Below, in pieces: positions 1 to 64,000 of a DNA stretch of 64,000 bases. The stretch covers positions 1 through 64,000 of the forward strand of contig JAFWFS010000018.1 in the NCBI GenBank assembly GCA_017515475.1, written 5' to 3'. The notes under the pieces were generated by a model that saw only the letters and a program-made list of their open reading frames with translations, was not told the DNA's origin and did not search any database. This DNA is from Erysipelotrichaceae bacterium. Lineage in GTDB: Bacteria > Bacillota_I > Bacilli_A > Erysipelotrichales > Erysipelotrichaceae. Numbering within the stretch: position 1 is the stretch's first letter; each line of letters opens with the position of its first letter. A program made the position numbers and the translations under genes.

Positions 1-51
1 TCCCTGGTTTCCGGAGATTATCTCAACTGGGTTCCCAAAAAGATCCTGTAG
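1..51 (+). CDS. 3' end of an unidentified gene (partial)
   Basis: Reading from base 1, frame 1 is open for 16 codons (ending ..NWVPKKIL) and stops with TAG at 49-51. A strong hairpin terminator follows 38 bases later, as expected at the end of a gene. The piece is too short to recognise. It lies outside the integrated element, so it would be the chromosomal gene that originally followed guaA in convergent orientation. Confidence 0.35.
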   Translation, partial: SLVSGDYLNWVPKKIL

Positions 52-88
52 AGACTCAATTCTTTCTCACAACAGGATCTGACCAACA

Positions 89-114
89 AAAAAGCCTTTT
101 GACAAAGGCTTTTT
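89..114. terminator. bidirectional terminator, original guaA terminator
   Basis: AAAAAGCCTTT (89-99) and AAAGGCTTTTT (104-114) form an 11-bp stem with a 4-base loop and A/T runs on both sides, so it works in both directions. It closely resembles the hairpin at 14548-14573 next to the present guaA end. This copy lies outside the left junction and is therefore probably the terminator guaA used before the element inserted. Confidence 0.8.
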
Positions 115-127
115 GAATGTTTATCGT

Positions 128-141
128 TATTCCCACTCGAT
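128..141. repeat. left attachment site (copy of guaA 3' end)
   Basis: These 14 bases equal 14587-14600. On the minus strand they read as the last guaA codons followed by TAA instead of TAG. The similarity continues weakly inward: TGACCTGTTTATC at 145-157 against TGACCGGTTTATC in guaA. A crossover within the identical core explains the duplication. Confidence 0.8.
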
Positions 142-239
142 CGATGACCTGTTTATCCAGTGGTTTTTGTTGAAAATAGATGTTATTTTTCTTTGCTTGG
201 TTTTTCTATTATTAGTATTATTTTGTTTTTTCAAGATTT

Positions 240-260
240 TTTTACTCAATTTTTACTCAA
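240..260. repeat. tandem TTTTACTCAA repeats, left end
   Basis: TTTTACTCAA occurs at 240-249 and 251-260, an 11-bp period. The same pair, with one mismatch in the 21 bp, sits at 14509-14529 near the other end and in the same orientation. Their position about 100 bp inside the left junction and 60-80 bp inside the right one fits arm-type binding sites for a tyrosine integrase. That role is inferred. Confidence 0.65.
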
Positions 261-318
261 TGAGAATTGTATTCTCCTGCTCGAGGAACGATCGTTGTAA
301 AACTGTAAACCGGCCAAG

Positions 319-1353
319 CTAGAAATCTATTGTATATTCGAATCTTCTCTTGCTTTCTTTCTGAGCTTCCTTTTCAATGCTTCCGGCAGCTTTAAACTTA
401 AGAACTATTAGAACGCCATCAATCTTGGCGGCATCTTTTTCTTTAATACCGGAAGACGTATTGTAATCAAGGGTAAATTTCTTAGAAGTTATCGGGTTAT
501 CTTTATCCAGTCTCTGCTTAACCAAACTCTTGATCGACTCGTTATTTGCCCAGAAAACCAAGTTAGGTTCAACCGGATCCTTTCCTGGATATGTGTTTTC
601 AGCTGCGATACCGACATACTCGTGTTTCTTCTCGCTGGACCCTTGCTCTACGTCAACACCTGCCTTATCTTTTTTCACACCAATACCGACACCGCCTTTA
701 GTTTTTACCTTCTCATTCGATAAAGATTCTTCGAGTATTTTTACTGAGAGGTGCTTCGCTCCGAGTTTTTGCGCAATATCTTCCAGTTCGGCGACCTTTA
801 CTTCTTTCAAATATTTGAAATATTCAAATACTTCAATGTATTTATTGTCTTGAAACGGATGAACATAGTATACAGAAGCTGAAGCATCTGGATAAAATTC
901 AATGCCTTCATATTTTAAAAAATCATTTTTATAAATACCAACAAGATCAACTTTGTTGATGTTCTCTTTGAAACCTACAGCTCCCTTGCATTCTTCAATC
1001 CCCATTCTTTTATCGAAATCCACGATATTGATCATACTGGGATACTTAATGCTTCCTTCGGCTACTTCATCAGGGAATATCGGCTGATACTTCTCCAGGT
1101 TTCTTTTTGATTTTGCTTCATCATATTCTTTACCAATTTTATCAAAAATGTTCTTCGCCTGTTTTAGTTGCACGCCAGCAAAGTTGACCGCAACTTTGGC
1201 GGCGTCTCCAACAAATTCCACGCCTTTCTCTTCAACGTCTTTTACACCTTCAACAACGACATTTACTGGTCTGTTCTTTACTTCTGCAACCTCCAGTGTT
1301 TCTTCTTGAGAGTCGCTTTTTGTTTCAACTACAACTTCGTCTTTTTCTTCCAT
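319..1353 (-). CDS. hypothetical cytoplasmic protein, element cargo
   Basis: This gene encodes 344 aa with no signal peptide or obvious membrane segment. The first 50 residues or so are very acidic and low in complexity. A likely amphipathic helix follows (about residues 44-75, rich in Val, Ala and Lys), then a globular part. A glycine-valine-lysine-rich stretch lies near residues 216-235. I do not recognise the family. The ATG at 1353 has the ribosome site AGAGGAAGG. It is the gene nearest the left end of the element and is separated from the next cargo gene by 226 bp that include that gene's terminator, so it is its own transcription unit. Confidence 0.7.
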   Translation of the reverse strand: MEEKDEVVVETKSDSQEETLEVAEVKNRPVNVVVEGVKDVEEKGVEFVGDAAKVAVNFAGVQLKQAKNIFDKIGKEYDEAKSKRNLEKYQPIFPDEVAEGSIKYPSMINIVDFDKRMGIEECKGAVGFKENINKVDLVGIYKNDFLKYEGIEFYPDASASVYYVHPFQDNKYIEVFEYFKYLKEVKVAELEDIAQKLGAKHLSVKILEESLSNEKVKTKGGVGIGVKKDKAGVDVEQGSSEKKHEYVGIAAENTYPGKDPVEPNLVFWANNESIKSLVKQRLDKDNPITSKKFTLDYNTSSGIKEKDAAKIDGVLIVLKFKAAGSIEKEAQKESKRRFEYTIDF

Positions 1354-1448
1354 TGCCTTCCTCTTTTTTGTATATTGCGCCTTACTTATGTATGTTGAGT
1401 GTATGGATGTTATAAGTGAAAGACTTAGATCAGATAAACACTACAGTT

Positions 1449-1475
1449 AAAAAGACACTCTTGTTTGAGTGCCTT
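1449..1475 (-). terminator. terminator of the 1580-2188 lipoprotein gene
   Basis: On the minus strand AAGGCACTC and GAGTGTCTT can pair across a 6-base loop, followed by TTTTT (plus-strand A run at 1449-1453). It lies about 100 bases past the stop codon at 1580. The rest of 1354-1579 shows nothing else I can support. Confidence 0.6.
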
Positions 1476-1579
1476 ATTTTTGATTTTCAAATATCAGACA
1501 ATGACTCTATTGTATATATGATTGTTTTCCCGGACCAAACATTGTGCCAAATATTTTCTGTATCATCTGGCACAAATAT

Positions 1580-2188
1580 CTATTCGTTGCCCATATTATT
1601 AGAATCAAATGTTTGTAGTTCGGTCCCGTTTGGGCCAACATACTTCACGATAATGTGAGGTTTTTGATTTCCGTCAAACATCTGATAAATACCGCCAAAC
1701 ATTACAAATCCTATAGCCATGAAAGATTCAACAAAACCAATTTCATCCGTAGATAGTTTAACAGTAAAAGTCTCATATTTCTTGTCATGATCAACACTAA
1801 CAAGCGAGTTTGATTCATCATCAATTAGTTCCTTAATTGAATCATCTATGCTTTTTCCAAGTTCGGTCATATACTCGTTATACTCTTTTTTGGACATAGT
1901 CACAGATACCGAGCCATCCTCATTTACAACGGCATTTTTAAATGCGTTGGAGTTTTCGCCAAGCGAAGCAACATACTCCTCTGCAGATGTGTCTAGGAAG
2001 TCTTCAAAAAAGGAATTTGGTAAAGTGATTGTTACATTCATCAAGCCTTCATCAACAGCAACTGTTTCTGACGACTCTTGAGACTCATTGTTCTGTTCGC
2101 CAGCGCCATTTCCGGAATCTTTTTTACTTCCGCATCCCGATAAAAGTAACATTATAGAAAGCATAATCAATAAAAACTGCTTTTTCAT
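1580..2188 (-). CDS. lipoprotein, element cargo
   Basis: The 202-aa product starts with a lipoprotein signal peptide: Lys-rich start, hydrophobic stretch, and lipobox LSGC with Cys19 as the probable lipid site. A Ser/Glu/Asn-rich linker (about 20-45) leads into an extracellular domain with regular charged and aromatic residues that I cannot assign. GAGGA lies upstream of the ATG at 2188. The next genes upstream are also membrane or exported proteins, and all point the same way towards the left end. This suggests a cell-surface cargo group under the kinase or HTH pair at 4648-6150, which is inference from position only. Confidence 0.8.
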   Translation of the reverse strand: MKKQFLLIMLSIMLLLSGCGSKKDSGNGAGEQNNESQESSETVAVDEGLMNVTITLPNSFFEDFLDTSAEEYVASLGENSNAFKNAVVNEDGSVSVTMSKKEYNEYMTELGKSIDDSIKELIDDESNSLVSVDHDKKYETFTVKLSTDEIGFVESFMAIGFVMFGGIYQMFDGNQKPHIIVKYVGPNGTELQTFDSNNMGNE

Positions 2189-2322
2189 TTTTTTCCTCGA
2201 TTCTATTCATGTATAATTTGAAAAATTGTATTTCTAAATAAAATTTCTAACAATTGCATGGAAATATTTCCCTCAATCGATTGTCGATCTAATCGTAGGC
2301 TTTCCAAAAGAAAACAGAAAAA

Positions 2323-2883
2323 CTATATTATTCCCAAGATAAAATAAATAACAGAAACTACAACGGTTATAATTCTGCTCTTTTTTGTTTTTGCAAGAAA
2401 GAACAAAATAATTGTTCCGAAGATATACCCTACGACCCCCCAAACAAGTGCGTCTGGAAAGCCCGATCGAGCCATGCAGCCAAAGAAGAAAACAGCCCAA
2501 TAAAAACAAGCAACGGCATAATTAATCCCCTTCTCCTCTTTGTTCTTAGCAACAATCGCGAGGATTCCAGCGATCACAAAACAAAGAGCGCCTAGCACAC
2601 CTAACAAACCACTGGCAGATGTGTTTTGATTCACAAGAGATCCAAGCGAAAAAACAGCACATGATTGAAAAAAGAACAGAATAAAGAAGCAAAGCGTTAC
2701 AACACCGATTACTAGTTTTACTGTTGGGAATGTTGACTTTTTTGATCTCCTTATTCGCCCTTCAGAAGCATATGGATTTTTTTCTCCGCAAAACGGGCAC
2801 ATATTCAAGGTTGAATTGAATTGCTTCCCACAATTGGGACAAAACACAGCCTTTATATTATTCTCATCATGCTCTACGTTCAT
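2323..2883 (-). CDS. zinc-ribbon membrane protein
   Basis: The 186-aa product has an N-terminal zinc ribbon with two CxxC pairs (Cys15/Cys18 and Cys29/Cys32), a short basic linker (about 44-50), and four to five hydrophobic membrane segments (about 52-74, 88-110, 118-136, 140-160, 166-186). This layout, a cytoplasmic zinc ribbon on a small membrane anchor, is common in Bacillota proteins of unknown function. The ATG at 2883 has GGAGG about 11 bases upstream. It lies 46 bases downstream of the secreted-repeat gene at 2930-3847, so the two are probably transcribed together. Confidence 0.8.
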   Translation of the reverse strand: MNVEHDENNIKAVFCPNCGKQFNSTLNMCPFCGEKNPYASEGRIRRSKKSTFPTVKLVIGVVTLCFFILFFFQSCAVFSLGSLVNQNTSASGLLGVLGALCFVIAGILAIVAKNKEEKGINYAVACFYWAVFFFGCMARSGFPDALVWGVVGYIFGTIILFFLAKTKKSRIITVVVSVIYFILGII

Positions 2884-2929
2884 TTGTGCAAAACCTCCGT
2901 ATAGCGCAAATTTTCGAAGTGATTATTGT

Positions 2930-3847
2930 TTATTCAACATCAATAGTCACATAATCTGATTCGAAAACAGTGCGATAAGAATCTGTATCATAACAATTGA
3001 AAGTCAACTTTATATTTTCGATTTTCTCTATATCGTTATCCTTCAAAGACGAAGAGAAGATTGTCATGTCATCAAAAGATTTATATCCTGACTTAATATC
3101 GGCATAGTAATACCCATCAATCATAAAGCCGTTGATTGAAACATTTTCTGCCGACAGTCCAACATTTCTATTGCTGTTATTTTCGGCATAAATTAACACG
3201 GAAGTACCCCAAATAGATTTCTCATCAACATATTTGACGACAACCCTGATACCGTCCTGATTTATTACTTCAATACCGTCAGAAAAAGCTTCCGCTTCAG
3301 CACCAGTATACAAAGATGTTCTTAAGATAGCTGGCTCATCAGATGAGTAACTTGTCATATAGGATTCCGGATCAACCAAGCTGAACCAAATCGCTACTTC
3401 TTCAATATTGGTAATTCCAGCCTTTTCTAACTCATTGTTCAAGCAATGTATTACGGCGTTTGCTTTTGCATCAGCTGTAACTTTTTCATACAGGAAATCA
3501 GTCAGCATATAGCCATTAACAGCCATTGCGGTTGCAGTAACAGTAACATCACGTGAAGAGTTATTTTCGATCAGCACTTTGATGCCTTGCCCCCAAACCG
3601 ATTCATCAACGATTTCTTTAGCGGTCACAACAATTCCGTCTTGATCGAGCAAGACAGTTTCCTCAATGGTTGGAATTTCTTTCTTTGTGCTAGAACTTGA
3701 TGAAGAAGAACTAGCATCATTACCAGTGTTGCTTGATACATTGCTTTGTCCGCTTGAAGAAGATTCGCTGCTAGAAGAGCCACTTCCTAAAGCAAAAACC
3801 ATAAACACAAGAATAACAAGAGCTACTAAAATTTTATTGTTTTTCAT
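2930..3847 (-). CDS. exported protein with two tandem repeat domains
   Basis: The 305-aa product has an N-terminal hydrophobic signal or anchor (about 5-22), a long Ser-rich linker (about 22-55) and two copies of one domain (about 65-185 and 195-305). Each repeat opens with a D/N-QDGI motif, has WG about 17 residues later, then ENNS and NGYM or NGFM. The repeats look like beta-sandwich modules, and I cannot name the family with confidence. No cysteine follows the signal, so it is probably membrane-anchored or released rather than a lipoprotein. The start overlaps the end of the upstream gene by 14 bp and has AAGGGG before the ATG. Confidence 0.8.
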   Translation of the reverse strand: MKNNKILVALVILVFMVFALGSGSSSSESSSSGQSNVSSNTGNDASSSSSSSSTKKEIPTIEETVLLDQDGIVVTAKEIVDESVWGQGIKVLIENNSSRDVTVTATAMAVNGYMLTDFLYEKVTADAKANAVIHCLNNELEKAGITNIEEVAIWFSLVDPESYMTSYSSDEPAILRTSLYTGAEAEAFSDGIEVINQDGIRVVVKYVDEKSIWGTSVLIYAENNSNRNVGLSAENVSINGFMIDGYYYADIKSGYKSFDDMTIFSSSLKDNDIEKIENIKLTFNCYDTDSYRTVFESDYVTIDVE

Positions 3848-4205
3848 TTATATCCCCTTTCACAAACACAATCATTAGTATTACGCCTACTGCCTCGACA
3901 ACAATGTCAAGTACATCGCAGGTGCCTTTTATAATATTATACCTCTGAAGTGCTTCAAAAATAGTGCCAAACAGTACTACCAGAATTCCTGCGGTTAACA
4001 TATTGTCCAGAAAAAAAGATAATGTTAAAACAAAAGCTACAGCCCATAAGAAATCCGGAATATAGTTAATAACGAAACTGTTTGTAATTACGCGCACACC
4101 GTCATTGAGACCAAAAGTAATATATGCATCACTGCCAGATAAAAAATAAATGATTGCGCCAATCAATAAACTGCAAATAATTATAATTGTTTTTTTATTC
4201 AACAA
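3834..4205 (-). CDS. small membrane protein, VanZ-like
   Basis: The 123-aa product has four predicted membrane segments. The last part (FEALQR, then GTCDVLDIVVEAVG) resembles the conserved region of VanZ-like proteins, where Glu and an R..D..D pattern precede the final helix. Family assignment is tentative and says nothing about glycopeptide resistance. Two TTG codons in a row (4205 and 4202) are the only sensible starts, and they lie inside the last codons of the upstream gene, so translation is probably coupled. Confidence 0.65.
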   Translation of the reverse strand: MLNKKTIIIICSLLIGAIIYFLSGSDAYITFGLNDGVRVITNSFVINYIPDFLWAVAFVLTLSFFLDNMLTAGILVVLFGTIFEALQRYNIIKGTCDVLDIVVEAVGVILMIVFVKGDINEKQ

Positions 4206-4548
4206 ATTCTGGTGCCCTTTTTTTCATTTTAGCATAGGCAACGAAACAAAGGATCATTTCAATAATCACGAACATAAAATAAGCAAGGAACAATACAATC
4301 GCCACTGCATACAGTATTCCCGCGGTAAGAGCTGCCCACCTGGCTTTCAAAAAGAAACCAAGCCAGTTGAATATTACTGCTAGCCACATTACGGCCATAT
4401 GAGGCATGACTAGCAAGGTTGCTAAAGCTGCGCCCGCCTGTTCAGCGTTGTCGCCTGTACCGGCGGCTCCAGCAAAATAAGTCACAAGATAGATTGCATA
4501 AGCTGTTCCTATTATAGCTGCAATCAATAGTAATTTGCTTCTTTTCAT
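4195..4548 (-). CDS. membrane protein, 3-4 TM segments
   Basis: I place the start at the ATG ending at 4548 because GGAGGGG lies 4-10 bases upstream, giving 117 aa. The longer open frame up to 4632 has no ribosome site. The protein is mostly hydrophobic with about four membrane helices and ends in a basic patch. It overlaps the following VanZ-like gene by 11 bp. It is the first gene of the 4548-to-1580 surface gene run. Family not recognised. Confidence 0.7.
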   Translation of the reverse strand: MKRSKLLLIAAIIGTAYAIYLVTYFAGAAGTGDNAEQAGAALATLLVMPHMAVMWLAVIFNWLGFFLKARWAALTAGILYAVAIVLFLAYFMFVIIEMILCFVAYAKMKKRAPEFVE

Positions 4549-4647
4549 TTCCCCTCCTGGTTTTTTAAACGTTCTCTGATATACGTGCACTCTAATGCAA
4601 TTATATCTCAAGAAAATTAGGCTACTTACCACCTAACAGGGGGATTT

Positions 4648-5100
4648 TTATTCTGTATTTCCGCTATTCTTCAAAGGTTTTTCCCCATTTTTTATCAGGT
4701 ATTCATTTAGATCCAAAATATCTCCTACACGGTCATTAAAAGCTATAATCAACAAAGCATCTCTTTTGTTCCTTGCATATAACGGCGACATTCCGTACAA
4801 GATCAAAGATCGATTTGTTTCCTCTACATTTAGTTTGCCTGCATAGCATAGCCTAAGGAGAGTATCTCTCTGATTGGTGTGCTTTTCACCGGATATGAGT
4901 TTATAACCGTATTTTTCTGAAATATCTGCATCTATAAATACTTTTTGTTGACTAATTTTGTTCTGAGATAGCAAATCTTTAAAATAATCTGAAAATGTTT
5001 TATTAACAAAACTGTAATTGTTCTCAGTGAAAATCTGCTCTACATTCGCAGAATGAGCATTCAATAAGATTCCCTCTAATTCTTTTGTGGTTTTCTTCAT
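4648..5100 (-). CDS. HTH regulator divergent from the kinase
   Basis: The 150-aa product contains a Cro/C1-like helix-turn-helix in the middle (about residues 45-90, with SQQKVFIDADISEKYGYKL as the likely helix pair) and a second helical part. This type of short HTH protein often sits beside Ser/Thr kinase genes in Bacillota, and here it is divergent from one with only 24 bases between the start codons. AAGAGGT precedes its ATG. The shared gap holds both promoters, so binding there would control both genes. Function as repressor or kinase target is inferred. Confidence 0.7.
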   Translation of the reverse strand: MKKTTKELEGILLNAHSANVEQIFTENNYSFVNKTFSDYFKDLLSQNKISQQKVFIDADISEKYGYKLISGEKHTNQRDTLLRLCYAGKLNVEETNRSLILYGMSPLYARNKRDALLIIAFNDRVGDILDLNEYLIKNGEKPLKNSGNTE

Positions 5101-5112
5101 TATTACCTCTTG

Positions 5113-5127
5113 TATAATAAAAATATG
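5113..5127 (+). promoter_or_regulatory. -10 box directly in front of the kinase ATG
   Basis: TATAAT at 5113-5118 is followed by only six bases before ATG (5125-5127). Transcription would start about at the A of the ATG, leaving no leader. No ribosome site is visible. The same spacing is found at dnaX and at the HAD gene near serS. Confidence 0.6.
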
Positions 5128-6150
5128 CTTGAAAAATATGAATTAGTCCAATCCATAAATAACGAGCACAACGTATATCTAGTTAAGAATATACAAGACA
5201 ATTCTTTTTATGTCAAAAAAGAATTGTCCATTTTTGATATAAACGTTTATAACTATCTATCTAAAAACACTTTTTTTGGAATACCATTCATAAAAGAACT
5301 TATCGCATCAAACGACAAGCTGATAGTGATCGAAGAATATATCGGCGGACAAAGCCTAGAAAGAGCGCTAAAGACCGGGAGAGTTTTTTCAGAATTCGAA
5401 ACAAAAAAAATCGCTATTAGAATCTGTGAAATTCTGAATCAGTTCGATACGGAATATTCTATTGTTCACAGAGATATAAAGCCATCAAATATTATTATAA
5501 GAAATGATGGGGAGCTGTTTATTATAGATTTTAATACTGCAAAATTTATTAATGAAAACAAAGCAAAAGATACTGTTCTTTTAGGGACAGAGGGCTACGC
5601 AGCTCCAGAACAATATGGCTTTGCATCTTCAAGTGTACAAACCGATATCTATGCTATTGGCGTTTTAATGAAAGAATTGTTAACAGGAACAAATATGCTC
5701 AATGATTATTACGCCAGTCCATTAAAAAGCGTTATTACAAAATGTACCAGATTAGACCCATCCGATAGATACCAGAATTTTAATGAACTTATAGAGGATT
5801 TATCAAAACATAGCACAACCAGGCTCAAAGACTTAATACCGGTAGGTTATAGAAGTAGAAAACCCTGGAAAATGGTTCTTTCGTCTATGTGGTATCTGTT
5901 TATTCTATGGTTCAGTTTTTCTTTGAAAGTAGATAACACCTATGGAGTTAAGCTGTTTATTATAAGGCTGGGAATGGCTGTGGCGTTAATATCTTCGACG
6001 CTTTTTGCAGGAAACTATCAAAATATTCACGACAATATTCCAAAAATACAAGAAGTAAATAAAGTTCTAAAGGTTATTATAATCGCCATTCTCAGTATAC
6101 TTGTTTGCCTTTCAATACTAATTTTTTTTCTCATTACAGTTTCGCTATAA
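5125..6150 (+). CDS. membrane-anchored Ser/Thr protein kinase
   Basis: The 341-aa product is a eukaryotic-type kinase. Visible motifs: candidate ATP lysines at 31-32, catalytic HRDIKPSN (His115, Asp117, Asn122), metal-binding Asp135 in IDFN (DFN rather than DFG), and GTEGYAAPEQYG in the activation segment. The Gly-rich loop is poor. The C-terminal third has three membrane segments (about 255-272, 283-302, 317-338) and no PASTA or other sensor repeats. A longer frame would begin with TTG at 5110, but that codon overlaps the -10 box, so I use the ATG at 5125. The kinase is divergent from an HTH gene and near surface-protein cargo, which suggests a signalling unit. Confidence 0.85.
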   Translation: MLEKYELVQSINNEHNVYLVKNIQDNSFYVKKELSIFDINVYNYLSKNTFFGIPFIKELIASNDKLIVIEEYIGGQSLERALKTGRVFSEFETKKIAIRICEILNQFDTEYSIVHRDIKPSNIIIRNDGELFIIDFNTAKFINENKAKDTVLLGTEGYAAPEQYGFASSSVQTDIYAIGVLMKELLTGTNMLNDYYASPLKSVITKCTRLDPSDRYQNFNELIEDLSKHSTTRLKDLIPVGYRSRKPWKMVLSSMWYLFILWFSFSLKVDNTYGVKLFIIRLGMAVALISSTLFAGNYQNIHDNIPKIQEVNKVLKVIIIAILSILVCLSILIFFLITVSL

Positions 6151-6160
6151 AATATGATCC

Positions 6161-6451
6161 TTATAACAGACTTTCCCTCTGCTTTTCCTGTTCCAGTATA
6201 AAATCGCTATCGAACCCAAATGTAATTGCTGCGTTTTTGTCTCCGATGTAAACATCTTTTACGATGCCTATTATCTCTTTGGCTTTCTTTTCCTCTGGCC
6301 ACTTTTCCGGATCCTCTTCAGCAAAAGTGTTATACAGGTTGGCCTTTTCCTCATAAGACATGCAAATAACCAGTTCCTCATTGACCGAATTGTCTGCCGT
6401 CTTCACGTTTACAGTTACTGACGGTGCTACATTGCTGTTGATAAATAACAT
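6161..6451 (-). CDS. hypothetical protein, downstream of mobC
   Basis: The 96-aa acidic product has no signal peptide or membrane segment. The middle part contains a PEKWPEEKK-like charged stretch. AAGGAGGAAG precedes the ATG at 6451, a strong ribosome site. It is the last gene of the minus-strand run integrase-mobC-small ORF and ends 10 bases from the kinase stop. I do not recognise the family. Confidence 0.6.
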   Translation of the reverse strand: MLFINSNVAPSVTVNVKTADNSVNEELVICMSYEEKANLYNTFAEEDPEKWPEEKKAKEIIGIVKDVYIGDKNAAITFGFDSDFILEQEKQRESLL

Positions 6452-6496
6452 TTTTTCTTCCTCCTTTTGTTATTCTGTTCAATGCCGTTTTTTGTT

Positions 6497-6607
6497 TTAA
6501 TAACCACGCATTAGTTCAAATAGTTCACATTGGTCCTGGATATACCTGATCATTTTATGGAATTCCATATCTACGGAAAGGGCTATTATGTTGATTCTAC
6601 TTTTCAT
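6497..6607 (-). CDS. 36-aa ORF overlapping the end of mobC
   Basis: An ATG at 6607 inside the last codons of mobC opens a 36-codon frame (starting MKSRINII, ending LMRGY) that stops with TAA at 6497. It overlaps mobC by 11 bp, an arrangement typical of coupled translation. The residues look natural (Met, Phe and charged residues well mixed). Function unknown, and it could also be non-coding. Confidence 0.4.
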   Translation of the reverse strand: MKSRINIIALSVDMEFHKMIRYIQDQCELFELMRGY

Positions 6608-6929
6608 TGTTGTTTGCCTCATTCATTCCCTTATAGATCTTCAGTGCAAAACCGATAACCTTTGCCAGCTCGCTGTCGATTTTCTGCCCGGTGCCGATTC
6701 TCTTCAGCTCACTGACTATTTCAGCAAACTCGTCTTTCAAAGCTTTGTACACTCTTGAATTTCCCACAACCACCACGTCCTCCTGCAGAGCTCTGTGTGT
6801 CACATAATCCCTTTCGGTCATCCCGGACAGAGCCACATACCTTCTGAGCCTTTCCTTCTCCTTCGGCGATAGTCTGAAACCGCAGTATATGTTTCTTTTC
6901 CTGTTGTACTTTTCATAGTTCCTCGCCAT
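6597..6929 (-). CDS. mobC: MobC-like relaxosome accessory protein
   Basis: The 110-aa basic product resembles plasmid mobilisation proteins of the MobC type: a ribbon-helix-helix-like N-terminus (FRLSPKEKERLRRYVALSG) followed by helices with ELKRIGTGQ. Such proteins bind oriT and help the relaxase nick. No relaxase gene exists in this element, so any mobilisation would need one in trans, or the gene is a relic. It starts one base past the integrase stop and was probably transcribed with it. A nearby oriT is likely but I could not identify one. Confidence 0.7.
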   Translation of the reverse strand: MARNYEKYNRKRNIYCGFRLSPKEKERLRRYVALSGMTERDYVTHRALQEDVVVVGNSRVYKALKDEFAEIVSELKRIGTGQKIDSELAKVIGFALKIYKGMNEANNNEK

Positions 6930-6930
6930 A

Positions 6931-8010
6931 TCATTTCTTCCTCCTGATGTCGTTCAGCTGGTCTGCCATATCCAGCTGAACCGAAGGGAACAGATGAGCG
7001 TACCGGTATGTTATTTCCGCTGTCTCGTGTCCCACTCTGTCTGCAATCGCTACGGCAGTATATCCCATATCGATAAGCAGCGAGACATGGCTGTGTCTTA
7101 GATCGTGAATTCTGATGTGAGGCAGGCCTGCCTTCTTTGTCCCGTTCTTCATTGCGTTTGTCAGAGAACCCTTTGTTACTGGAAAGAGTCTTCCGTCTTC
7201 CTGCAGTTTATAGACCAGTTTCATATACTCCTCCACTTCCTCACAGAGAAAGTCGGGCATCGACACCCTTCTGTTGCTCTTCCTGGTCTTCGGCTCCGTG
7301 ACGAGGTCTCTTCCGTTCAGATGGTGAAATGTCTTGTTGATGTTTATCGTTTTCCCTTCCAGATCGATATCCTTCGGTGTTAATGCCAGAAGCTCTCCTT
7401 CTCTGATCCCGCACCAGTACAGGATCTCAAAACAGACATAGTACACCGGATTCCATAGCATTTCTTCAGAGAACCGCTTATACTGATCGATCGTCCAGAA
7501 GTTTGTCTTCACCTCCTTGTCTGTACCCATGTTTCCGACCAGCTGTGCCGGGTTTGACTGAAGACCATAGTACTTGATCGCGTAGTTCATCATGGCGCTA
7601 AGCTGGTTGTGGATTGTTTTCAGATAGGACTTGGTGAATGGCTTTCCTGATTTTTTATCGATAATCTTCATTGTCTCGTTCTGCCATTTGATGACGTCCT
7701 GAGAGGTGATTTCATTAATTCTCTTTGAAACGAAGTAAGGAATGATGCGGTTTCTTATGATGTTTTCTTTCGTTGCATAGGTGCTTTCCTTGATCCTTGT
7801 TTTAATGTTTTCAAGATAAAGGTCTGCGAAAACCGAGAAATTCATATCGCTTGCGCCGGCAAGTTTGTCCATAAAGTCTTTCTCCCATTCAAGCGCATCC
7901 CTCTTTGTAACAAAACCTCTTTTGCATGTGTGCCTCTGCTTTCCGGTCCAGTCCTTATAAGAAAGCTGAACATACCAGGTTCCCTTTCTGCTATCCCTGT
8001 AAGCCGACAT
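6931..8010 (-). CDS. int: tyrosine site-specific integrase
   Basis: The 359-aa product has the layout of Tn916/phage-type integrases: N-terminal arm-binding domain (about 1-55), SAM-like core-binding domain (about 58-150) and catalytic domain (about 170-350). All catalytic residues are visible: Arg in CGIREGELLAL, HDLRHSH, GHETAEITYRY with the nucleophile Tyr. I choose the ATG ending at 8010 because GGAGGTG lies at the right distance. The open frame to 8109 has no such site. Unusually for an integrase it lies in the middle of the element and not beside either junction. It overlaps the upstream excisionase-like gene by 20 bp. Confidence 0.92.
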   Translation of the reverse strand: MSAYRDSRKGTWYVQLSYKDWTGKQRHTCKRGFVTKRDALEWEKDFMDKLAGASDMNFSVFADLYLENIKTRIKESTYATKENIIRNRIIPYFVSKRINEITSQDVIKWQNETMKIIDKKSGKPFTKSYLKTIHNQLSAMMNYAIKYYGLQSNPAQLVGNMGTDKEVKTNFWTIDQYKRFSEEMLWNPVYYVCFEILYWCGIREGELLALTPKDIDLEGKTININKTFHHLNGRDLVTEPKTRKSNRRVSMPDFLCEEVEEYMKLVYKLQEDGRLFPVTKGSLTNAMKNGTKKAGLPHIRIHDLRHSHVSLLIDMGYTAVAIADRVGHETAEITYRYAHLFPSVQLDMADQLNDIRRKK

Positions 8011-8215
8011 TGGCGACACCTCCAGCAAAAGCGTCTTCAACCATACCGAATACTTTTGATTCAAAATACCTTCTGTTAACTTTTCCAGAGATAGTGATAT
8101 ATCCGGCACTTTTCAGTTCATCATTGAGCCTGCGAATGATCTTATAAGCCGTGGGCACCGAAATCCCCATGTAGCTTGCTACTGCTGCGGCATCCAGAAA
8201 ATTGCTGTTCGACAT
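7991..8215 (-). CDS. excisionase-like small DNA-binding protein
   Basis: The 74-aa product starts at the ATG ending at 8215, preceded by GGAGGAG. It has a winged-helix or MerR-like HTH in the first half (DAAAVASYMGISVPTAYKII), as in excisionase-type helpers. Its end overlaps the integrase start by 20 bp, which is the usual arrangement for directionality factors made together with the integrase. The role is inferred from fold and position. Confidence 0.7.
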   Translation of the reverse strand: MSNSNFLDAAAVASYMGISVPTAYKIIRRLNDELKSAGYITISGKVNRRYFESKVFGMVEDAFAGGVANVGLQG

Positions 8216-8250
8216 AGTTTTCTCCTCCGTTTCTGTCGATAGAAAACAAA

Positions 8251-8285
8251 ACACCGAGGCAGGCCAACCGGCTCTACTTCGGTGT
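8251..8285 (-). terminator. hairpin with T-rich tail in a gene-poor stretch
   Basis: ACACCGA (8251-8257) pairs with TCGGTGT (8279-8285), and an inner GCC/GGC stem can form. On the minus strand TTTTGTTTT follows. It would stop transcription coming from the operator region before the excisionase gene. The stretch 8216-8561 otherwise holds the doubtful ORF at 8274-8486 and the operators at 8451-8546. Confidence 0.55.
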
Positions 8286-8486
8286 CATTCTCGAGCTATA
8301 ATCACCGATGCCTTTATCATTTTTATCTTGATAACATGAAACTACTAAGATAAAATTTGATTGCGGCGCTGTAGGTACCACTATTACCTGCTTAACCTTC
8401 GAGATGATTGCCGTCATCAAGAAGGCGTCGTTTTTTATGTTTTCTTTCGAATATACGATATCGTATATCCATCTATAATATAACAT
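8274..8486 (-). CDS. doubtful 70-aa ORF
   Basis: The frame would encode up to 70 aa, ending GIGDYSSRMTPK, with a later Met giving 47 aa. Its stop lies in the hairpin terminator at 8251-8285, which fits a real gene end. However, no ribosome site stands in front of either Met, and the first Met lies inside an operator palindrome. Function unknown. Confidence 0.28.
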   Translation of the reverse strand: MLYYRWIYDIVYSKENIKNDAFLMTAIISKVKQVIVVPTAPQSNFILVVSCYQDKNDKGIGDYSSRMTPK

Positions 8487-8546
8487 ATATGATATCGTAT
8501 ATCAAGTGGTTTTTGCTGTTTTTTTGAAAAATATGATATCGTATAT
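8451..8546. promoter_or_regulatory. three palindromic operators before the RHH gene
   Basis: ATATACGATATCGTATAT at 8451-8468 is a perfect 18-bp palindrome. Near copies lie at 8485-8502 and 8531-8546, all centred on GATATC with centres 34 and 44 bases apart. The third copy ends 15 bases before the ATG at 8562. They are probably binding sites of the ribbon-helix-helix protein encoded there or of the XRE protein. Confidence 0.75.
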
Positions 8547-8561
8547 TTAGAGAGTTGTTCT

Positions 8562-8750
8562 ATGGCAAAGCAGACTGGAAAAACCGAAGCTCAGAGAAGA
8601 GCAAGCGAAAAATGGGAAGGCAAGTTCAAGCAGAGGATCTTAAGGATTCCTTTTGATAAAGACAAACTGCTTGTTGAGCACGCAAAGAAAAACGGCGAAT
8701 CCGTTAATGGCCTGCTGATCAGACTTATAGATGAAGAATTAAAAAAATAA
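8562..8750 (+). CDS. Arc-like ribbon-helix-helix repressor
   Basis: The 62-aa basic product matches the size and layout of Arc/CopG-type RHH proteins: a flexible basic N-terminus (1-25), a beta strand (KQRILRIPF), helix A (DKDKLLVEHAKK) and helix B after NGESVN. RHH dimers bind operators in tandem. The three palindromes just upstream make autoregulation very likely. The ribosome site is weak: AGAG about 9-12 bases upstream. The gene's end overlaps a bidirectional terminator shared with the convergent XRE gene. Confidence 0.8.
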   Translation: MAKQTGKTEAQRRASEKWEGKFKQRILRIPFDKDKLLVEHAKKNGESVNGLLIRLIDEELKK

Positions 8751-8767
8751 CCGCGAAGGTTATTTTT
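8743..8767. terminator. bidirectional terminator between RHH and XRE genes
   Basis: AAAAATAACC (8743-8752) pairs with GGTTATTTTT (8758-8767) around a 5-base loop. Both flanking stop codons (8748-8750 and 8760-8762) lie within the stem. Confidence 0.85.
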
Positions 8768-9506
8768 GTTTTAAAAAGTCTTTGCCAAACAAGAGTATCG
8801 GCTCTTCAAAATTTCTATCGTCTTTGCTGTAGATAAGAATGGCGTTCGTTTCTGTCTTGTTGAATTCGCTCTCGACCAAGTATTTCAGCATTTTTTTGTT
8901 TGGAATAATGAAAACATAATTCTTGCATCCTAACTCTTTTTTGGTGTGTGCAGCAACGGTACTGACTACCTGATTCAAATAGTTATACCGGTAGTTTAAA
9001 GGATATTTGTTTATGCCCTCAAATGAATTAAGGAATCTGTATATCCAGATTTCCTCGTTCTTTTTGTTATAGCATATTCCATATCGAGGGATATAATTTC
9101 TACATTTTCTGTTTTTGGCATCATCATCTTCGCTAACGTTTTTTAATCCATGAAGGCTGTATTCATCTTTAAACCTTTGATAAAATCTTGTAATTACCCC
9201 TTTACCGGTTGGATCAAAAAATTCTGGTCCAAATCTTTCTGCGAAGTGTTTTGCGGTTGTAAACGCTTTGTCTATTTTTTCGTTTGTGTAGTAAAAATCT
9301 ACTACAAACTCATCCAGATCTATGTTGAATATCTTACAGAATTTAGTAGCAATCAAAAGGGAAGGGTTATCAAAATTTCCGTTTTCATATCTACTCGCTC
9401 CGGCTCTAGATAATCCGTATTTCTTTCCAAATTCTTCTAGTGTCAGGCCTTCTTTTGCTCGCAAACCACGTACATAATCCGATATAAGTATTCTCTCATT
9501 TTCCAT
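8760..9506 (-). CDS. XRE-family regulator with a C-terminal domain of unknown function
   Basis: The 248-aa product has an N-terminal Cro/C1 HTH (about 8-65: LRAKEGLTLEEFGKKYGLSRAGASRYENG). The remaining 180 residues are mixed charged and aromatic. No cysteine or Ser/Lys dyad of LexA/CI autoproteolysis is evident, nor a metallopeptidase HExxH motif. It is divergent from the three-gene recombinase operon, with 109 bases between. Repeats of TTCTC-ATTTT type fill that gap and reach into its own start codon region, so it may control that operon and itself. Confidence 0.8.
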   Translation of the reverse strand: MENERILISDYVRGLRAKEGLTLEEFGKKYGLSRAGASRYENGNFDNPSLLIATKFCKIFNIDLDEFVVDFYYTNEKIDKAFTTAKHFAERFGPEFFDPTGKGVITRFYQRFKDEYSLHGLKNVSEDDDAKNRKCRNYIPRYGICYNKKNEEIWIYRFLNSFEGINKYPLNYRYNYLNQVVSTVAAHTKKELGCKNYVFIIPNKKMLKYLVESEFNKTETNAILIYSKDDRNFEEPILLFGKDFLKQK

Positions 9507-9595
9507 AACACAATCCTTTATTACAATATATCATAATATCTGTGTTCTATTTCTCATTTTGTTTCGTTCTCATTTTCTCTCATTTTTTATATAAT
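9491..9595. promoter_or_regulatory. operator-like repeats and promoter of the recombinase operon
   Basis: TTCTCTCATTTT occurs at 9491-9502 (inside the first codons of the XRE gene) and at 9575-9586. The shorter TTCTCATTTT occurs at 9551-9560 and 9567-9576. TATAAT at 9590-9595 is a good -10 for the plus-strand operon, with TTCTCA at 9567-9572 as a weak -35 inside one repeat. A regulator bound here would block the promoter. Confidence 0.6.
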
Positions 9596-9615
9596 GGAAT
9601 CAGAGGGTTAATGAT

Positions 9616-10617
9616 ATGGAATATGTATATGCACAGATTAAAGGCGAAGCCGAGCCTTGTTTTCTCAATATTGAGACAATCAGACAAGGAAAAGTTCTTG
9701 AGAAAGACATCATTAAGATGTGGTGTACCAATTGTGGGGCACCAGCTCATGTATATCACCACGAAAGTGGCCTTGTTTCGTTTAGATCGATTCCACACAG
9801 AGACGGGTGTCCTACCCAATCAAAAGAATGGGAACAGGACGAGAGATTGCTGGTAAAACAAAAAAGGATCTACACCGATACAGTCTTAAACAGGGAGCTG
9901 ATTCTTTATGGAAATGACCGAGCCCCTGTTGTTAATCCAGATATCGATTACAGTGATGATGAAGAAAAAGGAGAAGACGGCAACAGCGTAGAAGGCAACA
10001 CAGAAGAAAATCCTGGTGCTATTGTTCCTGGTGATAACAATCTAATAATGTATGATCCCGACCAACTTGAGAAAAGGGAACTTGCCATTTGGTATAGATT
10101 TAAAACCAAAATACTATCTTGCATAAAATCGCTCTTTAGGGAAATCATGTCAGTTGGCTATTCCTTCAACATGGGTGATGGCAAGACAGCTGCAGATTAC
10201 GTTCTGGATAACATTGCGCTGCATGAAGTCCGGAGAACCGGCATTGGTAAAAAAGAAGTGATTGCTATTGCAAAGAGGTGTGCTCCAGAGGATATGGCTT
10301 ACCTTCGAAAGATCGGCTTGCTGTCACCAGGCAAACACAATCTGGATTACATCATTCTCAAGGACGCATATTCAACAAATATTGAAAACGCCATCTTCTT
10401 CAAAGTCAAATGCAAGAACCAGGCTCAAAATGAGCATTTCAAAAATCTCATAATGGGTTCCAAAAAGAATTCCATAAACAAGGACAACAGGAAATTCATC
10501 GTCATATATTCTTTCTTTGAACAGGAACCGAACGATTACAATCAGGTTTATGTGGCAGAGATCACATTCAGACAATACGGCTTGTTCAGCAATGTCGACA
10601 TAGGTGGCAAAAGGTGA
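9616..10617 (+). CDS. Cys-rich protein, first gene of the recombinase operon
   Basis: The 333-aa product has a probable zinc site near the N-terminus (Cys37, Cys40, then histidines 46-49 and 61, Cys65). A very acidic linker follows (about 112-135) and then a mixed C-terminal domain (about 150-333) with many basic residues. I do not recognise a family. AGAGGG lies before the ATG. Its stop overlaps the GTG start of the next gene (GTGA), and the three genes form one tight operon, so it probably acts with the two recombinase-like proteins as a DNA-binding or accessory subunit. That role is inference. Confidence 0.75.
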   Translation: MEYVYAQIKGEAEPCFLNIETIRQGKVLEKDIIKMWCTNCGAPAHVYHHESGLVSFRSIPHRDGCPTQSKEWEQDERLLVKQKRIYTDTVLNRELILYGNDRAPVVNPDIDYSDDEEKGEDGNSVEGNTEENPGAIVPGDNNLIMYDPDQLEKRELAIWYRFKTKILSCIKSLFREIMSVGYSFNMGDGKTAADYVLDNIALHEVRRTGIGKKEVIAIAKRCAPEDMAYLRKIGLLSPGKHNLDYIILKDAYSTNIENAIFFKVKCKNQAQNEHFKNLIMGSKKNSINKDNRKFIVIYSFFEQEPNDYNQVYVAEITFRQYGLFSNVDIGGKR

Positions 10618-13292
10618 TCGATTGCCTTGAACACTATCTGAATACTGTTTCAGACAACGACATCGATATCCCTGCCTTTGTTATGGAAAAATGCCCTGAG
10701 CTCGTTGCCGATCCAGAGGGCTTATCGGGGTTTCTATATTCAGATAGGCCGCAAAGACAGATTGGTGATTTTATTCTGGCCTGCAATAAAGCGATTGGTT
10801 GGCTGGAAAATAACCGGTCACATTCAAAAGGCCACAAGCCCAATTACTATGATGCCTATATCAGGTTTGCTGATCCTTCCTTTGCTGTTTCAAAAAAGGA
10901 TTTTCATCTATATTTCAAATACATCAACAACCTGGAGCTGAATAGATCTTTGTTAAAGATACATCAAAAAACAATTGATATCATCGGGCTGTTGAGAAAG
11001 GAAAACATTGGTGACGATCTTATCAAAGAAGCATACCTTAAGCTTTGCAGCAACAGCAATGTTGTCCCGGCAGATCTGTGGCACGAGATCGATCCGTTCT
11101 GCTTTCAAAGCGATGATAAGTACATCGAGATCACAAGGAAATTCAACAGCAGTCTCAGCACCTCTTTCAACAGCATCATTGACTTTTTCGCATGTCTTTA
11201 TTTCAGAGAAGATTGTAACGATGTGCTGCTGGAAAACCAGTTCCTTTTTCCAAGAATAAGATCTTTTTTCTCTGTTCTTGATGCTCGAGGTCCGGTGCTG
11301 TTCATTGATCCGGATTATTATTTCATTAAGAAAATTGCCGGAAGCCGCTATTGTTTTGGCGACAACAAAACCGTGTTTTTCATCAAAGATACCGAAATCG
11401 CTGACGTATTGAACCGGTCGCTTCCCCTCAGTTCAAAGTTCATATTCAAATCCATATCAGATTTTGGCGAAACGATTGATGACCCAGCTATGGCGCCTTC
11501 TCTAACCGTTTTCTTTTTCAACCATTACAGCAATTTGAACACCACATCGCTCATTGAATCTTTATATGATCATATATCAAACAGACACGGGCTGGTTGCT
11601 TTGGTACCGGATGCTTTTTTGTTTTCTGATGGTTTTGATTTTAAGAATGTGCTGTCTAAAGTTCAGATAAACAAATTGGAGTTGCTGCCTTCTGGTATCG
11701 AATCTTCATCTTCGCCAAAAAGAAAAACCGTCATCTTCGCAACCTACGGATATGTAGATTCAAGTCCCAACGCGGAGGTCATACAACACAAGCTGTACAA
11801 AAACGATTCAAGAACCATTGCCCGGAAGCCTTTTAAGATGCTAATCGAAAGATCGGACATATTCAATAGTGATGTCAGCTTGCGAGAATGGATTTTTACC
11901 GAGAACAGAAAGCAGCTGACAAAATCTGACCACAAAGAGGCGGCTGCAAAGATATATGATTATTCCAGCGAAATCAAAGTATCGTACACGCAGTCGGGCC
12001 GGGGAACCAAGGATAATCCAATCCGGATCCAGGCATATGTTCTTTTTCCTGATAATGGATCGGGAATCAGAAAACGGATTTCCTCAACAAAAGGTTCCGC
12101 CAAACTTCCTTCTCAGGGGAAGATATTTGACTGGTTAAAGAAATACCTGTTTTCAAAAAGAAAGAATCGTGGTGCGACCGTCTCTATTCAGGAAGAAGTC
12201 TCTTTAGTGTTTGTTCCTGCATATGAAGGAAAACCCGTTACCCTTAAGACCTTTCTCTATATTCATCCCGAGATTCTCCTCGCTTTGCCTGAATACTCTA
12301 GTGACTTGTTTCGCTCGGTGGGTGAATCTTTTCTTTCCGATATGTTTATGAATCATGTCACTGATGATCTTTTGCTGACGTTTATCAGTAATGGTCTTGA
12401 TGAAAGCAGATTCACTATCAGACAGTTTCTTTCTGTCTTCTCTGCCGTTTTTACCTTGGCCATAGACCACAGGAACTGTCTCTACAACCCAGCCGCAGAG
12501 CTCTTTAAAAACAGCTCATATGAAAACTTGGGACTGTCGTCGGTAAAGGATTCACTTACCAAAAAATTCTTTTACTTGTACGAAATCAAAAAGATCATCA
12601 GTCATGCCAACAGATTGATCAGCTCGGGAAAGGATGTTGGTTTGGGAATTTCGATTCTTCTGAGGCTGTATCTGGGAATCGAGGCAAATATCGTGGCCGG
12701 ACTGCTCTGGAAAGATGTGGTGTTCGATCCTGACGGAATATCCTACATAACAACAAACCGGCAGGTGGACAATGGAGGAAAGACGTTTCTGCCTTTCTCT
12801 TCAATCAAATACCGCAGACTTCTTCCTTTAAGGCCGTTTATCAGAGATGTGCTTCTGAAAGAAAAAGAACGCCAGCTGGATCTGTTTGCAAAAGGAAACG
12901 AAACTTACCTTGAGGGATGCACCGTTATTCACGGAGAGGACTTTGTAATAAACGGACAGGCTTCCGTTTATTCGCCGGCAAAGTTGAACGCCAAAATCAG
13001 AAAACTGATCAAAAAGATTGGTATGAATCCGGATGTTCTTTATGTTCCCGACGACAGGTTCGGTTCTGTCGAAACCAACATTGCCTACTACACCGGCGAT
13101 ATATTTAAAGCAAACTACAGACATTATCTCCTAAAGGAGAACAGGGATATCGATCCCGGTTATCTGTACTATCTTCTTGGCAACACAATTCAGATGGACA
13201 CTTTATCAAATCACTACTTCGATTATACGGATTCCCCGTCTTTGGAAATCTGCTATGACCTACAGCCAACTTATGAGGGAGAGGGAAAATGA
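10614..13292 (+). CDS. large protein: methylase-like part plus degenerate tyrosine-recombinase fold
   Basis: This 892-aa product is unusual. Around residues 325-385 it has GLVALVPDAFLFSDGFDFK, then LELLPSG and KTVIFATYG, a pattern like the region after the catalytic motif of N6-adenine methylases of the HsdM type. I find no NPPF/DPPY motif, so a working methylase is doubtful. The C-terminal 300 residues resemble a tyrosine recombinase: LRLYLGIEANIVAGLLWKDV (about 680-702) matches the first Arg box, but Glu stands where the Arg is expected. FKANYRHYLL (about 831-840) and LSNHYFDY (about 864-871) match the later boxes only partly. It starts with GTG in a 4-bp overlap and ends in an ATGA overlap, so it is coupled to both neighbours. 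Confidence 0.7.
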   Translation: MIDCLEHYLNTVSDNDIDIPAFVMEKCPELVADPEGLSGFLYSDRPQRQIGDFILACNKAIGWLENNRSHSKGHKPNYYDAYIRFADPSFAVSKKDFHLYFKYINNLELNRSLLKIHQKTIDIIGLLRKENIGDDLIKEAYLKLCSNSNVVPADLWHEIDPFCFQSDDKYIEITRKFNSSLSTSFNSIIDFFACLYFREDCNDVLLENQFLFPRIRSFFSVLDARGPVLFIDPDYYFIKKIAGSRYCFGDNKTVFFIKDTEIADVLNRSLPLSSKFIFKSISDFGETIDDPAMAPSLTVFFFNHYSNLNTTSLIESLYDHISNRHGLVALVPDAFLFSDGFDFKNVLSKVQINKLELLPSGIESSSSPKRKTVIFATYGYVDSSPNAEVIQHKLYKNDSRTIARKPFKMLIERSDIFNSDVSLREWIFTENRKQLTKSDHKEAAAKIYDYSSEIKVSYTQSGRGTKDNPIRIQAYVLFPDNGSGIRKRISSTKGSAKLPSQGKIFDWLKKYLFSKRKNRGATVSIQEEVSLVFVPAYEGKPVTLKTFLYIHPEILLALPEYSSDLFRSVGESFLSDMFMNHVTDDLLLTFISNGLDESRFTIRQFLSVFSAVFTLAIDHRNCLYNPAAELFKNSSYENLGLSSVKDSLTKKFFYLYEIKKIISHANRLISSGKDVGLGISILLRLYLGIEANIVAGLLWKDVVFDPDGISYITTNRQVDNGGKTFLPFSSIKYRRLLPLRPFIRDVLLKEKERQLDLFAKGNETYLEGCTVIHGEDFVINGQASVYSPAKLNAKIRKLIKKIGMNPDVLYVPDDRFGSVETNIAYYTGDIFKANYRHYLLKENRDIDPGYLYYLLGNTIQMDTLSNHYFDYTDSPSLEICYDLQPTYEGEGK

Positions 13293-14458
13293 AATATAAG
13301 ACATTCGGACCAGAATGGCATGATAGGACACCTGATGGAAAACCGAATTTCATATGGGCGACCAAACGATATTTCAACAAAATATCTGAAGACAAAAAGC
13401 TGATGGATTCAACCATCGATCAGGAGTTCGGTAATTATATCAATCACGTTTTCAGAAACATCAATCTCGTTCTTCCAATAGATGACTATGACACAAACGA
13501 GATTGAGTCAATTTTAAAACGGATCTTGATCTACAGTGGTGGAAAGCTTGATGAGAGCACTGTAAAACACACCTTTACGCACCTTGTATATCGTCCCTGC
13601 ATTTATTATTTCAATGAGTTCAGGAAGAACGACAACCCTCTGTGGGGAAGTGCTTTGATGTTGGATGAAGATACCGAAAAAGGAGCAAACGCACTCAGCA
13701 TCCTCAAACGTTCTTTTTCGGAAAACGAGGAGCGAAAACTGGTAAAGCACCTTCTCAAACATCCGGATACCGCGTTGGGGGAAGAGGTCGGCCTTGCTAC
13801 TTCGTTCTGTAATGGCGTTAGAGAAAACGAAGCATGCGGTTTCAATTATGGCGACATCGTTCAGATGAATCTCTATCCTGGTGAGTATATCCTGAGACTT
13901 TACCAGACAACTTCTCTTCACAGCAACATTCTCAAGAGCGGCGGAAAGACCTACAACGCTCCTAGACTAATCCCGCTGCTGGACGCATATAAAGACTTCA
14001 TCTTCAAAAGAATGGACTATCTAAACTCTGTGCTTGTCTTTCCTATAAAAGATGAAAACGGTGTTTTCAATAATGTGCTTGATTTACCTCTGGTGTGCAA
14101 GGGAACGAATTACACAAAACGATGCAAATCAGACGATCTTTCTAAAGCCGGAAGGATACTGTTCAGAGACGTTCTCAAAATGAGAGAAGTTGATGTCGCG
14201 CTTATAGACAATGAACGCATACAGATAGAAAACTTCGATGTTGTTGAAAAGGATGTGACAACTTATGCTTTCAGGAGAAACTATGCCACCCGCTGCCACA
14301 ATGTTCTCAGTAGAGTAGAGATCGAATATCTGATGGGTCACAAGCTCTCAGACATCAGATATCAGAGATTTGATTTTGTTGATGAAGATTTCCTGCACGA
14401 GATGTATAATAAACTCAGAAACAATCCTATCAATTCTTTCTACTTTGGAAAGATTTGA
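13289..14458 (+). CDS. tyrosine recombinase-like protein, third gene of the operon
   Basis: The 389-aa product has the catalytic-domain signatures of tyrosine recombinases in modified form: CNGVRENEACGFNYGDI (about 172-188, Arg I present), YAFRRNYATR (about 324-333, the usual His replaced by Tyr, Arg kept) and MGHKLSDIRYQRFDF (about 349-363, GH and a Tyr). It may be active, possibly only with the 892-aa partner. The ATG overlaps that partner's stop. The gene ends 128 bp from the guaA end, the place usually taken by an island integrase, and its last codons form part of the nested inverted repeat at 14453-14509. Confidence 0.75.
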   Translation: MKYKTFGPEWHDRTPDGKPNFIWATKRYFNKISEDKKLMDSTIDQEFGNYINHVFRNINLVLPIDDYDTNEIESILKRILIYSGGKLDESTVKHTFTHLVYRPCIYYFNEFRKNDNPLWGSALMLDEDTEKGANALSILKRSFSENEERKLVKHLLKHPDTALGEEVGLATSFCNGVRENEACGFNYGDIVQMNLYPGEYILRLYQTTSLHSNILKSGGKTYNAPRLIPLLDAYKDFIFKRMDYLNSVLVFPIKDENGVFNNVLDLPLVCKGTNYTKRCKSDDLSKAGRILFRDVLKMREVDVALIDNERIQIENFDVVEKDVTTYAFRRNYATRCHNVLSRVEIEYLMGHKLSDIRYQRFDFVDEDFLHEMYNKLRNNPINSFYFGKI

Positions 14459-14509
14459 CAACGGCGCAATATTTCTAAGTAGTAGAAATATAGTGATTCG
14501 TTGTCAAAT
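14453..14509. repeat. nested inverted repeats at the end of the recombinase operon
   Basis: ATTTGACAACG (14453-14463) and CGTTGTCAAAT (14499-14509) form a perfect 11-bp inverted repeat. Within it ATATTTCTA (14469-14477) and TAGAAATAT (14483-14491) form a perfect 9-bp one with a 5-base loop. The outer arm includes the stop codon of the third gene. It could be a recombinase binding site or an RNA hairpin. There is no T run directly after it, so a plain terminator is less likely. Confidence 0.8.
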
Positions 14510-14529
14510 TTTACTCAAATTTTACTCAA
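14509..14529. repeat. tandem TTTTACTCAA repeats, right end
   Basis: TTTTACTCAA at 14509-14518 and 14520-14529 repeats the left-end pair with one base difference over 21 bp, same orientation and same 11-bp period. They are candidate integrase arm sites. Confidence 0.65.
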
Positions 14530-14547
14530 AAAAATCTGAAACCATCA

Positions 14548-14573
14548 AAAAAGCCTTATTTTAAAGGCTTTTT
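14548..14573. terminator. guaA terminator supplied by the element
   Basis: AAAAAGCCTT (14548-14557) pairs with AAGGCTTTTT (14564-14573) with flanking A/T runs. It lies just inside the element, so integration gives guaA a replacement terminator much like the one it displaced to 89-114. It would also stop the plus-strand recombinase operon. Confidence 0.8.
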
Positions 14574-14585
14574 GAATATGTGGTA

Positions 14586-15554
14586 CTATTCCCACTCGAT
14601 TGTGCTGACCGGTTTATCTGAGAAATCCCACAGCACTCTGTTGATGCCCGGCACTTCCTTGATGATCCGGTCTCTGATCTTGTATAAAGTCTTATACGGA
14701 ATCTCATAGGACTTGGCAGTCACTGCATCTTTGGTGTTGATGGCTCTGATAATGGCCGCCCATCCCATGTACCTCTTGCCGTCTTTAATACCTGTTGACT
14801 TTAGATCAGGAATGACGCAGAAGTACTGCCAAGGCTTGTCCTTCAGCTTATCGATCTCTTCTCTAACGATCGCATCGGCTTCTCTTAAGGCTTCCAGCCT
14901 GTCTTTGGTAATGGCGCCTACGCATCTTACACCCAGTCCAGGTCCCGGGAACGGCTGTCTGTAAACCATTTTTTTCGGCAAGCCCAGCGCTTCGCCGACG
15001 ATTCTGACTTCGTCCTTGTACAGATATTTCACCGGTTCAACCAGTTCAAAGTCGAATTCTTTTGGAAGTCCGCCGACGTTGTGGTGCGCCTTGACACCCT
15101 TGGATTCCAGGATATCCGGATAGATCGTCCCCTGTGCCAGGAATTTGACGCCTTTCAGTTTCTTTGCCTCTTTCGCAAAGACATCGATAAAGACCTTGCC
15201 GATGATCTTTCTCTTGGTTTCCGGATCATCAACGCCTTTCAGTTCTTTCAGGAAGAGCTTGGATGCATCGACGTATCTCAAATCCGCTCCCAGATTGTTG
15301 CGGAAGACTTCAATGACCTGTTCCGGTTCACCCTTTCTAAGCAGTCCGTGATTGACATGCACACAGACAAGCTGCTTGCCGATCGCCTTGATCAGCAGCG
15401 CGGCACACACGGAAGAGTCTACGCCTCCCGAGAGTGCCAGCAGGACTTTTTTGTCTCCAACCCGTTCTTTTATGGCCTTTACCTGCTGATCGATAAACCT
15501 GTCAGCGGCTTTCTTTGTTGTGATTCTCTTTAAGCTTGCGGGTCTTTTATCCAT
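14586..15554 (-). CDS. guaA: GMP synthase, ATP-pyrophosphatase part only
   Basis: The 322-aa product converts XMP to GMP, the last step of guanine nucleotide synthesis. It has the PP-loop LSGGVDSS (about 41-48) of the ATP-pyrophosphatase domain, [12 protein letters not shown] (about 199-210), and the dimerisation domain ending IEWE. The usual N-terminal glutamine amidotransferase domain (about 190 residues) is missing. This is not a broken gene, because GGAGG lies just before the ATG and the start overlaps the guaB end by 8 bp. No separate glutaminase subunit is encoded nearby, so ammonia must come from solution or from a subunit elsewhere. The 3' end is the insertion site of the element. Confidence 0.93.
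14587..14600. repeat. right attachment site within guaA end
   Basis: These 14 bases are identical to 128-141 and encode the last guaA residues (IEWE) with its stop. Insertion leaves the guaA reading frame intact. Confidence 0.8.
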
Positions 15555-17058
15555 TTACCTTGCCTCCATCATTGTTCTTTAACAGCACGTCATGCGCTCC
15601 GCCTTCCACGATCGAAGTGGATGACACCAGCGTCAGTTTCGCTTTCTTCTGGAATTCCGGAATCGTAATCGCGCCGCAGTTGCACATCGTTGATCGGATT
15701 TTGTGTGTCGTCAGACGGACGTTTTCTTTCAGACTTCCGGCATACGGCACATAGGAATCGACGCCTTCCTCAAATGAGAGCTTCTGACTTCCGCCCATGT
15801 CGTATCTCTGCCAGTTGCGCGCTCTTGCGCTTCCTTCGCCCCAGTATTCTTTATAGTAGGTTCCGTTGATCATGACCCGGTTGGTCGGTGATTCATCGAA
15901 TCTGGCGAAATATCTTCCCAGCATCACGAAGTCGGCACCCATAGCCAGAGCCAGCGTAATGTGGTGGTCGTAGACGATGCCTCCATCGGAACATACCGGT
16001 ACATAGATTCCTGTTTTCTTGTAATAGGCATCCCTGGCCTTGCACACTTCCATCAGTGCGGTAGCCTGTCCTCTGCCGATGCCCTTTGTTTCTCTGGTAA
16101 TGCAGATCGAACCTCCGCCGATACCGACCTTGATGAAATCCGCCCCGGCGTCCGCCAGGAAGTTGAAACCTTCTTCATCGACGACATTACCGGCTCCGCA
16201 TCTGACCTTGCCTTTGTATTTCTTGTGTATCCAGTCCAGCGTCTCTTTCTGCCAGTCGGAGAATCCTTCCGAAGAATCGATGCACAGCACATCCGCACCA
16301 GCTTCTACCAGAGCCGGAACTCTGTCCTTGTAGTCTCTGGAATTGATGCCCGCTCCTACGATATAGCGCTTGCTGTCGTCCAGAAGTTCATTCGGATGAT
16401 CCTTGTGCGTTTCATAGTCTTTTCTGAAAACGAGAGCCTTAAGGTTTCCTTTTTTATCCACGATAGGCAAAGTGTTCAGCTTGTGCTCCCAGATGATGTC
16501 GTTGGCTGCCGTCAGAGAAACATTGTCTTTTGCGGTTACCAGTTTATCTAGCGGAGTCATGAAGCTTTCCACCTTGGCATCCATCGGTGTTCTGGATACC
16601 CTGTAGTCTCTGGAGGTAATGATACCCAGAAGCTTTCCTTCTCTGCTTCCGTCCTCCGTTACCGCCATTGTCGAGTGTCCGGTTCTTTCCTTAAGCTCCA
16701 GAACTTCCTTTAAGGTGGCGTCGGGTCTGACGTTGGAATCGCTCGGCACAAAACCCGCCTTGTAGCTCTTGGCCTTGCGGACCATATCCGCCTGCGAATC
16801 GATCGGCTGCGCACCGTAGATAAACGCCACGCCTCCTTCTGCAGCCAGAGCCACGGCCAGTCTGTTGCCGGATACCGACTGCATGATTGCGGATACCATC
16901 GGGATGTTCATCGTCAGTTCCGGTTCTTCGCCTTTCTTAAAACGAACCAGCGGCGTCTTTAATGAAACGTTCTCCGGTGTACACTTTTTCGTCGTATGTC
17001 CGGGTATGAGAAGGTATTCATTAAAAGTACGGGAAACTTCACTCATCAGTTTTGCCAT
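15547..17058 (-). CDS. guaB: IMP dehydrogenase
   Basis: The 503-aa enzyme oxidises IMP to XMP with NAD, the committed step towards GMP. The barrel is interrupted by a CBS pair (about 110-220). The active-site loop is [19 protein letters not shown] (catalytic Cys near 318), and the flap carries [13 protein letters not shown]. This loop and flap resemble, from memory, the Tritrichomonas foetus enzyme more than the common bacterial GPGSICTTR type. AAGGAGAG precedes the ATG. It forms an operon with guaA (8-bp overlap). A 13-bp-stem hairpin lies in its upstream gap. Confidence 0.95.
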
Positions 17059-17084
17059 TATATTCTCTCCTTGTTTATAAATAT

Positions 17085-17118
17085 AATAATACTTTAGCCG
17101 TAAAACTAAAGTATTATT
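17085..17118. promoter_or_regulatory. long hairpin in the uraA-guaB gap
   Basis: AATAATACTTTAG (17085-17097) and CTAAAGTATTATT (17106-17118) are perfect 13-bp inverted repeats with an 8-base loop, ending 26 bases before the guaB start codon. The stem is AT-rich and no long T run follows on the minus strand. It may end the permease transcript weakly, control guaB, or be a protein-binding palindrome. Confidence 0.6.
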
Positions 17119-17145
17119 TTGTTTAAATCTATTATATCTTAGTAT

Positions 17146-18573
17146 TTATGCCTGTGTTTTGTCTCCAAGTGTCAGGATCAGATTCAGGATGATTCCTGAG
17201 AGTGCGGCACCGGCAACGCATGGGATCATCATGTTGAAGAACGGGATGTTTCCGCCGAATGCGTACTGTCCGCCCAGACCGACGATGCAGACCAGAGCGA
17301 TAACCGCGATGTTCTTGGAATCGAACATGGAGACGCCCTTGTCGATCAGGATCGCGATACCCTGTGCGGCAATTGCGCCGAAGCAGTATACTTCAATTCC
17401 GCCGATGACAGCCAGAGGAATGCCGTAGATAACCTGAATTAACGGAGTGAAGCAGGATACGACCATCGCAATGATCGAAGCTACAACCAGCACCGGTACT
17501 GAGAAGACTCTTGTGATAGCCATCAGAGAAATGTTTTCGCCGTAGTTGGTTCCAGCAGGTCCGCCGACAAATCCTGAGATCATGTCGCACAGTCCGTCAC
17601 CGACCAGGTTTTCGCCTAAGAGGCTGACCAGATCGTAATGACCTTTTCCTTTTTCCTTGGCGACATCGTTTACATAGATATCCAGCTGATACATGTGCGC
17701 AGTGGATTCCGGGATCGTTGCGATCGCGATAGGCATGATGCCGACCAGTGCGTTCAAGGAGAACTTAGGCAGCGTGAATGCCGGCAGGGCAAAGATGGAT
17801 CCATCGCCAAGCTTAAAAGCAGATGCGGCCAGCGCTTCAGCCGGAACGGTACGGAACAGATTGATGTCTCCGACAAAATAGAACAGCGCGGAAACAACGC
17901 ATCCGGTCAATACGCCAAGCAACAGCGGGAGCTGACTCAGCAGACCCTTAAGATATCTGGAATAGACACAGGTAGAAAGGAATGTGACGATACCTACAAT
18001 CAGCCAGGCTGTCGCAACAGGACTTCCCTGAACGACATCAAGACCGTTGATGTTTCCGCCGATGCCCAGGAAGTCGGACATCGCATTACCCGCAAGCGTC
18101 AGACCGATAACCATCGATACGGAACCGGTAATGGAAGCCGGAAGGAACTTTTCAACCTTTTCAGCACCGAACCTCTTTACGATCAATCCGGCAGCGATCG
18201 ATACAAAACCGGACATGATGATACCAAATTGGGCCTTCGAGATAATCTCGGCAGGAAGAACGCCTGTCGCGTTCCACAGCGCAATCTGTTCCTCGGTACC
18301 TTCGGCCATGGCCATGGCGAATACCGCAGACAGATACACAAACGAAGATCCGTAGTACAAAGGAATCCTGCGCTTTGTAATCAAAATAAAACACAGGGTC
18401 GCAAGTCCGGAAGCGAAAATCGTTGTCGAGACCTGAAAGCCTGTGATCAAAGCGACGGTAATGGTGGCAGGGAACATGACGATGACCTGCTGAAGTGCAT
18501 AAAGGAGCAGTTTCCCTGTAGATGGCCTTTCATCAGGCAGATAGCCTTGTTTTTCCTGAATTTTTGCAGACAT
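17146..18573 (-). CDS. uraA: uracil/xanthine permease, NCS2 family
   Basis: The 475-aa polytopic membrane protein (about 13-14 segments) imports a nucleobase with protons. Signature pieces are PLYYGSSFVY (about 71-80) and the NCS2 motif GTNYGENISLMAITR (about 325-339), which match the UraA/PyrP branch more than the xanthine or guanine branches. Uracil is therefore the best substrate guess, although guaB-guaA downstream would also suit a purine. GGGGGG precedes the ATG. Its leader contains a terminator hairpin, so expression is probably set by attenuation. Confidence 0.88.
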   Translation of the reverse strand: MSAKIQEKQGYLPDERPSTGKLLLYALQQVIVMFPATITVALITGFQVSTTIFASGLATLCFILITKRRIPLYYGSSFVYLSAVFAMAMAEGTEEQIALWNATGVLPAEIISKAQFGIIMSGFVSIAAGLIVKRFGAEKVEKFLPASITGSVSMVIGLTLAGNAMSDFLGIGGNINGLDVVQGSPVATAWLIVGIVTFLSTCVYSRYLKGLLSQLPLLLGVLTGCVVSALFYFVGDINLFRTVPAEALAASAFKLGDGSIFALPAFTLPKFSLNALVGIMPIAIATIPESTAHMYQLDIYVNDVAKEKGKGHYDLVSLLGENLVGDGLCDMISGFVGGPAGTNYGENISLMAITRVFSVPVLVVASIIAMVVSCFTPLIQVIYGIPLAVIGGIEVYCFGAIAAQGIAILIDKGVSMFDSKNIAVIALVCIVGLGGQYAFGGNIPFFNMMIPCVAGAALSGIILNLILTLGDKTQA

Positions 18574-18603
18574 AATTTTACCCCCCTAATTACAATGGAT
18601 TTT

Positions 18604-18634
18604 GAAGAAAAAGATCCCCCATGCCGGAGGATCT
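18604..18634 (-). terminator. leader terminator (attenuator) of the permease gene
   Basis: On the minus strand AGATCCTCC and GGGGGATCT pair (one mismatch) across a 5-base loop, followed by CTTTTTCTTC. It lies 31 bases upstream of the permease ATG and downstream of the likely promoter at about 18747. A terminator between promoter and start suggests control by PyrR or another antiterminator. I could not match the upstream RNA to the PyrR site or to a purine riboswitch. Confidence 0.6.
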
Positions 18635-18746
18635 ATCATGCCTTCTATACAAGTCTGATCCCGCCGGAATGCAAACCCATTTTTTCTAGAATAACAGAAT
18701 CCCCGACCCATTTCAATAAAACAATTGCCTTTTCTGAATGTTTCGT

Positions 18747-18760
18747 ATTATAGTTATAAT
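18747..18760. promoter_or_regulatory. overlapping divergent -10 boxes
   Basis: ATTATA at 18747-18752 is a minus-strand TATAAT for the permease, and TATAAT at 18755-18760 serves the plus-strand membrane gene starting at 18779. Neither has a good -35. The permease leader would be about 165 bases. Confidence 0.5.
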
Positions 18761-18778
18761 CAGGAATTTATCTCCTCT

Positions 18779-19396
18779 ATGGATACAAACAAACACCATT
18801 GTTTCATACTATCAGAACTGATCATCTACCTATGTTTCCTGGCGGGTGATCTTTTTGCTTATGACACAAGTCTGATCAAGTATGCCGGTATTGTTCTGTG
18901 TTTTGTCAGAGCGGTTTATAAAAGAAACAGGATCATCGCCTTGGCATTCGGACTGACAATGATTTCCGACTTCTTCCTGCTTCTGCTGGACCGTTATTAT
19001 ACCACGGGAGTGTGCTTTTTTGTTCTGGTACAGATGACATATCTATACTATTTACATCGGCAGAGATGCAGGCCGTATCTTGTTCCTAGAGGCGTGCTGT
19101 TTGTCGTGGGAATGATTCTGCTTTTTGTGAACAGGCAGACCGATGCACTAAGTGTGGTGACGCTTTTGTATTTCATTAATCTCCTGGGAAATACCATGTC
19201 TTCCTTTGCGAATCCGGGATTAAAGATGGTGTCTCTTGGTTTTATTCTGTTTGTCTGCTGCGACATCTGTGTCGGCCTGCACAACCTTTTGCCTTATGGA
19301 AGACTTTATGACGTTGTCTCGTTCTGCATGTGGCTGTTCTATCTTCCTTCCCAGATACTGATCTGTCTTGGATCTGAGAATGCCCTGCGGAAATAA
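18779..19396 (+). CDS. YhhN/TMEM86-family membrane protein
   Basis: The 205-aa product has about seven or eight membrane segments. The conserved acidic residues within helices (SDFFLLLLD near 61-69 and CCDICVGLHN near 161-170) match the YhhN family, whose animal members are lysoplasmalogenases that split vinyl ether lysolipids. Activity here is unproven. I use the ATG at 18779. The frame open from 18725 begins with TTG inside the promoter. No ribosome site is clear, and the predicted leader is only about 12 bases. Confidence 0.7.
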   Translation: MDTNKHHCFILSELIIYLCFLAGDLFAYDTSLIKYAGIVLCFVRAVYKRNRIIALAFGLTMISDFFLLLLDRYYTTGVCFFVLVQMTYLYYLHRQRCRPYLVPRGVLFVVGMILLFVNRQTDALSVVTLLYFINLLGNTMSSFANPGLKMVSLGFILFVCCDICVGLHNLLPYGRLYDVVSFCMWLFYLPSQILICLGSENALRK

Positions 19397-19466
19397 ACCG
19401 TGTCCACTTTACAATATCGGATAAAATAAGATTATAATAAATATAAGTATTTTTAAGGAGGAAAAT

Positions 19467-20189
19467 ATGGCAGAAAAGAAAACCAAAAAATATGTTGCCG
19501 CTGACGACAGCACACAGACAGCGACAAGACAGCAGCCTCGTAAGGAAGCAAAGCCTGTAGGCAATCCCGGACCTCTCCGTTTCGATGCGGTAGTTCTCTG
19601 GATTCTGGCTCTGGCTCTTGAAGTATGTGCTTTGATGGTGTTCCTGGGCAAACTTGATCTCAAGTTCATCGCTCAGATCCCTCAGCTGATCGGCTTCCTG
19701 GTATTAGATCTGATCGCCGTAATCGTCGGTGCACAGCTGTGGAAGAAAGCCAACCACATCGATCCTGTTTCCGAAAAGAATCAGCTGAAATTCTGGCTCT
19801 GGAACAACATGGGTCTGATTGCTATGGCAATCTGCTTCTTCCCGTTCATCATCCTAGTTTTAACCAATAAGGATGCGGACAAGAAGACAAAGACGATTGC
19901 TACGGTCGCGGCAGTTATCTGTCTGCTGATCGGCGGTGTCGCTTCTTACGACTGGAACCCTGTTTCTGAAGAAATGAAGGCGGCTGCCATGGATGTCCTG
20001 GAAGGCGAAACCGTTTATTGGACGACTTTCGGCAAGGTATATCACACACATGACGACTGTTCACATCTGAACCAGAGTGAAACGCTTACATACGGTACGG
20101 TTGAACAGGCTATCGCAGCCAACCGCGTCAGACTCTGCAAGACGTGCGCAAAGAGAGACAACGTCTCTGGCGTAGCTCTGGAAGACTAA
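19467..20189 (+). CDS. membrane protein with C-terminal Cys/His motif
   Basis: The 240-aa product has a Lys/Gln-rich N-terminus, four membrane segments (about 44-64, 70-92, 110-132, 140-160) and a soluble C-terminal domain (about 180-235). That domain has GKVYHTHDDCSHL and, 25 residues later, RLCKTC, a YH..C..L...C..C pattern seen at the ends of many Bacillota exported or membrane proteins and likely metal-binding. AAGGAGG precedes the ATG. A bidirectional terminator closes the gene. Function unknown. Confidence 0.8.
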   Translation: MAEKKTKKYVAADDSTQTATRQQPRKEAKPVGNPGPLRFDAVVLWILALALEVCALMVFLGKLDLKFIAQIPQLIGFLVLDLIAVIVGAQLWKKANHIDPVSEKNQLKFWLWNNMGLIAMAICFFPFIILVLTNKDADKKTKTIATVAAVICLLIGGVASYDWNPVSEEMKAAAMDVLEGETVYWTTFGKVYHTHDDCSHLNQSETLTYGTVEQAIAANRVRLCKTCAKRDNVSGVALED

Positions 20190-20210
20190 GCAACATCTAT
20201 ATCATTACAA

Positions 20211-20240
20211 AAAAAATACCGGTCACGACCGGTATTTTTT
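20211..20240. terminator. bidirectional terminator
   Basis: AAAAAATACCGG (20211-20222) pairs with CCGGTATTTTTT (20229-20240) around a 6-base loop, between two convergent genes. Confidence 0.88.
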
Positions 20241-21105
20241 ATTCTGCCGTATTCAGGATGTATTTCATCTCTTCGTCTTCGTCGCTCGTGCCAAACCTTA
20301 GGCGATAGTAGGCGTCGCAGAACCTGTTCATGTAGTAGCGGTACAGCGCCATCTGTCCAATCAGTAGCTTGTCGTCGCTGTCCTTGTCACGATAGAAAAC
20401 GATCTCGATGTTATAGTCGTCTGCCTTGTACAGTTCGTTAAGCGAATCCTGTACAAAACGGAAACCTTCGTTGTTGTCCATATACTGTTGCAGGATTTTC
20501 TTTGCCTTCCTTGCGGTCTTGTCGTTCATGGAAATGTCTCTGATTTTTCTGTGTGTACGGAACAGGGCATAAAGCAGTTCTTCCGTTCTGATCGCTTTCA
20601 GATTGTCGGAGGACCAGATGTCTCCTGCGTCCTTTGCCAGAGTCAGCAGCTTCACCACGACGTCTTCGTCTTTCAGATAGACATAGGATTCCACCCTATC
20701 CGATATCTGCATGCCACATTCGCTCAAGTATACCGGCTGGAAAAAAGTAACGTTTTCCAGATAGAAACCCGAGATCTTCTTCGGCAGTTTCCTGTCCTTG
20801 GATACTCTCAGAATGGCTTCCTTGAATTCCTCCAAAGTCCGATAGCCGTTATTGACGCCGTATCTGTCCCACATTGTCTTGATGCTTCCGGAAGTAAAGT
20901 AAGCAAGACGTCCGAATCCGACAATTCCTTTTTCGTTCCCCTGCCGGTGTTCCTTGTCCTTGGACAGAAAGAAAACGAGATCTCCTTCCATGAAATCAGA
21001 GAAGTTGGTGTTGGTGGAGATGCGCCAGAAGTTGATCGTCTTATGTCTGTTGAGACGATGAAGCTCCAGCATCTTTGAATCTGTTATGTATGCGATTGCT
21101 GCCAT
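20239..21105 (-). CDS. hypothetical protein with EVE/PUA-like N-terminus
   Basis: The 288-aa product begins with a part that resembles EVE or PUA-like folds: NFWRISTNTNF, then GDLVFFLSK, then KGIVGFGRL, as in modules that read modified bases. The rest (about 130-288) is helical and charged with no motif I know. It follows the DUF1887 gene by 20 bases and is the last gene of the dnaX-ybaB-recR run. The ATG has AGGA only two bases upstream, too close for a normal ribosome site, while a TATAAT lies 11 bases upstream. It may pair functionally with the Card1-like gene. Confidence 0.7.
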   Translation of the reverse strand: MAAIAYITDSKMLELHRLNRHKTINFWRISTNTNFSDFMEGDLVFFLSKDKEHRQGNEKGIVGFGRLAYFTSGSIKTMWDRYGVNNGYRTLEEFKEAILRVSKDRKLPKKISGFYLENVTFFQPVYLSECGMQISDRVESYVYLKDEDVVVKLLTLAKDAGDIWSSDNLKAIRTEELLYALFRTHRKIRDISMNDKTARKAKKILQQYMDNNEGFRFVQDSLNELYKADDYNIEIVFYRDKDSDDKLLIGQMALYRYYMNRFCDAYYRLRFGTSDEDEEMKYILNTAE

Positions 21106-21124
21106 TTCCTGATTTCATTATAAA

Positions 21125-22267
21125 CTATACCGGCAGCGGATCATACCGGTATGTGCCGTCCAGGATCTCCAGGAAGACATCCAGAACGTGTTTATCTGTG
21201 AAAGACGATTTGTCTATGATGTAGATGCCCAGCTCTTCGGACTTGGCATAGATGGATGGATATTTGCGATCCAGTTCCTCTCCTACGCAGAGCACCGGTA
21301 CCGATAGAGCGTTGCCGAACATGGAATTGTGGACATAGATTTCGTTGAGATCTCCTGTGTCGGCTTTTGAGGACTTGCAGCTGACGAAGAGAAGGTGGTT
21401 GTTGCGCATCACCATGCAGTCGATTTCGCAGCGAACCGGCTGAATGTACTTGTCGTCAGAGAAGTCGATCTCGGCACTCATGAGAACGTCATCGAAGTAT
21501 CCGGATTCGCTCAGAACGATATATAGATAGTTCTCCAGGAAGGCTCCGGAAACGCAGACCATTTCCATCAGCTTTCTGGTCTTGAAGATCAGATAGTTGT
21601 CGCGGATCTCGAACAGATCGCTTTTCTTTTTGTAGCAGTAATCGGTCTTGATCTTCTGAATCGTTTCGTTGTCCAGAACGAATCTCGCGGAGCCCGATTG
21701 TCTGGAGCTGTTGATGATTGAATTAAGCTTGGTCAGAAAACGGATGAAAGCCGCATAGTTGTCGATGTTATTTTCTACCAGATCGATGATGGTTTCTTTT
21801 GTCTTGTCGTCCGTTGCGGAGCGATGCATGAACGACTTGATTTCGCCCCCTCTTAGTTTCAGCACATCTTCGATCTTCAGCTTGAAGACTTCTTTATAAA
21901 GTACGCTGTGGGTGCGGTAATCCTTGATCACGTTCTCTTCGTCGTCGTAGTAGATGATCGGATTCTGACGGCGGTTGGCTATTTCAAACAGCAGCAGAGA
22001 CAGATATCTGGCCGCTCCGACATCGATGACGGAATCCGGATTGCGATCCAGAATCTCGTTGAGCTGTTTTTCGTCGTCGTTCAGCTGCAGAAAGTGAATC
22101 TGCGTATCTGCCAGATACTTGTAGATGACTTTTTCGATGTTGGCGAAGGTGTTTCTGGAAACCTCGTGATGGTATACGAAAAAGACTTCTTCAGCGTTCA
22201 GGGTCAATGCACTGATGACGTTGTTTAAAGGTTCTTGATCGTCATATACTGTCAGCAGTTTACTCAT
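21125..22267 (-). CDS. DUF1887 protein, Card1/Can2-like candidate nuclease
   Basis: The 380-aa product has the two-part layout of DUF1887 proteins: an N-terminal Rossmann-like half (about 1-130) like the CARF domain, a helical middle, and a C-terminal PD-(D/E)xK fold. Visible are GAFLENYLY (about 240-248) and CEIDCMVMRNNHLLFVSCKSSK (about 278-299), giving the E-x-D...C-K nuclease pattern. In Card1 and Can2 the CARF half binds cyclic oligoadenylate made by type III CRISPR systems. No cas gene or CRISPR array is in this window. The ATG overlaps recR by 8 bp and has AAGGAAG inside recR. Confidence 0.8.
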   Translation of the reverse strand: MSKLLTVYDDQEPLNNVISALTLNAEEVFFVYHHEVSRNTFANIEKVIYKYLADTQIHFLQLNDDEKQLNEILDRNPDSVIDVGAARYLSLLLFEIANRRQNPIIYYDDEENVIKDYRTHSVLYKEVFKLKIEDVLKLRGGEIKSFMHRSATDDKTKETIIDLVENNIDNYAAFIRFLTKLNSIINSSRQSGSARFVLDNETIQKIKTDYCYKKKSDLFEIRDNYLIFKTRKLMEMVCVSGAFLENYLYIVLSESGYFDDVLMSAEIDFSDDKYIQPVRCEIDCMVMRNNHLLFVSCKSSKADTGDLNEIYVHNSMFGNALSVPVLCVGEELDRKYPSIYAKSEELGIYIIDKSSFTDKHVLDVFLEILDGTYRYDPLPV

Positions 22268-22856
22268 CGTTGATCTTCCTTCTGTTGTCCAAGGCTTTTA
22301 TCAGCGTCAGTTCGTCGGCGTAATCCAGAGAAGCGCCCATCGGAAGTCCGTGCGCCAGCCTGGTGACAAGGACGCCTTTGTCTTTCAGGATCTTATCCAG
22401 ATAAAGCGCCGTCATTTCCCCATCCATGGTTGGAGAGGTGGCGATGATGATTTCTTTTGTTTCCTGGGTAATTCTTTTCAACAGTCCGTCTATTCCGATG
22501 TCCTCCGGATAGATTCCTTTTGAAGAGGAAATCAGTCCGTTCAATACGTGGTAAAGCCCTTTATAGGAACCCGTCTTCTCGATCGCAACCACATCCTGCG
22601 GATAGGCTACAACCATGATCGTCCTGCCGCTGCGGGTCTTGTCCTTGCAAAAAAGACACTCGTCTTCGTCCGAAAGAAAACCGCAGGTCCTGCATCTTCT
22701 GATGTGCCGGATACCCTGCAGCGATTCGATCATTTCATCGATGTTCTCGACGTTCCTGTCAAGCAGACTAAAAGCGTAACGCTGTGCCGTCTTGTTGCCG
22801 ACACCCGGCAGCGTTTCTAGTGCCGCGATCAGTTTTTCGAAATTCTTGGGATACAT
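22260..22856 (-). CDS. recR: recombination mediator RecR
   Basis: The 198-aa protein helps load RecA during gap repair together with RecF and RecO. It has the helix-hairpin-helix start (LETLPGVGNKTAQRYA), a four-Cys zinc finger (CRTCGFLSDEDECLFC, about 56-71) and a Toprim domain (about 80-170). Length is typical. It follows ybaB by one base in the conserved dnaX-ybaB-recR order. The ribosome site is weak, so it probably relies on coupling with ybaB. Confidence 0.95.
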   Translation of the reverse strand: MYPKNFEKLIAALETLPGVGNKTAQRYAFSLLDRNVENIDEMIESLQGIRHIRRCRTCGFLSDEDECLFCKDKTRSGRTIMVVAYPQDVVAIEKTGSYKGLYHVLNGLISSSKGIYPEDIGIDGLLKRITQETKEIIIATSPTMDGEMTALYLDKILKDKGVLVTRLAHGLPMGASLDYADELTLIKALDNRRKINDE

Positions 22857-22857
22857 T

Positions 22858-23163
22858 TTACTTTATCGGCAGCCCCATTGCGGAAGCCATAGAACCGAGT
22901 CGGTTCTTCTTGTAGTCGTCGGCTTTTTCTATCGCATCGTTCACGGCGATCATAACCAAATCCTGTATCATCTCCTGATCATCCGGATTAAGGATGGATG
23001 GGTCGATCCATATGGAAAGGATCTTGTCTTCACCGCTGACCGTTACCTTTACCAGTCCGTTTGAAGCGCTTCCCTCGAACTCCATGGCATCGATCTGTTT
23101 CCTGACCTCTTCCATCTGTTTCTGCATCGCCTGTGCCTGCTGCATCAGTTTATTGATATCCAT
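22858..23163 (-). CDS. ybaB: YbaB/EbfC nucleoid-associated protein
   Basis: The 101-aa product matches YbaB/EbfC: an N-terminal helix rich in Met and Gln (MQQAQAMQKQMEEVRKQ), then VKVTVSGEDKILSIWIDPSIL. These dimers bind DNA with low specificity. AGAGGAA precedes the ATG. It is the middle gene of the dnaX-ybaB-recR operon. Confidence 0.93.
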   Translation of the reverse strand: MDINKLMQQAQAMQKQMEEVRKQIDAMEFEGSASNGLVKVTVSGEDKILSIWIDPSILNPDDQEMIQDLVMIAVNDAIEKADDYKKNRLGSMASAMGLPIK

Positions 23164-23164
23164 A

Positions 23165-24850
23165 TCATTCCTCTACTTTCACCCGGTCACCGAACAGATC
23201 TCTCAATCTGTCTTCCTGGGTCTTGTTTGCGGCTGTTGCCTTGCTTGTGTATTTCTCTATATATACCGGTTTGTTTCTCCTGTCTTCCGGCGTTTCTTTG
23301 TACAGTTTGATCAGCTGTTTCTTTCTTGCTTCATCGATACCGTAAACCATCTTGTCGATGCCGAATTCTTCATTCAAGAAACGGTACAGTTCTTCGTTGG
23401 TGGAACGTGTATTGATGCAGTCTGCCTGGGTCTTGTTTCCGCAGACGATGATCGCGTCTTTGTTTGAAGCGAACAGTTCGGTACCGATGAGGAGCTGATA
23501 GAACTTGCGTTTATCTGATTCATATCGGTAAAGATCAAGCTTGTTGTAGATGATCTGGTCGTTGATCTTCAGATCTCTGTTGGCATCCAGCAGGATCGAG
23601 AGCAGGAAATCGGTATTGTATTCTATGACCGGTTCGACTTCTTCAATTGGTTCTTCAACAGGTGTCTTTGCTTCAGGTTCCGGTTCGGATTCTTCAACGG
23701 TCTTCTTTACCTCTGTTTCTTTTGCCGGTTCTTTTACGGTTTCCTTTAACAGCTGGCTTTTCTCTGCAGCCGCGCCGTTTCGTCCGGCCATCTTAATCAG
23801 ACAAAGTTCCAGATAAACCAGGAAATTCTGGTTCTGTTTTTCCTTGGAAATCGTTTCTTCCAGGTCTCTTGCGTCTTTCAGCAGATCTTCGGTCGTTGTG
23901 AGATTCAGGATCTCCTGCGCTTCCGCGGCGGTAAGCCGGTTCAGCAGGATGTCTTTGCCCTGATCGGAATAGATCAACGCATCCTTGACGATCTCTAAAA
24001 GATCGACGGCCAGGCGTTTGGTATCCATTCCCTGCGTGTACATGTTTCTGAGTCTGGAGATGATGACGCTCACCTGGTTGTTGTGAATGTCCGTGAAGAG
24101 GCCGACCTCTTCTTTTACCGAGGTCAGACCGAAGATGTGCTCGACGTCTTCCAAAGTCACTTCGTCGGGATTATAGGCAAGGCACTGTTCCAGCAGGGAC
24201 AAGGCATCACGCATTCCCCCCTCCGCCATTCTGGCCAGCTCATCAACAGCTTTCTCTTCATAAGAGATTCCTTCTTTTTCAAGTATCTCCATGGTTTTCT
24301 TCTTGATCTCGAAACCGCTGATCTTTGAGAAGTTGTAGCGCTGACATCTGGACAGCACGGTTGGAATGACCTTTTGCGGATCGGTAGTAGCTAAAATAAA
24401 GATCACGTGTGCCGGCGGTTCTTCCAGGGTCTTCAACAGCGCATTAAAAGCCGGCGTCGATAGCATGTGAACTTCATCGATGATGTATACTTTGTATTTT
24501 CCTAACAGCGGTGCATACGGCACCTGTTCAATGATTTCTCTGATATCGTCGATGCCATTGTTGCTGGCGGCGTCGAGTTCGATGATATCGGGATGACTGC
24601 CCTGCAGATAGGCCAGACAGTTCTTGCAGGTATCACAGGATTCTTCCTCGAAGTTTTCACAGTTGATCGCTTTCGCAAAGAGTTTGGCTACCGATGTCTT
24701 GCCGGTGCCCCTGGGTCCGGCAAAAAGATACGCATGGGCGATCCTGTTCTTTTTGATTGCATTTAAAAGCGTCTTTACGATGTACTTCTGTCCGACAACT
24801 TCAGAGAATTTTGCCGGTCTGTATGTTCTGTATAATACCTGATATCCCAT
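23165..24850 (-). CDS. dnaX: DNA polymerase III subunit gamma/tau
   Basis: The 561-aa product is the clamp-loader ATPase: Walker A GPRGTGKTS (about 44-52), a four-Cys zinc module (about 57-80), Walker B and sensor IIDEVHML, SRCQRYNF, then a Glu/Pro-rich linker (about 365-415) and a short tau-like domain. It starts at the ATG ending at 24850 (MGYQVLYRTYRP). The six residues upstream in the frame overlap a -10 box. No ribosome site is present, and TATAAT lies exactly six bases before the ATG, so the mRNA may be leaderless. Confidence 0.95.
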   Translation of the reverse strand: MGYQVLYRTYRPAKFSEVVGQKYIVKTLLNAIKKNRIAHAYLFAGPRGTGKTSVAKLFAKAINCENFEEESCDTCKNCLAYLQGSHPDIIELDAASNNGIDDIREIIEQVPYAPLLGKYKVYIIDEVHMLSTPAFNALLKTLEEPPAHVIFILATTDPQKVIPTVLSRCQRYNFSKISGFEIKKKTMEILEKEGISYEEKAVDELARMAEGGMRDALSLLEQCLAYNPDEVTLEDVEHIFGLTSVKEEVGLFTDIHNNQVSVIISRLRNMYTQGMDTKRLAVDLLEIVKDALIYSDQGKDILLNRLTAAEAQEILNLTTTEDLLKDARDLEETISKEKQNQNFLVYLELCLIKMAGRNGAAAEKSQLLKETVKEPAKETEVKKTVEESEPEPEAKTPVEEPIEEVEPVIEYNTDFLLSILLDANRDLKINDQIIYNKLDLYRYESDKRKFYQLLIGTELFASNKDAIIVCGNKTQADCINTRSTNEELYRFLNEEFGIDKMVYGIDEARKKQLIKLYKETPEDRRNKPVYIEKYTSKATAANKTQEDRLRDLFGDRVKVEE

Positions 24851-24862
24851 AACAATATTATA
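24848..24862 (-). promoter_or_regulatory. -10 box six bases before the dnaX ATG
   Basis: The plus strand reads CAT (24848-24850), six bases, then ATTATA (24857-24862). On the minus strand this is TATAAT-N6-ATG, placing the start of transcription at or within a base of the ATG. I see no convincing -35. Confidence 0.55.
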
Positions 24863-24910
24863 TCGCATATCACGGTTGATTTGTGTTTAAAAAACATTTC
24901 CCGGGGATTA

Positions 24911-25354
24911 TCAACGTTTGTTTTTAAAGAATTTCTTTAGGAGTTCGGAGCACTCTTTTTCCATGACTCCTCCCTGGATCTGTGGGTAGTGGTTCAGCAG
25001 TCTGACGTCCTGCAGTCTGATATTGGAAACAAGAGCTCCTCCTTTTGGATCTTCACATCCGTACACGATCCTGTCGATGCGGGAATTGATCAGTGCGCCT
25101 GTACACATCATGCACGGCTCCAGAGTCACGTAAATCTCGCAGCCCTTCAGGTTCCAGTTATCCAGCTTTCTGGCTGCTTTCTGGATGCATTCGATCTCTG
25201 CATGAAAAAGCGCACAGTTTTTCTTTTCTTTTCTGTTATGTGCTCTGGCGATGATCTTTCCGTCTTTTGTGATTACGCAGCCTACCGGCACTTCGTCTTC
25301 TTCAAAGGCTTTCTGTGCTTCCTTGTAGGCCTGCGCCATGAACTTTTCTTCCAT
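24911..25354 (-). CDS. tadA: tRNA-specific adenosine deaminase
   Basis: The 147-aa enzyme makes inosine at the wobble position of tRNA-Arg. The zinc and catalytic motifs are HAEIECI (about 51-57, proton-shuttle Glu) and PCMMCTGALINSRI (about 80-93). The C-terminus is basic. The start is fused to the upstream stop (TAAATG) with GGAAAG before it. The tadA-dnaX order with the SRP RNA close by is common in Bacillota. Confidence 0.93.
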   Translation of the reverse strand: MEEKFMAQAYKEAQKAFEEDEVPVGCVITKDGKIIARAHNRKEKKNCALFHAEIECIQKAARKLDNWNLKGCEIYVTLEPCMMCTGALINSRIDRIVYGCEDPKGGALVSNIRLQDVRLLNHYPQIQGGVMEKECSELLKKFFKNKR

Positions 25355-25540
25355 TTACTGGTCTTTCCAGCTTTCTACTCTTTCTTCTTCCTCCAGACCC
25401 TGCTTCCTCATGTAGTGTTTTCCGTACTGCTGGCCAAGTCCGTATGGGGTGATGCCGTTTCTGCTGAGTATGATTCCAATGCCTGCACCAATTAGCGCAA
25501 ACACCGCTAAAGTCAGTAAGATCACAGTCGACATTGTCAT
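25355..25540 (-). CDS. small single-pass membrane protein
   Basis: The 61-aa product has one N-terminal membrane segment (about 5-25) and a basic, Gly/Tyr-containing cytoplasmic tail with an acidic patch. GGAGAAAAG precedes the ATG. It overlaps the start of tadA (shared TAAATG). Function unknown. Confidence 0.7.
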   Translation of the reverse strand: MTMSTVILLTLAVFALIGAGIGIILSRNGITPYGLGQQYGKHYMRKQGLEEEERVESWKDQ

Positions 25541-25576
25541 ATCTTTTCTCCTTTTGTTCTCTCGAACGGTTTTCTG

Positions 25577-26062
25577 CTATTTAACGACAAGTCCGGCAAT
25601 AGCGGCGATCAGCGCCGAAATCAGCGGAAATCCAACGATGGTGCCGAACCATTTTCTGGTCATGGTTTTTGAATCGATATACGGTTTCAGATCTTCCGTT
25701 CCCGGTATGTTCCAGGCCGCGGTATGGTTGACCCACCACCAGTCGATGAACAGTCTGTCGAAGAAACCCTCAATCAAAAAAACAGCGCTCATCTGCAGAA
25801 ACGGATCGAGAAAGCCTCTTGCCTTGTTGATGCCATAGACAGAAACAACCACAAACATAAAATACGGCAGAATACCGAAAAGCCCGAACCTGTTGTAGTT
25901 TTGTTTGATCTTATCTTTGCTGATCAGTCCGTTTTCTACAACTCTGTCCTGAACCGCTTTATCATAAAAGAAAACCATGTTTACCGGACTGTTGGCGATT
26001 CCGATTACGCAGCTTAACAGCACGGCCAGGCAGCACACCAGCCCTTCGAAGATTATCAGCAT
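25577..26062 (-). CDS. membrane protein of unknown function
   Basis: I set the start at the ATG ending at 26062 (161 aa), since GGAG is eight bases upstream. The ATG four codons earlier has none. The protein has four membrane segments (about 5-25, 65-85, 90-108, 137-158) and a WWWVNH motif (about 109-114) between segments. The family is not recognised. It begins just after the SRP RNA and may share its transcript. Confidence 0.75.
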   Translation of the reverse strand: MLIIFEGLVCCLAVLLSCVIGIANSPVNMVFFYDKAVQDRVVENGLISKDKIKQNYNRFGLFGILPYFMFVVVSVYGINKARGFLDPFLQMSAVFLIEGFFDRLFIDWWWVNHTAAWNIPGTEDLKPYIDSKTMTRKWFGTIVGFPLISALIAAIAGLVVK

Positions 26063-26084
26063 AAAATTCTCCATCTAATAAAAA

Positions 26085-26160
26085 TGGTACACACAGACAG
26101 AGGTTCGTATGGCTGCTTGCTTCCGCACCTGACCAAGTTAGTAACATGAATGTTGTACCA
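26085..26160 (-). ncRNA. ffs: signal recognition particle RNA, small bacterial type
   Basis: The minus strand contains GTCAGGTGCGGAAGCAAGC, which matches the conserved SRP tip (E. coli GTCAGGTCCGGAAGGAAGC), including the GGAA loop and Ffh-binding bases. The ends pair: TGGTAC at the 5' side with GTACCA at the 3' side. At about 76 bases it is at the short end of the bacterial range. It binds Ffh for membrane targeting. TTTTTATT follows as terminator. A near-consensus promoter lies upstream. It stands close to tadA and dnaX, the usual neighbourhood. Confidence 0.92.
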
Positions 26161-26165
26161 TCTTT

Positions 26166-26194
26166 ATTCTATCTTAAGATTTCTTTTCTTTCAA
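26166..26194 (-). promoter_or_regulatory. promoter of the SRP RNA
   Basis: On the minus strand TTGAAA (26194-26189) and TAGAAT (26171-26166) are separated by 17 bases, with the RNA start expected near 26160. The -35 lies on the stop codon of the preceding gene. Confidence 0.75.
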
Positions 26195-26673
26195 TCCGCT
26201 TTCCTTTTCGATAAAAGACGGGCAGCGGCCACAATGTTGACAAAAGGAATAAAATGATCTGCTTTATGTGCCGGTGTCTGATTTTTAAGCCTTGCCAGAT
26301 TGAATCCGTAGAAAGCGTTGGTCCACAGCACAAACAGCATCCATCCCAGAAACAGAAGAAATACGGCAAGTGTCGAATCGAAACCGGTCGCAAAGGCGGT
26401 CATTACGATCCAGAACGCAACAGCAACAAAGTAATGCGGCAGCAGGCAGAACACGCTCACGCACATGGAGAATTTCAAGTTTTTCTCATCGTTTGTTTTA
26501 TACAGATAGAACGCGTAGACGATGCTCAAGATGCCGGACACGATGAGCATCGGGAAATAGTACGAGGCTATATAGCTGTTGAAGAACTTGTCATATGCTT
26601 CAATATCAACCACAAAAGGAAGAGCTATCAGATAAAGCAGGATCACATTAAACGCTGGGAATACTTTTTTCAT
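26191..26673 (-). CDS. membrane protein of unknown function
   Basis: The 160-aa product has four membrane segments (about 5-25, 37-56, 68-90, 96-122) and a C-terminal cytoplasmic part (ADHFIPFVNIVAAARLLSKRK). That end resembles short membrane proteins in which an FIPFVNI-type stretch precedes a basic tail. Its ATG overlaps the HAD gene stop by 4 bp, so the two are coupled. Confidence 0.72.
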   Translation of the reverse strand: MKKVFPAFNVILLYLIALPFVVDIEAYDKFFNSYIASYYFPMLIVSGILSIVYAFYLYKTNDEKNLKFSMCVSVFCLLPHYFVAVAFWIVMTAFATGFDSTLAVFLLFLGWMLFVLWTNAFYGFNLARLKNQTPAHKADHFIPFVNIVAAARLLSKRKAD

Positions 26674-27341
26674 CTTGTTCTCTCTTTTAATAATTCATAA
26701 TCAAATTCTTCAAAACTGTTTATTCTTTGTCTGATCTGCGGCAGATCCGGATTGTTTTCTTTCCGGATGACAACGATGTTCCTGCATCCGGCTTCTGCGG
26801 CTTTCTGGATGGATTTGGCTGAATCGTCGATGACCAGGCAATCGGCAATATCTACTCCAAGTCTCCTTGCCCCTTCCAGATACATCTTGGCTTTGTCGCT
26901 GTAGTCGCCGTTATCATATACGACCTTATCGATGTCGAACCATCTGTCCAACTGAAGGAAGCTGAAATAGAAGTCTCTGTTTTCCCGGATGGATGCGGTA
27001 CACATGGTGATTGGGATACCTTCCTCTTTCAGTCGATCAAGCAGTTTTTCCGCGCCTTCCCGCATGCCTCTATCCTTGTGTTCAAGGCAAATCTTCTGGT
27101 AGTTTTCCGTTTCTTTCCGTTTCGACCACCAGGCGATCTTTTCCTTGTCTGTCGGCAAGCCGTTTTCTCTAAGGATACTTTCAACGAAAACATCGTTTCT
27201 TATTCCTATGTATTTCTGATAGAGTGACTGAAAACCGTCTTCCGTACCTGTTATTTCCTTGTATGTCCTTCTCCACGCTTCCTCGTTGATGTCGTCGTCT
27301 TCGAATAATGTGCCATTATAATCAAACAGAACCGCTTTCAT
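26670..27341 (-). CDS. HAD-family hydrolase
   Basis: The 223-aa product has the HAD motifs: FDYNGTLF (about 6-13, nucleophile Asp; Tyr-Asn where DxD is usual), TASIRENR (about 115-122, motif II), Lys near 150 and VIDDSAKSIQKA (about 168-179). A helical cap lies at about 15-80, as in beta-phosphoglucomutase-like phosphatases. The second Asp of DxD is Asn, which may change activity. I start at the ATG ending at 27341. TATAAT lies six bases upstream, no ribosome site exists, and a parS palindrome covers the spacer and -35 zone. Confidence 0.85.
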   Translation of the reverse strand: MKAVLFDYNGTLFEDDDINEEAWRRTYKEITGTEDGFQSLYQKYIGIRNDVFVESILRENGLPTDKEKIAWWSKRKETENYQKICLEHKDRGMREGAEKLLDRLKEEGIPITMCTASIRENRDFYFSFLQLDRWFDIDKVVYDNGDYSDKAKMYLEGARRLGVDIADCLVIDDSAKSIQKAAEAGCRNIVVIRKENNPDLPQIRQRINSFEEFDYELLKERTR

Positions 27342-27353
27342 GGTTTTATTATA
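27339..27353 (-). promoter_or_regulatory. -10 box six bases before the HAD ATG
   Basis: The minus strand reads TATAAT (27353-27348), six bases, then ATG (27341-27339), the same spacing as at the kinase and dnaX. The parS palindrome ends one base upstream of the -10. Confidence 0.6.
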
Positions 27354-27354
27354 C

Positions 27355-27374
27355 AACGTTTCACGTGAAACGTT
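27355..27374. promoter_or_regulatory. parS site 1
   Basis: AACGTTTCACGTGAAACGTT is a 20-bp perfect palindrome containing the core GTTTCACGTGAAAC of the bacterial parS consensus. ParB binds such sites near the origin, loads SMC and starts chromosome segregation. It lies about 12 kb from dnaA. No parA or parB gene is in the window. Confidence 0.9.
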
Positions 27375-27385
27375 TCTAACAAGAA

Positions 27386-27402
27386 AGGCCCTTATCGGGC
27401 CT
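27386..27402 (-). terminator. terminator of serS
   Basis: AGGCCC (27386-27391) pairs with GGGCCT (27397-27402) around a 5-base loop. On the minus strand TTCTTG follows, a rather weak T tail. It lies between the two parS sites. Confidence 0.6.
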
Positions 27403-27423
27403 CTCGAGCTTTTGGATTAACTC

Positions 27424-27445
27424 AATTGTTTCACGTGAAACAATT
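27424..27445. promoter_or_regulatory. parS site 2
   Basis: The 22-bp perfect palindrome AATTGTTTCACGTGAAACAATT contains the exact consensus TGTTTCACGTGAAACA. It touches the serS stop codon at 27446 and lies 71 bp from site 1, centre to centre. Confidence 0.92.
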
Positions 27446-28729
27446 CTATTTTCTTACGATTTTCTTCTGTCCGCCCATGTACGGCTGGATGACTTCCGGA
27501 ATATCGATCGATCCGTCTTCGTTGTAATTGTTTTCCAGGAAAGCAATCAGCATTCTTGGAGGAGCTACAACGGTGTTGTTCAGGGTATGAGGAAGATAGT
27601 TTCCGTTCTCGCCCTTGACTCTGATCTTCAGTCTTCTGGACTGCGCATCACCCAGGTTGGAGCACGAACATACCTCGAAGTATTTCTGCTGTCTTGGAGA
27701 CCAGGCTTCAACGTCGCAGGATTTGACCTTCAGATCAGCCAGATCGCCGGAACAGCACTCCAGCGTTCTTACAGGGATGTTCATGGACAGGAACAGATCG
27801 ACGGAATATCTCCACATTCTGTTGTACCAGTCCATGGATTCTTCCGGTTTACAGATAACGATCATTTCTTGTTTCTCAAACTGATGGATACGATAGACAC
27901 CTCTTTCCTCGATGCCGTGCGCTCCTACTTCCTTTCTAAAACAAGGAGAATAAGAGGTCAGGGTCATCGGGAGCTTGCTTTCGTCGTTGATCGTATCGAT
28001 AAAGCGTCCGATCATGGAGTGCTCGGATGTGCCTATCAGATAGAGGTCTTCGCCTTCGATCTTGTACATCATGTTTTCCATTTCCTTGAAAGACATGACG
28101 CCGGTTACGACTTCCGAACGGATCATGAATGGAGGGATGCAGTAAGTGAACCCCTTGCCTACCATGTAGTCTCTGGCATATGCCAGGATTGCGGAATGCA
28201 GGCGGGCAATGTCGCCGGTCAGATAATAGAAGCCGTTGCCCGAAGTCTTTCTTGCGGAATCCAGGTCGATGCCGTTCAGGCTTTCCATGATATCGGTGTG
28301 GTAAGGAATTTCATAATCGAACGTTCTTTTTGTGCCGAACTGTTCGATCTCGACGTTTTCGGAATCGTCCTTTCCGATCGGAACAGATGCATCGATGATG
28401 TTCGGAATCACCAGCATTCTTTCTCTGATCTTCTCTTCCAGCTTCGGTTCTTCCAGTTCACACTCTTCGATCTGCTCACCGATCTTCTTGACTTCTTCCT
28501 TGACCTGTTCCGCTTCTTCTTTCTTGCCCTGCCCCATCAGAGCGCCGATCTGTTTAGAGATGGCGTTCCTCTGGCTACGCAGTTCATCTGCCTTGGTACG
28601 TAAGGCGCGGTATTCTTCGTCCAGTGCTTTCACCTCATCGACAAGCACCAGTTTTTCGTCCTGGAATTTCTTCCGGATGTTTTCCTTGACCAGTTCAGGA
28701 TTTTCTCTAATCAGTTTAATGTCAATCAT
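27446..28729 (-). CDS. serS: seryl-tRNA synthetase
   Basis: The 427-aa class II synthetase charges tRNA-Ser. It has the long N-terminal coiled-coil arm (about 30-100) that grips the long variable arm of tRNA-Ser, motif 2 around CFRKEVGAHG.EERGVYRIHQF (about 276-297) and motif 3 near the C-terminus (LNNTVVAPPRMLIAFLENN). I start at the ATG ending at 28729 with GGAGGAAG upstream. Seven further in-frame codons lie before that. A T-box leader controls it. Confidence 0.95.
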   Translation of the reverse strand: MIDIKLIRENPELVKENIRKKFQDEKLVLVDEVKALDEEYRALRTKADELRSQRNAISKQIGALMGQGKKEEAEQVKEEVKKIGEQIEECELEEPKLEEKIRERMLVIPNIIDASVPIGKDDSENVEIEQFGTKRTFDYEIPYHTDIMESLNGIDLDSARKTSGNGFYYLTGDIARLHSAILAYARDYMVGKGFTYCIPPFMIRSEVVTGVMSFKEMENMMYKIEGEDLYLIGTSEHSMIGRFIDTINDESKLPMTLTSYSPCFRKEVGAHGIEERGVYRIHQFEKQEMIVICKPEESMDWYNRMWRYSVDLFLSMNIPVRTLECCSGDLADLKVKSCDVEAWSPRQQKYFEVCSCSNLGDAQSRRLKIRVKGENGNYLPHTLNNTVVAPPRMLIAFLENNYNEDGSIDIPEVIQPYMGGQKKIVRK

Positions 28730-28754
28730 GTTCTTCCTCCCCCTAAACAAACAA

Positions 28755-28940
28755 AAAGGTGATCACAAGGGCGCCAAGGCGCGGTACCACCTTTATTTAT
28801 TTCTTTTTTCCTTTAACGCAGGAATACGTGCCGGATTAAGGCAACTATAAGGCGGATTCATCAGGATTTGGCTGACAGGTTCCACCATACCCCGTCTCTC
28901 TATAAGCTTCCTTCCGACTACTGTCCCTTATTACGTACAA
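28755..28940 (-). promoter_or_regulatory. serine T-box riboswitch
   Basis: The minus strand carries the exact T-box AGGTGGTACCGCG (28792-28780). It pairs in the antiterminator. The competing terminator is AAAGGTG (28794-28788) with CACCTTT (28761-28755). Upstream are the stem I parts GGTGGAACC, an AGTA-type box and a loop with TCC (28856-28854), a serine codon, as probable specifier. Uncharged tRNA-Ser would allow read-through into serS. TATGAT at 28950-28945 is a likely -10. Confidence 0.93.
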
Positions 28941-28989
28941 GAAAATCATATCACAACAGACTCGTTTTTTTAATATGTTGTTTCAGAAA

Positions 28990-29011
28990 AAAAGATGTCC
29001 GTCAGGACATC
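28990..29011 (-). terminator. terminator of the ABC exporter gene
   Basis: GATGTCC (28994-29000) pairs with GGACATC (29005-29011) around GTCA. On the minus strand a TTTTTTT run follows. The gene's stop codon lies within the hairpin. Confidence 0.82.
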
Positions 29012-30759
29012 ATGATCTTCTTATCGATATTCAGGTCGTCATCGGAGAACTGGGAAGCATAGAGTTTCTTATAAAGACCTTTACGTTTTCTGATCAGTTC
29101 TTCGTGGGTTCCGCTTTCGACGATCTTCCCGTTGGATACGACCAGGATCTCATCGGCGTTGCGGATCGTAGAAAGCCTGTGGGCGACAACGATCGTGGTT
29201 CTGCCTTTCTTTAAGGAATTCAGCGCTTCCTGTATCAGAGCTTCGGTGGTGTTGTCCAGGGAACTGGTTGCTTCATCCAGAATCAGGATCGGAGGGTTCT
29301 TCAAAAACACCCGGGCAATAGAAAGCCTTTGCTTCTGTCCGCCTGACAGACGTATGCCTCTTTCTCCTATTTCCGTGTCAAAGCCTTCCGGCAGCGACAT
29401 AATGTAGTCGTAGATGTTGGCCTTCCTTGCTGCCGCAACGATATGATTTCTCGTGGCGTTCTTTTTGCCGTAAGCGATATTCTCATAGAAAGTTCCGGAG
29501 AAAAGGAAGACGTCCTGCTGAACGATGCCGATGTTTTCTCTCAGTGATTTCATCGTAATATCTTCGATATCGATGTTGCGGATACTGATCTTTCCGGAAT
29601 CCGCGTGATAGAATTTTGGCAGCAGATGACAGATGGTTGTCTTTCCTCCGCCCGATGGTCCTACCAGAGCCACGGTCTTTCCTTTCGGTACGGTAAAGCT
29701 GATGTTTTCCAGAATCTCTCTCTCTTCTTCTTTGTTGTAGGTAAAACAGACGCTCTCGAAACGGATGTCGCCGTTCAGCTTGCTGTAATCCTTTGCGCCT
29801 TTTCTGTCTTCCTCAACAGGCAGATCCAGAATCTCGCAGAATCTTTCAAAACCCGTAGCTCCGTCGTCAAACTGTTCCATCCACTGAACCAGCTGCAGGA
29901 TCGGACTGGTAAAAAAACCAATCGACACGATAAAACTGGAATAGTCGCCGAAAGTAATCAAGCCTTTGTATAAGAATATTCCTCCGGAAATAAGACAAAC
30001 GACGTTGAAGATGTCGGTAACGAAGATGGTGGTTGAGTGCTGAATGGCCATGGTGAAATACTGGCCTCTTTTTGCGGCAACGAATTCCTTGTTTCCTTTT
30101 TCGAATTTTTCGATTTCTTTTTCGGAGTTGTTGAAAGCCTTGGTGATACGGATACCGGATACCGACGAGTTGACATCGCCGTTGATTTGGGCGATCGATC
30201 TTCTGGCCTTCCGTGACGATTCCATGTGCTTCTTTCTTACGATAAGCGTGATGATGAAAAGCAAAGGCGAGCACGAGAAGATGATCAGTGCCAGAGTCAG
30301 ATTGATGCTGGAAAGATAAAACAAAGAGAACAGCAACGAGAAGGAGGTCATCACCAGCATCTCCGGTCCGTGATGGGCAAGTTCGGAAATCTCCTGCAGA
30401 TCGCTGGTTATGCGCGACATGATCTTGCCTGTCTCGTTGTTGTCGTAGTATGAAAACGGAAGCTGTTCCAGTTTTTCGAACATCTCTCTGCGCATGTCTG
30501 CCTGCATATCCGTTCCTACCATATGGCCGTAGTAGTCCACACAGTATTTCATGATCATCTTCAGCACATAGGCACCAAGCAAAACGCTGCCGTAGACGAT
30601 GATCTGATCGAACTTCTGGTTCGGGATCAGGTCATTCAGCATGTATCTGGTAACGATCGGATAAAGGATGCCGGCAGCCGAGTTACCAAGAGCGGAGGCC
30701 ATGTCCAGGGCAAATGTTTTCAGATACGGTTTATAGTAGGACAAAAATCTCTTCAGCAT
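29002..30759 (-). CDS. ABC exporter, fused membrane and ATPase domains
   Basis: The 585-aa half-transporter has six membrane helices (about 15-310) and an ATPase domain: Walker A GPSGGGKTT (about 375-383), signature LSGGQKQR, Walker B ILILDEATSSLD, and the switch His in AHRLST. It belongs to the MsbA/LmrA-like multidrug or lipid exporter group and would work as a homodimer, as no partner is encoded nearby. GAGGT precedes the ATG. It lies just downstream of gyrA with its own terminator. Substrate unknown. Confidence 0.88.
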   Translation of the reverse strand: MLKRFLSYYKPYLKTFALDMASALGNSAAGILYPIVTRYMLNDLIPNQKFDQIIVYGSVLLGAYVLKMIMKYCVDYYGHMVGTDMQADMRREMFEKLEQLPFSYYDNNETGKIMSRITSDLQEISELAHHGPEMLVMTSFSLLFSLFYLSSINLTLALIIFSCSPLLFIITLIVRKKHMESSRKARRSIAQINGDVNSSVSGIRITKAFNNSEKEIEKFEKGNKEFVAAKRGQYFTMAIQHSTTIFVTDIFNVVCLISGGIFLYKGLITFGDYSSFIVSIGFFTSPILQLVQWMEQFDDGATGFERFCEILDLPVEEDRKGAKDYSKLNGDIRFESVCFTYNKEEEREILENISFTVPKGKTVALVGPSGGGKTTICHLLPKFYHADSGKISIRNIDIEDITMKSLRENIGIVQQDVFLFSGTFYENIAYGKKNATRNHIVAAARKANIYDYIMSLPEGFDTEIGERGIRLSGGQKQRLSIARVFLKNPPILILDEATSSLDNTTEALIQEALNSLKKGRTTIVVAHRLSTIRNADEILVVSNGKIVESGTHEELIRKRKGLYKKLYASQFSDDDLNIDKKIMMS

Positions 30760-30815
30760 ACGACCTCATTCTATCATGCGGTCAGCTGTTTATAACAGAT
30801 ATTGCATTCCAAAAC

Positions 30816-30835
30816 AAAAGGACGATTACTCGTCC
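30816..30835 (-). terminator. gyrA terminator
   Basis: GGACGA (30820-30825) pairs with TCGTCC (30830-30835) around TTAC. The minus strand continues TTTTGTTTT. It overlaps the last gyrA codons. Confidence 0.65.
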
Positions 30836-33297
30836 TCGTTGTCTTCTTCATCGTCGCCGTGTCCCATCAGGCTGACGGCGGATACATAGGTGCCTTCCTG
30901 CGGTTTGATCAGTCTAACACCCTGCGTCGCTCTGCCCATGGTCGATACCTTGGCCAGATGAATACGAATGATGATCCCGTCGCTGGTCATGATCAGACAG
31001 TCTTCGTCTCCGTTGACCGCTTTCAGAGATACTAGTTCACCGTTCTTCTCGTTGATGTTGATGGTCTTGACGCCCTTGGCTCCTCTGGAAGTCAGGCGGT
31101 ATTCCGCAACCGGTGTCTGCTTGCCATATCCTTTCTTGGATACGACCAGAATGTTGGATCCTTCCGCATCGGTACACATGCCGATGACTTCAGATCCATC
31201 CACGTTCATGCCTTTCACGCCCGAAGCGTTTCTGCCCATGGCTCGTACGCCTCTTTCATCGAAGCGGACGGCCTTTCCGTTGGCGGCACCGATGATGATC
31301 TGGGAATCTCCAAGCGTCGGTCTGACGGCGACCAGTTCATCGTCTTCTTTCAAAGAGATGGCGATCTTTCCGTTCTGACGGATCGATTCGAATTCACTCG
31401 CTGGTACCCTCTTACACAGACCGTTCTTGGTGACAAAGAACAGATATCCTTTTACTTCCCATTCGCGGTTGATCGGTACAAGTGCTCTGACCTTCTCTCC
31501 CTTGTCGATGTTGATGATGTTGATGACAGGGATGCCTTTGGCGTTTCTGGATGCCTCAGGTACGTTGAATCCTCTGATGCGGTATACCTTTCCTTTGTTG
31601 GTGAAGATCAGCAGGTAGTCGTGGGTAGACATGGTGATGTTCTGATCGATGACGTCATCCTCGTTCAGTGCCATGCCCTTAACGCCTCTGCCTCCGCGGT
31701 TCTGCAAACGGTAAGTATCGATCGGCAGTCTCTTGATGTAGCCGTTGTTGCTTAAGGAGATGATGACATCTTCAACAGGGATCAGATCCTCGTCTTCCAT
31801 GTCGATCTCGCCTTCGATGATCTGGGTGCGGCGTTCGTCTCCGTATTTGTTCTTAATAACTGTCAGTTCGTCTTTGATGATCTGGATGACTCTTGAGTGG
31901 TTTGCCAGAATGTCTTTCAGATCCTTGATTTCTATATATAGCTCTTCCAGTTCGGTAATGATCTTTTCCCGGGAAAGTCCCGTCAGTCTTCTCAGCTGCA
32001 TATCCAGGATGGCCTTGCCCTGGATGTCGTCGATACCAAACTCCAAGTTCAGGTTATATAAGGCATCTGTATCATCTTTGGAATTCTTGATGATTTCAAC
32101 GACTCTGTCGATGTTGTCCAGCGCAATCTTCAGTCCTTCCAGAATATGCGCTCTTTTTTCGTCTTCGTCCAGATCGAACTGGGTTCTTCTTCTGATGACG
32201 GAAATCTGGTGATCGATATAGCACTGGATGATCTGTTTCAAAGACAGAAGCATCGGCTTGTTGTCGACAAGCACGTTGTTGTTGATGCCGAAGGAAGACT
32301 GAACCGGCGTCAGTTTGTACAGCTGGTTCAGTATGACTTCCGGCTGAACATCTTTCTTCAGTTCGATCTCGATGCGGATGCCGTTTCTGTCGTTGGACAG
32401 GTCTTTCATATCGGAAATGCCGTCGATGATCTTGTCTTTGACAAGCTGGTGGATTTTTTCATACATTACCAGTTTGTTTACCAGATACGGGATCTCTTTG
32501 ATAATGATTTTATGCTTGCCTTGCGGCATGTCTTCGACTTCGGTTTTAGAACGGACCATGATGGATCCTTTTCCTGTTTCGTATGCCTGACGAATGCCGG
32601 AACGTCCTACAATGTATCCTCCTGTCGGAAAGTCAGGTCCCGGGATTTTTTCCATCAGATCAACGGTTGAGATTTCCGGATCATCGATGACCGCTATGAT
32701 ACCGTCTATCGTTTCCGATAGATTGTGCGTCGGCATGTTCGTGGCCATACCGACGGCGATACCCATGGATCCGTTCACCAGCAGGTTCGGGAAACGGCTA
32801 GGCAGCGCAACCGGTTCCTGATGTCTCGCGTCGTAGTTGTCTCTGAAATCTACGGTATTCTTCTTGATGTCCTGCAGTAATTCCAGGGAAATTTTTGACA
32901 TGCGCGCTTCTGTATAACGCATTGCCGCTGCGCCGTCGCCGTCAAGAGAACCGAAGTTGCCGTGACCGTCTACCAGCGGATAGCGGTACGAGAAAGGCTG
33001 AGCCATACGAACCATGGTTTCATAGATTGCCGTATCGCCGTGAGGGTGATATTTACCCATGACTTCACCGACGATGTTGGCGGACTTGACGTGCTGCTTG
33101 TCCGGAAGGAAGCCGGCATCATACATCGCCCAAAGCACCCTTCTGTGGACCGGTTTCATGCCGTCTCTGACATCAGGCAAGGCACGGTCGATGATGACAG
33201 ACATGGAATAGCTTAAAAAGTCTTCTCTCATTTCTGAAGAGATGTTGACTTCTTTCATGTTTCCGTGATTGAAAAAGCGGTTGTCTAATTCTTCCAT
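30826..33297 (-). CDS. gyrA: DNA gyrase subunit A
   Basis: The 823-aa subunit cuts and rejoins DNA in gyrase. The catalytic Tyr lies in [11 protein letters not shown] (about 125-135). The quinolone region reads [10 protein letters not shown]: the E. coli Ser83 and Asp87 positions are Thr and Glu, which can be the natural state in this lineage and need not mean resistance. The C-terminal DNA-wrapping propeller has the GyrA box [10 protein letters not shown]. The end is acidic (DDEEDNEDE). AAGGAGG precedes the ATG, nine bases after gyrB. Confidence 0.97.
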
Positions 33298-33306
33298 GTT
33301 CCCTCC

Positions 33307-35250
33307 TTAATAGTCCAGATTCTTAACGAAATGCGCGTTCTCAATGATGAAGTTCTTTCTTGGTTCGACTTCATCTCCCATCAGCATCGAGAATACCTGA
33401 TCGGCATCGATCGCATCTTCGATGGATACTCTTTTCAGTGTTCTGTTTTCAGGATTAAGAGTGGTATCCCACAGCTGGCTGGCATCCATTTCACCCAGAC
33501 CTTTGTATCTTTGAACGACGTATTTCTCGTCGCCGAAGTCTCTTTTCGCCAATTCAAGTTCTTCGTCCGTATAGCAGTAGCGCAAGACTTTCTGTCCCTT
33601 CTGCAGGCCGTATAGAGGCGGCATGGCTATATAGACATAACCTCCTTCGATGAGCGGTTTGAAATAACGGTACAGGAATGTCAGCATCAGCGCGGAGATG
33701 TGCTGTCCGTCGACATCCGCATCGGTCATGATGACGATCTTGTGATAACGGAGTTTGGATACATCGATCTCTTCACCAAAGCCGCAGCCGAACGCCTGAA
33801 TCATCATCCGGATCTCGGCGTTGTCGAAGATTTTGTGCATTCTTGCCTTTTCGACATTCAGGATCTTTCCTCTTAAAGGAAGAACCGCCTGGAAGTTGGA
33901 ATCTCTTCCCAGCTGTGCGGAACCGCCTGCTGAATTACCCTCAACGATATAGATCTCACAGATCGAAGGATCTCTTGAAGCGCAGTCTTTCAGTTTGGTT
34001 GGAAGGTTTCCGGAACCGAAGTCGTCTTTTCTTCTGACGCTCTCTCTGGCTTTCTGTGCAGCCAATCTTGCTTCGGATGCGGATTTGGCTTTCTCGATAA
34101 TGATCTTGGCGATATCCGGATTTTCTAAGAAATACCTTTTCAGGAAGTCTCCGAAGATCTTGTTTACAACTGTCTTCGCTTCTGCGTTTCCGAGCTTTCC
34201 CTTGGTCTGTCCTTCATACTGAGGATCGGGATGTTTCACCGAGATGATTGCAGTCAGACCTTCCTTCAGGTCGTCGTTGGTCAGGTTCGGTTCATCCTTC
34301 TTAATATAATTGTTATCCTTGGCGTAGGTGTTGATTACTCTAGATAGCGTCTGTCTGAATCCATCCAGATGCATACCTCCGTCAGGAGTAAAGATGTTGT
34401 TGCAGAAAGAATAGACTTTCTCTGTATAGGACGTGTTGTACTGGAGCGCTACTTCAACCGCGATCGAGGTGCTGTTGTCTGCACCGTCGCAGTAAAGCAC
34501 GTTTTCAAACAGTTTGTTTTCGTTCTGATCGAGGAATTCTACATACTCTTTAATGCCGCCTTCATAACAGAAGGAATGGTCGCCTTTGTGTTCGTCGTCC
34601 TTATTCCAATAGAAATCAAGTCTGATGCCTTTGTTTAAGAAAGCCATCTGGCGGATACGGTCATGAAGGGTTTTGTAGTCGTAGACGGTACCTTCTTTAA
34701 AAATTTCTGCATCGGCTTTGAAACGGACGGTAGATCCGGTGTCATGTATGTCACAGGTACCGATTTCTTTCAACGGCTGATCAACTTTGCCGCCGTCTTT
34801 AAAACGGATGAAATAGATTTTTCCATCTTTATGAATTGTTGCTTCCAGCCATTCAGATAAGGCATTGACAACGGAAGCGCCGACGCCGTGCAGACCGCCG
34901 GATACCTTATAGGCTCCCCCGCCGAATTTGCCGCCGGCATGAAGTATGGTAAAAATCGTTTCTACCGTAGAAACACCGGTCTTTGGATGGATCTCTACCG
35001 GCATTCCTCGGCCATCATCCTTGACTGTTACGATATCGTCTCCGTCGACGCTGACTTCAATCTTTTTGGCGTAACCGGCTAGCGCTTCATCTACAGAGTT
35101 GTCGATGATTTCCCACACCAGGTGATGCAGACCTGCTGAAGAAGTCGTGCCTATATACATGCCGGGTCTTTTTCTAACGGCTTCCAGTCCTTCCAAAACC
35201 TGAATATCTTCAGAAGTGTAATTGTCGTGTTGAATCGCAGTATTAGACAT
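33307..35250 (-). CDS. gyrB: DNA gyrase subunit B
   Basis: The 647-aa ATPase subunit has the GHKL fold: EIIDNSVDEALAG (about 47-59), DDGRGMPVEI and GLHGVGASVVNAL, a transducer domain, and Toprim motifs EGNSAGGSA and DADVDGQH. The length is typical. AAGGAGGAAG precedes the ATG. The start overlaps recF by 8 bp. Confidence 0.97.
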   Translation of the reverse strand: MSNTAIQHDNYTSEDIQVLEGLEAVRKRPGMYIGTTSSAGLHHLVWEIIDNSVDEALAGYAKKIEVSVDGDDIVTVKDDGRGMPVEIHPKTGVSTVETIFTILHAGGKFGGGAYKVSGGLHGVGASVVNALSEWLEATIHKDGKIYFIRFKDGGKVDQPLKEIGTCDIHDTGSTVRFKADAEIFKEGTVYDYKTLHDRIRQMAFLNKGIRLDFYWNKDDEHKGDHSFCYEGGIKEYVEFLDQNENKLFENVLYCDGADNSTSIAVEVALQYNTSYTEKVYSFCNNIFTPDGGMHLDGFRQTLSRVINTYAKDNNYIKKDEPNLTNDDLKEGLTAIISVKHPDPQYEGQTKGKLGNAEAKTVVNKIFGDFLKRYFLENPDIAKIIIEKAKSASEARLAAQKARESVRRKDDFGSGNLPTKLKDCASRDPSICEIYIVEGNSAGGSAQLGRDSNFQAVLPLRGKILNVEKARMHKIFDNAEIRMMIQAFGCGFGEEIDVSKLRYHKIVIMTDADVDGQHISALMLTFLYRYFKPLIEGGYVYIAMPPLYGLQKGQKVLRYCYTDEELELAKRDFGDEKYVVQRYKGLGEMDASQLWDTTLNPENRTLKRVSIEDAIDADQVFSMLMGDEVEPRKNFIIENAHFVKNLDY

Positions 35251-36292
35251 TTTCTTCCTCCTTTAATTCAATCAGTCTATATTTTTTATCAATGTTAAGA
35301 TTGTGTATGTCTGTGTTGGTGATGATTACCTGTGCGTTTTCCGGAATGATTCTTAGAAGTCTTTCCTGATTTTCTTTATCCAGTTCCGAGAAGATGTCAT
35401 CCAGAAGAACGACCGGGGTCTTTCCGATGTTTTCTTCGATATAGCGGATCAAGGCGAACTTGAAGGCGATGAGTGCCATTCTTTTCTGTCCCTGGGAAGC
35501 GATGGAATTCAATTCATATCCATCCATCAGGAAACGGTAGTCGTCATGATGCGGTCCGAATACCGCGTAATGATAATAATCGTCTTTTTCTTTGGTTCGT
35601 TCCAGTTCGTTTTTTATTTCATCTATTTCGCAGCATTTATCATAGATGATTCTGATTTCTGTCTGCTTTCCGGAAATCAGCGAGTATTTTTCAGAAATGT
35701 GCTGATTTATCGTCTGAAAGAATTTTTCCCGTTCTTCGATGATTGTTTTGATCAGCGGTTCCATGGATTCGTTGATCACATTCAGCAGGATCTGATCCGG
35801 TTCCAGTTCCTTCAGCAGCCTGTTTTTGTCTTTCAGCAGAGAATTGTATTTCAGAAGAGTCTGGATGTAGTTTTTAGAAACCTTACTGATTTCAATATCC
35901 AGAAGCTTTCTTCTTTCACTTGGCGACTGAGTAAACAGTTCCAGATCACTCGGTTTAAAAAGAACGGCGTTGATCCTGCCGATGAATTCGGATGTTTTTT
36001 TGACTAGATCATTGTTTATGTAAAGCGATTTGTTTTTCTTGTTGATGACTACCTTGAATGTTCCTTCATCCGCCGTCAGACTGATCCGGGCGAAGTCGCA
36101 GTCTTTCTTGATCAGGTTCTGATCTTCGGAAGTACGGTAGGATTTGGTATTGGATACAACCAGGATGCTTTCCAGAATGTTCGTCTTGCCGACACCATTC
36201 TTTCCGATGATGATATTCAGATGTGGATCAAATTCGAAATATTTTCTTGAATAATTGCGATAATCATTTAAAGCAACGGATTTTATCAGCAT
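35243..36292 (-). CDS. recF: DNA repair protein RecF
   Basis: The 349-aa SMC-like ATPase acts with RecO and RecR at single-strand gaps. Walker A is GKNGVGKTN (about 30-38), signature LNSIASQGQKR, Walker B VVLLDDIFSELD. It overlaps yaaA at its start and gyrB at its end, so yaaA-recF-gyrB-gyrA is one operon. No clear ribosome site, so translation is likely coupled. Confidence 0.95.
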   Translation of the reverse strand: MLIKSVALNDYRNYSRKYFEFDPHLNIIIGKNGVGKTNILESILVVSNTKSYRTSEDQNLIKKDCDFARISLTADEGTFKVVINKKNKSLYINNDLVKKTSEFIGRINAVLFKPSDLELFTQSPSERRKLLDIEISKVSKNYIQTLLKYNSLLKDKNRLLKELEPDQILLNVINESMEPLIKTIIEEREKFFQTINQHISEKYSLISGKQTEIRIIYDKCCEIDEIKNELERTKEKDDYYHYAVFGPHHDDYRFLMDGYELNSIASQGQKRMALIAFKFALIRYIEENIGKTPVVLLDDIFSELDKENQERLLRIIPENAQVIITNTDIHNLNIDKKYRLIELKEEENV

Positions 36293-36501
36293 ATCTGATA
36301 GGTTTTTGAGGCTACTTCTATCAAATCGTCTTTATATAGTTTTCTGCCTCTGCGGTTGTCCGCTTCATGATTAATCAGAACAGTGTTTTCCGATAGAAAA
36401 GCTTTCACTTCTCCTCCGGAAGAAATCAGATCTACAAGTTTAAGAAACTGTCCCAGTGTAATATAATCTTCTTTAATTTCTACTTTTTCAATTATCGCCA
36501 T
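36286..36501 (-). CDS. yaaA: YaaA-type S4-like RNA-binding protein
   Basis: The 71-aa product matches the small S4-domain protein found between dnaN and recF in many Bacillota (YTLGQFLKL-like start of the S4 fold, ENTVLINHEADNRRGRKLY). It is thought to bind RNA, with no proven role. AAGAGAA precedes the ATG. It is the first gene of the recF-gyrBA operon. Confidence 0.88.
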   Translation of the reverse strand: MAIIEKVEIKEDYITLGQFLKLVDLISSGGEVKAFLSENTVLINHEADNRRGRKLYKDDLIEVASKTYQIC

Positions 36502-36585
36502 ATTCTCTTAGATTATAACATTTTTGGCTTTATTTTTCTATATCAGGGCTATTACGAAAGAAAGGTGCTCTACCTAATAAAAATA

Positions 36586-36608
36586 AAAACGCGTCTTAGA
36601 ACGCGTTT
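36586..36608 (-). terminator. dnaN terminator
   Basis: AAACGCGT and ACGCGTTT pair around a 5-6 base loop. The minus strand continues in T-rich sequence. It separates dnaA-dnaN from the yaaA operon. Confidence 0.82.
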
Positions 36609-36636
36609 ATTTGGCTTAAAATGTTAAAACGTCGTT

Positions 36637-37758
36637 TTAACGGTATGTTCTGACAGGTGAAATCAATTGAATCAGGCTGTTGTCATCTTCTCTTTTGACT
36701 ACAAACGGTTTGAGTTCTCCGGAGAAATTGATCGTAACTTCATCGGAGCCGATCGCCTTGATCGCATCCTGAAGATATTTGCCGGAGCAGGATATGTCCA
36801 ACGGATTCCCTTCATAACCGATTACCCTGATTTCTTCAAATGAAGAAATGCCTGACTGGTTGGATGAAGTCAGCTCCAGCTTGTTTTCATTGATATGCAT
36901 CTTTATTGTGTTCTTGCCGTCGGCCTTGATAAACAGGGTTCTGTCGATTGCATTGATCATTTCCCTGGAAGAGATCTTTAGCTTCTGGTTATAGCTTTGA
37001 GGGATCAGTTTGGAAGTATCAGGGAATTCATCATCCAGAAGACGGGTATCGATAATCGTATTTCCGAAGATGAAAGAAATCTTCTGACGGTCGATGGCGA
37101 TCGTTACTTCTTTCTCATTTTCGATGGAATGATAGATGCTTGCGAGATATTTTGAAGGAACGGTGATGTTGAAATTCAGATCGGTATCGATATCTACTAT
37201 CTTTGAAGCAAGACGATAGGAGTCTGTCGCATTCGCATACAGTTTCCTGTCTGCAGCCTTGAGATTGACACCGGTGAGAACCGGTCTTGTTTCCTTGTCT
37301 GAACAGGCAAATGCGGTTTCGTCGATGATCTGGTTGAACAAGGTTGTTTCGAGTTTGAACGGGTTGTTGTCCCTGACATCAAAACTGATCATCGGATAAT
37401 CGCTTGCCGGGATACCGGTGATTTTGAATTCGGAGTTGCCGCCGTAGATTCTGATCAAATTGCCGTCGATCGTTTCGATGCTAATGAAATCGCTGTCGAT
37501 CTTTCTGACGATTTCCAGAATGTATTTTGAATCGATGACGATTTCGTCCGGTTCATTGATGATTAAAGTATTGTTGTCATTATTATTGATACAGGTTTTG
37601 ATTGAAATATTGGAGTCTGAAGAAACCAGTATTAAAGAATTTTCAGTTACAGTAATTTTAATGCCAGACAAAGCAGGTAACGGAGTGGTGGAGGAAATGG
37701 CTTTTGAAGATAATGTTAATGCATCCAGAAATTCTTTTTTAGCGATTTTGAAATTCAT
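36637..37758 (-). CDS. dnaN: DNA polymerase III sliding clamp
   Basis: The 373-aa beta clamp holds the polymerase on DNA. It has three similar domains and the usual ending (LIQLISPVRTYR). The ATG has AAAGGAG. It follows dnaA after 134 bp and ends in its own terminator. Confidence 0.96.
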   Translation of the reverse strand: MNFKIAKKEFLDALTLSSKAISSTTPLPALSGIKITVTENSLILVSSDSNISIKTCINNNDNNTLIINEPDEIVIDSKYILEIVRKIDSDFISIETIDGNLIRIYGGNSEFKITGIPASDYPMISFDVRDNNPFKLETTLFNQIIDETAFACSDKETRPVLTGVNLKAADRKLYANATDSYRLASKIVDIDTDLNFNITVPSKYLASIYHSIENEKEVTIAIDRQKISFIFGNTIIDTRLLDDEFPDTSKLIPQSYNQKLKISSREMINAIDRTLFIKADGKNTIKMHINENKLELTSSNQSGISSFEEIRVIGYEGNPLDISCSGKYLQDAIKAIGSDEVTINFSGELKPFVVKREDDNSLIQLISPVRTYR

Positions 37759-37892
37759 GATGGACTCCTTTGTATTAATAATCTGAATCTTATTATTATT
37801 ACTTTGTTTGAAATTGTGGAAAACTTTGAATCAGGCTTTATTTACAGTACTATTTTATCATTTTGGATGTTGAGAATAAAGTGAAGAGAAAG
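37759..37892. other. dnaA-dnaN intergenic region, candidate unwinding element
   Basis: The gap holds one TGTGGAAAA box (37815-37823) next to a run of TAATAATAATAAG on the minus strand (about 37790-37803). In B. subtilis the unwinding site with repeated trinucleotides also lies between dnaA and dnaN. The function here is inferred. Confidence 0.45.
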
Positions 37893-39242
37893 TCAGCGGA
37901 TGTTACTTTCGATCTCGTTTATGACTTTTAGATAAATCGGATCGGTTTTGATTTTCTTCTCGATATTCTCACATGCATTCATTACCGTAGAATGATCTCT
38001 GCCGCCGAATTCCTGACCGATGTCGTCGTATGTGGCATCCAGCAGCTTCCTGCACAGATACATCGCTATCTGTCTGGCGTTTGAGATGTTTCTAGTACGG
38101 TTGGCGGATGTGATTTGTTGCTTTGTGAGGTTGTAGTAATCACATACCGCCTTACGTACCGATGAAATAGCCAGTTCATTGCTGTTGTCTTTGATCTGAT
38201 CTTTAAAGGCCTCGACAGCAAGCTTTAATGAAATATGATCAGAATCTTCCTTTATCGGGAAGTTGATGGAATAAAACAGTAAACGGTTAACTGCACCTTC
38301 CAGGCTTCTGACGTCCTGAGAGAAATTGGTAGCCAGATAGCTTAAAACCTCATCATCGACAGTGAGCTGGTTGGACAGGGTGCTATTGGATATCTTCATT
38401 TTCAGAATATTGATGGATGTTTCATATTCCGGAGCCTCGATATTTACATTTAATCCCTGATTAAAACGGGAAATGATTCTGTCTTCCAGACCTTTGATTT
38501 CTCCAGGAGAACGGTCTGAAGTGATACAGATCTGTTTGTGGTTGTTTACGAGCTCATTAAATACCGTAAAGAACAGTTCGTGCGTTTTTGGTTTGTTTGC
38601 GAGGAACTGAATGTCATCAACCAACAAAACATCAAGACTGTTGAAGACGCTCTTGAACTCGTCAAAACGATTTTCCTTACTGGCTTTAAATACACCTTCT
38701 ACAAATTCCGGTCCGCTGGTAAAACCGATCTTTTTGTTTGGAAAGGATTCTTTGACTTTGTTGCCGATTGCGTTTAAAAGATGGGTTTTTCCTAAACCGG
38801 AATTGCCGTATATAAATAATGGATTATATATAATACCAGGATTTAATGCGACAGTTGTAGCGGCCAGATGAGCCTGCACATTGGATCTGCCGGTAATAAA
38901 GTTTGTAAGAGTCTGGTTCGGATCGATTTCTCTTGAAAGGAAATCGCTGCTGACAACACTCTGTCTGGAAATAACAGGAGCGCTGTCGTTCTGCTGGGTG
39001 ATGTGGATCTTCATCTTCTTGTCTAGCACCTCTTCCAGACAGCTCTCGATGATTTCCGCATTTTCAGACATGATAGAATAGTTAATGAAAGCAGGAACAA
39101 CGATCGTTGCTTCATCATTATCAAGAGATACCAGTTTGGATTCAAAATAAGGAAGAACACTCTCCGGTATCTGATTTGAATTAGCTAAATTCTTAATGGT
39201 TTTTGACCATATATCGTTTAAATAAAAATCAATCGTTGTCAT
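37893..39242 (-). CDS. dnaA: replication initiator DnaA
   Basis: The 449-aa initiator has an N-terminal interaction domain (about 1-75), linker, AAA+ domain with Walker A GNSGLGKTH (about 146-154) and Walker B LLVDDIQF, and the DNA-binding domain IV with GGRDHSTVMNA (about 415-425). The ATG at 39242 has AGG 11 bases upstream. A DnaA box at 39283 lies near its promoter, so it is probably autoregulated. Confidence 0.97.
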   Translation of the reverse strand: MTTIDFYLNDIWSKTIKNLANSNQIPESVLPYFESKLVSLDNDEATIVVPAFINYSIMSENAEIIESCLEEVLDKKMKIHITQQNDSAPVISRQSVVSSDFLSREIDPNQTLTNFITGRSNVQAHLAATTVALNPGIIYNPLFIYGNSGLGKTHLLNAIGNKVKESFPNKKIGFTSGPEFVEGVFKASKENRFDEFKSVFNSLDVLLVDDIQFLANKPKTHELFFTVFNELVNNHKQICITSDRSPGEIKGLEDRIISRFNQGLNVNIEAPEYETSINILKMKISNSTLSNQLTVDDEVLSYLATNFSQDVRSLEGAVNRLLFYSINFPIKEDSDHISLKLAVEAFKDQIKDNSNELAISSVRKAVCDYYNLTKQQITSANRTRNISNARQIAMYLCRKLLDATYDDIGQEFGGRDHSTVMNACENIEKKIKTDPIYLKVINEIESNIR

Positions 39243-39282
39243 CTTGTAAAACCTGTAGTGTGTAAGACTATCATAGCACTAT

Positions 39283-39595
39283 TTTTCCACAATTTTTATA
39301 GATTTTTTTAGGAAGTTTTCCACAACCCACAAGACAAACCTGTGTTTTCTTGACAAATATAGGCAAATTTTTAAGTTTTCCACATTTTTCCACAAAATAA
39401 AAAATGTGGAAAAAATGTTATAAAACATTCCACAACAGCAAAAAATGTGGAAAATAGTGGATAATTTTAGTTTTCCACATCGCTTTGTGTAAAGAAAAAC
39501 GGTAAAAACGCATCTAATAAAGCGATTTTATAAATATCCACTTTTCCACAATATGTTGATTGTCTAAAAAAGTGGAAGTTAATTGCTGTGGAAAA
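39283..39595. other. oriC: chromosomal replication origin oriC
   Basis: This AT-rich 426-bp gap upstream of dnaA (39243-39668) holds nine exact TTTTCCACA boxes in both orientations: starts 39283, 39316, 39376, 39386, 39471 and 39542 forward, 39405, 39446 and 39587 reverse. Near matches lie at 39426-39434, 39456-39464 (AGTGGATAA) and 39534. The E. coli consensus TTATCCACA itself does not occur exactly. No other gene lies in the gap, only the terminator at 39621-39650. Confidence 0.92.
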
Positions 39596-39620
39596 CCATC
39601 AAACATTATTTAAACAATAA

Positions 39621-39650
39621 AAAAACAACGGCATGATAACCGTTGTTTTT
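39621..39650 (-). terminator. terminator of the transporter gene
   Basis: AAAAACAACGG (39621-39631) pairs with CCGTTGTTTTT (39640-39650) around an 8-base loop. The T run on the minus strand keeps galactoside-operon transcription out of the origin. Confidence 0.88.
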
Positions 39651-39668
39651 GAATATAAATCGTGTCGT

Positions 39669-41036
39669 TTATTCCTTGTTTTCTGTAATATCTCCACGAT
39701 CTTTCAGTTCCTGAACGATCTGGGCAAATCTTTCTTCGTTCAAGGTATATTTTTTTGTATATACGAAGTATCCCAGAACAATCAGGATCAGCGGCAAAAC
39801 AAGCATGGAGTTCTTAAATATCAGCTTGCCGGTCGCATCGATCGATTCTGATGCGACATCGCCGTGCTTGATGCCGGAAAGAACCAGCGTAATGGAAACG
39901 ATGCCGGTAGCCAAGGCTCCGCCGATCTTGTTGATGAGAGGCTGAATGGAAAAAGTAATCGAATCGTTTCTCTTTCCCAGTTTCCACTGACCGTACTCGA
40001 TCGTATCGGAGATGAACATCAGCATCAGAAGCTGAATGAATGCCTCTCCGACAAAGATGACGATTGCACCCAAGGCAACCATCAGCAGAGAATGGTCGGC
40101 AAAGAAGAAGATGATATAGCCGATGACGACAATAATCGTCGATATTCCGTAGAACTTCTTTCTGTCAAACAGTTTTGAGATCCAAGGGAAAACGATCAAT
40201 GCGCCAAGCTGGGCAACGCCGCAGGCGGCCGCAAGAATCGCATACTTGTCGATGTCGCAGTAGATGTACTGCATGTAATACAGGGCAAAGTTGGTTGTAG
40301 AGACATAACCAACGGTAAACAGAGCCATTGCCAGCGTGACCCACATCAGCTGATCGTTCGCAAACAGAACGTGGAACATGTCTTTCAGCGAGGTCTGTTC
40401 CTCCTGCTTGAACTGCTCCTTGTTTTCTTTGACGCCGAGGATCGTAAACAGCTGGAATGCCAGCATCAGTACCGATACGATGACGGCCAGCGAGAAGTAG
40501 CCTTTCTCTCCTCCCCCAAGCATTTCTGTAAAGGAAGGATAGCCGACCATTACGATATACATGCCGATATTGGCACAGATCCTGGCAAAAGCACCGAAGT
40601 CTTCTCTTTTCTTTTGATCCAGCGTCAGAGAAGGCATCATAGACCAGTAGGCAATGTCATTAATGCCGTAGCTGATATCCCAAAAAATATAGGCGGCACC
40701 GAATACCAGCACATACTTCATGCCTGTAAGACCAAAGTCCGCGAACATGATCAGATAAAACACGATCGCCAGGACGCATCCCACCAGCATCGGAGGTTTG
40801 TATTTGCCCCAAGGCGACTTGATGTTGTCGATGACAAGGCCGGTGATCGGGTCGTTGAACGCATCGAAGACTCTCAGCACCGTAAGCACCAGAGAAACCA
40901 TCGCAAACGTCGTAAGCGGAAGCTGCAGGATGTTGGAAAGGAAATAGATCATGGCGTTTGCTTCAAACGCATAAAACATATCTCTGCCAACGGTTCCCAG
41001 TCCAAAGAAATACTTGTTTTTCTTGTCTTGATTCAT
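39669..41036 (-). CDS. glycoside-cation symporter (GPH family)
   Basis: The 455-aa carrier has about 12 membrane segments and the GPH signature DPITGLVIDNIKSPWGKYKP (about 62-81), with Asp residues on helix II that bind the cation in MelB. Its ATG overlaps the alpha-galactosidase stop (ATGA), so the pair imports and splits alpha-galactosides such as melibiose or raffinose. The exact sugar is inferred from the partner enzyme. Confidence 0.88.
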   Translation of the reverse strand: MNQDKKNKYFFGLGTVGRDMFYAFEANAMIYFLSNILQLPLTTFAMVSLVLTVLRVFDAFNDPITGLVIDNIKSPWGKYKPPMLVGCVLAIVFYLIMFADFGLTGMKYVLVFGAAYIFWDISYGINDIAYWSMMPSLTLDQKKREDFGAFARICANIGMYIVMVGYPSFTEMLGGGEKGYFSLAVIVSVLMLAFQLFTILGVKENKEQFKQEEQTSLKDMFHVLFANDQLMWVTLAMALFTVGYVSTTNFALYYMQYIYCDIDKYAILAAACGVAQLGALIVFPWISKLFDRKKFYGISTIIVVIGYIIFFFADHSLLMVALGAIVIFVGEAFIQLLMLMFISDTIEYGQWKLGKRNDSITFSIQPLINKIGGALATGIVSITLVLSGIKHGDVASESIDATGKLIFKNSMLVLPLILIVLGYFVYTKKYTLNEERFAQIVQELKDRGDITENKE

Positions 41037-43327
41037 TGCTTCATCTCCTTTATTTCATACATATCTGAACCGTAATCAAGCGGTATTCTTAAACTGTCGT
41101 TAAATCCGGAACCCAGGAACAGATTGTTCAGATAGATTCCGCTTCTAAGGGCGGCACCGGATGCCCGGTAGTTCTGTCCTGCCGCATCCATGCCTCTTCG
41201 TTTTCCGATCTCGTTCATCAGATGTCCGTTTGCGTCGATCTTGACCGGAAGGATGAAGTTGATCAGATTACCGAACTGACGGATGTTGTGCAGATAAGGA
41301 CGGGAAACGATCTCGTACATTTCCTCGTCATTCAATCCCAGAGCATACAGCTTGTCATAGATCGGCGCTGCGTGAACGATTCTTCTGAACTTGGAAACGA
41401 TCGTTTCGTCAGCGGAAACCTCAAACTGTTCATACTGTTCTTCTTCGTTGATGCGATAGAATCTGCCGTATTGGAAAGTCTTGCGGTGTTTCTTGTAATA
41501 GGCGATCTGTTTCTTTATTTCCTTCTTCTCGACCGGCGAAAGCAGATTGAGGTCCAGTTCATAGCCCAGACAGCCGTAGGCGGATATTGTGAAGCGGGTT
41601 TCCAGCGGCGTCTGACGCAGGGTCTGCAGGTGCGGCGAAGCAGAAACGTGCGCGCCTACCGTAGATAACGGATACAGATAGGAAAGGCCTTTCTGAATGT
41701 CGATTCTTTCGATCGGATCGGTATCGTCGGATGCCCAGACCTGCGGAGAGAAGCACAGCATCCCCAGATCGAATCTGTTTCCGCCGGAGCTGCACGATTC
41801 AAACAGAACGTGAGGACGAGGCGTAAAGACCCTGTCCAGAACCTCATACAAACCCTTTATGTACTCGTGGCTGTATGCGCCGCTGACGCCATCCATCATC
41901 CTGTTCATGTCCCACTTGATGTAATCGACCTTGTTTTTGTCGATCAGATCAGAAACGTTCTGAACGATGTAGTCCCGGACTTCCGGATTGGTCAGGTCCA
42001 TCAGCAGCTGATGTCTGCCGAACAGCATCTCTCTGTCTTTTTCGGCAATCGCGTATTCCGGGTGTTTCTCGTAAAGCTTCGAATCGACATTGATGCATTC
42101 CGGTTCTACCCATATGCCAAACAGCATCCCCAGATCGTGGATCTCTTTTGACAAGGAGCGTATGCCGCCCGGGATCTTCTTGGTGTTGCAGTCGTAGTCG
42201 CCAAGGCCCTTGGTGTCGTCGCTCCTGCGGCCGAACCAGCCATCATCCAGCACAAACAGCTCCATTCCAAGAGAAAGACCCTGTTTCGCAAGTTTCACAA
42301 GCTTGTTTTTATTGAAGTCCATGCCGAAAGCTTCCCACGAATTGATCAGTACCGGTCTTTCTTTTTCTTTCCAGTCAGAACGGACGATATGTCCGTTGAT
42401 GAAGTCGTGGAAGTGGTGGGAAAGGTTGTTTAGTCCTTTATCGGAAAAAGTCATAACGGCTTCCGGCGTTTCGAATGAAGCGCCTTTTTTCAGTTCATAT
42501 ACAAACCTTTCCGGAGAAATGCCGCTCTGTATCCGGTGAATTCCGTATTCGTCCTTTGACACGCTTGAATAATGATTGCCGGTATAGACCAGGTTAAAGC
42601 CCCAGGCCTTTCCGTAGTTTTCGTTCGTGTCTTTTCTCTTGACGATAAAGCCCGGGTTCTGCTTGGCGGAAGAAAAACCGACTCTTGAACCGATGGAACA
42701 GGTTCCCCTTTTGATGTCGCGCAGATTGACATGCGTCTCCTTGTCCCAGGCACCGCAGAAGTCCATCATCTGCAGACCGTCTTCATACAGATCCAGACAG
42801 AAGGACATAAGTTTGTGCAGGAGATATTTTCTGCTGCTTTGATTGATCAGGACGGCTCTTCTGGTAATGACATCCTCTTCCGGATAGATGGTGTAGTACA
42901 GATCCAGCTGCAGCTTTCTGGCTTCGTCCTTTAAATGAACGATCAAGGTCTTGTCTGCGCCATAGGCATTAGGAAGACCGGGGATCCCGACCTCGCCGTC
43001 TTTTATTTCATAGGAATCAAACAGGAATTCCGTGGTATAGGAACCGTCAGCTTCCAGTTCGATGGAGGCCTCCTTAAAGTCGCCTCTGCCGTAGGTGCCG
43101 TATTCCTGGGCTACCTGATCCAGAGAATAGGAAGAGTCCTCCTTATACAGGATCGTAGATCCGTAGGCGAGGCAGCGTTTCAGGGCCAGCTCTTCGCCGT
43201 CTTGCATCCTGACCTGGCACCCGTAATGGAGATGTTCCAGGTGTTTATACTGATTGACATAGAAAAAATAAGAAGTGTTTCTGGTGCTTAGTAAAAACAC
43301 GTTATCTTTGATTTCGATTGTGTTCAT
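41033..43327 (-). CDS. alpha-galactosidase, GH36
   Basis: The 764-aa enzyme has the GH36 layout: N-terminal beta-sandwich (about 1-320), TIM barrel and C-terminal domain. Catalytic motifs are YIKWDMNR (about 478-485, nucleophile Asp) and SDDTDPIERI (about 543-552, acid/base Asp). FESCSSGGNRFD is the conserved substrate loop. The length matches cytoplasmic AgaA/RafA enzymes, and no signal peptide is present. GGGGG lies upstream of the ATG. It is the first gene of the two-gene operon. Confidence 0.93.
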   Translation of the reverse strand: MNTIEIKDNVFLLSTRNTSYFFYVNQYKHLEHLHYGCQVRMQDGEELALKRCLAYGSTILYKEDSSYSLDQVAQEYGTYGRGDFKEASIELEADGSYTTEFLFDSYEIKDGEVGIPGLPNAYGADKTLIVHLKDEARKLQLDLYYTIYPEEDVITRRAVLINQSSRKYLLHKLMSFCLDLYEDGLQMMDFCGAWDKETHVNLRDIKRGTCSIGSRVGFSSAKQNPGFIVKRKDTNENYGKAWGFNLVYTGNHYSSVSKDEYGIHRIQSGISPERFVYELKKGASFETPEAVMTFSDKGLNNLSHHFHDFINGHIVRSDWKEKERPVLINSWEAFGMDFNKNKLVKLAKQGLSLGMELFVLDDGWFGRRSDDTKGLGDYDCNTKKIPGGIRSLSKEIHDLGMLFGIWVEPECINVDSKLYEKHPEYAIAEKDREMLFGRHQLLMDLTNPEVRDYIVQNVSDLIDKNKVDYIKWDMNRMMDGVSGAYSHEYIKGLYEVLDRVFTPRPHVLFESCSSGGNRFDLGMLCFSPQVWASDDTDPIERIDIQKGLSYLYPLSTVGAHVSASPHLQTLRQTPLETRFTISAYGCLGYELDLNLLSPVEKKEIKKQIAYYKKHRKTFQYGRFYRINEEEQYEQFEVSADETIVSKFRRIVHAAPIYDKLYALGLNDEEMYEIVSRPYLHNIRQFGNLINFILPVKIDANGHLMNEIGKRRGMDAAGQNYRASGAALRSGIYLNNLFLGSGFNDSLRIPLDYGSDMYEIKEMKQ

Positions 43328-43451
43328 TGATCTGCCCCCATATCTACTTATTATTTTATCAGTTTAAATAGACAACAGAAACAGAAAAAGGACAGATAGT
43401 ATAGGATAAGGGTACCGGAAACAAGTATAATAAAGACAGAAGAGCGAAAAC

Positions 43452-44156
43452 ATGGAAAAGATGATCTATTTTGATATTGATGATACTTTATACGATCTTG
43501 CGGAACCGTTTCGTAAGACGTTTGACGTTTTCTTTAAAAACGGTCCGGTTCTGCCGATGGATGAACTGTTTCTTGCGTTTCGAAAACACGGAGAAGTCTC
43601 CTTTACGGCCGTCGAGAACGGACGGATGACGATGGCGGAGATGTACTGCTACAGACTGCAGAAGGCTTTTGGAGAATACGGGATAGAACTTAGCGACGAA
43701 CAGGCGCTGGCGTTTCAGAAAACCTATCAGAAACATCAGTACCGTATCGTTCTATCGGAAGACATGAAGACCTTCTTTGATGAATTCAGCGCGAAAACGG
43801 CATTCGGTGTCCTCTCCAACGGTCCTGCGGAACATCAGTGGGACAAAGTGAAATCCTTGGGACTGCTGCGATGGATCAGAAAAGAAAACATTGTCATTTC
43901 CGGAGACGTCGGCGTCGTAAAGCCGGACGAAAGGATCTTTAAGATCGCTGAAGAAAAGGCGCAAGACAAAGAAAAATGGATGATCGGAGACTCGTTCGAA
44001 AGCGACATCGTCGGAGCGCACAGGGTCGGATGGCATTCCGTCTGGATCAACAGACGAAGACGCAGCGCAAAAGACGAAAACATCGTTCCGGATTACACGG
44101 CATATTCCGAGAAAGAGATGATCGACATACTGAAACAGATCATCGAAAGGAAGTAG
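43452..44156 (+). CDS. HAD hydrolase, YjjG/YsbA-like
   Basis: The 234-aa product has all HAD motifs: FDIDDTLYD (about 6-14), SNGP (about 118-121), Lys near 154 and GDSFESDIVGA (about 176-186). A helical cap inserts after motif I. It fits pyrimidine nucleotidase or phosphoglycolate phosphatase-like enzymes, with substrate not predictable. TATAAT lies about 25 bases upstream of the ATG, and AGAAGAG is a weak ribosome site. It starts a plus-strand run to 46736. Confidence 0.85.
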   Translation: MEKMIYFDIDDTLYDLAEPFRKTFDVFFKNGPVLPMDELFLAFRKHGEVSFTAVENGRMTMAEMYCYRLQKAFGEYGIELSDEQALAFQKTYQKHQYRIVLSEDMKTFFDEFSAKTAFGVLSNGPAEHQWDKVKSLGLLRWIRKENIVISGDVGVVKPDERIFKIAEEKAQDKEKWMIGDSFESDIVGAHRVGWHSVWINRRRRSAKDENIVPDYTAYSEKEMIDILKQIIERK

Positions 44157-44160
44157 AAAC

Positions 44161-44493
44161 ATGAAAAAAGTCAGACAGACACAGATCTATGTAGGATTGA
44201 ACGATTCCGATACCTACCGGCAGAAATTCGAAACCGGGAAATACGTATCGATCTTAAAGAGAGTATGTCAGGGATATCACGTGGCCTTTTCCATGAGCCT
44301 GATCAACGGCGGCTACTTTCACGACGATGGAACTTATGTGGAAGAGAACAGCTTGATGCTGACGCTGCTTGACGTGGATGAGCAGACAATAGAAGAGATC
44401 GCCAAGGATCTTTGCGCTTTCTTTAATCAGGAAAGCGTCATGGTCAGTACCAGCGAAGCGGAAGTGCACTTTGTGAAGGAAAGCATTGAATGA
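44161..44493 (+). CDS. small conserved-looking hypothetical protein
   Basis: The 110-aa product has alternating hydrophobic and polar residues (QIYVGLNDSDTYRQKF near the start, ENSLMLTLLDVD in the middle) like a ferredoxin-type alpha-beta fold, with no catalytic motif I recognise. GGAAG precedes the ATG. It lies four bases from the HAD gene and overlaps the trmD-HD start by 4 bp, so the three are co-expressed. Confidence 0.7.
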   Translation: MKKVRQTQIYVGLNDSDTYRQKFETGKYVSILKRVCQGYHVAFSMSLINGGYFHDDGTYVEENSLMLTLLDVDEQTIEEIAKDLCAFFNQESVMVSTSEAEVHFVKESIE

Positions 44494-45791
44494 TCCGCAT
44501 CAGCATCCTTACGCTATGTCCCGAGGAATTCGCTTCCTTTCTGAAGACCCCGCTGATCGAAAGAAGTGTTTCTTCCGGAATCCTGAACACAGAGATCATC
44601 GATATCCGGGACTATGCGCCCGGAAGTTTTCGTAAGATCGACGATTCACCATACGGCGGAGGGGCCGGGACCATTCTGAGGGTTCAGCCGGTTGAAGATG
44701 CCTTGAATGCGGTCTGTAACGGAAACAGTCACGTCGTCATTACTTCTCCAACAGGAAAACCTTTTAAACAGAAAGACGCCAGACGTCTGTCAAAAATGCC
44801 GCACCTTGTTCTGGTATGCGGGCATTACGAAGGGTATGATGCCAGGATCTACGATCTTGGGGACGAAATGCTGTCAATCGGCGATTACATCCTAAGCGGA
44901 GGAGAACTTCCTGCCATGGTCATCGCTCAGGCGGTAATGAGACTGGTGGACGGAAGTATGAAGAAGGAAAGCGTCATCGACGAGTCTTTTGAAGAAGAGC
45001 TTCTTGAGTATCCGCAATACACCAAGCCCGCCGACTACAACAGGAAGAAGGTGCCTGAGATCCTGCTGTCAGGGAATCACGAAAAGATCAGGAGATGGCG
45101 CAAAGAAGAAGCCCTGAAGACGACAGAAAGACTCAGACCGGATCTGTTGAAAAGAAAAGAGATCGAAACAACGCTGAAAAACCATATTGAAGAGAAGGTT
45201 CTTCCGGAATATGAAGGCTATGAAGAATCGCACGGCACGAAACACGTTCAGACTGTCATCAGAAACAGCCTGGATCTGAGCAAAGATCTGGATGTAGACA
45301 TCGACATGGTCTATACGATTGCCGCATATCACGACATCGGCCTTCGCTACGGCAGGGATGATCACGAGATCAGTTCCGGAAGATGGCTGCAGGAAGACAG
45401 AAAGTTGAGGAACTGGTTCACGGAAGAAGAGATCCAGATGATGAAAGAAGCCGTCGAGGATCATCGTGCCAGCCGCAAGGAAGAACCCCGCAGCATCTAT
45501 GGACGCATCGTTGCCGAAGCGGACAGAGACATCATCCCGGACAGGATCATCTCAAGATGCGTACAGTACGAAACGGCTCACAACCCCGAAGAGGGCGTAG
45601 AGGAAGTGCTCGATAAAATCGTCTGTCACATCAATGATAAGTACGGAGAAAACGGTTATCTGAAACTGTGGCTTCCGTGCCGGAAAAACCGGGAAGGACT
45701 CGATGTCTTGCGAAAGTGGATCGCGGATGGAGAAATCAGAGAAATCTGTAGAAAAGAACTGCTGAAACAAAGAAAAACCGATAGAAAATAA
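44490..45791 (+). CDS. trmD: TrmD-HD fusion: tRNA m1G37 methyltransferase plus HD domain
   Basis: The first ~235 of 433 residues are TrmD: SPYGGGAGTILR (about 52-63), the knot region LVLVCGHYEGYD and SIGDYILSGGELPAM (about 131-145), and ..RPDLL at the end. TrmD methylates G37 of tRNA to prevent frameshifts. Residues about 245-425 form an HD phosphohydrolase domain: HGTKHVQTVI, YHDIGLRYG (about 278-286), HEISSGRWL, and AEADRD. I see no frameshift between the parts. The usual trmD neighbours rpsP, rimM and rplS are absent. AAGGAAAG precedes the ATG. Confidence 0.9.
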   Translation: MIRISILTLCPEEFASFLKTPLIERSVSSGILNTEIIDIRDYAPGSFRKIDDSPYGGGAGTILRVQPVEDALNAVCNGNSHVVITSPTGKPFKQKDARRLSKMPHLVLVCGHYEGYDARIYDLGDEMLSIGDYILSGGELPAMVIAQAVMRLVDGSMKKESVIDESFEEELLEYPQYTKPADYNRKKVPEILLSGNHEKIRRWRKEEALKTTERLRPDLLKRKEIETTLKNHIEEKVLPEYEGYEESHGTKHVQTVIRNSLDLSKDLDVDIDMVYTIAAYHDIGLRYGRDDHEISSGRWLQEDRKLRNWFTEEEIQMMKEAVEDHRASRKEEPRSIYGRIVAEADRDIIPDRIISRCVQYETAHNPEEGVEEVLDKIVCHINDKYGENGYLKLWLPCRKNREGLDVLRKWIADGEIREICRKELLKQRKTDRK

Positions 45792-45821
45792 GGTAAAATA
45801 GAGCCATATAAGGAGACGACT

Positions 45822-46736
45822 ATGGGAATCGTTGTGTTTGGAGCGGTGTTCGTAGATATTAAGGGCTATCCAATCGATCAGTACATTCCTTCCGGCAGAA
45901 ACGTCGGAAGAGTGGTGCAGGTCCATGGCGGCGTGAGCAGGAACGTGGTGGAAGACATTGCCAACCTGGAACTAAGGCCGACCTATGTCAGCGTTGTCGA
46001 CGACACGGGAACGGGCATTGATGTTATCGAAAAACTGAACAGGCACAAAGTCAATACACAATACATTACGAAGACGCCGGACGGTTTAGGAACGTGGCTG
46101 GCGATCTTCGACAATAACGGAGATGTTGTGGCATCCATATCGAAAAGACCGGATCTTTCCGCAATCAACGATGTACTGGATCTATATGGCGACAGGATCG
46201 TTTCTGAAGCGGACAGCATTGTCGTAGAAATCGACATGGAGACGGGACTGCTGAACAGGATCTTTAAGCTGGCGGAGAAATATCGGAAGCAGATCTTTGC
46301 GGTTGTTTCGAACATGTCCATCGCCATGGAAAGAAGAGACCTGCTGTCCAAGGTATCCTGCATCGTCTGTAATCAGCAGGAAGCCGGACTGCTTTTCTCG
46401 GAAGAATATGACGAGGTTACGGCAGAAGAAATGGAAAAAATCCTGCCGGAGAAGATCAGGCAGGCGGATATCAAGAAGATGGTTGTGACCTTGGGCGAGA
46501 ATGGAGCGGTCTATGCCGGACAGAACGGAGAATGCGGATTCTGTGCCGCGCAGAAGACGGACGTGATCGATACGACGGGTGCCGGAGACGCCTTTTTTGC
46601 GGGAATCGCCGTTGGACTGACATACGGGAAGGATCTGAAAGAATCCTGCAGCATCGGTACAAGGCTCGCATCTGCGGTTCTGGCAACCAAGGAGAGCGTT
46701 TCCCCGCGTTTCCAGCCGGCAGAATTCGGTTTATAA
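45822..46736 (+). CDS. PfkB-family carbohydrate or nucleoside kinase
   Basis: The 304-aa kinase has the first PfkB signature around GGVSRNVVEDIANL (about 36-49) and the second one DTTGAGDAFFAGI (about 249-261), with Asp255 region as catalytic base and anion hole. Substrate is not clear; ribokinase, fructokinase and pseudouridine kinase are all possible. AAGGAG precedes the ATG. It is the last gene of the plus-strand run and shares a hairpin end with the convergent gene. Confidence 0.85.
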   Translation: MGIVVFGAVFVDIKGYPIDQYIPSGRNVGRVVQVHGGVSRNVVEDIANLELRPTYVSVVDDTGTGIDVIEKLNRHKVNTQYITKTPDGLGTWLAIFDNNGDVVASISKRPDLSAINDVLDLYGDRIVSEADSIVVEIDMETGLLNRIFKLAEKYRKQIFAVVSNMSIAMERRDLLSKVSCIVCNQQEAGLLFSEEYDEVTAEEMEKILPEKIRQADIKKMVVTLGENGAVYAGQNGECGFCAAQKTDVIDTTGAGDAFFAGIAVGLTYGKDLKESCSIGTRLASAVLATKESVSPRFQPAEFGL

Positions 46737-46753
46737 AAGCAGCTACAGCTGCT
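46736..46753. terminator. short hairpin between convergent genes
   Basis: AAGCAGCT and AGCTGCTT form a tight inverted repeat right after the PfkB stop and overlap the end of the convergent gene. T runs are short, so termination may be weak. Confidence 0.5.
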
Positions 46754-47348
46754 TCACGTAAGCACCGTCGGTATATACAAACCCAAGTCGTTTCAGATAG
46801 TTCAGATGATTCTCGTCCGGACCTCTGTAGACGACTTTTTTAATCCCTTCCTTTTTCAGGTTAGACAGCAGATAGGCACCGATGGAGAAATCGCGGAATT
46901 CCGGGATCGAGTAGTCAAGCATCAGCTCAAGCGTATTGCCGTCCAGATTGCCCAAGGTCATGCCGACAGGCTTGCCCTGACACAGAACCACATAGATCCG
47001 GTCAACCGTTTTCGTGTCGTAGGAAATGCCCGGGAAGCATTTCAGGATATCGTTGCGGTAATAGTCCAGAAGATGATTCAGAAGCACATCGTTGCCGTCT
47101 GTTTTGATGATCTCGTATTCCTTGTCGGTCCTGCTCATTTTCCACAGGAAGTGCAGATTGATCAGTACCAGGCAAAGGTTCATCAGAGCCGTCGGATAAG
47201 ACCTGATGATAAAGGCGTAGATCGTAAAGATGATGCTTCCGACGGTGTTGATGATTCTGAGCTTGACCACCGAAGTCATAAGCATGGACAGCAGCACCAG
47301 CAGTGATCCTAAATACCCGAACGCTTCGATTAAGAATTGTGTATTCAT
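46743..47348 (-). CDS. membrane protein fused to GNAT-like acetyltransferase domain
   Basis: The 201-aa product has three membrane segments in the first 70 residues, of the YgjV type (FGYLGSLLVLLSML, then NTVGSIIFTIYAF). A soluble part follows (about 75-201) with the strand pattern of GNAT acetyltransferases: RIYVVLCQGKPVGMT, LDYSIPEFRDFSIGAYLLSNLKK and ENHLNYLKRLGF. The acetyl-CoA loop (R/Q-x-x-G-x-G/A) is only partly seen. The ATG at 47348 lacks a strong ribosome site. Confidence 0.7.
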   Translation of the reverse strand: MNTQFLIEAFGYLGSLLVLLSMLMTSVVKLRIINTVGSIIFTIYAFIIRSYPTALMNLCLVLINLHFLWKMSRTDKEYEIIKTDGNDVLLNHLLDYYRNDILKCFPGISYDTKTVDRIYVVLCQGKPVGMTLGNLDGNTLELMLDYSIPEFRDFSIGAYLLSNLKKEGIKKVVYRGPDENHLNYLKRLGFVYTDGAYVKQL

Positions 47349-47423
47349 GATTTGTACCTCAGTTTCACATTAAAAGAAACGGCCAAAAAAAGCAATACGG
47401 ATTCTGTGCTAGAATTGAATCAA

Positions 47424-48359
47424 ATGAAGAAGAAGATTTATGCCGGAACGTATACCGGGAAAGGAAGCGAGGGAATCTATCGCTTCGGTTTCGAAAAAGG
47501 GGAACTAAGTGAGCCTGAACTTTTCTGCAGGATCGATAATCCGAAATACCTCTGCTCTTTTGGAAACGACATCGCTGCGGTCTGTGACTTTGATAAAGGC
47601 TCGGGAATTGCGCTCATATCTGATGATGGGAGAATCAAAGACGAGCTGGCCTTTGAAGAGGTAACCTCGTGTTATGTTACCTGTCACGAAGGCAGGATTT
47701 ATACAGCCAATTATCATGCCGGAACATTCAGCGTCATCGAAACAGTCGACGGTCACATGAAACTGACGAAAACCGTAGAGATCAGAAAGAAAGCGGGATG
47801 TCATCAGGTGCTGTTCTGGAACGATCGGATACTGGTTCCGTGTCTGTTTCTGGATAGGGTCATGATTTATGACGGAAATCTGAACCATCAAGGCGAGATC
47901 GTTTTTCCTGAAGGAAGCGGACCAAGACACGGCGTCTTTTCAAAAGACGGAAGATATCTGTATCTGGCATCCGAACTGTCAAACGAACTGTTTGTGATCG
48001 AGACGGATTCCTTTCGGATCAAGGAATGCGTAGGCCTGCTGGAAAACAAAGAGCGCAACACCGAAGGAACGGCCGCGATACGCATGAGCGAAGACGGAAA
48101 ACGGCTGTATGTTTCTACCAGAGGAAAAGATGTGATCTCGATCCTGTCTGCAGATGGTGATAAAGTCAGACTGATTCAGACGGTTTCCTGCGGCGGCGAG
48201 CATCCAAGGGATTTTATCCTGACGGACGATACGCTTCTGTGCGCCAACCGCTTTTCGAATCAGGTCGTATCCTTTAAGCTTGAAAATGACGGGAAAGTCG
48301 GGAAAGAAAGCGGCAGGATCGAAATACCGGATGCGGTAAGCCTTCTGATAAAGGAATAA
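47424..48359 (+). CDS. beta-propeller lactonase-family protein
   Basis: The 311-aa product matches the 7-bladed propeller family of cycloisomerase 2 and YkgB-like 6-phosphogluconolactonases: YAGTYTGKGSEGIYRF at the start, GPRHGVFSKDGRYLYLASEL (about 158-177) and GGEHPRDFILT (about 263-273). It may open a sugar lactone. Substrate unknown. I choose the ATG at 47424 because the family start MKKKIYAGTYT lies there. The frame open from 47337 has no ribosome site. TAGAAT lies eight bases upstream, so it may also be near-leaderless. Confidence 0.85.
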   Translation: MKKKIYAGTYTGKGSEGIYRFGFEKGELSEPELFCRIDNPKYLCSFGNDIAAVCDFDKGSGIALISDDGRIKDELAFEEVTSCYVTCHEGRIYTANYHAGTFSVIETVDGHMKLTKTVEIRKKAGCHQVLFWNDRILVPCLFLDRVMIYDGNLNHQGEIVFPEGSGPRHGVFSKDGRYLYLASELSNELFVIETDSFRIKECVGLLENKERNTEGTAAIRMSEDGKRLYVSTRGKDVISILSADGDKVRLIQTVSCGGEHPRDFILTDDTLLCANRFSNQVVSFKLENDGKVGKESGRIEIPDAVSLLIKE

Positions 48360-48383
48360 AGCACACAAACATCTATCAGTACG

Positions 48384-48409
48384 AAAAAGCCTGCAGAACA
48401 GGCCTTTTT
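48384..48409 (+). terminator. terminator after the lactonase-like gene
   Basis: AAAAAGCCTG pairs with CAGGCCTTTTT (one bulge) around a short loop, followed by T-rich sequence. Confidence 0.75.
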
Positions 48410-48524
48410 ATTATTCAAAAGAAATTAATATAAAACCTTTTATATCACTATTTTTAGACTGATTCCTAGTCAGGCGTTTTTTTAGAATGAAGTCAGGAAA
48501 AAGGTTGCGGAAAGGAGAAACAAC

Positions 48525-50024
48525 ATGAAAAAGACAAAAGAAAACGCAAAGAAAACGATACTGACACTGATTGCTGCAATCGTAGCGATGAACATCGGTT
48601 TATGCAGGACATATGCCGAGGAAGAGCCGGTTCAGCCGGTTACGGAAGGCATGTCCGTAGAAGAAGCAAACGAGCTTATCGAAGCCTACAACGCCCAGGT
48701 CGACGAATACAACGAGAAGCAGATGGAAGCTTACCTGGAAGAAGTGACGGAAACGGAAGCATACAACGCGCAAGAAGACGCCAAGGTAGAAGAAAACGAG
48801 AAGCTGTTTGCCGCATACGAGAGCGCACAGGCAAAAATTGAATCGCATGAAGAAAAAGGCATTACCGAGACAAGAACCGACAATCCGGAAGATCTTCCGA
48901 CCGACTGGGTCGTAACGGTTGAAGCCGATCAGGCAAAGACGATCAAAGTCGAAGAAGCCGAAAACAAATCCGGGAAAACCGTAAAAGTCCTGAACCTGCA
49001 TATCTTCTATGATGAAGAAGCAAGCGACAGCGGCTATATACCAAACGACATTTCTCAGCTGGAGACGAACGAGGACATTCAGGAGCATATCGCTCTTGCG
49101 GAATGGGAAACCATTGAAGTTGATGAGAACGACATCGTTCAAGTAATCTCTGAAGCGGAAGCGATGGGATACAGGAGCGCGGCTTTCTACAAATGGTTTG
49201 AAGGCTACACCAACGGTTACTGGATGCCTAGCTACTCGCTGTTTACATCGACGGCCGTACACTCCTACAGCGACTGGTACAAGGGAGCATCTCAGGTCGC
49301 GTCCTACGACGAAGGAACGACAGACAGAAGAACTGCAGTCGACATGTTCAGCATCTACGGCTATTCCTTCATCCGTACAGGAAGCGAACCTGTAAAGGTT
49401 GAGAAGTATGAAGCGGAATATAAAGAAACGCCGGTCGCACCTCAGATGCTTGAGAAAATGGATCTGCTTGAAGAAAAAGAAGAAGAAAAGACAAGCGTTC
49501 CGACAGCGGCACCAAGCGATCCGGATACACCAAAAGAAGAGCCGGTCGCAAAGGAATCAAAGAAGACCGTTGAAATCAAGGAAGAAAAAGTTCCGCAGGC
49601 AGAAAACGTAAATGTTGAAATCGACGAGCCTGCAGTCCCTGCAAGCGCACCAGTCGACATCGTAGAACCTGCGATCGCTGAAGCGAAGCCTTACTGGGCA
49701 CTGATCAATCTGATCATGGCGGTCCTCTCTGTTCTGACTTCTATCGGCATGATCCTGACAATGAAAAAGAACGAAAAAGAAGACGAAGACGAAGAAGACA
49801 GAAGAAACACTTCCAAACTCTTCGGACTTGTCCCTGCTATCCTGTCAGTCGTCATCTTCCTGCTGACGGAAGATATGAGAAACAGAATGATCCTGACAGA
49901 CAGATATACATTATTAATGATCCTGATTGCAGCGATCTGCCTGGTTCTTGCCTATCTGACCAGAAACAGAAAAGACGAAGACGAAAACGAACAATCCGAT
50001 CTGATCGAAATCCCTGCAACCTAA
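48525..50024 (+). CDS. large exported surface protein with C-terminal membrane segments
   Basis: The 499-aa product has a signal peptide (about 1-30, cleavage near AEE), a Glu-rich coiled coil with repeated EAYNAQ (about 45-110), a globular extracellular domain (about 125-285) rich in Trp and Tyr, a Pro/Glu/Lys linker (about 300-380), and three membrane segments at the end (about 391-412, 430-448, 462-480) with very acidic loops. No LPxTG is present, so the helices anchor it. AAGGAG precedes the ATG and a perfect palindromic terminator follows. Function not recognised; adhesion or wall interaction is a guess. Confidence 0.85.
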   Translation: MKKTKENAKKTILTLIAAIVAMNIGLCRTYAEEEPVQPVTEGMSVEEANELIEAYNAQVDEYNEKQMEAYLEEVTETEAYNAQEDAKVEENEKLFAAYESAQAKIESHEEKGITETRTDNPEDLPTDWVVTVEADQAKTIKVEEAENKSGKTVKVLNLHIFYDEEASDSGYIPNDISQLETNEDIQEHIALAEWETIEVDENDIVQVISEAEAMGYRSAAFYKWFEGYTNGYWMPSYSLFTSTAVHSYSDWYKGASQVASYDEGTTDRRTAVDMFSIYGYSFIRTGSEPVKVEKYEAEYKETPVAPQMLEKMDLLEEKEEEKTSVPTAAPSDPDTPKEEPVAKESKKTVEIKEEKVPQAENVNVEIDEPAVPASAPVDIVEPAIAEAKPYWALINLIMAVLSVLTSIGMILTMKKNEKEDEDEEDRRNTSKLFGLVPAILSVVIFLLTEDMRNRMILTDRYTLLMILIAAICLVLAYLTRNRKDEDENEQSDLIEIPAT

Positions 50025-50049
50025 TCCCCTTAACTATCGATCAGATAAA

Positions 50050-50071
50050 AACTCCCGGAATTCCGGGAGTT
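50050..50071. terminator. perfect palindromic terminator
   Basis: AACTCCCGGAATTCCGGGAGTT is a 22-bp perfect palindrome followed by TTCTTTAT on the plus strand. It closes the surface protein gene. Confidence 0.82.
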
Positions 50072-50102
50072 TCTTTATATATGGATCATAGTAAGTGATA
50101 AG

Positions 50103-51644
50103 CTACTGTTTGACTTTGTATTCCAGGCACAGCATGGTCACGTCGTCGAACTGTTCCGCGTTTCTGACAAAACCGTTAATGCCTTCGTTGACGTTTCTCA
50201 GAATCGTTTCCGGATCGGCTCCCGGATCTTTATTCAAAGCTTCCAGCATTCTGTCGGTACCAAACAGAGCGTTGTTGTTGTCTGTCGCTTCCGGAACGCC
50301 GTCGGTATAGACAAAGAGCTTGTCCCCCGGTTCCAGCTGAACCGTGTAGCCTGTATACTCCGTATCGTCCATTACGCCGATAACCAGACCGTGCCTGTCT
50401 TTCAGCAGTTCAAAGTTTCCTCCCGCTTTCATGATGGCAGGGTATTCATGTCCGGCGTTGGAAGCGGTCAGCTTTCCGGTAGAGATTTCCAGAATGCCCA
50501 GCCATACCGTAACGAACATGTCGTAAGGGTTGTGGGAACAGATCTTTCTGTTGGAGACAGTCAGGATCTCTTCAGGAGAAACGCCCGTACCCGCAACGCC
50601 CTGAATAACAATGCTGGAAGCCATCATGAACAAGGCGGCAGGAACGCTTTTCCCCGAGACATCGGCGATAACGATACACAGATGATCGTCGTCGATCAGA
50701 AAGAAATCGTAGAAGTCGCCGCCGACTTCTTTTGCCGGATCCATGGACGCAAAGAGATTGAATTCCTTGCGGTCAGGGAACGGAGGAAAAACGTGCGGCA
50801 GCATGGCCATCTGGATCTTTGTGGCCGTATACAGCTCAGTCTTTGTAGAAGCCAGATTGATGCTTCGTTCAGAGAAAAGAACGCTGTAGATCAGAACGAT
50901 CGCAACCAGAACGGAACCGTATTGGGTAGCGTAGCCGTGTGCGCCCTTTGTGAACAGATAATGAACGATCGGTATGAGAATGAAAGAAATCGAAACGATC
51001 TTCTGTCTTCTGGAAACGTCGCTTTTCAGCACCAGAAAAGTCGTAGGAGGGGCAACGCAGATCAGGTAAAGATCGACCAGCCAGTAGAGCTTTTCTTTCT
51101 GGAAGATGCCGTCTGCATCGACGCTGAAACAGATCGGAACAAACATGTTGACGAGTATCAGAAGTACCGCCGGTATCAGCAGGATCGCCGTGAGGCGATC
51201 GAAAACGGCAGTGGCCTTTCCTTTGAATCCCAGAACCGTACGCACATAGCGGTAGAAACAGTAAACAAGCGCAAAGTCGATGATCTTGGTCACCCCGTTC
51301 ATGAACAGACACCAGGTGCGGTACTGAACCATGCCCAGAACATAGCATTCCCATTCATTGACAAAAAAGGAGTAGCAGGTCAGCACGATCAGCATGATAA
51401 AATAGCTGTTCGAGTCGTCGATTTCGCCTTTGCGTCCGCCGGTGCATCCGAAGAACAGCATCGCACAGATAAAAGAACCCATGACATCTATTCCGGCGTT
51501 GTACATAACGTTCGGCGTGATGCCGGGCTTACTAAACAGTTTGATTCCGAAAACAAAGCAGGAAAAAGCCGTTACTGTCAGTATCAGCAGTCCTATAGCA
51601 AGAAACCATCTTTTACCGCTTGGTTTTTTTATATTTAATTCCAT
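50103..51644 (-). CDS. membrane PP2C-type (SpoIIE/RsbU-like) phosphatase
   Basis: The 513-aa product has about eight membrane helices (about 12-265) and a cytoplasmic PP2C SpoIIE-type phosphatase domain (about 290-510): QMAMLPHVFPP, MDPAKEVGGDFYDFF, IADVSGKSVPAALFM, TASNAGHEYP, VYTDGVPEATD and QFDDVTMLCL. Metal-binding Asp residues are all present. Such enzymes usually act on anti-anti-sigma factors. No sigma regulator is near, so the partner is unknown. The membrane part suggests signal input from outside. Confidence 0.88.
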   Translation of the reverse strand: MELNIKKPSGKRWFLAIGLLILTVTAFSCFVFGIKLFSKPGITPNVMYNAGIDVMGSFICAMLFFGCTGGRKGEIDDSNSYFIMLIVLTCYSFFVNEWECYVLGMVQYRTWCLFMNGVTKIIDFALVYCFYRYVRTVLGFKGKATAVFDRLTAILLIPAVLLILVNMFVPICFSVDADGIFQKEKLYWLVDLYLICVAPPTTFLVLKSDVSRRQKIVSISFILIPIVHYLFTKGAHGYATQYGSVLVAIVLIYSVLFSERSINLASTKTELYTATKIQMAMLPHVFPPFPDRKEFNLFASMDPAKEVGGDFYDFFLIDDDHLCIVIADVSGKSVPAALFMMASSIVIQGVAGTGVSPEEILTVSNRKICSHNPYDMFVTVWLGILEISTGKLTASNAGHEYPAIMKAGGNFELLKDRHGLVIGVMDDTEYTGYTVQLEPGDKLFVYTDGVPEATDNNNALFGTDRMLEALNKDPGADPETILRNVNEGINGFVRNAEQFDDVTMLCLEYKVKQ

Positions 51645-51682
51645 ATGACTCTTTATACCATTTTATCACTAAATGTTTTGAT

Positions 51683-52312
51683 TTAAGAACACTCGTTGAG
51701 CATCCTGTTCAAGTTGTTGTAGAAGGCGGCGATATGAACGCCATCCACCAATGCGTGATGTACCAGCACGGACACCGGCATCATATACCGCCCTTCAACG
51801 TTTCTTTCGTACTTGCCCCAGGTGATCCTGGGGTTGGATTCATCTTTGCCGGCAACCGGCTGAATCAGCGACGTATAGTGCAGCCAGGGAAGGGTAGAGA
51901 TAAAATACATGCTTTCGACATCCTCGTCTTCGGTGATTCCGTTGTTTTTGCATTCGATCCGCTTCTCTTCCGCCTGTTTCAGATATTCTTCAAATTCCGT
52001 GTGATGATGCAGCGTGCAGTAGCAGTACGTCCCGTCCTCCAGCAGTTCGGTATGGGAAGTCGGGCATTCGTCATATTCGACGATCCCGCCGTCATGGATG
52101 CGCTGACGGAATTGAGGAACCTCATCGGCCGCCAGTGCCGCCAGATGCATGAAGCTCAGATAAAAGGAATGCCCCTGTTTTCTGCAGCGATCCAGAAGTC
52201 CTGTCACATCTACATCGACCGTCAGACCGGCGTAAGGATAAGGCAGGGAACGGAAGTAACTGAAATGTTCCTTACGGACATAAGTATCCATGTCGATGGT
52301 TTTATAAGCCAT
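51683..52312 (-). CDS. chloramphenicol acetyltransferase-like acyltransferase
   Basis: The 209-aa product has the CAT fold and its key motif HHALVDGVHI (about 190-199) with the catalytic His. Length and C-terminus fit trimeric type A CAT enzymes. CAT-like proteins without resistance function exist in Bacillota chromosomes, and no mobile-element context is seen here, so resistance should not be assumed. GGAGGG precedes the ATG. It is divergent from the GntR operon. Confidence 0.85.
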   Translation of the reverse strand: MAYKTIDMDTYVRKEHFSYFRSLPYPYAGLTVDVDVTGLLDRCRKQGHSFYLSFMHLAALAADEVPQFRQRIHDGGIVEYDECPTSHTELLEDGTYCYCTLHHHTEFEEYLKQAEEKRIECKNNGITEDEDVESMYFISTLPWLHYTSLIQPVAGKDESNPRITWGKYERNVEGRYMMPVSVLVHHALVDGVHIAAFYNNLNRMLNECS

Positions 52313-52367
52313 GATCCATCCCTCCGTTATATCTCAATATGAGTATATCAAATGTGCGAGAAAAAGT

Positions 52368-52414
52368 TTGACAAGGACAAGTGTTCGTGTTATTGTATTA
52401 GTGTATTAATACAA
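52368..52414 (+). promoter_or_regulatory. promoter and operator of the GntR-ABC operon
   Basis: TTGACA (52368-52373), 17 bases, then TATTGT (52391-52396). TTGTATTA (52393-52400) and TAATACAA (52407-52414) form a perfect inverted repeat with 6-base spacing that overlaps the -10, a likely site for the GntR protein, giving self-repression. Confidence 0.85.
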
Positions 52415-52430
52415 CGAAAGAGAGGTAACT

Positions 52431-52793
52431 ATGGGTTGGAAGTTTTCTGAAGATACGCCGATTTATCTTCAGCTCATCGAAGCGCTAAAGACCGATATCG
52501 TTTCCGGAAAATACAGATCCGGAGACAGGCTTCCGGCTGTCAGGGATCTGGCTTTTGAAGCGGGCGTGAATCCGAACACGGTGCAAAGAGCCTATGCGGA
52601 GCTGGAAAGACAGGGTCTGGTTCAAAGCGAAAGAACCAGCGGACGTTTTGTGAGCATTGACGATAAGAAGATAGAAGAATTAAGGAAAGATCTTAGTGAT
52701 ACCTATATCAGAGATCTGTTTAAAAAGCTGAACGATCTGGGAATGGACGACAAGACGATCAGAGACGTTCTCAGTAAATGGAGGGATGAATGA
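52431..52793 (+). CDS. GntR-family regulator, YtrA type
   Basis: The 120-aa product has the winged HTH of GntR (YRSGDRLPAVRDLAFEAGVNPNTVQRAYAELERQGL) and only a short C-terminal helical part, as in YtrA-type regulators that control ABC transporter operons. GAGAGG precedes the ATG. The ABC ATPase gene overlaps its stop. A matching operator lies upstream. Confidence 0.92.
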   Translation: MGWKFSEDTPIYLQLIEALKTDIVSGKYRSGDRLPAVRDLAFEAGVNPNTVQRAYAELERQGLVQSERTSGRFVSIDDKKIEELRKDLSDTYIRDLFKKLNDLGMDDKTIRDVLSKWRDE

Positions 52794-53488
52794 TGGAAAC
52801 GCTGGTATGTAATGAATTAAGCAAGACATACGGTTCGGTAAGAGCTCTGGATCATGTTGATCTGAAACTGGAAGAAGGGAAAATCGTAGGCCTTCTGGGA
52901 CCTAACGGTTCAGGCAAGACAACCCTGATCAAGCTGGCTTCAAGACTGCTGGTACCGACCGAGGGTGAAGTGAGGATCTGTGGAGAGCTTCCTTCGCCTG
53001 CGACCAAGGCCATTGTGTCGTATCTGCCGGACAGAAACTATCTGCCTGACTGGATGAAGATAAAGGACCTACTGGAGATGTATCAGGATTTTTACGGGGA
53101 CTTCGATGTCCAGAGAGCGCAGGAGATGCTTGGATCGCTGAACATCGACTACGATACGCCTTTAAAGAACATGTCCAAGGGTACAAAAGAAAAGGTACAG
53201 CTGATCCTGACGATGTCCAGGCATGCGAAACTGTATCTACTGGATGAACCGATCGCGGGCGTCGATCCGGCTGCCAGAGACTATATTTTAAAGACGATCA
53301 TTTCGAATTATGACGAGACGGCTACGGTGCTGATCTCGACCCATCTGATTGCGGATGTGGAAAACGTACTGGACGAAGCGGTCTTCCTCAAGGAAGGCAA
53401 AGTAGTCCTGCATCAGAGCGTCGATGAATTGCGTGATACGACCGGCAAGAGCGTCGACGAGTATTTCCGGGAGGTGTTCAAATGTTAG
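52790..53488 (+). CDS. ABC transporter ATPase
   Basis: The 232-aa ATPase has Walker A GPNGSGKTT (about 38-46), a signature motif written MSKGTKEK (about 127-134, instead of LSGGQ), Walker B LYLLDEPIAGVD and the switch His in STHLI. It belongs to the ABC-2 type group (YtrB-like), which works with the permease that follows (7-bp overlap). Such YtrA-linked transporters often respond to cell-wall antibiotics. Substrate unknown. Confidence 0.9.
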   Translation: MMETLVCNELSKTYGSVRALDHVDLKLEEGKIVGLLGPNGSGKTTLIKLASRLLVPTEGEVRICGELPSPATKAIVSYLPDRNYLPDWMKIKDLLEMYQDFYGDFDVQRAQEMLGSLNIDYDTPLKNMSKGTKEKVQLILTMSRHAKLYLLDEPIAGVDPAARDYILKTIISNYDETATVLISTHLIADVENVLDEAVFLKEGKVVLHQSVDELRDTTGKSVDEYFREVFKC

Positions 53489-54237
53489 GTAAACTGATTA
53501 AATACGATTTCAAGGCGATGTTCAGAAGTCTATACCCGATCTATGTTGCCTTGATTGCATTAACGACGGTATTCTCCCTGATGGTCAAGTTCAACTTCGA
53601 TCAGGGACTGCTGTTTACGATCTTTGCGTTCCTGTTTGTTGCGGCTTTGAACGGCTCGATCATCGCCTGCGTGTTCTTCGTAGTTACGAGATTCTCTCAC
53701 GGTCTGCTGAAGAACGAAGGTTATCTGTCCTTTGCCTTGCCTGTCAGCACGGCAACGCATATTCTGGCAAAGGTGATCAACGCGATCATCTGGGCCTTTA
53801 TCGAAGGACTGATGCTTTGCGTATGCATGGTGATCATGGGAACGGTGATGGGAAGCATCAAAGAGGTGGCTTTCTTCTTCCAGGAAGTGTTCAGGGCTTT
53901 CGATCTGATTGAAAGAGACGTTCTGGTGGCTGTTCTGCAGGTCATCGTGTTCCTGATACTGGAAATGATCGCTTCGGTCTGCCTGATCTATGCGGCTATG
54001 GCGGTAGGTCATCTCTTCAGCAAGAACCAGAAGATGATCGCAGTCGCTTTCCTGATTGTGGTCTTTGTGCTCCGTTCTTTCCTGTGGGTTTCGCTGGTTG
54101 ATCTGACAGAAGTCGTTGCGGGTCCGACTCACATGTTTGTCGATGATCTTATGCTGATCATTCCGCCGATCGTTTTAACGGGACTGTATGCGACATTGAC
54201 CTGGTTTATTCTTGACAGAAGACTGAATCTTGAATGA
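53482..54237 (+). CDS. ABC-2 type permease
   Basis: The 251-aa membrane protein has six membrane segments with a conserved start (MLGKLIKYDFKAMFRSLYP) typical of ABC-2 permeases in GntR-ABC operons. GGGAGGTG lies at the end of the ATPase gene. It overlaps the transglycosylase gene by 4 bp. Confidence 0.85.
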   Translation: MLGKLIKYDFKAMFRSLYPIYVALIALTTVFSLMVKFNFDQGLLFTIFAFLFVAALNGSIIACVFFVVTRFSHGLLKNEGYLSFALPVSTATHILAKVINAIIWAFIEGLMLCVCMVIMGTVMGSIKEVAFFFQEVFRAFDLIERDVLVAVLQVIVFLILEMIASVCLIYAAMAVGHLFSKNQKMIAVAFLIVVFVLRSFLWVSLVDLTEVVAGPTHMFVDDLMLIIPPIVLTGLYATLTWFILDRRLNLE

Positions 54238-54962
54238 ACAAGAAACTGCTGCGGATCTTTCTCTTCCTGCTGCTGATCCTGGCTGTTGTTCTGGTGACGC
54301 TGTTTGGACAGGGATATTTCCGTTATGAAAGAGAGACTTCAGCCGTACCTTTAAGCAAGGCGGTTGAAGGCTATACCGAAAAAGAGGACTATGTGCCTTT
54401 TGATCAAATCGATGAAGATTTCGTTCAGGCGGTGATCTCGGTAGAGGACAAGCGTTTCTTCGAGAGAAGAGGTTACGATCTGATCGCACTGTGCAGAGCT
54501 CTTTATCACAACTTCCTAGCGAAGGATTTTATCGAGGGAGGATCAACGATCAGCGAGCAGATCGCCAAGAACCTATATCTGGGAGGCTTCATCAACGGTC
54601 TGGAAGAAAAGACCGCAGGGATATTCCTGATGATGGCGCTGGAACGGAAATATTCGAAGGAAGAGCTGTTTGCCCTGTATGCGAACATGAACTACTACGG
54701 AGACGGATACTGGGGAATCGGCGAGGCGGCAAAAGGGTATTACGGCTGCGGTGCGGACGATCTGAGTCCGGGACAGGCGGCGATCCTGGCGGGCATACCG
54801 AACGCTCCGGCGATCTATCAGCTCTCTGACGGTTACGAACAGGCAAAAGAAAGGCAGGCATGGGTCCTGCAGACGATGGTCAATAACGGCTACATGACAG
54901 AAGCGGAGGCGGAAGAAGCCTTAAGCGAGGATGTCCGTCCGATTATAAGAAAACAGCCATGA
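54234..54962 (+). CDS. monofunctional peptidoglycan glycosyltransferase (GT51)
   Basis: The 242-aa product has one N-terminal membrane anchor (about 5-25) and a GT51 domain: AVISVEDKRFFERRG (about 65-79, catalytic Glu), EGGSTISEQIAKNLYL (about 101-116) and ERKYSKEELFALYANMNYYGDG. It polymerises glycan strands from lipid II outside the membrane. No transpeptidase domain is present. Its position in a GntR-ABC operon suggests control by cell-wall stress. The gene overlaps the permease by ATGA. Confidence 0.92.
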   Translation: MNKKLLRIFLFLLLILAVVLVTLFGQGYFRYERETSAVPLSKAVEGYTEKEDYVPFDQIDEDFVQAVISVEDKRFFERRGYDLIALCRALYHNFLAKDFIEGGSTISEQIAKNLYLGGFINGLEEKTAGIFLMMALERKYSKEELFALYANMNYYGDGYWGIGEAAKGYYGCGADDLSPGQAAILAGIPNAPAIYQLSDGYEQAKERQAWVLQTMVNNGYMTEAEAEEALSEDVRPIIRKQP

Positions 54963-54977
54963 TACACGGCTGTTTTT
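54951..54977. terminator. terminator between convergent genes
   Basis: AAACAGCC (54951-54958) pairs with GGCTGTTTTT (54968-54977) around a 9-base loop. It overlaps the ends of the transglycosylase gene and rarA. Confidence 0.8.
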
Positions 54978-56298
54978 ATTTATCCTGGTGTTCTTTCTTC
55001 CAGCCCTTGATCTGTTTCAGTCTCTCGGCTATCCTGGTTTCTACTCCATGATTGCCAGGGGAATAATACTCCCGGTCTTTCAAGGAATCTGGAAGACACT
55101 GCATGTTTGTAAGTTTTTCTTCCGTGTCGTGGGCATACTGGTAACCCTTGCCATATTCGAGATCTTTCATCAGTTTTGTTGGAGCGTTTCTGATCACCAG
55201 CGGAACCGGTTCATTCAGCATACCGATCGCATCTGCCTTGGCTTTTTCATAGGCCATGTAGGTTGCGTTGGATTTTGGAGCCATGGACATGTATATGACG
55301 GCTTCTGCGAGATTGACGGTACATTCCGGCATCCCGATATAATGGCAGGCATCATAGGCGGCAACCGCAAGTCTTAAGGCCTGCGGATCAGCTAGACCGA
55401 TATCTTCCGAAGCAAAACGGATGACTCTTCTAGCGACATACAGAGGATCTTCTCCAGCTTCCAGCATTCTTGCGAGCCAGTATACGGCCGCATCCGGATC
55501 GGAGTTGCGCATGGATTTATGCAGGGCGGAAATGATGTTGTAGTGTTCTTCGCCCTTCTTGTCATAGAGGAAAGACTTCTTGGAAGCGATGTCTTCGATG
55601 ATCCGCTTTCCTACGGTAATGCCTTCTTTGTCGACATCGCCGTTGAGTACTGCCATCTCCAAAGTAGACAGGGCCATTCTGGCATCGCCGTTACAGAAAC
55701 CGGCTATGAAATAAAGGTCCTCGTCAGCGATCGTGATCTTCTGTCCCTGAAAAGCTCTCGGATCTTCGATGGCTCTTTTTAAAAGAGAAACGATCTGCTG
55801 TTCGTTCAGCTGTTTCAGGACGAAAACCTTGCATCTTGACAGAAGAGCTCCGTTGACTTCAAAAGAAGGGTTCTCGGTCGTGGCTCCGATCAGAACGATG
55901 CTGCCCTTTTCTACAAACGGAAGAAAGGCATCCTGCTGGGCCTTGTTGAAACGGTGGATCTCGTCTACGAAGACGATCGTCCTGTTGCCGTAGGCTGTGG
56001 CGTCTTCTGCCCTCTTCATGACTTCCTTGATTTCCTTTATCCCGCTGGTAACGGCAGAGAAGTTGATAAAAGAAGCCTTGGTACAGTTGGCGATCACGTA
56101 AGCCAGGGTTGTTTTTCCAACGCCCGGAGGACCCCAAAAAATCATCGATGGAACGCGGTCGTTCTCGATCATCTTGCGCAGAACCTTTCCTTCACCGATC
56201 AGGTGTTCCTGACCGATGATGTCGTCCAGCGTTTCCGGTCTAAGACGGGCAGCCAGAGGCTCGTTCATTTCGTTTCTTAACAGAGACTGTTGAAGCAT
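54976..56298 (-). CDS. rarA: replication-associated AAA+ ATPase RarA (MgsA)
   Basis: The 440-aa ATPase acts at stalled forks. It has Walker [10 protein letters not shown] (about 55-63), Walker [17 protein letters not shown] (about 108-123), SRCKVFVL, and the C-terminal tetramerisation domain with [25 protein letters not shown] precedes the ATG. It lies seven bases downstream of the TIR-cluster paralogue gene, so the whole run from 62239 could be one transcript. Confidence 0.94.
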
Positions 56299-56305
56299 CG
56301 TTCTC

Positions 56306-57499
56306 CTATTTCTTCAGTTCCTTCCAGTTCAGCTTGTTCAGGATGTCCTGGTCAGGTGCGTTCCCCGATACTCCGTATACGTCACCATACTGGTTCTGGT
56401 ATACGTGATCTGCGGATACGCTCACATCCACGTTCTGTCCGTAACTGTTCTGGTATACATCAACGCCTCTAATGGCTTCCGATCTGGCCTGGGAGATCCT
56501 GGAATCGGATGCCATCTTTTTGTTCCAGGAATCCATGATCATGTCCGACATGGCGGCCGAGTTCTGAGCCAGAGTCTGGGTCAGTTTCTGCTGATTGTAC
56601 ATCAGGCTCTGCATGTTGGCCTGGGCGATACCCTGGAAACGCAGCGTTTCCTGCAGGCGCATCTGTATCCTTTGGGCATTGAGTTCAAAGAAACGCTGAC
56701 GAAGATTCTGATCCATGTGGAAGGTTTCCACAAACTCATAGAATGCGGCAAAGGCCTCCTGTTCGTATTCCTTCGGGCTGACCATCAGGAACTTGTTCTT
56801 GGCGCCCCAGTCGATGCCGTCGCACGGCGTGCCGTGGCCGAACTGTTTTGAACTGTTTTCAGCCTGCTTGTTCTTGACGGCCGCACCAAGAAGACCTGCC
56901 AGCGGATTAATTGCGCTCAGTATGGAGGCGGGAGCGTAGTATTCGATACCGTTGTAGTCCATGCCTGCGACAACGGTGCACTGGGCTCCGCTTGCGGCAG
57001 TTCCGGCATATCTTCTCATGAAAGAACGTACCAGACTGTTGTTGGCTCTGGTTTCCGTGCCCAAAGACGCATCTCTCTGGAAGGCGGCCTCATACTCGGC
57101 CATGAAATTCTGATACGCCTGCTGCGGATTTGCACCGCAGAGACTTGGAAGATCGGCCTCTCCGACAACCGTCAGCTTCATCTGCGAAAGAGCCTCTGCG
57201 AACTGCTGCATGTAGTCTTCCGGTTCGATGAAATCGCGGATGGAATTCCATTTGACGTCAGCCATGGATTTCAGCGTCATGGTCATTATCTTGTTTTTGT
57301 AGGTCGTAAACTTCTCGTCGCTCAAGCCGAAGATCATGATCTTCTTGTCGCTGTTGATGGCGTGTGCCGTGACGAAGAAAGGAACGGATTCGTGCTGGAA
57401 TCCGTCGACCAGCGATCCGCCGATCATGTAGTCGTTAGGTATTGCGGCATGTGCCAGAACATTGCCGTTGTGGTCTTTGAATTGTTTGATCTCGCTCAT
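56306..57499 (-). CDS. unknown protein, paralogue A of the TIR cluster
   Basis: The 397-aa product is a paralogue of the 454-aa protein at 60875-62239 over its whole length. Shared features: NGxxxAxAxxP near the start, a Glu/Ser-VPF stretch, IEPExY (about 91-96), LPSLxGxNP (about 119-127), V-AGMDY, a Gln/Met-rich helical region (about 275-315), and a C-terminal tail of about 70 residues identical in both. The tail (about 325-397) carries VYQN twice and Gly/Tyr/Val repeats. No signal peptide or long membrane segment; a short Ala/Gly/Leu stretch lies near 195-205. Family unknown. AAGGAGA precedes the ATG, after the lipoprotein gene. Confidence 0.78.
   Translation of the reverse strand: MSEIKQFKDHNGNVLAHAAIPNDYMIGGSLVDGFQHESVPFFVTAHAINSDKKIMIFGLSDEKFTTYKNKIMTMTLKSMADVKWNSIRDFIEPEDYMQQFAEALSQMKLTVVGEADLPSLCGANPQQAYQNFMAEYEAAFQRDASLGTETRANNSLVRSFMRRYAGTAASGAQCTVVAGMDYNGIEYYAPASILSAINPLAGLLGAAVKNKQAENSSKQFGHGTPCDGIDWGAKNKFLMVSPKEYEQEAFAAFYEFVETFHMDQNLRQRFFELNAQRIQMRLQETLRFQGIAQANMQSLMYNQQKLTQTLAQNSAAMSDMIMDSWNKKMASDSRISQARSEAIRGVDVYQNSYGQNVDVSVSADHVYQNQYGDVYGVSGNAPDQDILNKLNWKELKK
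56311..56536 (-). repeat. tail-coding repeat, copy A
   Basis: These 226 bases match 60883-61108 with about 21 mismatches in my hand alignment. Almost all are silent. The 65 bases 56472-56536 are identical. Confidence 0.85.
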
Positions 57500-57510
57500 T
57501 CTGTTCTCCT

Positions 57511-57801
57511 TTAAGCCAGTCCGTTGGACTTGATAACGACCTTGATGCTGACGTCGTGGTCAGGCATTTCAAATTCATAGTATCCTTCTCTGATCGGTTC
57601 CAGATTTACGCCGTCTACGATCAGATACAGATCGGCATCGGAAACGATGACCGTCTCAACCGTAACGGTCTCTCCGGTCTTTGCGCGTTTCGGACAGCTT
57701 ACCAGATCCTCGTCTCCGGTCTCAACGATGATCTTGTGACCGCCAAAGCAGCCGGAGATCAAAAGCGACAGGATCGCGATTGCAGCAAGTTTTTTCTTCA
57801 T
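57511..57801 (-). CDS. small lipoprotein in the TIR cluster
   Basis: The 96-aa product has a lipoprotein signal with lipobox LISGC (Cys18). The remainder is a small beta-rich domain: a VSCPKRAKTGETVTVET-like opening and a Val/Asp-rich end that resembles short Ig-like or repeat modules (EFEMPDHDVSIKVV). Such MPDHDVxI endings occur in exported Bacillota repeat domains. AAGGAG precedes the ATG. It lies between the TIR gene and paralogue A, eleven bases from each. Confidence 0.78.
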   Translation of the reverse strand: MKKKLAAIAILSLLISGCFGGHKIIVETGDEDLVSCPKRAKTGETVTVETVIVSDADLYLIVDGVNLEPIREGYYEFEMPDHDVSIKVVIKSNGLA

Positions 57802-57812
57802 AGGTTACTCCT

Positions 57813-60800
57813 TTATTTGTAGTGTTCCAGCTCCTTCCGACCCATGTCGATCAGAGAGGAAGCATCATAAGGTTTAAAGCATCCAAGGTAATAATCATCG
57901 CCTTTTCGGCTTGGATCGTAGGCATAGACGAATATGCCGTCTTCTTTTTCATTATATTCCAGAACGGAATCTCCAATATAGTACAGAGGCATGGAACTGT
58001 CGGAATCAAGATGTACGATCTCCATACAATCGTCGTTGTATAGATACAGGCGGTCCTGTGTGAACGTAAAACGGAACGGGATCACAGAAGTATAGGCGGT
58101 GTTGTCAAAGGACAGCTTCACGCTGCGGACAAGCGCATCGTTCTCGTAGATCCTCAGTACATGGTCGTCGCAGACGCAGTAGAGACGATTGCCGCAGGAA
58201 GCGATTGCAACGGCATCGAAGCTTTCGAAACCGATCTGATAAAGCAGATTTCCTTTGAGGTCGCAGACATTCAGACAGCCCTGTCCGATATAAACGACAG
58301 AATCGTCGATACATGCATACATCTTCCTGGAAGCGGGTTCCATCAGCGAAGTCGTCTCCCCGGTTTCAAGGTCAAACAGAGCGGCATATGTTCCGTTATC
58401 CCGATCGTAGAAGCTCAGCAGCGTTTTCCCGTCATCCGAAACCAGAATCGTTGAAGCTTCACCGTTCACAAGCAGATCCGCTCCTTCGGTTTTCAGATTT
58501 ATCTTTGATATCTCTAAGGTCTGCAGATCAAACACGACGATCGTTTCGCTGTTGAATGCATCATGCAGATAAAGTCGATGATTCACAAGACAGATCGAAG
58601 AAAGGCCTTCGTAACCTGACGCAAGATACATGGATTCAGCCATGTTCAAAGGATAAGACAAGAAACCGCTTTGGATATAGAGATCCTCAGTCGGAAGGCA
58701 CTTTTCATCTATCATCTCACCGTTTTCAGTAGAGAAGGTCAAAACAGACAGACCGGCGGTCTTTGCGTCGATCTTCAGCACATAGATGCGATGATCCAGA
58801 ATTTCCAGAGGAAGATAGGCATGACCCGGCTCCAGCTCAATCCGTTTTGCCTGTTCGTTGCCGGAGAACGGATACAGAAGCAGTTCATCTTCTGTTTTCA
58901 TCAGGATATATTCATCGCCGGAAACGAAACTTTCCGGCGCATAATAGAAACCTTCGGCAGAAAGTGTCTGCAGATGTCTGTCGTAGGAACTCTCGTAGAT
59001 ACGCAGATTCTCGTCCTTTAACAGAACATAGGAAGTGCTTGACAGCAGCACGGATCCTGTCGCCTTTATGGATTCGCTGTTCTCCGGGAAGCAGCGGGAG
59101 AAAGAAGCGTGTCCGTCGCTCAGCCAGACCATTCCTCTATATCCTCCGTTTAACGCAAGATAAAGAAAATCGTCATTGTGATACAGCACCTCGCAGACAC
59201 CGTCTTGCAAAGAGTAGTCATAAAGCAGACTTCCCTGATTGTCATAAGTCCTTATCCTGTTGCCGAACACCAGAGTAAAAACGCCCTCTCCATCCAGCAC
59301 GAATCCTTTTTCAGAAATGCTGTCCTGGGAGAATTCTATCCGGACTAGCAGGTTCCACGGATCGTAAACCGACAGAACATAATGCCCCTCGTATCTGCTG
59401 AAAGAATCGGTATCGTTTGAAGAAACGGAAGCGTTGTTGTCGGCCAGAACATAAAGTCTTCCGTCTTCCAGGAAACCATAGGATATGATTTCAAACTGAG
59501 GTTCGGATACCTGTTTAAATTCGGAAGTTTCAAAATCGAAAACGCCGACACTGTATTCCGTGTTGATGTCTCTTAGCTTAACCGCAACATACTTGTCGTC
59601 CATCGACCAGCAGAAGTCTCTCATGTAGGCATCCGTTTCATCCGGCATAGGCATGCTCAGGAACGGAACCCCTTCGTCATCGGTGACCTGTACCGCAAAG
59701 GAATCCGTAGTAGCGACATAGTCCCCGGAATGGCTCATGTGGCTGACGCCGATCTGCTGATACTTCATGCCGATATCCCAGAGGATTTCTCCTGACAGAT
59801 AATCCACACAGTACAATGTGCCGTCCACGTACGCAATCAGTTGCCCCGGCTTCCCTTCTTCAAAGGAATAGATGTTCTTTCCAAGAGAGAAGGAAGCTTT
59901 TTCCTCGTGAGAAGGCATGTGGATGGCATGAAAAAGAGAATCGGAATCCTTGTAGATAATATGTTTTCCGTCCTTGCTGATGATGAAGTCCTGAATGTCT
60001 GCCGATACGTCAATCATCCAGGATTCTGTATACTGATATGGCGTCCGGTAGGCGTTCACAGCCTTGCTTAGGGCGTAGACTGCATCATCGGTCTGCGGCC
60101 TGTCCCCCTCCAGAGCTTGTAAGGCGCTGTTCAGGGCACTGTAACGGTCCGCTTCATCAAGCTGATTTAGAGCCTTTCTGGAAAGAAGACGGGATTCGTT
60201 GATCAAAGACTGGCGGTAGTTGCGAGTGATGACCGCGTTGGAATAAAGCAGATAAGAAATGATGATTGCTGCCGCGGCAAATGCCGAGGAAAGAATGGCA
60301 GTCAGTCTCTTTCTGCGGTATTTCTCCTGACGCATGACCAGTTCGTCGTAGCTGCAGCCGATCATCGCCGAGGCAAGTCTTGGGAGTTCTATCCTGTCTG
60401 CGTCCTTGAAGTTTCCCCGATAGTCGCAAGCCAGAGGTTCGCTGTCAACAGTAACGGTCTTTTTCTTTCCGGATTTGCCCGTTACGGTCTTCTTGTAATG
60501 GCACAGAGTCTCGGGGAATATCTCCGGAGGCTCTCCCTGAGAAAGCACGCACAGAACATGATCGCGGTCGTGGTTCTTTAAGAAGTTTTCTATTTCCAGC
60601 AGACACCACTTCGATTCGTTGTAGTAAGGGGAACATATGACGATCAGATAATCCGAATTATCCAGTGCTTGATTGATCCTGGCGGCAAGATCAGGAGTGA
60701 TTTCCAGTTCTTCCTGGTCGCGGAACAAAGGATCGAACCTGCTGTAGCCGCACTCTTGCGCGATCTGTGAAGGGATCTTAAAACGTTCCAGTTTCTGCTG

Positions 60801-60878
60801 GATGTGTTTCGCTACCTCAATATCCCTAGGATTATGACGGTAGGAGATAAATGCGCTGTAATGTCTGTCCTGATTCAT
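57813..60878 (-). CDS. TIR domain - membrane helix - beta-propeller protein
   Basis: The 1021-aa product begins with a TIR domain (about 5-115): SAFISYRHNPRD, FRDQEELE and VICSPYYNESKWCLLEIENF, with Glu95 in the WCLLE motif matching the NADase glutamate of active TIR proteins. A basic stretch and one membrane helix (about 193-213) follow, then some 800 residues of repeated blade-like beta segments (WMIDVSADIQDFIISKDGKH, YVALKL-type strands) forming one or two propellers, probably outside the cell. The ATG overlaps the upstream paralogue (ATGA). This suggests a sensor with an intracellular NAD-cleaving or signalling head; activity is inferred. Confidence 0.82.
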   Translation of the reverse strand: MNQDRHYSAFISYRHNPRDIEVAKHIQQKLERFKIPSQIAQECGYSRFDPLFRDQEELEITPDLAARINQALDNSDYLIVICSPYYNESKWCLLEIENFLKNHDRDHVLCVLSQGEPPEIFPETLCHYKKTVTGKSGKKKTVTVDSEPLACDYRGNFKDADRIELPRLASAMIGCSYDELVMRQEKYRRKRLTAILSSAFAAAAIIISYLLYSNAVITRNYRQSLINESRLLSRKALNQLDEADRYSALNSALQALEGDRPQTDDAVYALSKAVNAYRTPYQYTESWMIDVSADIQDFIISKDGKHIIYKDSDSLFHAIHMPSHEEKASFSLGKNIYSFEEGKPGQLIAYVDGTLYCVDYLSGEILWDIGMKYQQIGVSHMSHSGDYVATTDSFAVQVTDDEGVPFLSMPMPDETDAYMRDFCWSMDDKYVAVKLRDINTEYSVGVFDFETSEFKQVSEPQFEIISYGFLEDGRLYVLADNNASVSSNDTDSFSRYEGHYVLSVYDPWNLLVRIEFSQDSISEKGFVLDGEGVFTLVFGNRIRTYDNQGSLLYDYSLQDGVCEVLYHNDDFLYLALNGGYRGMVWLSDGHASFSRCFPENSESIKATGSVLLSSTSYVLLKDENLRIYESSYDRHLQTLSAEGFYYAPESFVSGDEYILMKTEDELLLYPFSGNEQAKRIELEPGHAYLPLEILDHRIYVLKIDAKTAGLSVLTFSTENGEMIDEKCLPTEDLYIQSGFLSYPLNMAESMYLASGYEGLSSICLVNHRLYLHDAFNSETIVVFDLQTLEISKINLKTEGADLLVNGEASTILVSDDGKTLLSFYDRDNGTYAALFDLETGETTSLMEPASRKMYACIDDSVVYIGQGCLNVCDLKGNLLYQIGFESFDAVAIASCGNRLYCVCDDHVLRIYENDALVRSVKLSFDNTAYTSVIPFRFTFTQDRLYLYNDDCMEIVHLDSDSSMPLYYIGDSVLEYNEKEDGIFVYAYDPSRKGDDYYLGCFKPYDASSLIDMGRKELEHYK

Positions 60879-62239
60879 TTTTTCTTCAGTTCTGTCCAGT
60901 TCAGCTTGTTCAGGATGTCCTGATCAGGCGCATTGCCCGATACCCCGTATACATCCCCATACTGGTTCTGGTATACATGATCCGCAGATACGGATACATC
61001 CACGTTCTGTCCATAGCTGTTCTGATATACGTCGACGCCTCTTATGGCTTCCGATCTGGCCTGGGAGATCCTGGAATCGGATGCCATCTTTTTGTTCCAG
61101 GAATCCATCAGCCCGTCAGATGCGTGTCTGGCGTTATCCGCAATCATCTGAGAAGTTTTTCTCTGCATCTGCTGCAGCTGCATCTGTTTCTGCATCGCCA
61201 GGTTCTGATTCTGCGCGGCGATCTGTCTGGACTGTGTGATCTTCTGATTGACGGCGTTTCCTTCCGCCTGTAAGAGAGAAGGATCGGTCTCGATGCTTCT
61301 GACAAAATTCAGGAACAAGGGAGTAGCTTCCGCTTCGTTTTCTTTCAGACAGACGCAGTAGTAGCGAAGGTAGGAACCGAAGGTTACCTGATCGGCTTTT
61401 CTATGACCGAAACCGGCAGGTTCTTCTTTCAAAGGCTCTTCCTTGACCTGTGAAACCGGTTCAGGAGTCGGCTCCTTCTTCTTGCGCATCGCCTTGCCGA
61501 TAAGACCCCCGTGCATCAGATCATCCATGGAGAGCTTTTCTTTTCCTTTGATCACATCGGAAAAAGCGTTGCCGATCCGGGAGAGATCAGCCCCTGTTGT
61601 TTTGTTGATCAAAGAACCGAGCTTTTCTTTCGTGGCAATCAGACACTTGTTGTCGAAACTCAGGCCGCCATACAGTCCGCCATAGGAGATCTCGGCGCCC
61701 AGATAATCCATACCCGCCAGCACGACGGCATCTTTTCCGTTTGCCAGCTTGCCTTCCATGCGGTACAGGACAGATTCACACAGATGATCTTTGATCTCGC
61801 AAGGCAGTTCCATCAGAACCGAGAATCTTTCTACTTCGTTCTGAAGCAAAGACAATGCGGAATCAGGATTCGTGCCCATCAGACTTGGAAGCTCTGTCTT
61901 GGCTACTGCCTCCAGCGGATAGCCGAACATTTCTTCGGCCTGTTGCTTCAGGTAAGCTTCGGGTTCAATGTATGATTGATAGCTGTTTTTCACCATCATC
62001 GGAACGAACGCCAGCAGGCCCTTGACCACCATGTTTCTGATGTCATGATAGATCTGTTTTGAATCGGCGATCAGGATGATTCCGTCTCTTCCGGATGCCT
62101 TGATGTGTGCGGTAAACGGTACCGTTTCCGACTGCCAGTTCTGATCCAGAACAGCCTGTATTTCAAAGTCGTCAGGAACGACGGCCGTAGCGATCGCTGT
62201 ACCGTTGGATGTCTGGAATATTTTCCTGCCTGTATCCAT
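60875..62239 (-). CDS. unknown protein, paralogue B of the TIR cluster
   Basis: The 454-aa product is the longer paralogue of 56306-57499 and the first gene of the cluster. It has the same landmarks (VPF near 42, IEPEAY near 93-98, LPSLMGTNP, VLAGMDY near 173), an extra Pro/Glu/Lys linker (about 258-285), a Gln/Met-rich coiled region (about 345-375) and the identical tail (about 383-453). No signal peptide. AAGGAGG precedes the ATG. Its stop overlaps the TIR gene start. Function unknown; the shared tail suggests both paralogues bind the same partner. Confidence 0.78.
   Translation of the reverse strand: MDTGRKIFQTSNGTAIATAVVPDDFEIQAVLDQNWQSETVPFTAHIKASGRDGIILIADSKQIYHDIRNMVVKGLLAFVPMMVKNSYQSYIEPEAYLKQQAEEMFGYPLEAVAKTELPSLMGTNPDSALSLLQNEVERFSVLMELPCEIKDHLCESVLYRMEGKLANGKDAVVLAGMDYLGAEISYGGLYGGLSFDNKCLIATKEKLGSLINKTTGADLSRIGNAFSDVIKGKEKLSMDDLMHGGLIGKAMRKKKEPTPEPVSQVKEEPLKEEPAGFGHRKADQVTFGSYLRYYCVCLKENEAEATPLFLNFVRSIETDPSLLQAEGNAVNQKITQSRQIAAQNQNLAMQKQMQLQQMQRKTSQMIADNARHASDGLMDSWNKKMASDSRISQARSEAIRGVDVYQNSYGQNVDVSVSADHVYQNQYGDVYGVSGNAPDQDILNKLNWTELKKK
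60883..61108 (-). repeat. tail-coding repeat, copy B
   Basis: Second copy of the 226-bp unit at 56311-56536, same strand, 4.57 kb apart. The flanks on the N-terminal side diverge at once. Confidence 0.85.
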
Positions 62240-62341
62240 AGAACCTCCTTTATTTCATGACAAAACATTAATGACTGATTTCATTTTAAGTATAACAAAT
62301 CAAAATGGCGCACATCCGAGTGATATTAAAAAACGGATCAT

Positions 62342-62366
62342 AAAAGCCCTGTATGCAGGGCTTTTT
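62342..62366 (-). terminator. terminator of the ADP-ribosylglycohydrolase-like gene
   Basis: AAAAGCCCTG (62342-62351) pairs with CAGGGCTTTTT (62356-62366) around a 4-base loop. On the minus strand the T run ends the gene at 62384, so the TIR cluster needs its own promoter in 62240-62341. Confidence 0.85.
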
Positions 62367-62383
62367 CTGATGATGAAAACTTC

Positions 62384-63772
62384 TTATTTCAGTTTTCTGG
62401 CAACGTCCGCCGTACGGCGTGCCAGTTCTCTGATGGAGATCTTCTTCAGACCTCTGACGTAGGTATCGAGCTCGTCGCCGATCGGTTTCTTCCAGTATTC
62501 CGGAATGCTGTCCGGACCGTTGATGATTCCCAGAACCGTCATGATCTGTGCGGCGTTGCAGTCGACGTCCTGTCCGCAGCCTCCGCAGGCAGCCAGCGTT
62601 CTGTTGAAATCGCCGTTGCCGTACCAGAGCGCAATGATCTGCGCGCAGGCGTTCGGATAGACGTGGATCCAGTTGTATCTCTGGTATTTTTCTTCGCAAG
62701 GCATCCAGGCACTGTAGTAGTCGTCGTGGGTCTGACACTGTTCATAGGCAAAGCGGATGACGCTGCCGTATTCGCTGTCCGCAGGAATCAGATCGATGCA
62801 GTTTCTGATGATCTTGCGGATGTCTTTTTCGACAAAGGCATAGGATGCCATCATCGCATTGAAAACTTCACCGAGAATACCGTTGCGGGCGTGGGAGATG
62901 GAAGCATCCATGAAGGCCGCTTCTGCCGCCTTTTCGATGTTTCCCGGATAAAGCTGTCCCAGGACGACGCCTCTCATCTGAGCACCGATCCATTCATTGA
63001 ACGGATTGTGGAAACGTCCCGACTCCGGCGGCACGATACCGACCTTGAGATTCTTTAAGGCAAAGTCTTCTGCCGACCAGCCCATCGGGATCCGGACGAT
63101 CCATTCATCGGAAATGTCTTTGGCCGTCGTGTTCTTTCCGTGTTTCTCGTACGCCAGCAGCAAGGCCAGTTCATAGGTGATGTCGTCGTTGTAGGTGTTC
63201 GGCTTTCTGATATAGCGATCCACCTCTCCGTATTTCTTTTTGATGTTGGCACCGGTATAGCCTTCGATGCAGGTTCCGTATGCGCCGCCGATGATCTGCG
63301 CCAGCCAGCCGGCATAGGTCTTTTCCAGATACTCCTCGTCGATCTCGAATTTATGATCTTGCGGATAGTCTACAGCCTGTTTCAGTTCGGCAAAGCTTTC
63401 GTAGAATTTCTGTTTCCAGTAAGGATGAGCTTCGTCCTTCTCGGCGTTGTATACCGCTTCAAAGACGGCGTAGGCAAGTTCATGAAGCCGGACAATGTCG
63501 CCCCGTTCATAAGCTTCATAGCCTTCCTTGATCAGCTGTGTCCCGCCTTCGACCTTGTATCCCCTGTTCTCGATCGCCTGTATGGAAGCAAGACAGATCG
63601 ATTCAGGTGCTCTGGATCCCGGTACCTGAGAGTGCCAGTACATCTTGATCATTTCGTCCTGAGAGGTTTCAATTCCCGAGGAAGATTCCTCCCAGATCGT
63701 TTCGTTGTCGTCTTCTTCGTAGCACGGAACGACCTGCAGAATGTTGTTCCTTTCGATTTCCCAAGCTTTCAT
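62384..63772 (-). CDS. ADP-ribosylglycohydrolase-family protein
   Basis: The 462-aa product has an ADP-ribosylglycohydrolase core in its C-terminal two thirds: YAGWLAQIIGGAYG (about 152-165), NTYNDDITYELALLL (about 191-205, metal-binding Asp pair), and CGQDVDCNAAQIMTVLGIINGP (about 402-423, second metal site). These enzymes remove ADP-ribose from proteins or small molecules. The first 150 residues are an extra helical domain. AAGGAG precedes the ATG. It lies upstream of the TIR cluster in the same direction but with its own terminator. Confidence 0.88.
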   Translation of the reverse strand: MKAWEIERNNILQVVPCYEEDDNETIWEESSSGIETSQDEMIKMYWHSQVPGSRAPESICLASIQAIENRGYKVEGGTQLIKEGYEAYERGDIVRLHELAYAVFEAVYNAEKDEAHPYWKQKFYESFAELKQAVDYPQDHKFEIDEEYLEKTYAGWLAQIIGGAYGTCIEGYTGANIKKKYGEVDRYIRKPNTYNDDITYELALLLAYEKHGKNTTAKDISDEWIVRIPMGWSAEDFALKNLKVGIVPPESGRFHNPFNEWIGAQMRGVVLGQLYPGNIEKAAEAAFMDASISHARNGILGEVFNAMMASYAFVEKDIRKIIRNCIDLIPADSEYGSVIRFAYEQCQTHDDYYSAWMPCEEKYQRYNWIHVYPNACAQIIALWYGNGDFNRTLAACGGCGQDVDCNAAQIMTVLGIINGPDSIPEYWKKPIGDELDTYVRGLKKISIRELARRTADVARKLK

Positions 63773-63815
63773 TATTGGATGCTCCTTTATCTATTATTAA
63801 TTTTACACAAAGAAA

Positions 63816-63843
63816 TTGTATCTGCATATGGTTGTGATAAAAT
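63816..63843 (+). promoter_or_regulatory. promoter of the last lipoprotein gene
   Basis: TTGTAT (63816-63821) and TAAAAT (63838-63843) are 16 bases apart, 48 bases before the ATG. Confidence 0.6.
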
Positions 63844-63890
63844 GGTATTAGGTTTATTGACCTATTCATCAATAAAACAAGGAGGAAACG

Positions 63891-64000
63891 ATGAAGAAAT
63901 TTTTAACGATTTTACTTTCGCTGCTTCTGGTCATGTCATTAGCCGGCTGCGGCAAAAAGTCCGGTGGAGAAGATACTCCTGCCGATGATCGCATCCGTTT
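63891..64000 (+). CDS. lipoprotein, 5' part only
   Basis: The frame runs to the window edge (36 codons). It encodes a lipoprotein signal with lipobox LAGC (Cys20) and a Gly/Lys/Asp-rich linker, as in substrate-binding lipoproteins of ABC importers. AAGGAGG precedes the ATG. The type of protein cannot be told from this part. Confidence 0.85.
   Translation, partial: MKKFLTILLSLLLVMSLAGCGKKSGGEDTPADDRIR

Follow-up and report, generated by a model that had tools for sequence, protein, structure and literature searches.

Relationship to described TIR systems

Thoeris pairs a TIR protein, ThsB, with a separate effector, which in type II is a transmembrane-macro protein. The gene cluster analyzed here lies in a 64,000-nucleotide stretch of a contig from an Erysipelotrichaceae gut bacterium (JAFWFS010000018.1, hereafter the window). 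It is similar to Thoeris in that it encodes a TIR enzyme with a predicted catalytic Glu, and in that the operons of this enzyme's relatives also encode a membrane partner as a separate protein. It differs in that its TIR domain is membrane-anchored and joined to a predicted propeller, and in that Pfam, PADLOC and NCBIfam searches of the cluster genes found neither SIR2-SLOG nor macro nor any other known Thoeris effector domain. The kind of partner is also different: relatives use a RyR-domain protein, whereas the window has paralogs of predicted PsbP-like fold.

RyR domains occur in the RyDEP proteins of phages, which degrade or sequester 2'/3'cADPR, the domain itself binding or cleaving these molecules (PMC13232231). 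The TIR-linked partners of the window's relatives resemble the phage proteins in having a RyR domain with an HxxW motif and a downstream H. The phage proteins serve evasion, whereas the TIR-linked ones are bacterial and membrane-anchored, and the window itself has none. Another partial likeness is a "Toll/interleukin-1 receptor domain-containing protein" (WP_167562754.1) of the Butyrivibrio plasmid pNP243, 33% identical to the window protein in the first 320 residues, which hold the TIR domain and the membrane helix; it differs in its length (about 815 aa), its neighbors and its remainder, which does not align. Plasmids gave partial relatives only, mostly of the TIR domain, and no relative of the TIR family was found in the viral contigs or in the phage collection.

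The first-pass annotation matched the layout to no described anti-phage system, and this agrees with the database searches: no system model of PADLOC, NCBIfam or PHROG fits the cluster, which drew only generic weak TIR matches. The defense-island context that it envisaged was not seen among the neighboring genes read. A bacterial TIR-RyR membrane pair was not found in the literature searched, subscription papers lying largely outside that search. These outcomes, the lack of a phage copy and neighbors such as rarA, transporters and metabolic genes would suit a housekeeping sensor of envelope stress or nutrients rather than an immune one. We regard such a sensor as very improbable, considering that the TIR gene is patchily distributed (11 of the 36 genus genomes) and that changes of partner and neighborhood are more typical of conflict systems.

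Organization of the locus

All open reading frames of the cluster were recovered, tightly packed on the minus strand, and the four genes followed by rarA lie where they had been annotated. They encode paralog B (62239-60875, 454 aa), a protein with a TIR domain, one TM helix and a predicted beta-propeller (60878-57813, 1021 aa), a small lipoprotein, LIP, with a LISGC lipobox (57801-57511, 96 aa), and paralog A (57499-56306, 397 aa). The next gene is indeed rarA (56298-54976; MgsA_C, E=1.9e-69). Successive spacings from B to rarA are -4, 11, 11 and 7 nt. The four other genes, B, LIP, A and rarA, each follow a clear Shine-Dalgarno sequence. The TIR gene lacks a clear one of its own, and its start overlaps the stop codon of B in a 4-nt ATGA (60875..60878, minus strand), so translation of the TIR gene is probably coupled to that of B. 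The rarA gene is a housekeeping gene that is probably co-transcribed with the cluster but lies outside the device.

Directly upstream of B, on the same strand, is a gene for an ADP-ribosylglycohydrolase family protein (63772-62384, minus strand, 462 aa; PF03747, 2.1e-44) that the earlier annotation did not mention. A hairpin, AAAAGCCCTG-CATA-CAGGGCTTTT (62342..62365, minus strand), stands between this gene and B; it is not in the list of the terminator scan. The glycohydrolase was considered as a partner and rejected, given the intervening hairpin and that none was seen beside other annotated TIR loci; it is probably a separate unit. Horizontal acquisition was not supported by base composition (GC3 is 0.56 in the TIR gene and averages 0.54 over the window, with an sd of 0.10).

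The TIR-propeller protein

The 1021-residue protein matches the TIR_2 (E=1.6e-11) and TIR (E=7e-07) profiles, both above the Pfam cut-off, and its TIR domain spans residues ~7-120 (60519..60860, minus strand) by Pfam and alignment. Its Glu95 (codon 60594..60596, minus strand) stands in a WxxxE context, the segment SKWCLLEI aligning with SKWCLMEL of flax L6, which holds the NADase glutamate of plant TIRs. This Glu is invariant in an alignment of 16 relatives. A Kyte-Doolittle scan of seven TIR-propellers found a single hydrophobic helix, at residues 192-210 in the aligned region of the window protein (60249..60305, minus strand), directly after EKYRRKR. Because EKYRRKR precedes the helix, the TIR domain is likely cytoplasmic and the C-terminal part likely outside the cell. 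Both the NADase-type Glu and the membrane helix of the first-pass annotation are thereby borne out, and we infer a membrane-anchored enzyme that would cleave NAD.

The outward propeller of 800 residues fared less well. Several beta-propeller profiles match residues ~290-1000 (57879..60011, minus strand), a region that is likely extracytoplasmic, and all of them match weakly. The AlphaFold model of the protein (pLDDT 38, from an alignment of 3 rows) was unusable, so the ~800-residue propeller is a prediction from profiles.

Paralogs A and B

The kinship of A and B is confirmed by an identity of 39% overall, which divides into 33% in the bodies and 98.7% in the C-terminal 76 residues. These tails, delimited by comparison with each other, are encoded at 56309..56536 in A and 60881..61108 in B (both minus strand); they are 91% identical as DNA, with 19 synonymous nucleotide differences versus 1 amino-acid difference. 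Between the A orthologs of G000 and G181, the bodies are 72% alike and the tails 89.5%. It is evident that the A and B tails within the window genome are closer than orthologous A tails, and that the bodies behave in the opposite way; the sequences look as gene conversion under strong selection would leave them.

Neither a signal peptide nor a TM segment was seen in B. Pfam gave no family for A or B, and no Mog1/PsbP-like superfamily match for A, B or C3, a third paralog type found in the family (L032). Some members of the paralog family carry an N-terminal zinc ribbon. A Foldseek search with a model of A (pLDDT 53.5, low confidence) gave nothing significant. When residues 1-265 of this model were re-ranked with VIA-align, PsbP (Z 9.8), LpqN (Z 9.1), MTC28 and SciW (Z 6.5) dominated, and nearly all of the top 24 rows were of PsbP-like fold, scores to be read in light of the model's low pLDDT. 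We take these four proteins to belong to the Mog1/PsbP-like superfamily, and a fold of that type is probable for A and B on the strength of the model. They differ from the superfamily in lacking a sequence match and in having an additional long helix and the conserved 76-residue tail, to which some of their relatives add the zinc ribbon.

SciW reportedly shields a transmembrane segment of an effector. Its place among the fold matches to A would fit a stand-alone suicide device, in which the activated TIR domain depletes NAD+ and either the translation-coupled B or A acts as inhibitor in the style of a toxin guard; so would the catalytic Glu and the position of B or C3 directly upstream, with codons overlapping the TIR gene. 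We consider such a device improbable, however, as the same TIR-propeller exists in the RyR-linked relatives with no A or B beside it, and the SciW match is at Z 6.5 on a model of pLDDT 53.5.

Linkage of the TIR gene and the paralogs

Our first survey drew 196 genomes from the family; apart from the window, none of them had the TIR gene within ~8 kb of a paralog. The view that the genes are not linked elsewhere, taken from these genomes, was overturned by the second survey, a full search of 36 genus genomes. The TIR gene is present in 11 and A-type genes in 18 of them, and all 11 TIR genomes are among those 18 (hypergeometric p=5e-05, kinship uncorrected). In four species the TIR gene adjoins A-, B- or C3-type paralogs, in three gene orders. 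The public sister genome RGIG622 (G299, L032) has the complete cluster, arranged as B-C3-TIR-LIP-A-rarA. In G305 (L171) the order is a 106-aa protein, A, C3 and TIR, the first two junctions being 4-nt overlaps, and in G312 (L172) A is followed by two more ORFs, which were seen in one frame, then by a lipoprotein of a second type and by TIR. The gene orders and flanks vary among the four loci, and the neighborhoods in G305 and G312 are different ones that lack rarA. Of the four-gene system first proposed, the association of paralogs with TIR therefore stands in three other species, while the exact set is not conserved and the association recurs only in one TIR clade of one genus; the genes are unlinked in the other family genomes drawn.

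The paralogs also occur alone. Many genomes carry A-type genes distant from any TIR; G308 and G149 have LIP ahead of A with no TIR, as part of LIP-A-rarA in the former (L173), and a zinc-ribbon-bearing B relative lies directly upstream of rarA in G181 (L090), at a locus with no TIR. A link through rarA was rejected, since A-rarA and B-rarA occur also without TIR.

The sister genome bears on the history of the window locus. In RGIG622 the stop codon of C3 overlaps the TIR start in the same way as that of B does in the window, and the B-TIR junction of the window matches the end of C3 in RGIG622 (GARyTRAAGAAA, then AAATGA). C3 was therefore probably lost from the window locus via recombination between the ends of B and C3.

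A tree built from 15 TIR-propellers unites the four TIRs that are linked to paralogs in one clade (support 100/100). The RyR-linked ones lie on the opposite side, and a single change of context suffices. The tree was midpoint-rooted for drawing only, and the long branches of G023 and G166 make their placement unsure.

A RyR-domain membrane protein beside other TIR relatives

TIR-propellers outside the window clade mostly adjoin a gene for a membrane protein of ~630 aa, with three hydrophobic helices near its N-terminus and a RyR domain at its C-terminus; in one member the middle of the protein matches TrkA-N weakly. The protein recurs as the partner of the wider TIR family and is absent from the window. 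A profile of 10 members matches the RyR1 chimera 6uhi (E=9e-06), the bacterial RyR domains of the PDB being weaker. Pfam RyR matches weakly in 4 of the 10 members, single sequences falling below the Pfam cut-off. Invariant in the profile are E543, H544, R546, W547, G555 and H584, which include the HxxW motif and the downstream H. These match the residues of phage RyDEP that hold 3'cADPR, the corresponding H, W and H of the phage protein contacting the ligand (PMC13232231).

A strong RyR match occurs in 32 genomes of the order, and in 26 of these the RyR gene is adjacent to a TIR gene, as judged from the loci. The TIR beside it may be a same-strand TIR-propeller, a divergent protein of ~680 aa ("TIR2") or a STAND-like TIR. 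The six genomes not counted as adjacent are G149, with its TIR on another contig, and G287, G166, G285, G294 and G264, with short contigs or no TIR within reach. Over its full length, the window TIR protein shares 36-43% identity with the RyR-linked TIRs of G181, G170, G302, G298 and G154. Because the RyR linkage is widely spread, it is likely the older state of the TIR-propeller context.

The assembly to which the window belongs, 90.5% complete, shows no RyR gene; the Pfam search for RyR, in which the control stayed silent, carries little weight in this. RGIG622, G305 and G312 keep a RyR-TIR2 pair elsewhere in the genome.

Proposed replacement of the partner in the window clade

The explanation that we favor, still tentatively, is that the locus encodes a membrane TIR signaling enzyme whose ancestral RyR partner was replaced in the window clade by PsbP-like paralogs and a lipoprotein. 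The propeller or the membrane would sense a disturbance, upon which the TIR domains would cluster and convert NAD+ to a product of the ADP-ribose type. In the ancestral pair the RyR domain would bind this product and thereby activate the membrane partner. In the window clade the RyR partner would have left the operon, and the cytosolic A, B and C3 with the lipoprotein would have stepped in, probably to regulate the TIR protein or to act as its new receivers; a role in defense would be conceivable. Replacement is supported by the invariant catalytic Glu in a TIR whose relatives stand directly beside the RyR gene, by the frequency of that adjacency, and by the RyR profile with its HxxW...H identity. 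It is also supported by the single, fully supported group of paralogue-linked TIRs with its three gene orders, by the overlaps of B or C3 with TIR, and by the A-type genes in every TIR genome of the genus. Against it count the single-sequence RyR matches below the Pfam cut-off, the many genomes whose A-type genes are distant from any TIR, and the restriction of the linkage to a single genus and a single TIR clade, which could reflect vertical inheritance of an accident.

The strongest rival holds that a RyR partner encoded away from the locus still receives the signal of the TIR-propeller in trans, with A, B and LIP as passengers that have an unrelated job. The RyR gene beside another TIR in RGIG622, G305 and G312 could serve the propeller TIR in this manner, and a RyR gene could have been missed in the incomplete window assembly. 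The occurrence of LIP-A-rarA in G308 and of B-rarA in G181 without TIR also speaks for passengers, as does the mostly unlinked state of the paralogs across the family. We judge signaling in trans somewhat unlikely: the paralogs lie beside TIR in G305 and G312 too, in different neighborhoods without rarA, and the window assembly yielded no RyR gene.

Replacement of the partner admits a wider version, which we offer as speculation and think unlikely: bacterial Toll-like transmembrane receptors would signal by cADPR isomers to RyR membrane channels, as a parallel or forerunner of the animal link between cADPR and the ryanodine receptor, and the window clade would have exchanged the channel for PsbP-like receivers. 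Should the TIR-RyR pair function as we propose, RyR domains of bacteria would gain a natural role, and a simple system would be at hand for testing the disputed cADPR-ryanodine link. The window clade would then be a natural partner-replacement experiment, with the same enzyme and different downstream genes, in which one signaling device may have changed its output. The locus would be a variant of TIR nucleotide signaling, a known kind of system. The window genome carries one more TIR, which is fused to repeats and lies on another contig.

Concerted evolution of the A and B tails and possible further operon members

The paralogous proteins A and B, which flank the TIR-propeller and lipoprotein genes on the minus strand of the window, are 33% alike in their bodies. 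Their tails (A, 56309-56536; B, 60881-61108) share 98.7% protein identity, with 19 synonymous changes. As judged from sequence, this is the pattern of concerted evolution, in which gene conversion would be combined with strong selection on the tail. In a relative, G312, two ORFs separate A from the lipoprotein gene (L172, 9999-11300), one encoding a two-helix membrane protein and the other a protein of ~216 aa. A look-alike of the former likewise comes after A in G181 (L081). Both ORFs are possible additional members of the A operon.

Immediately upstream of the window's TIR cluster lies a gene for an ADP-ribosylglycohydrolase family protein (62384-63772), with a hairpin in between; farther upstream of that gene comes a set of ABC-transporter and nucleoside-hydrolase-like genes (L200). 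Elsewhere, 50103-51644 encodes a SpoIIE-type phosphatase with a membrane-like N-terminal part.

Other TIR architectures

The RyR membrane protein, a three-helix protein with a C-terminal ryanodine-receptor domain, forms divergent gene pairs with TIR2, a TIR protein of ~680 aa (L112, 7524-11525; L186, 6553-10560; L111). Such pairs are present in many genomes of the genus and are a candidate separate system in their own right. A further architecture sharing this partner is a large protein that is TIR-like (FIAYHG) and has an NTPase-like middle; its gene adjoins or lies close to that of the RyR membrane protein (L067, 5472-13904; L196; L197). In G023, a TIR-repeat protein, the RyR membrane protein and TIR-propeller are encoded in a run of three genes (L058, 489-9112). 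The window's genome has a second TIR protein, with repeats fused to TIR and encoded alongside a glyceraldehyde-3-phosphate dehydrogenase-like gene (L190, 8992-11316, contig C29); this protein looks related to that of the neighbour gene in G023.
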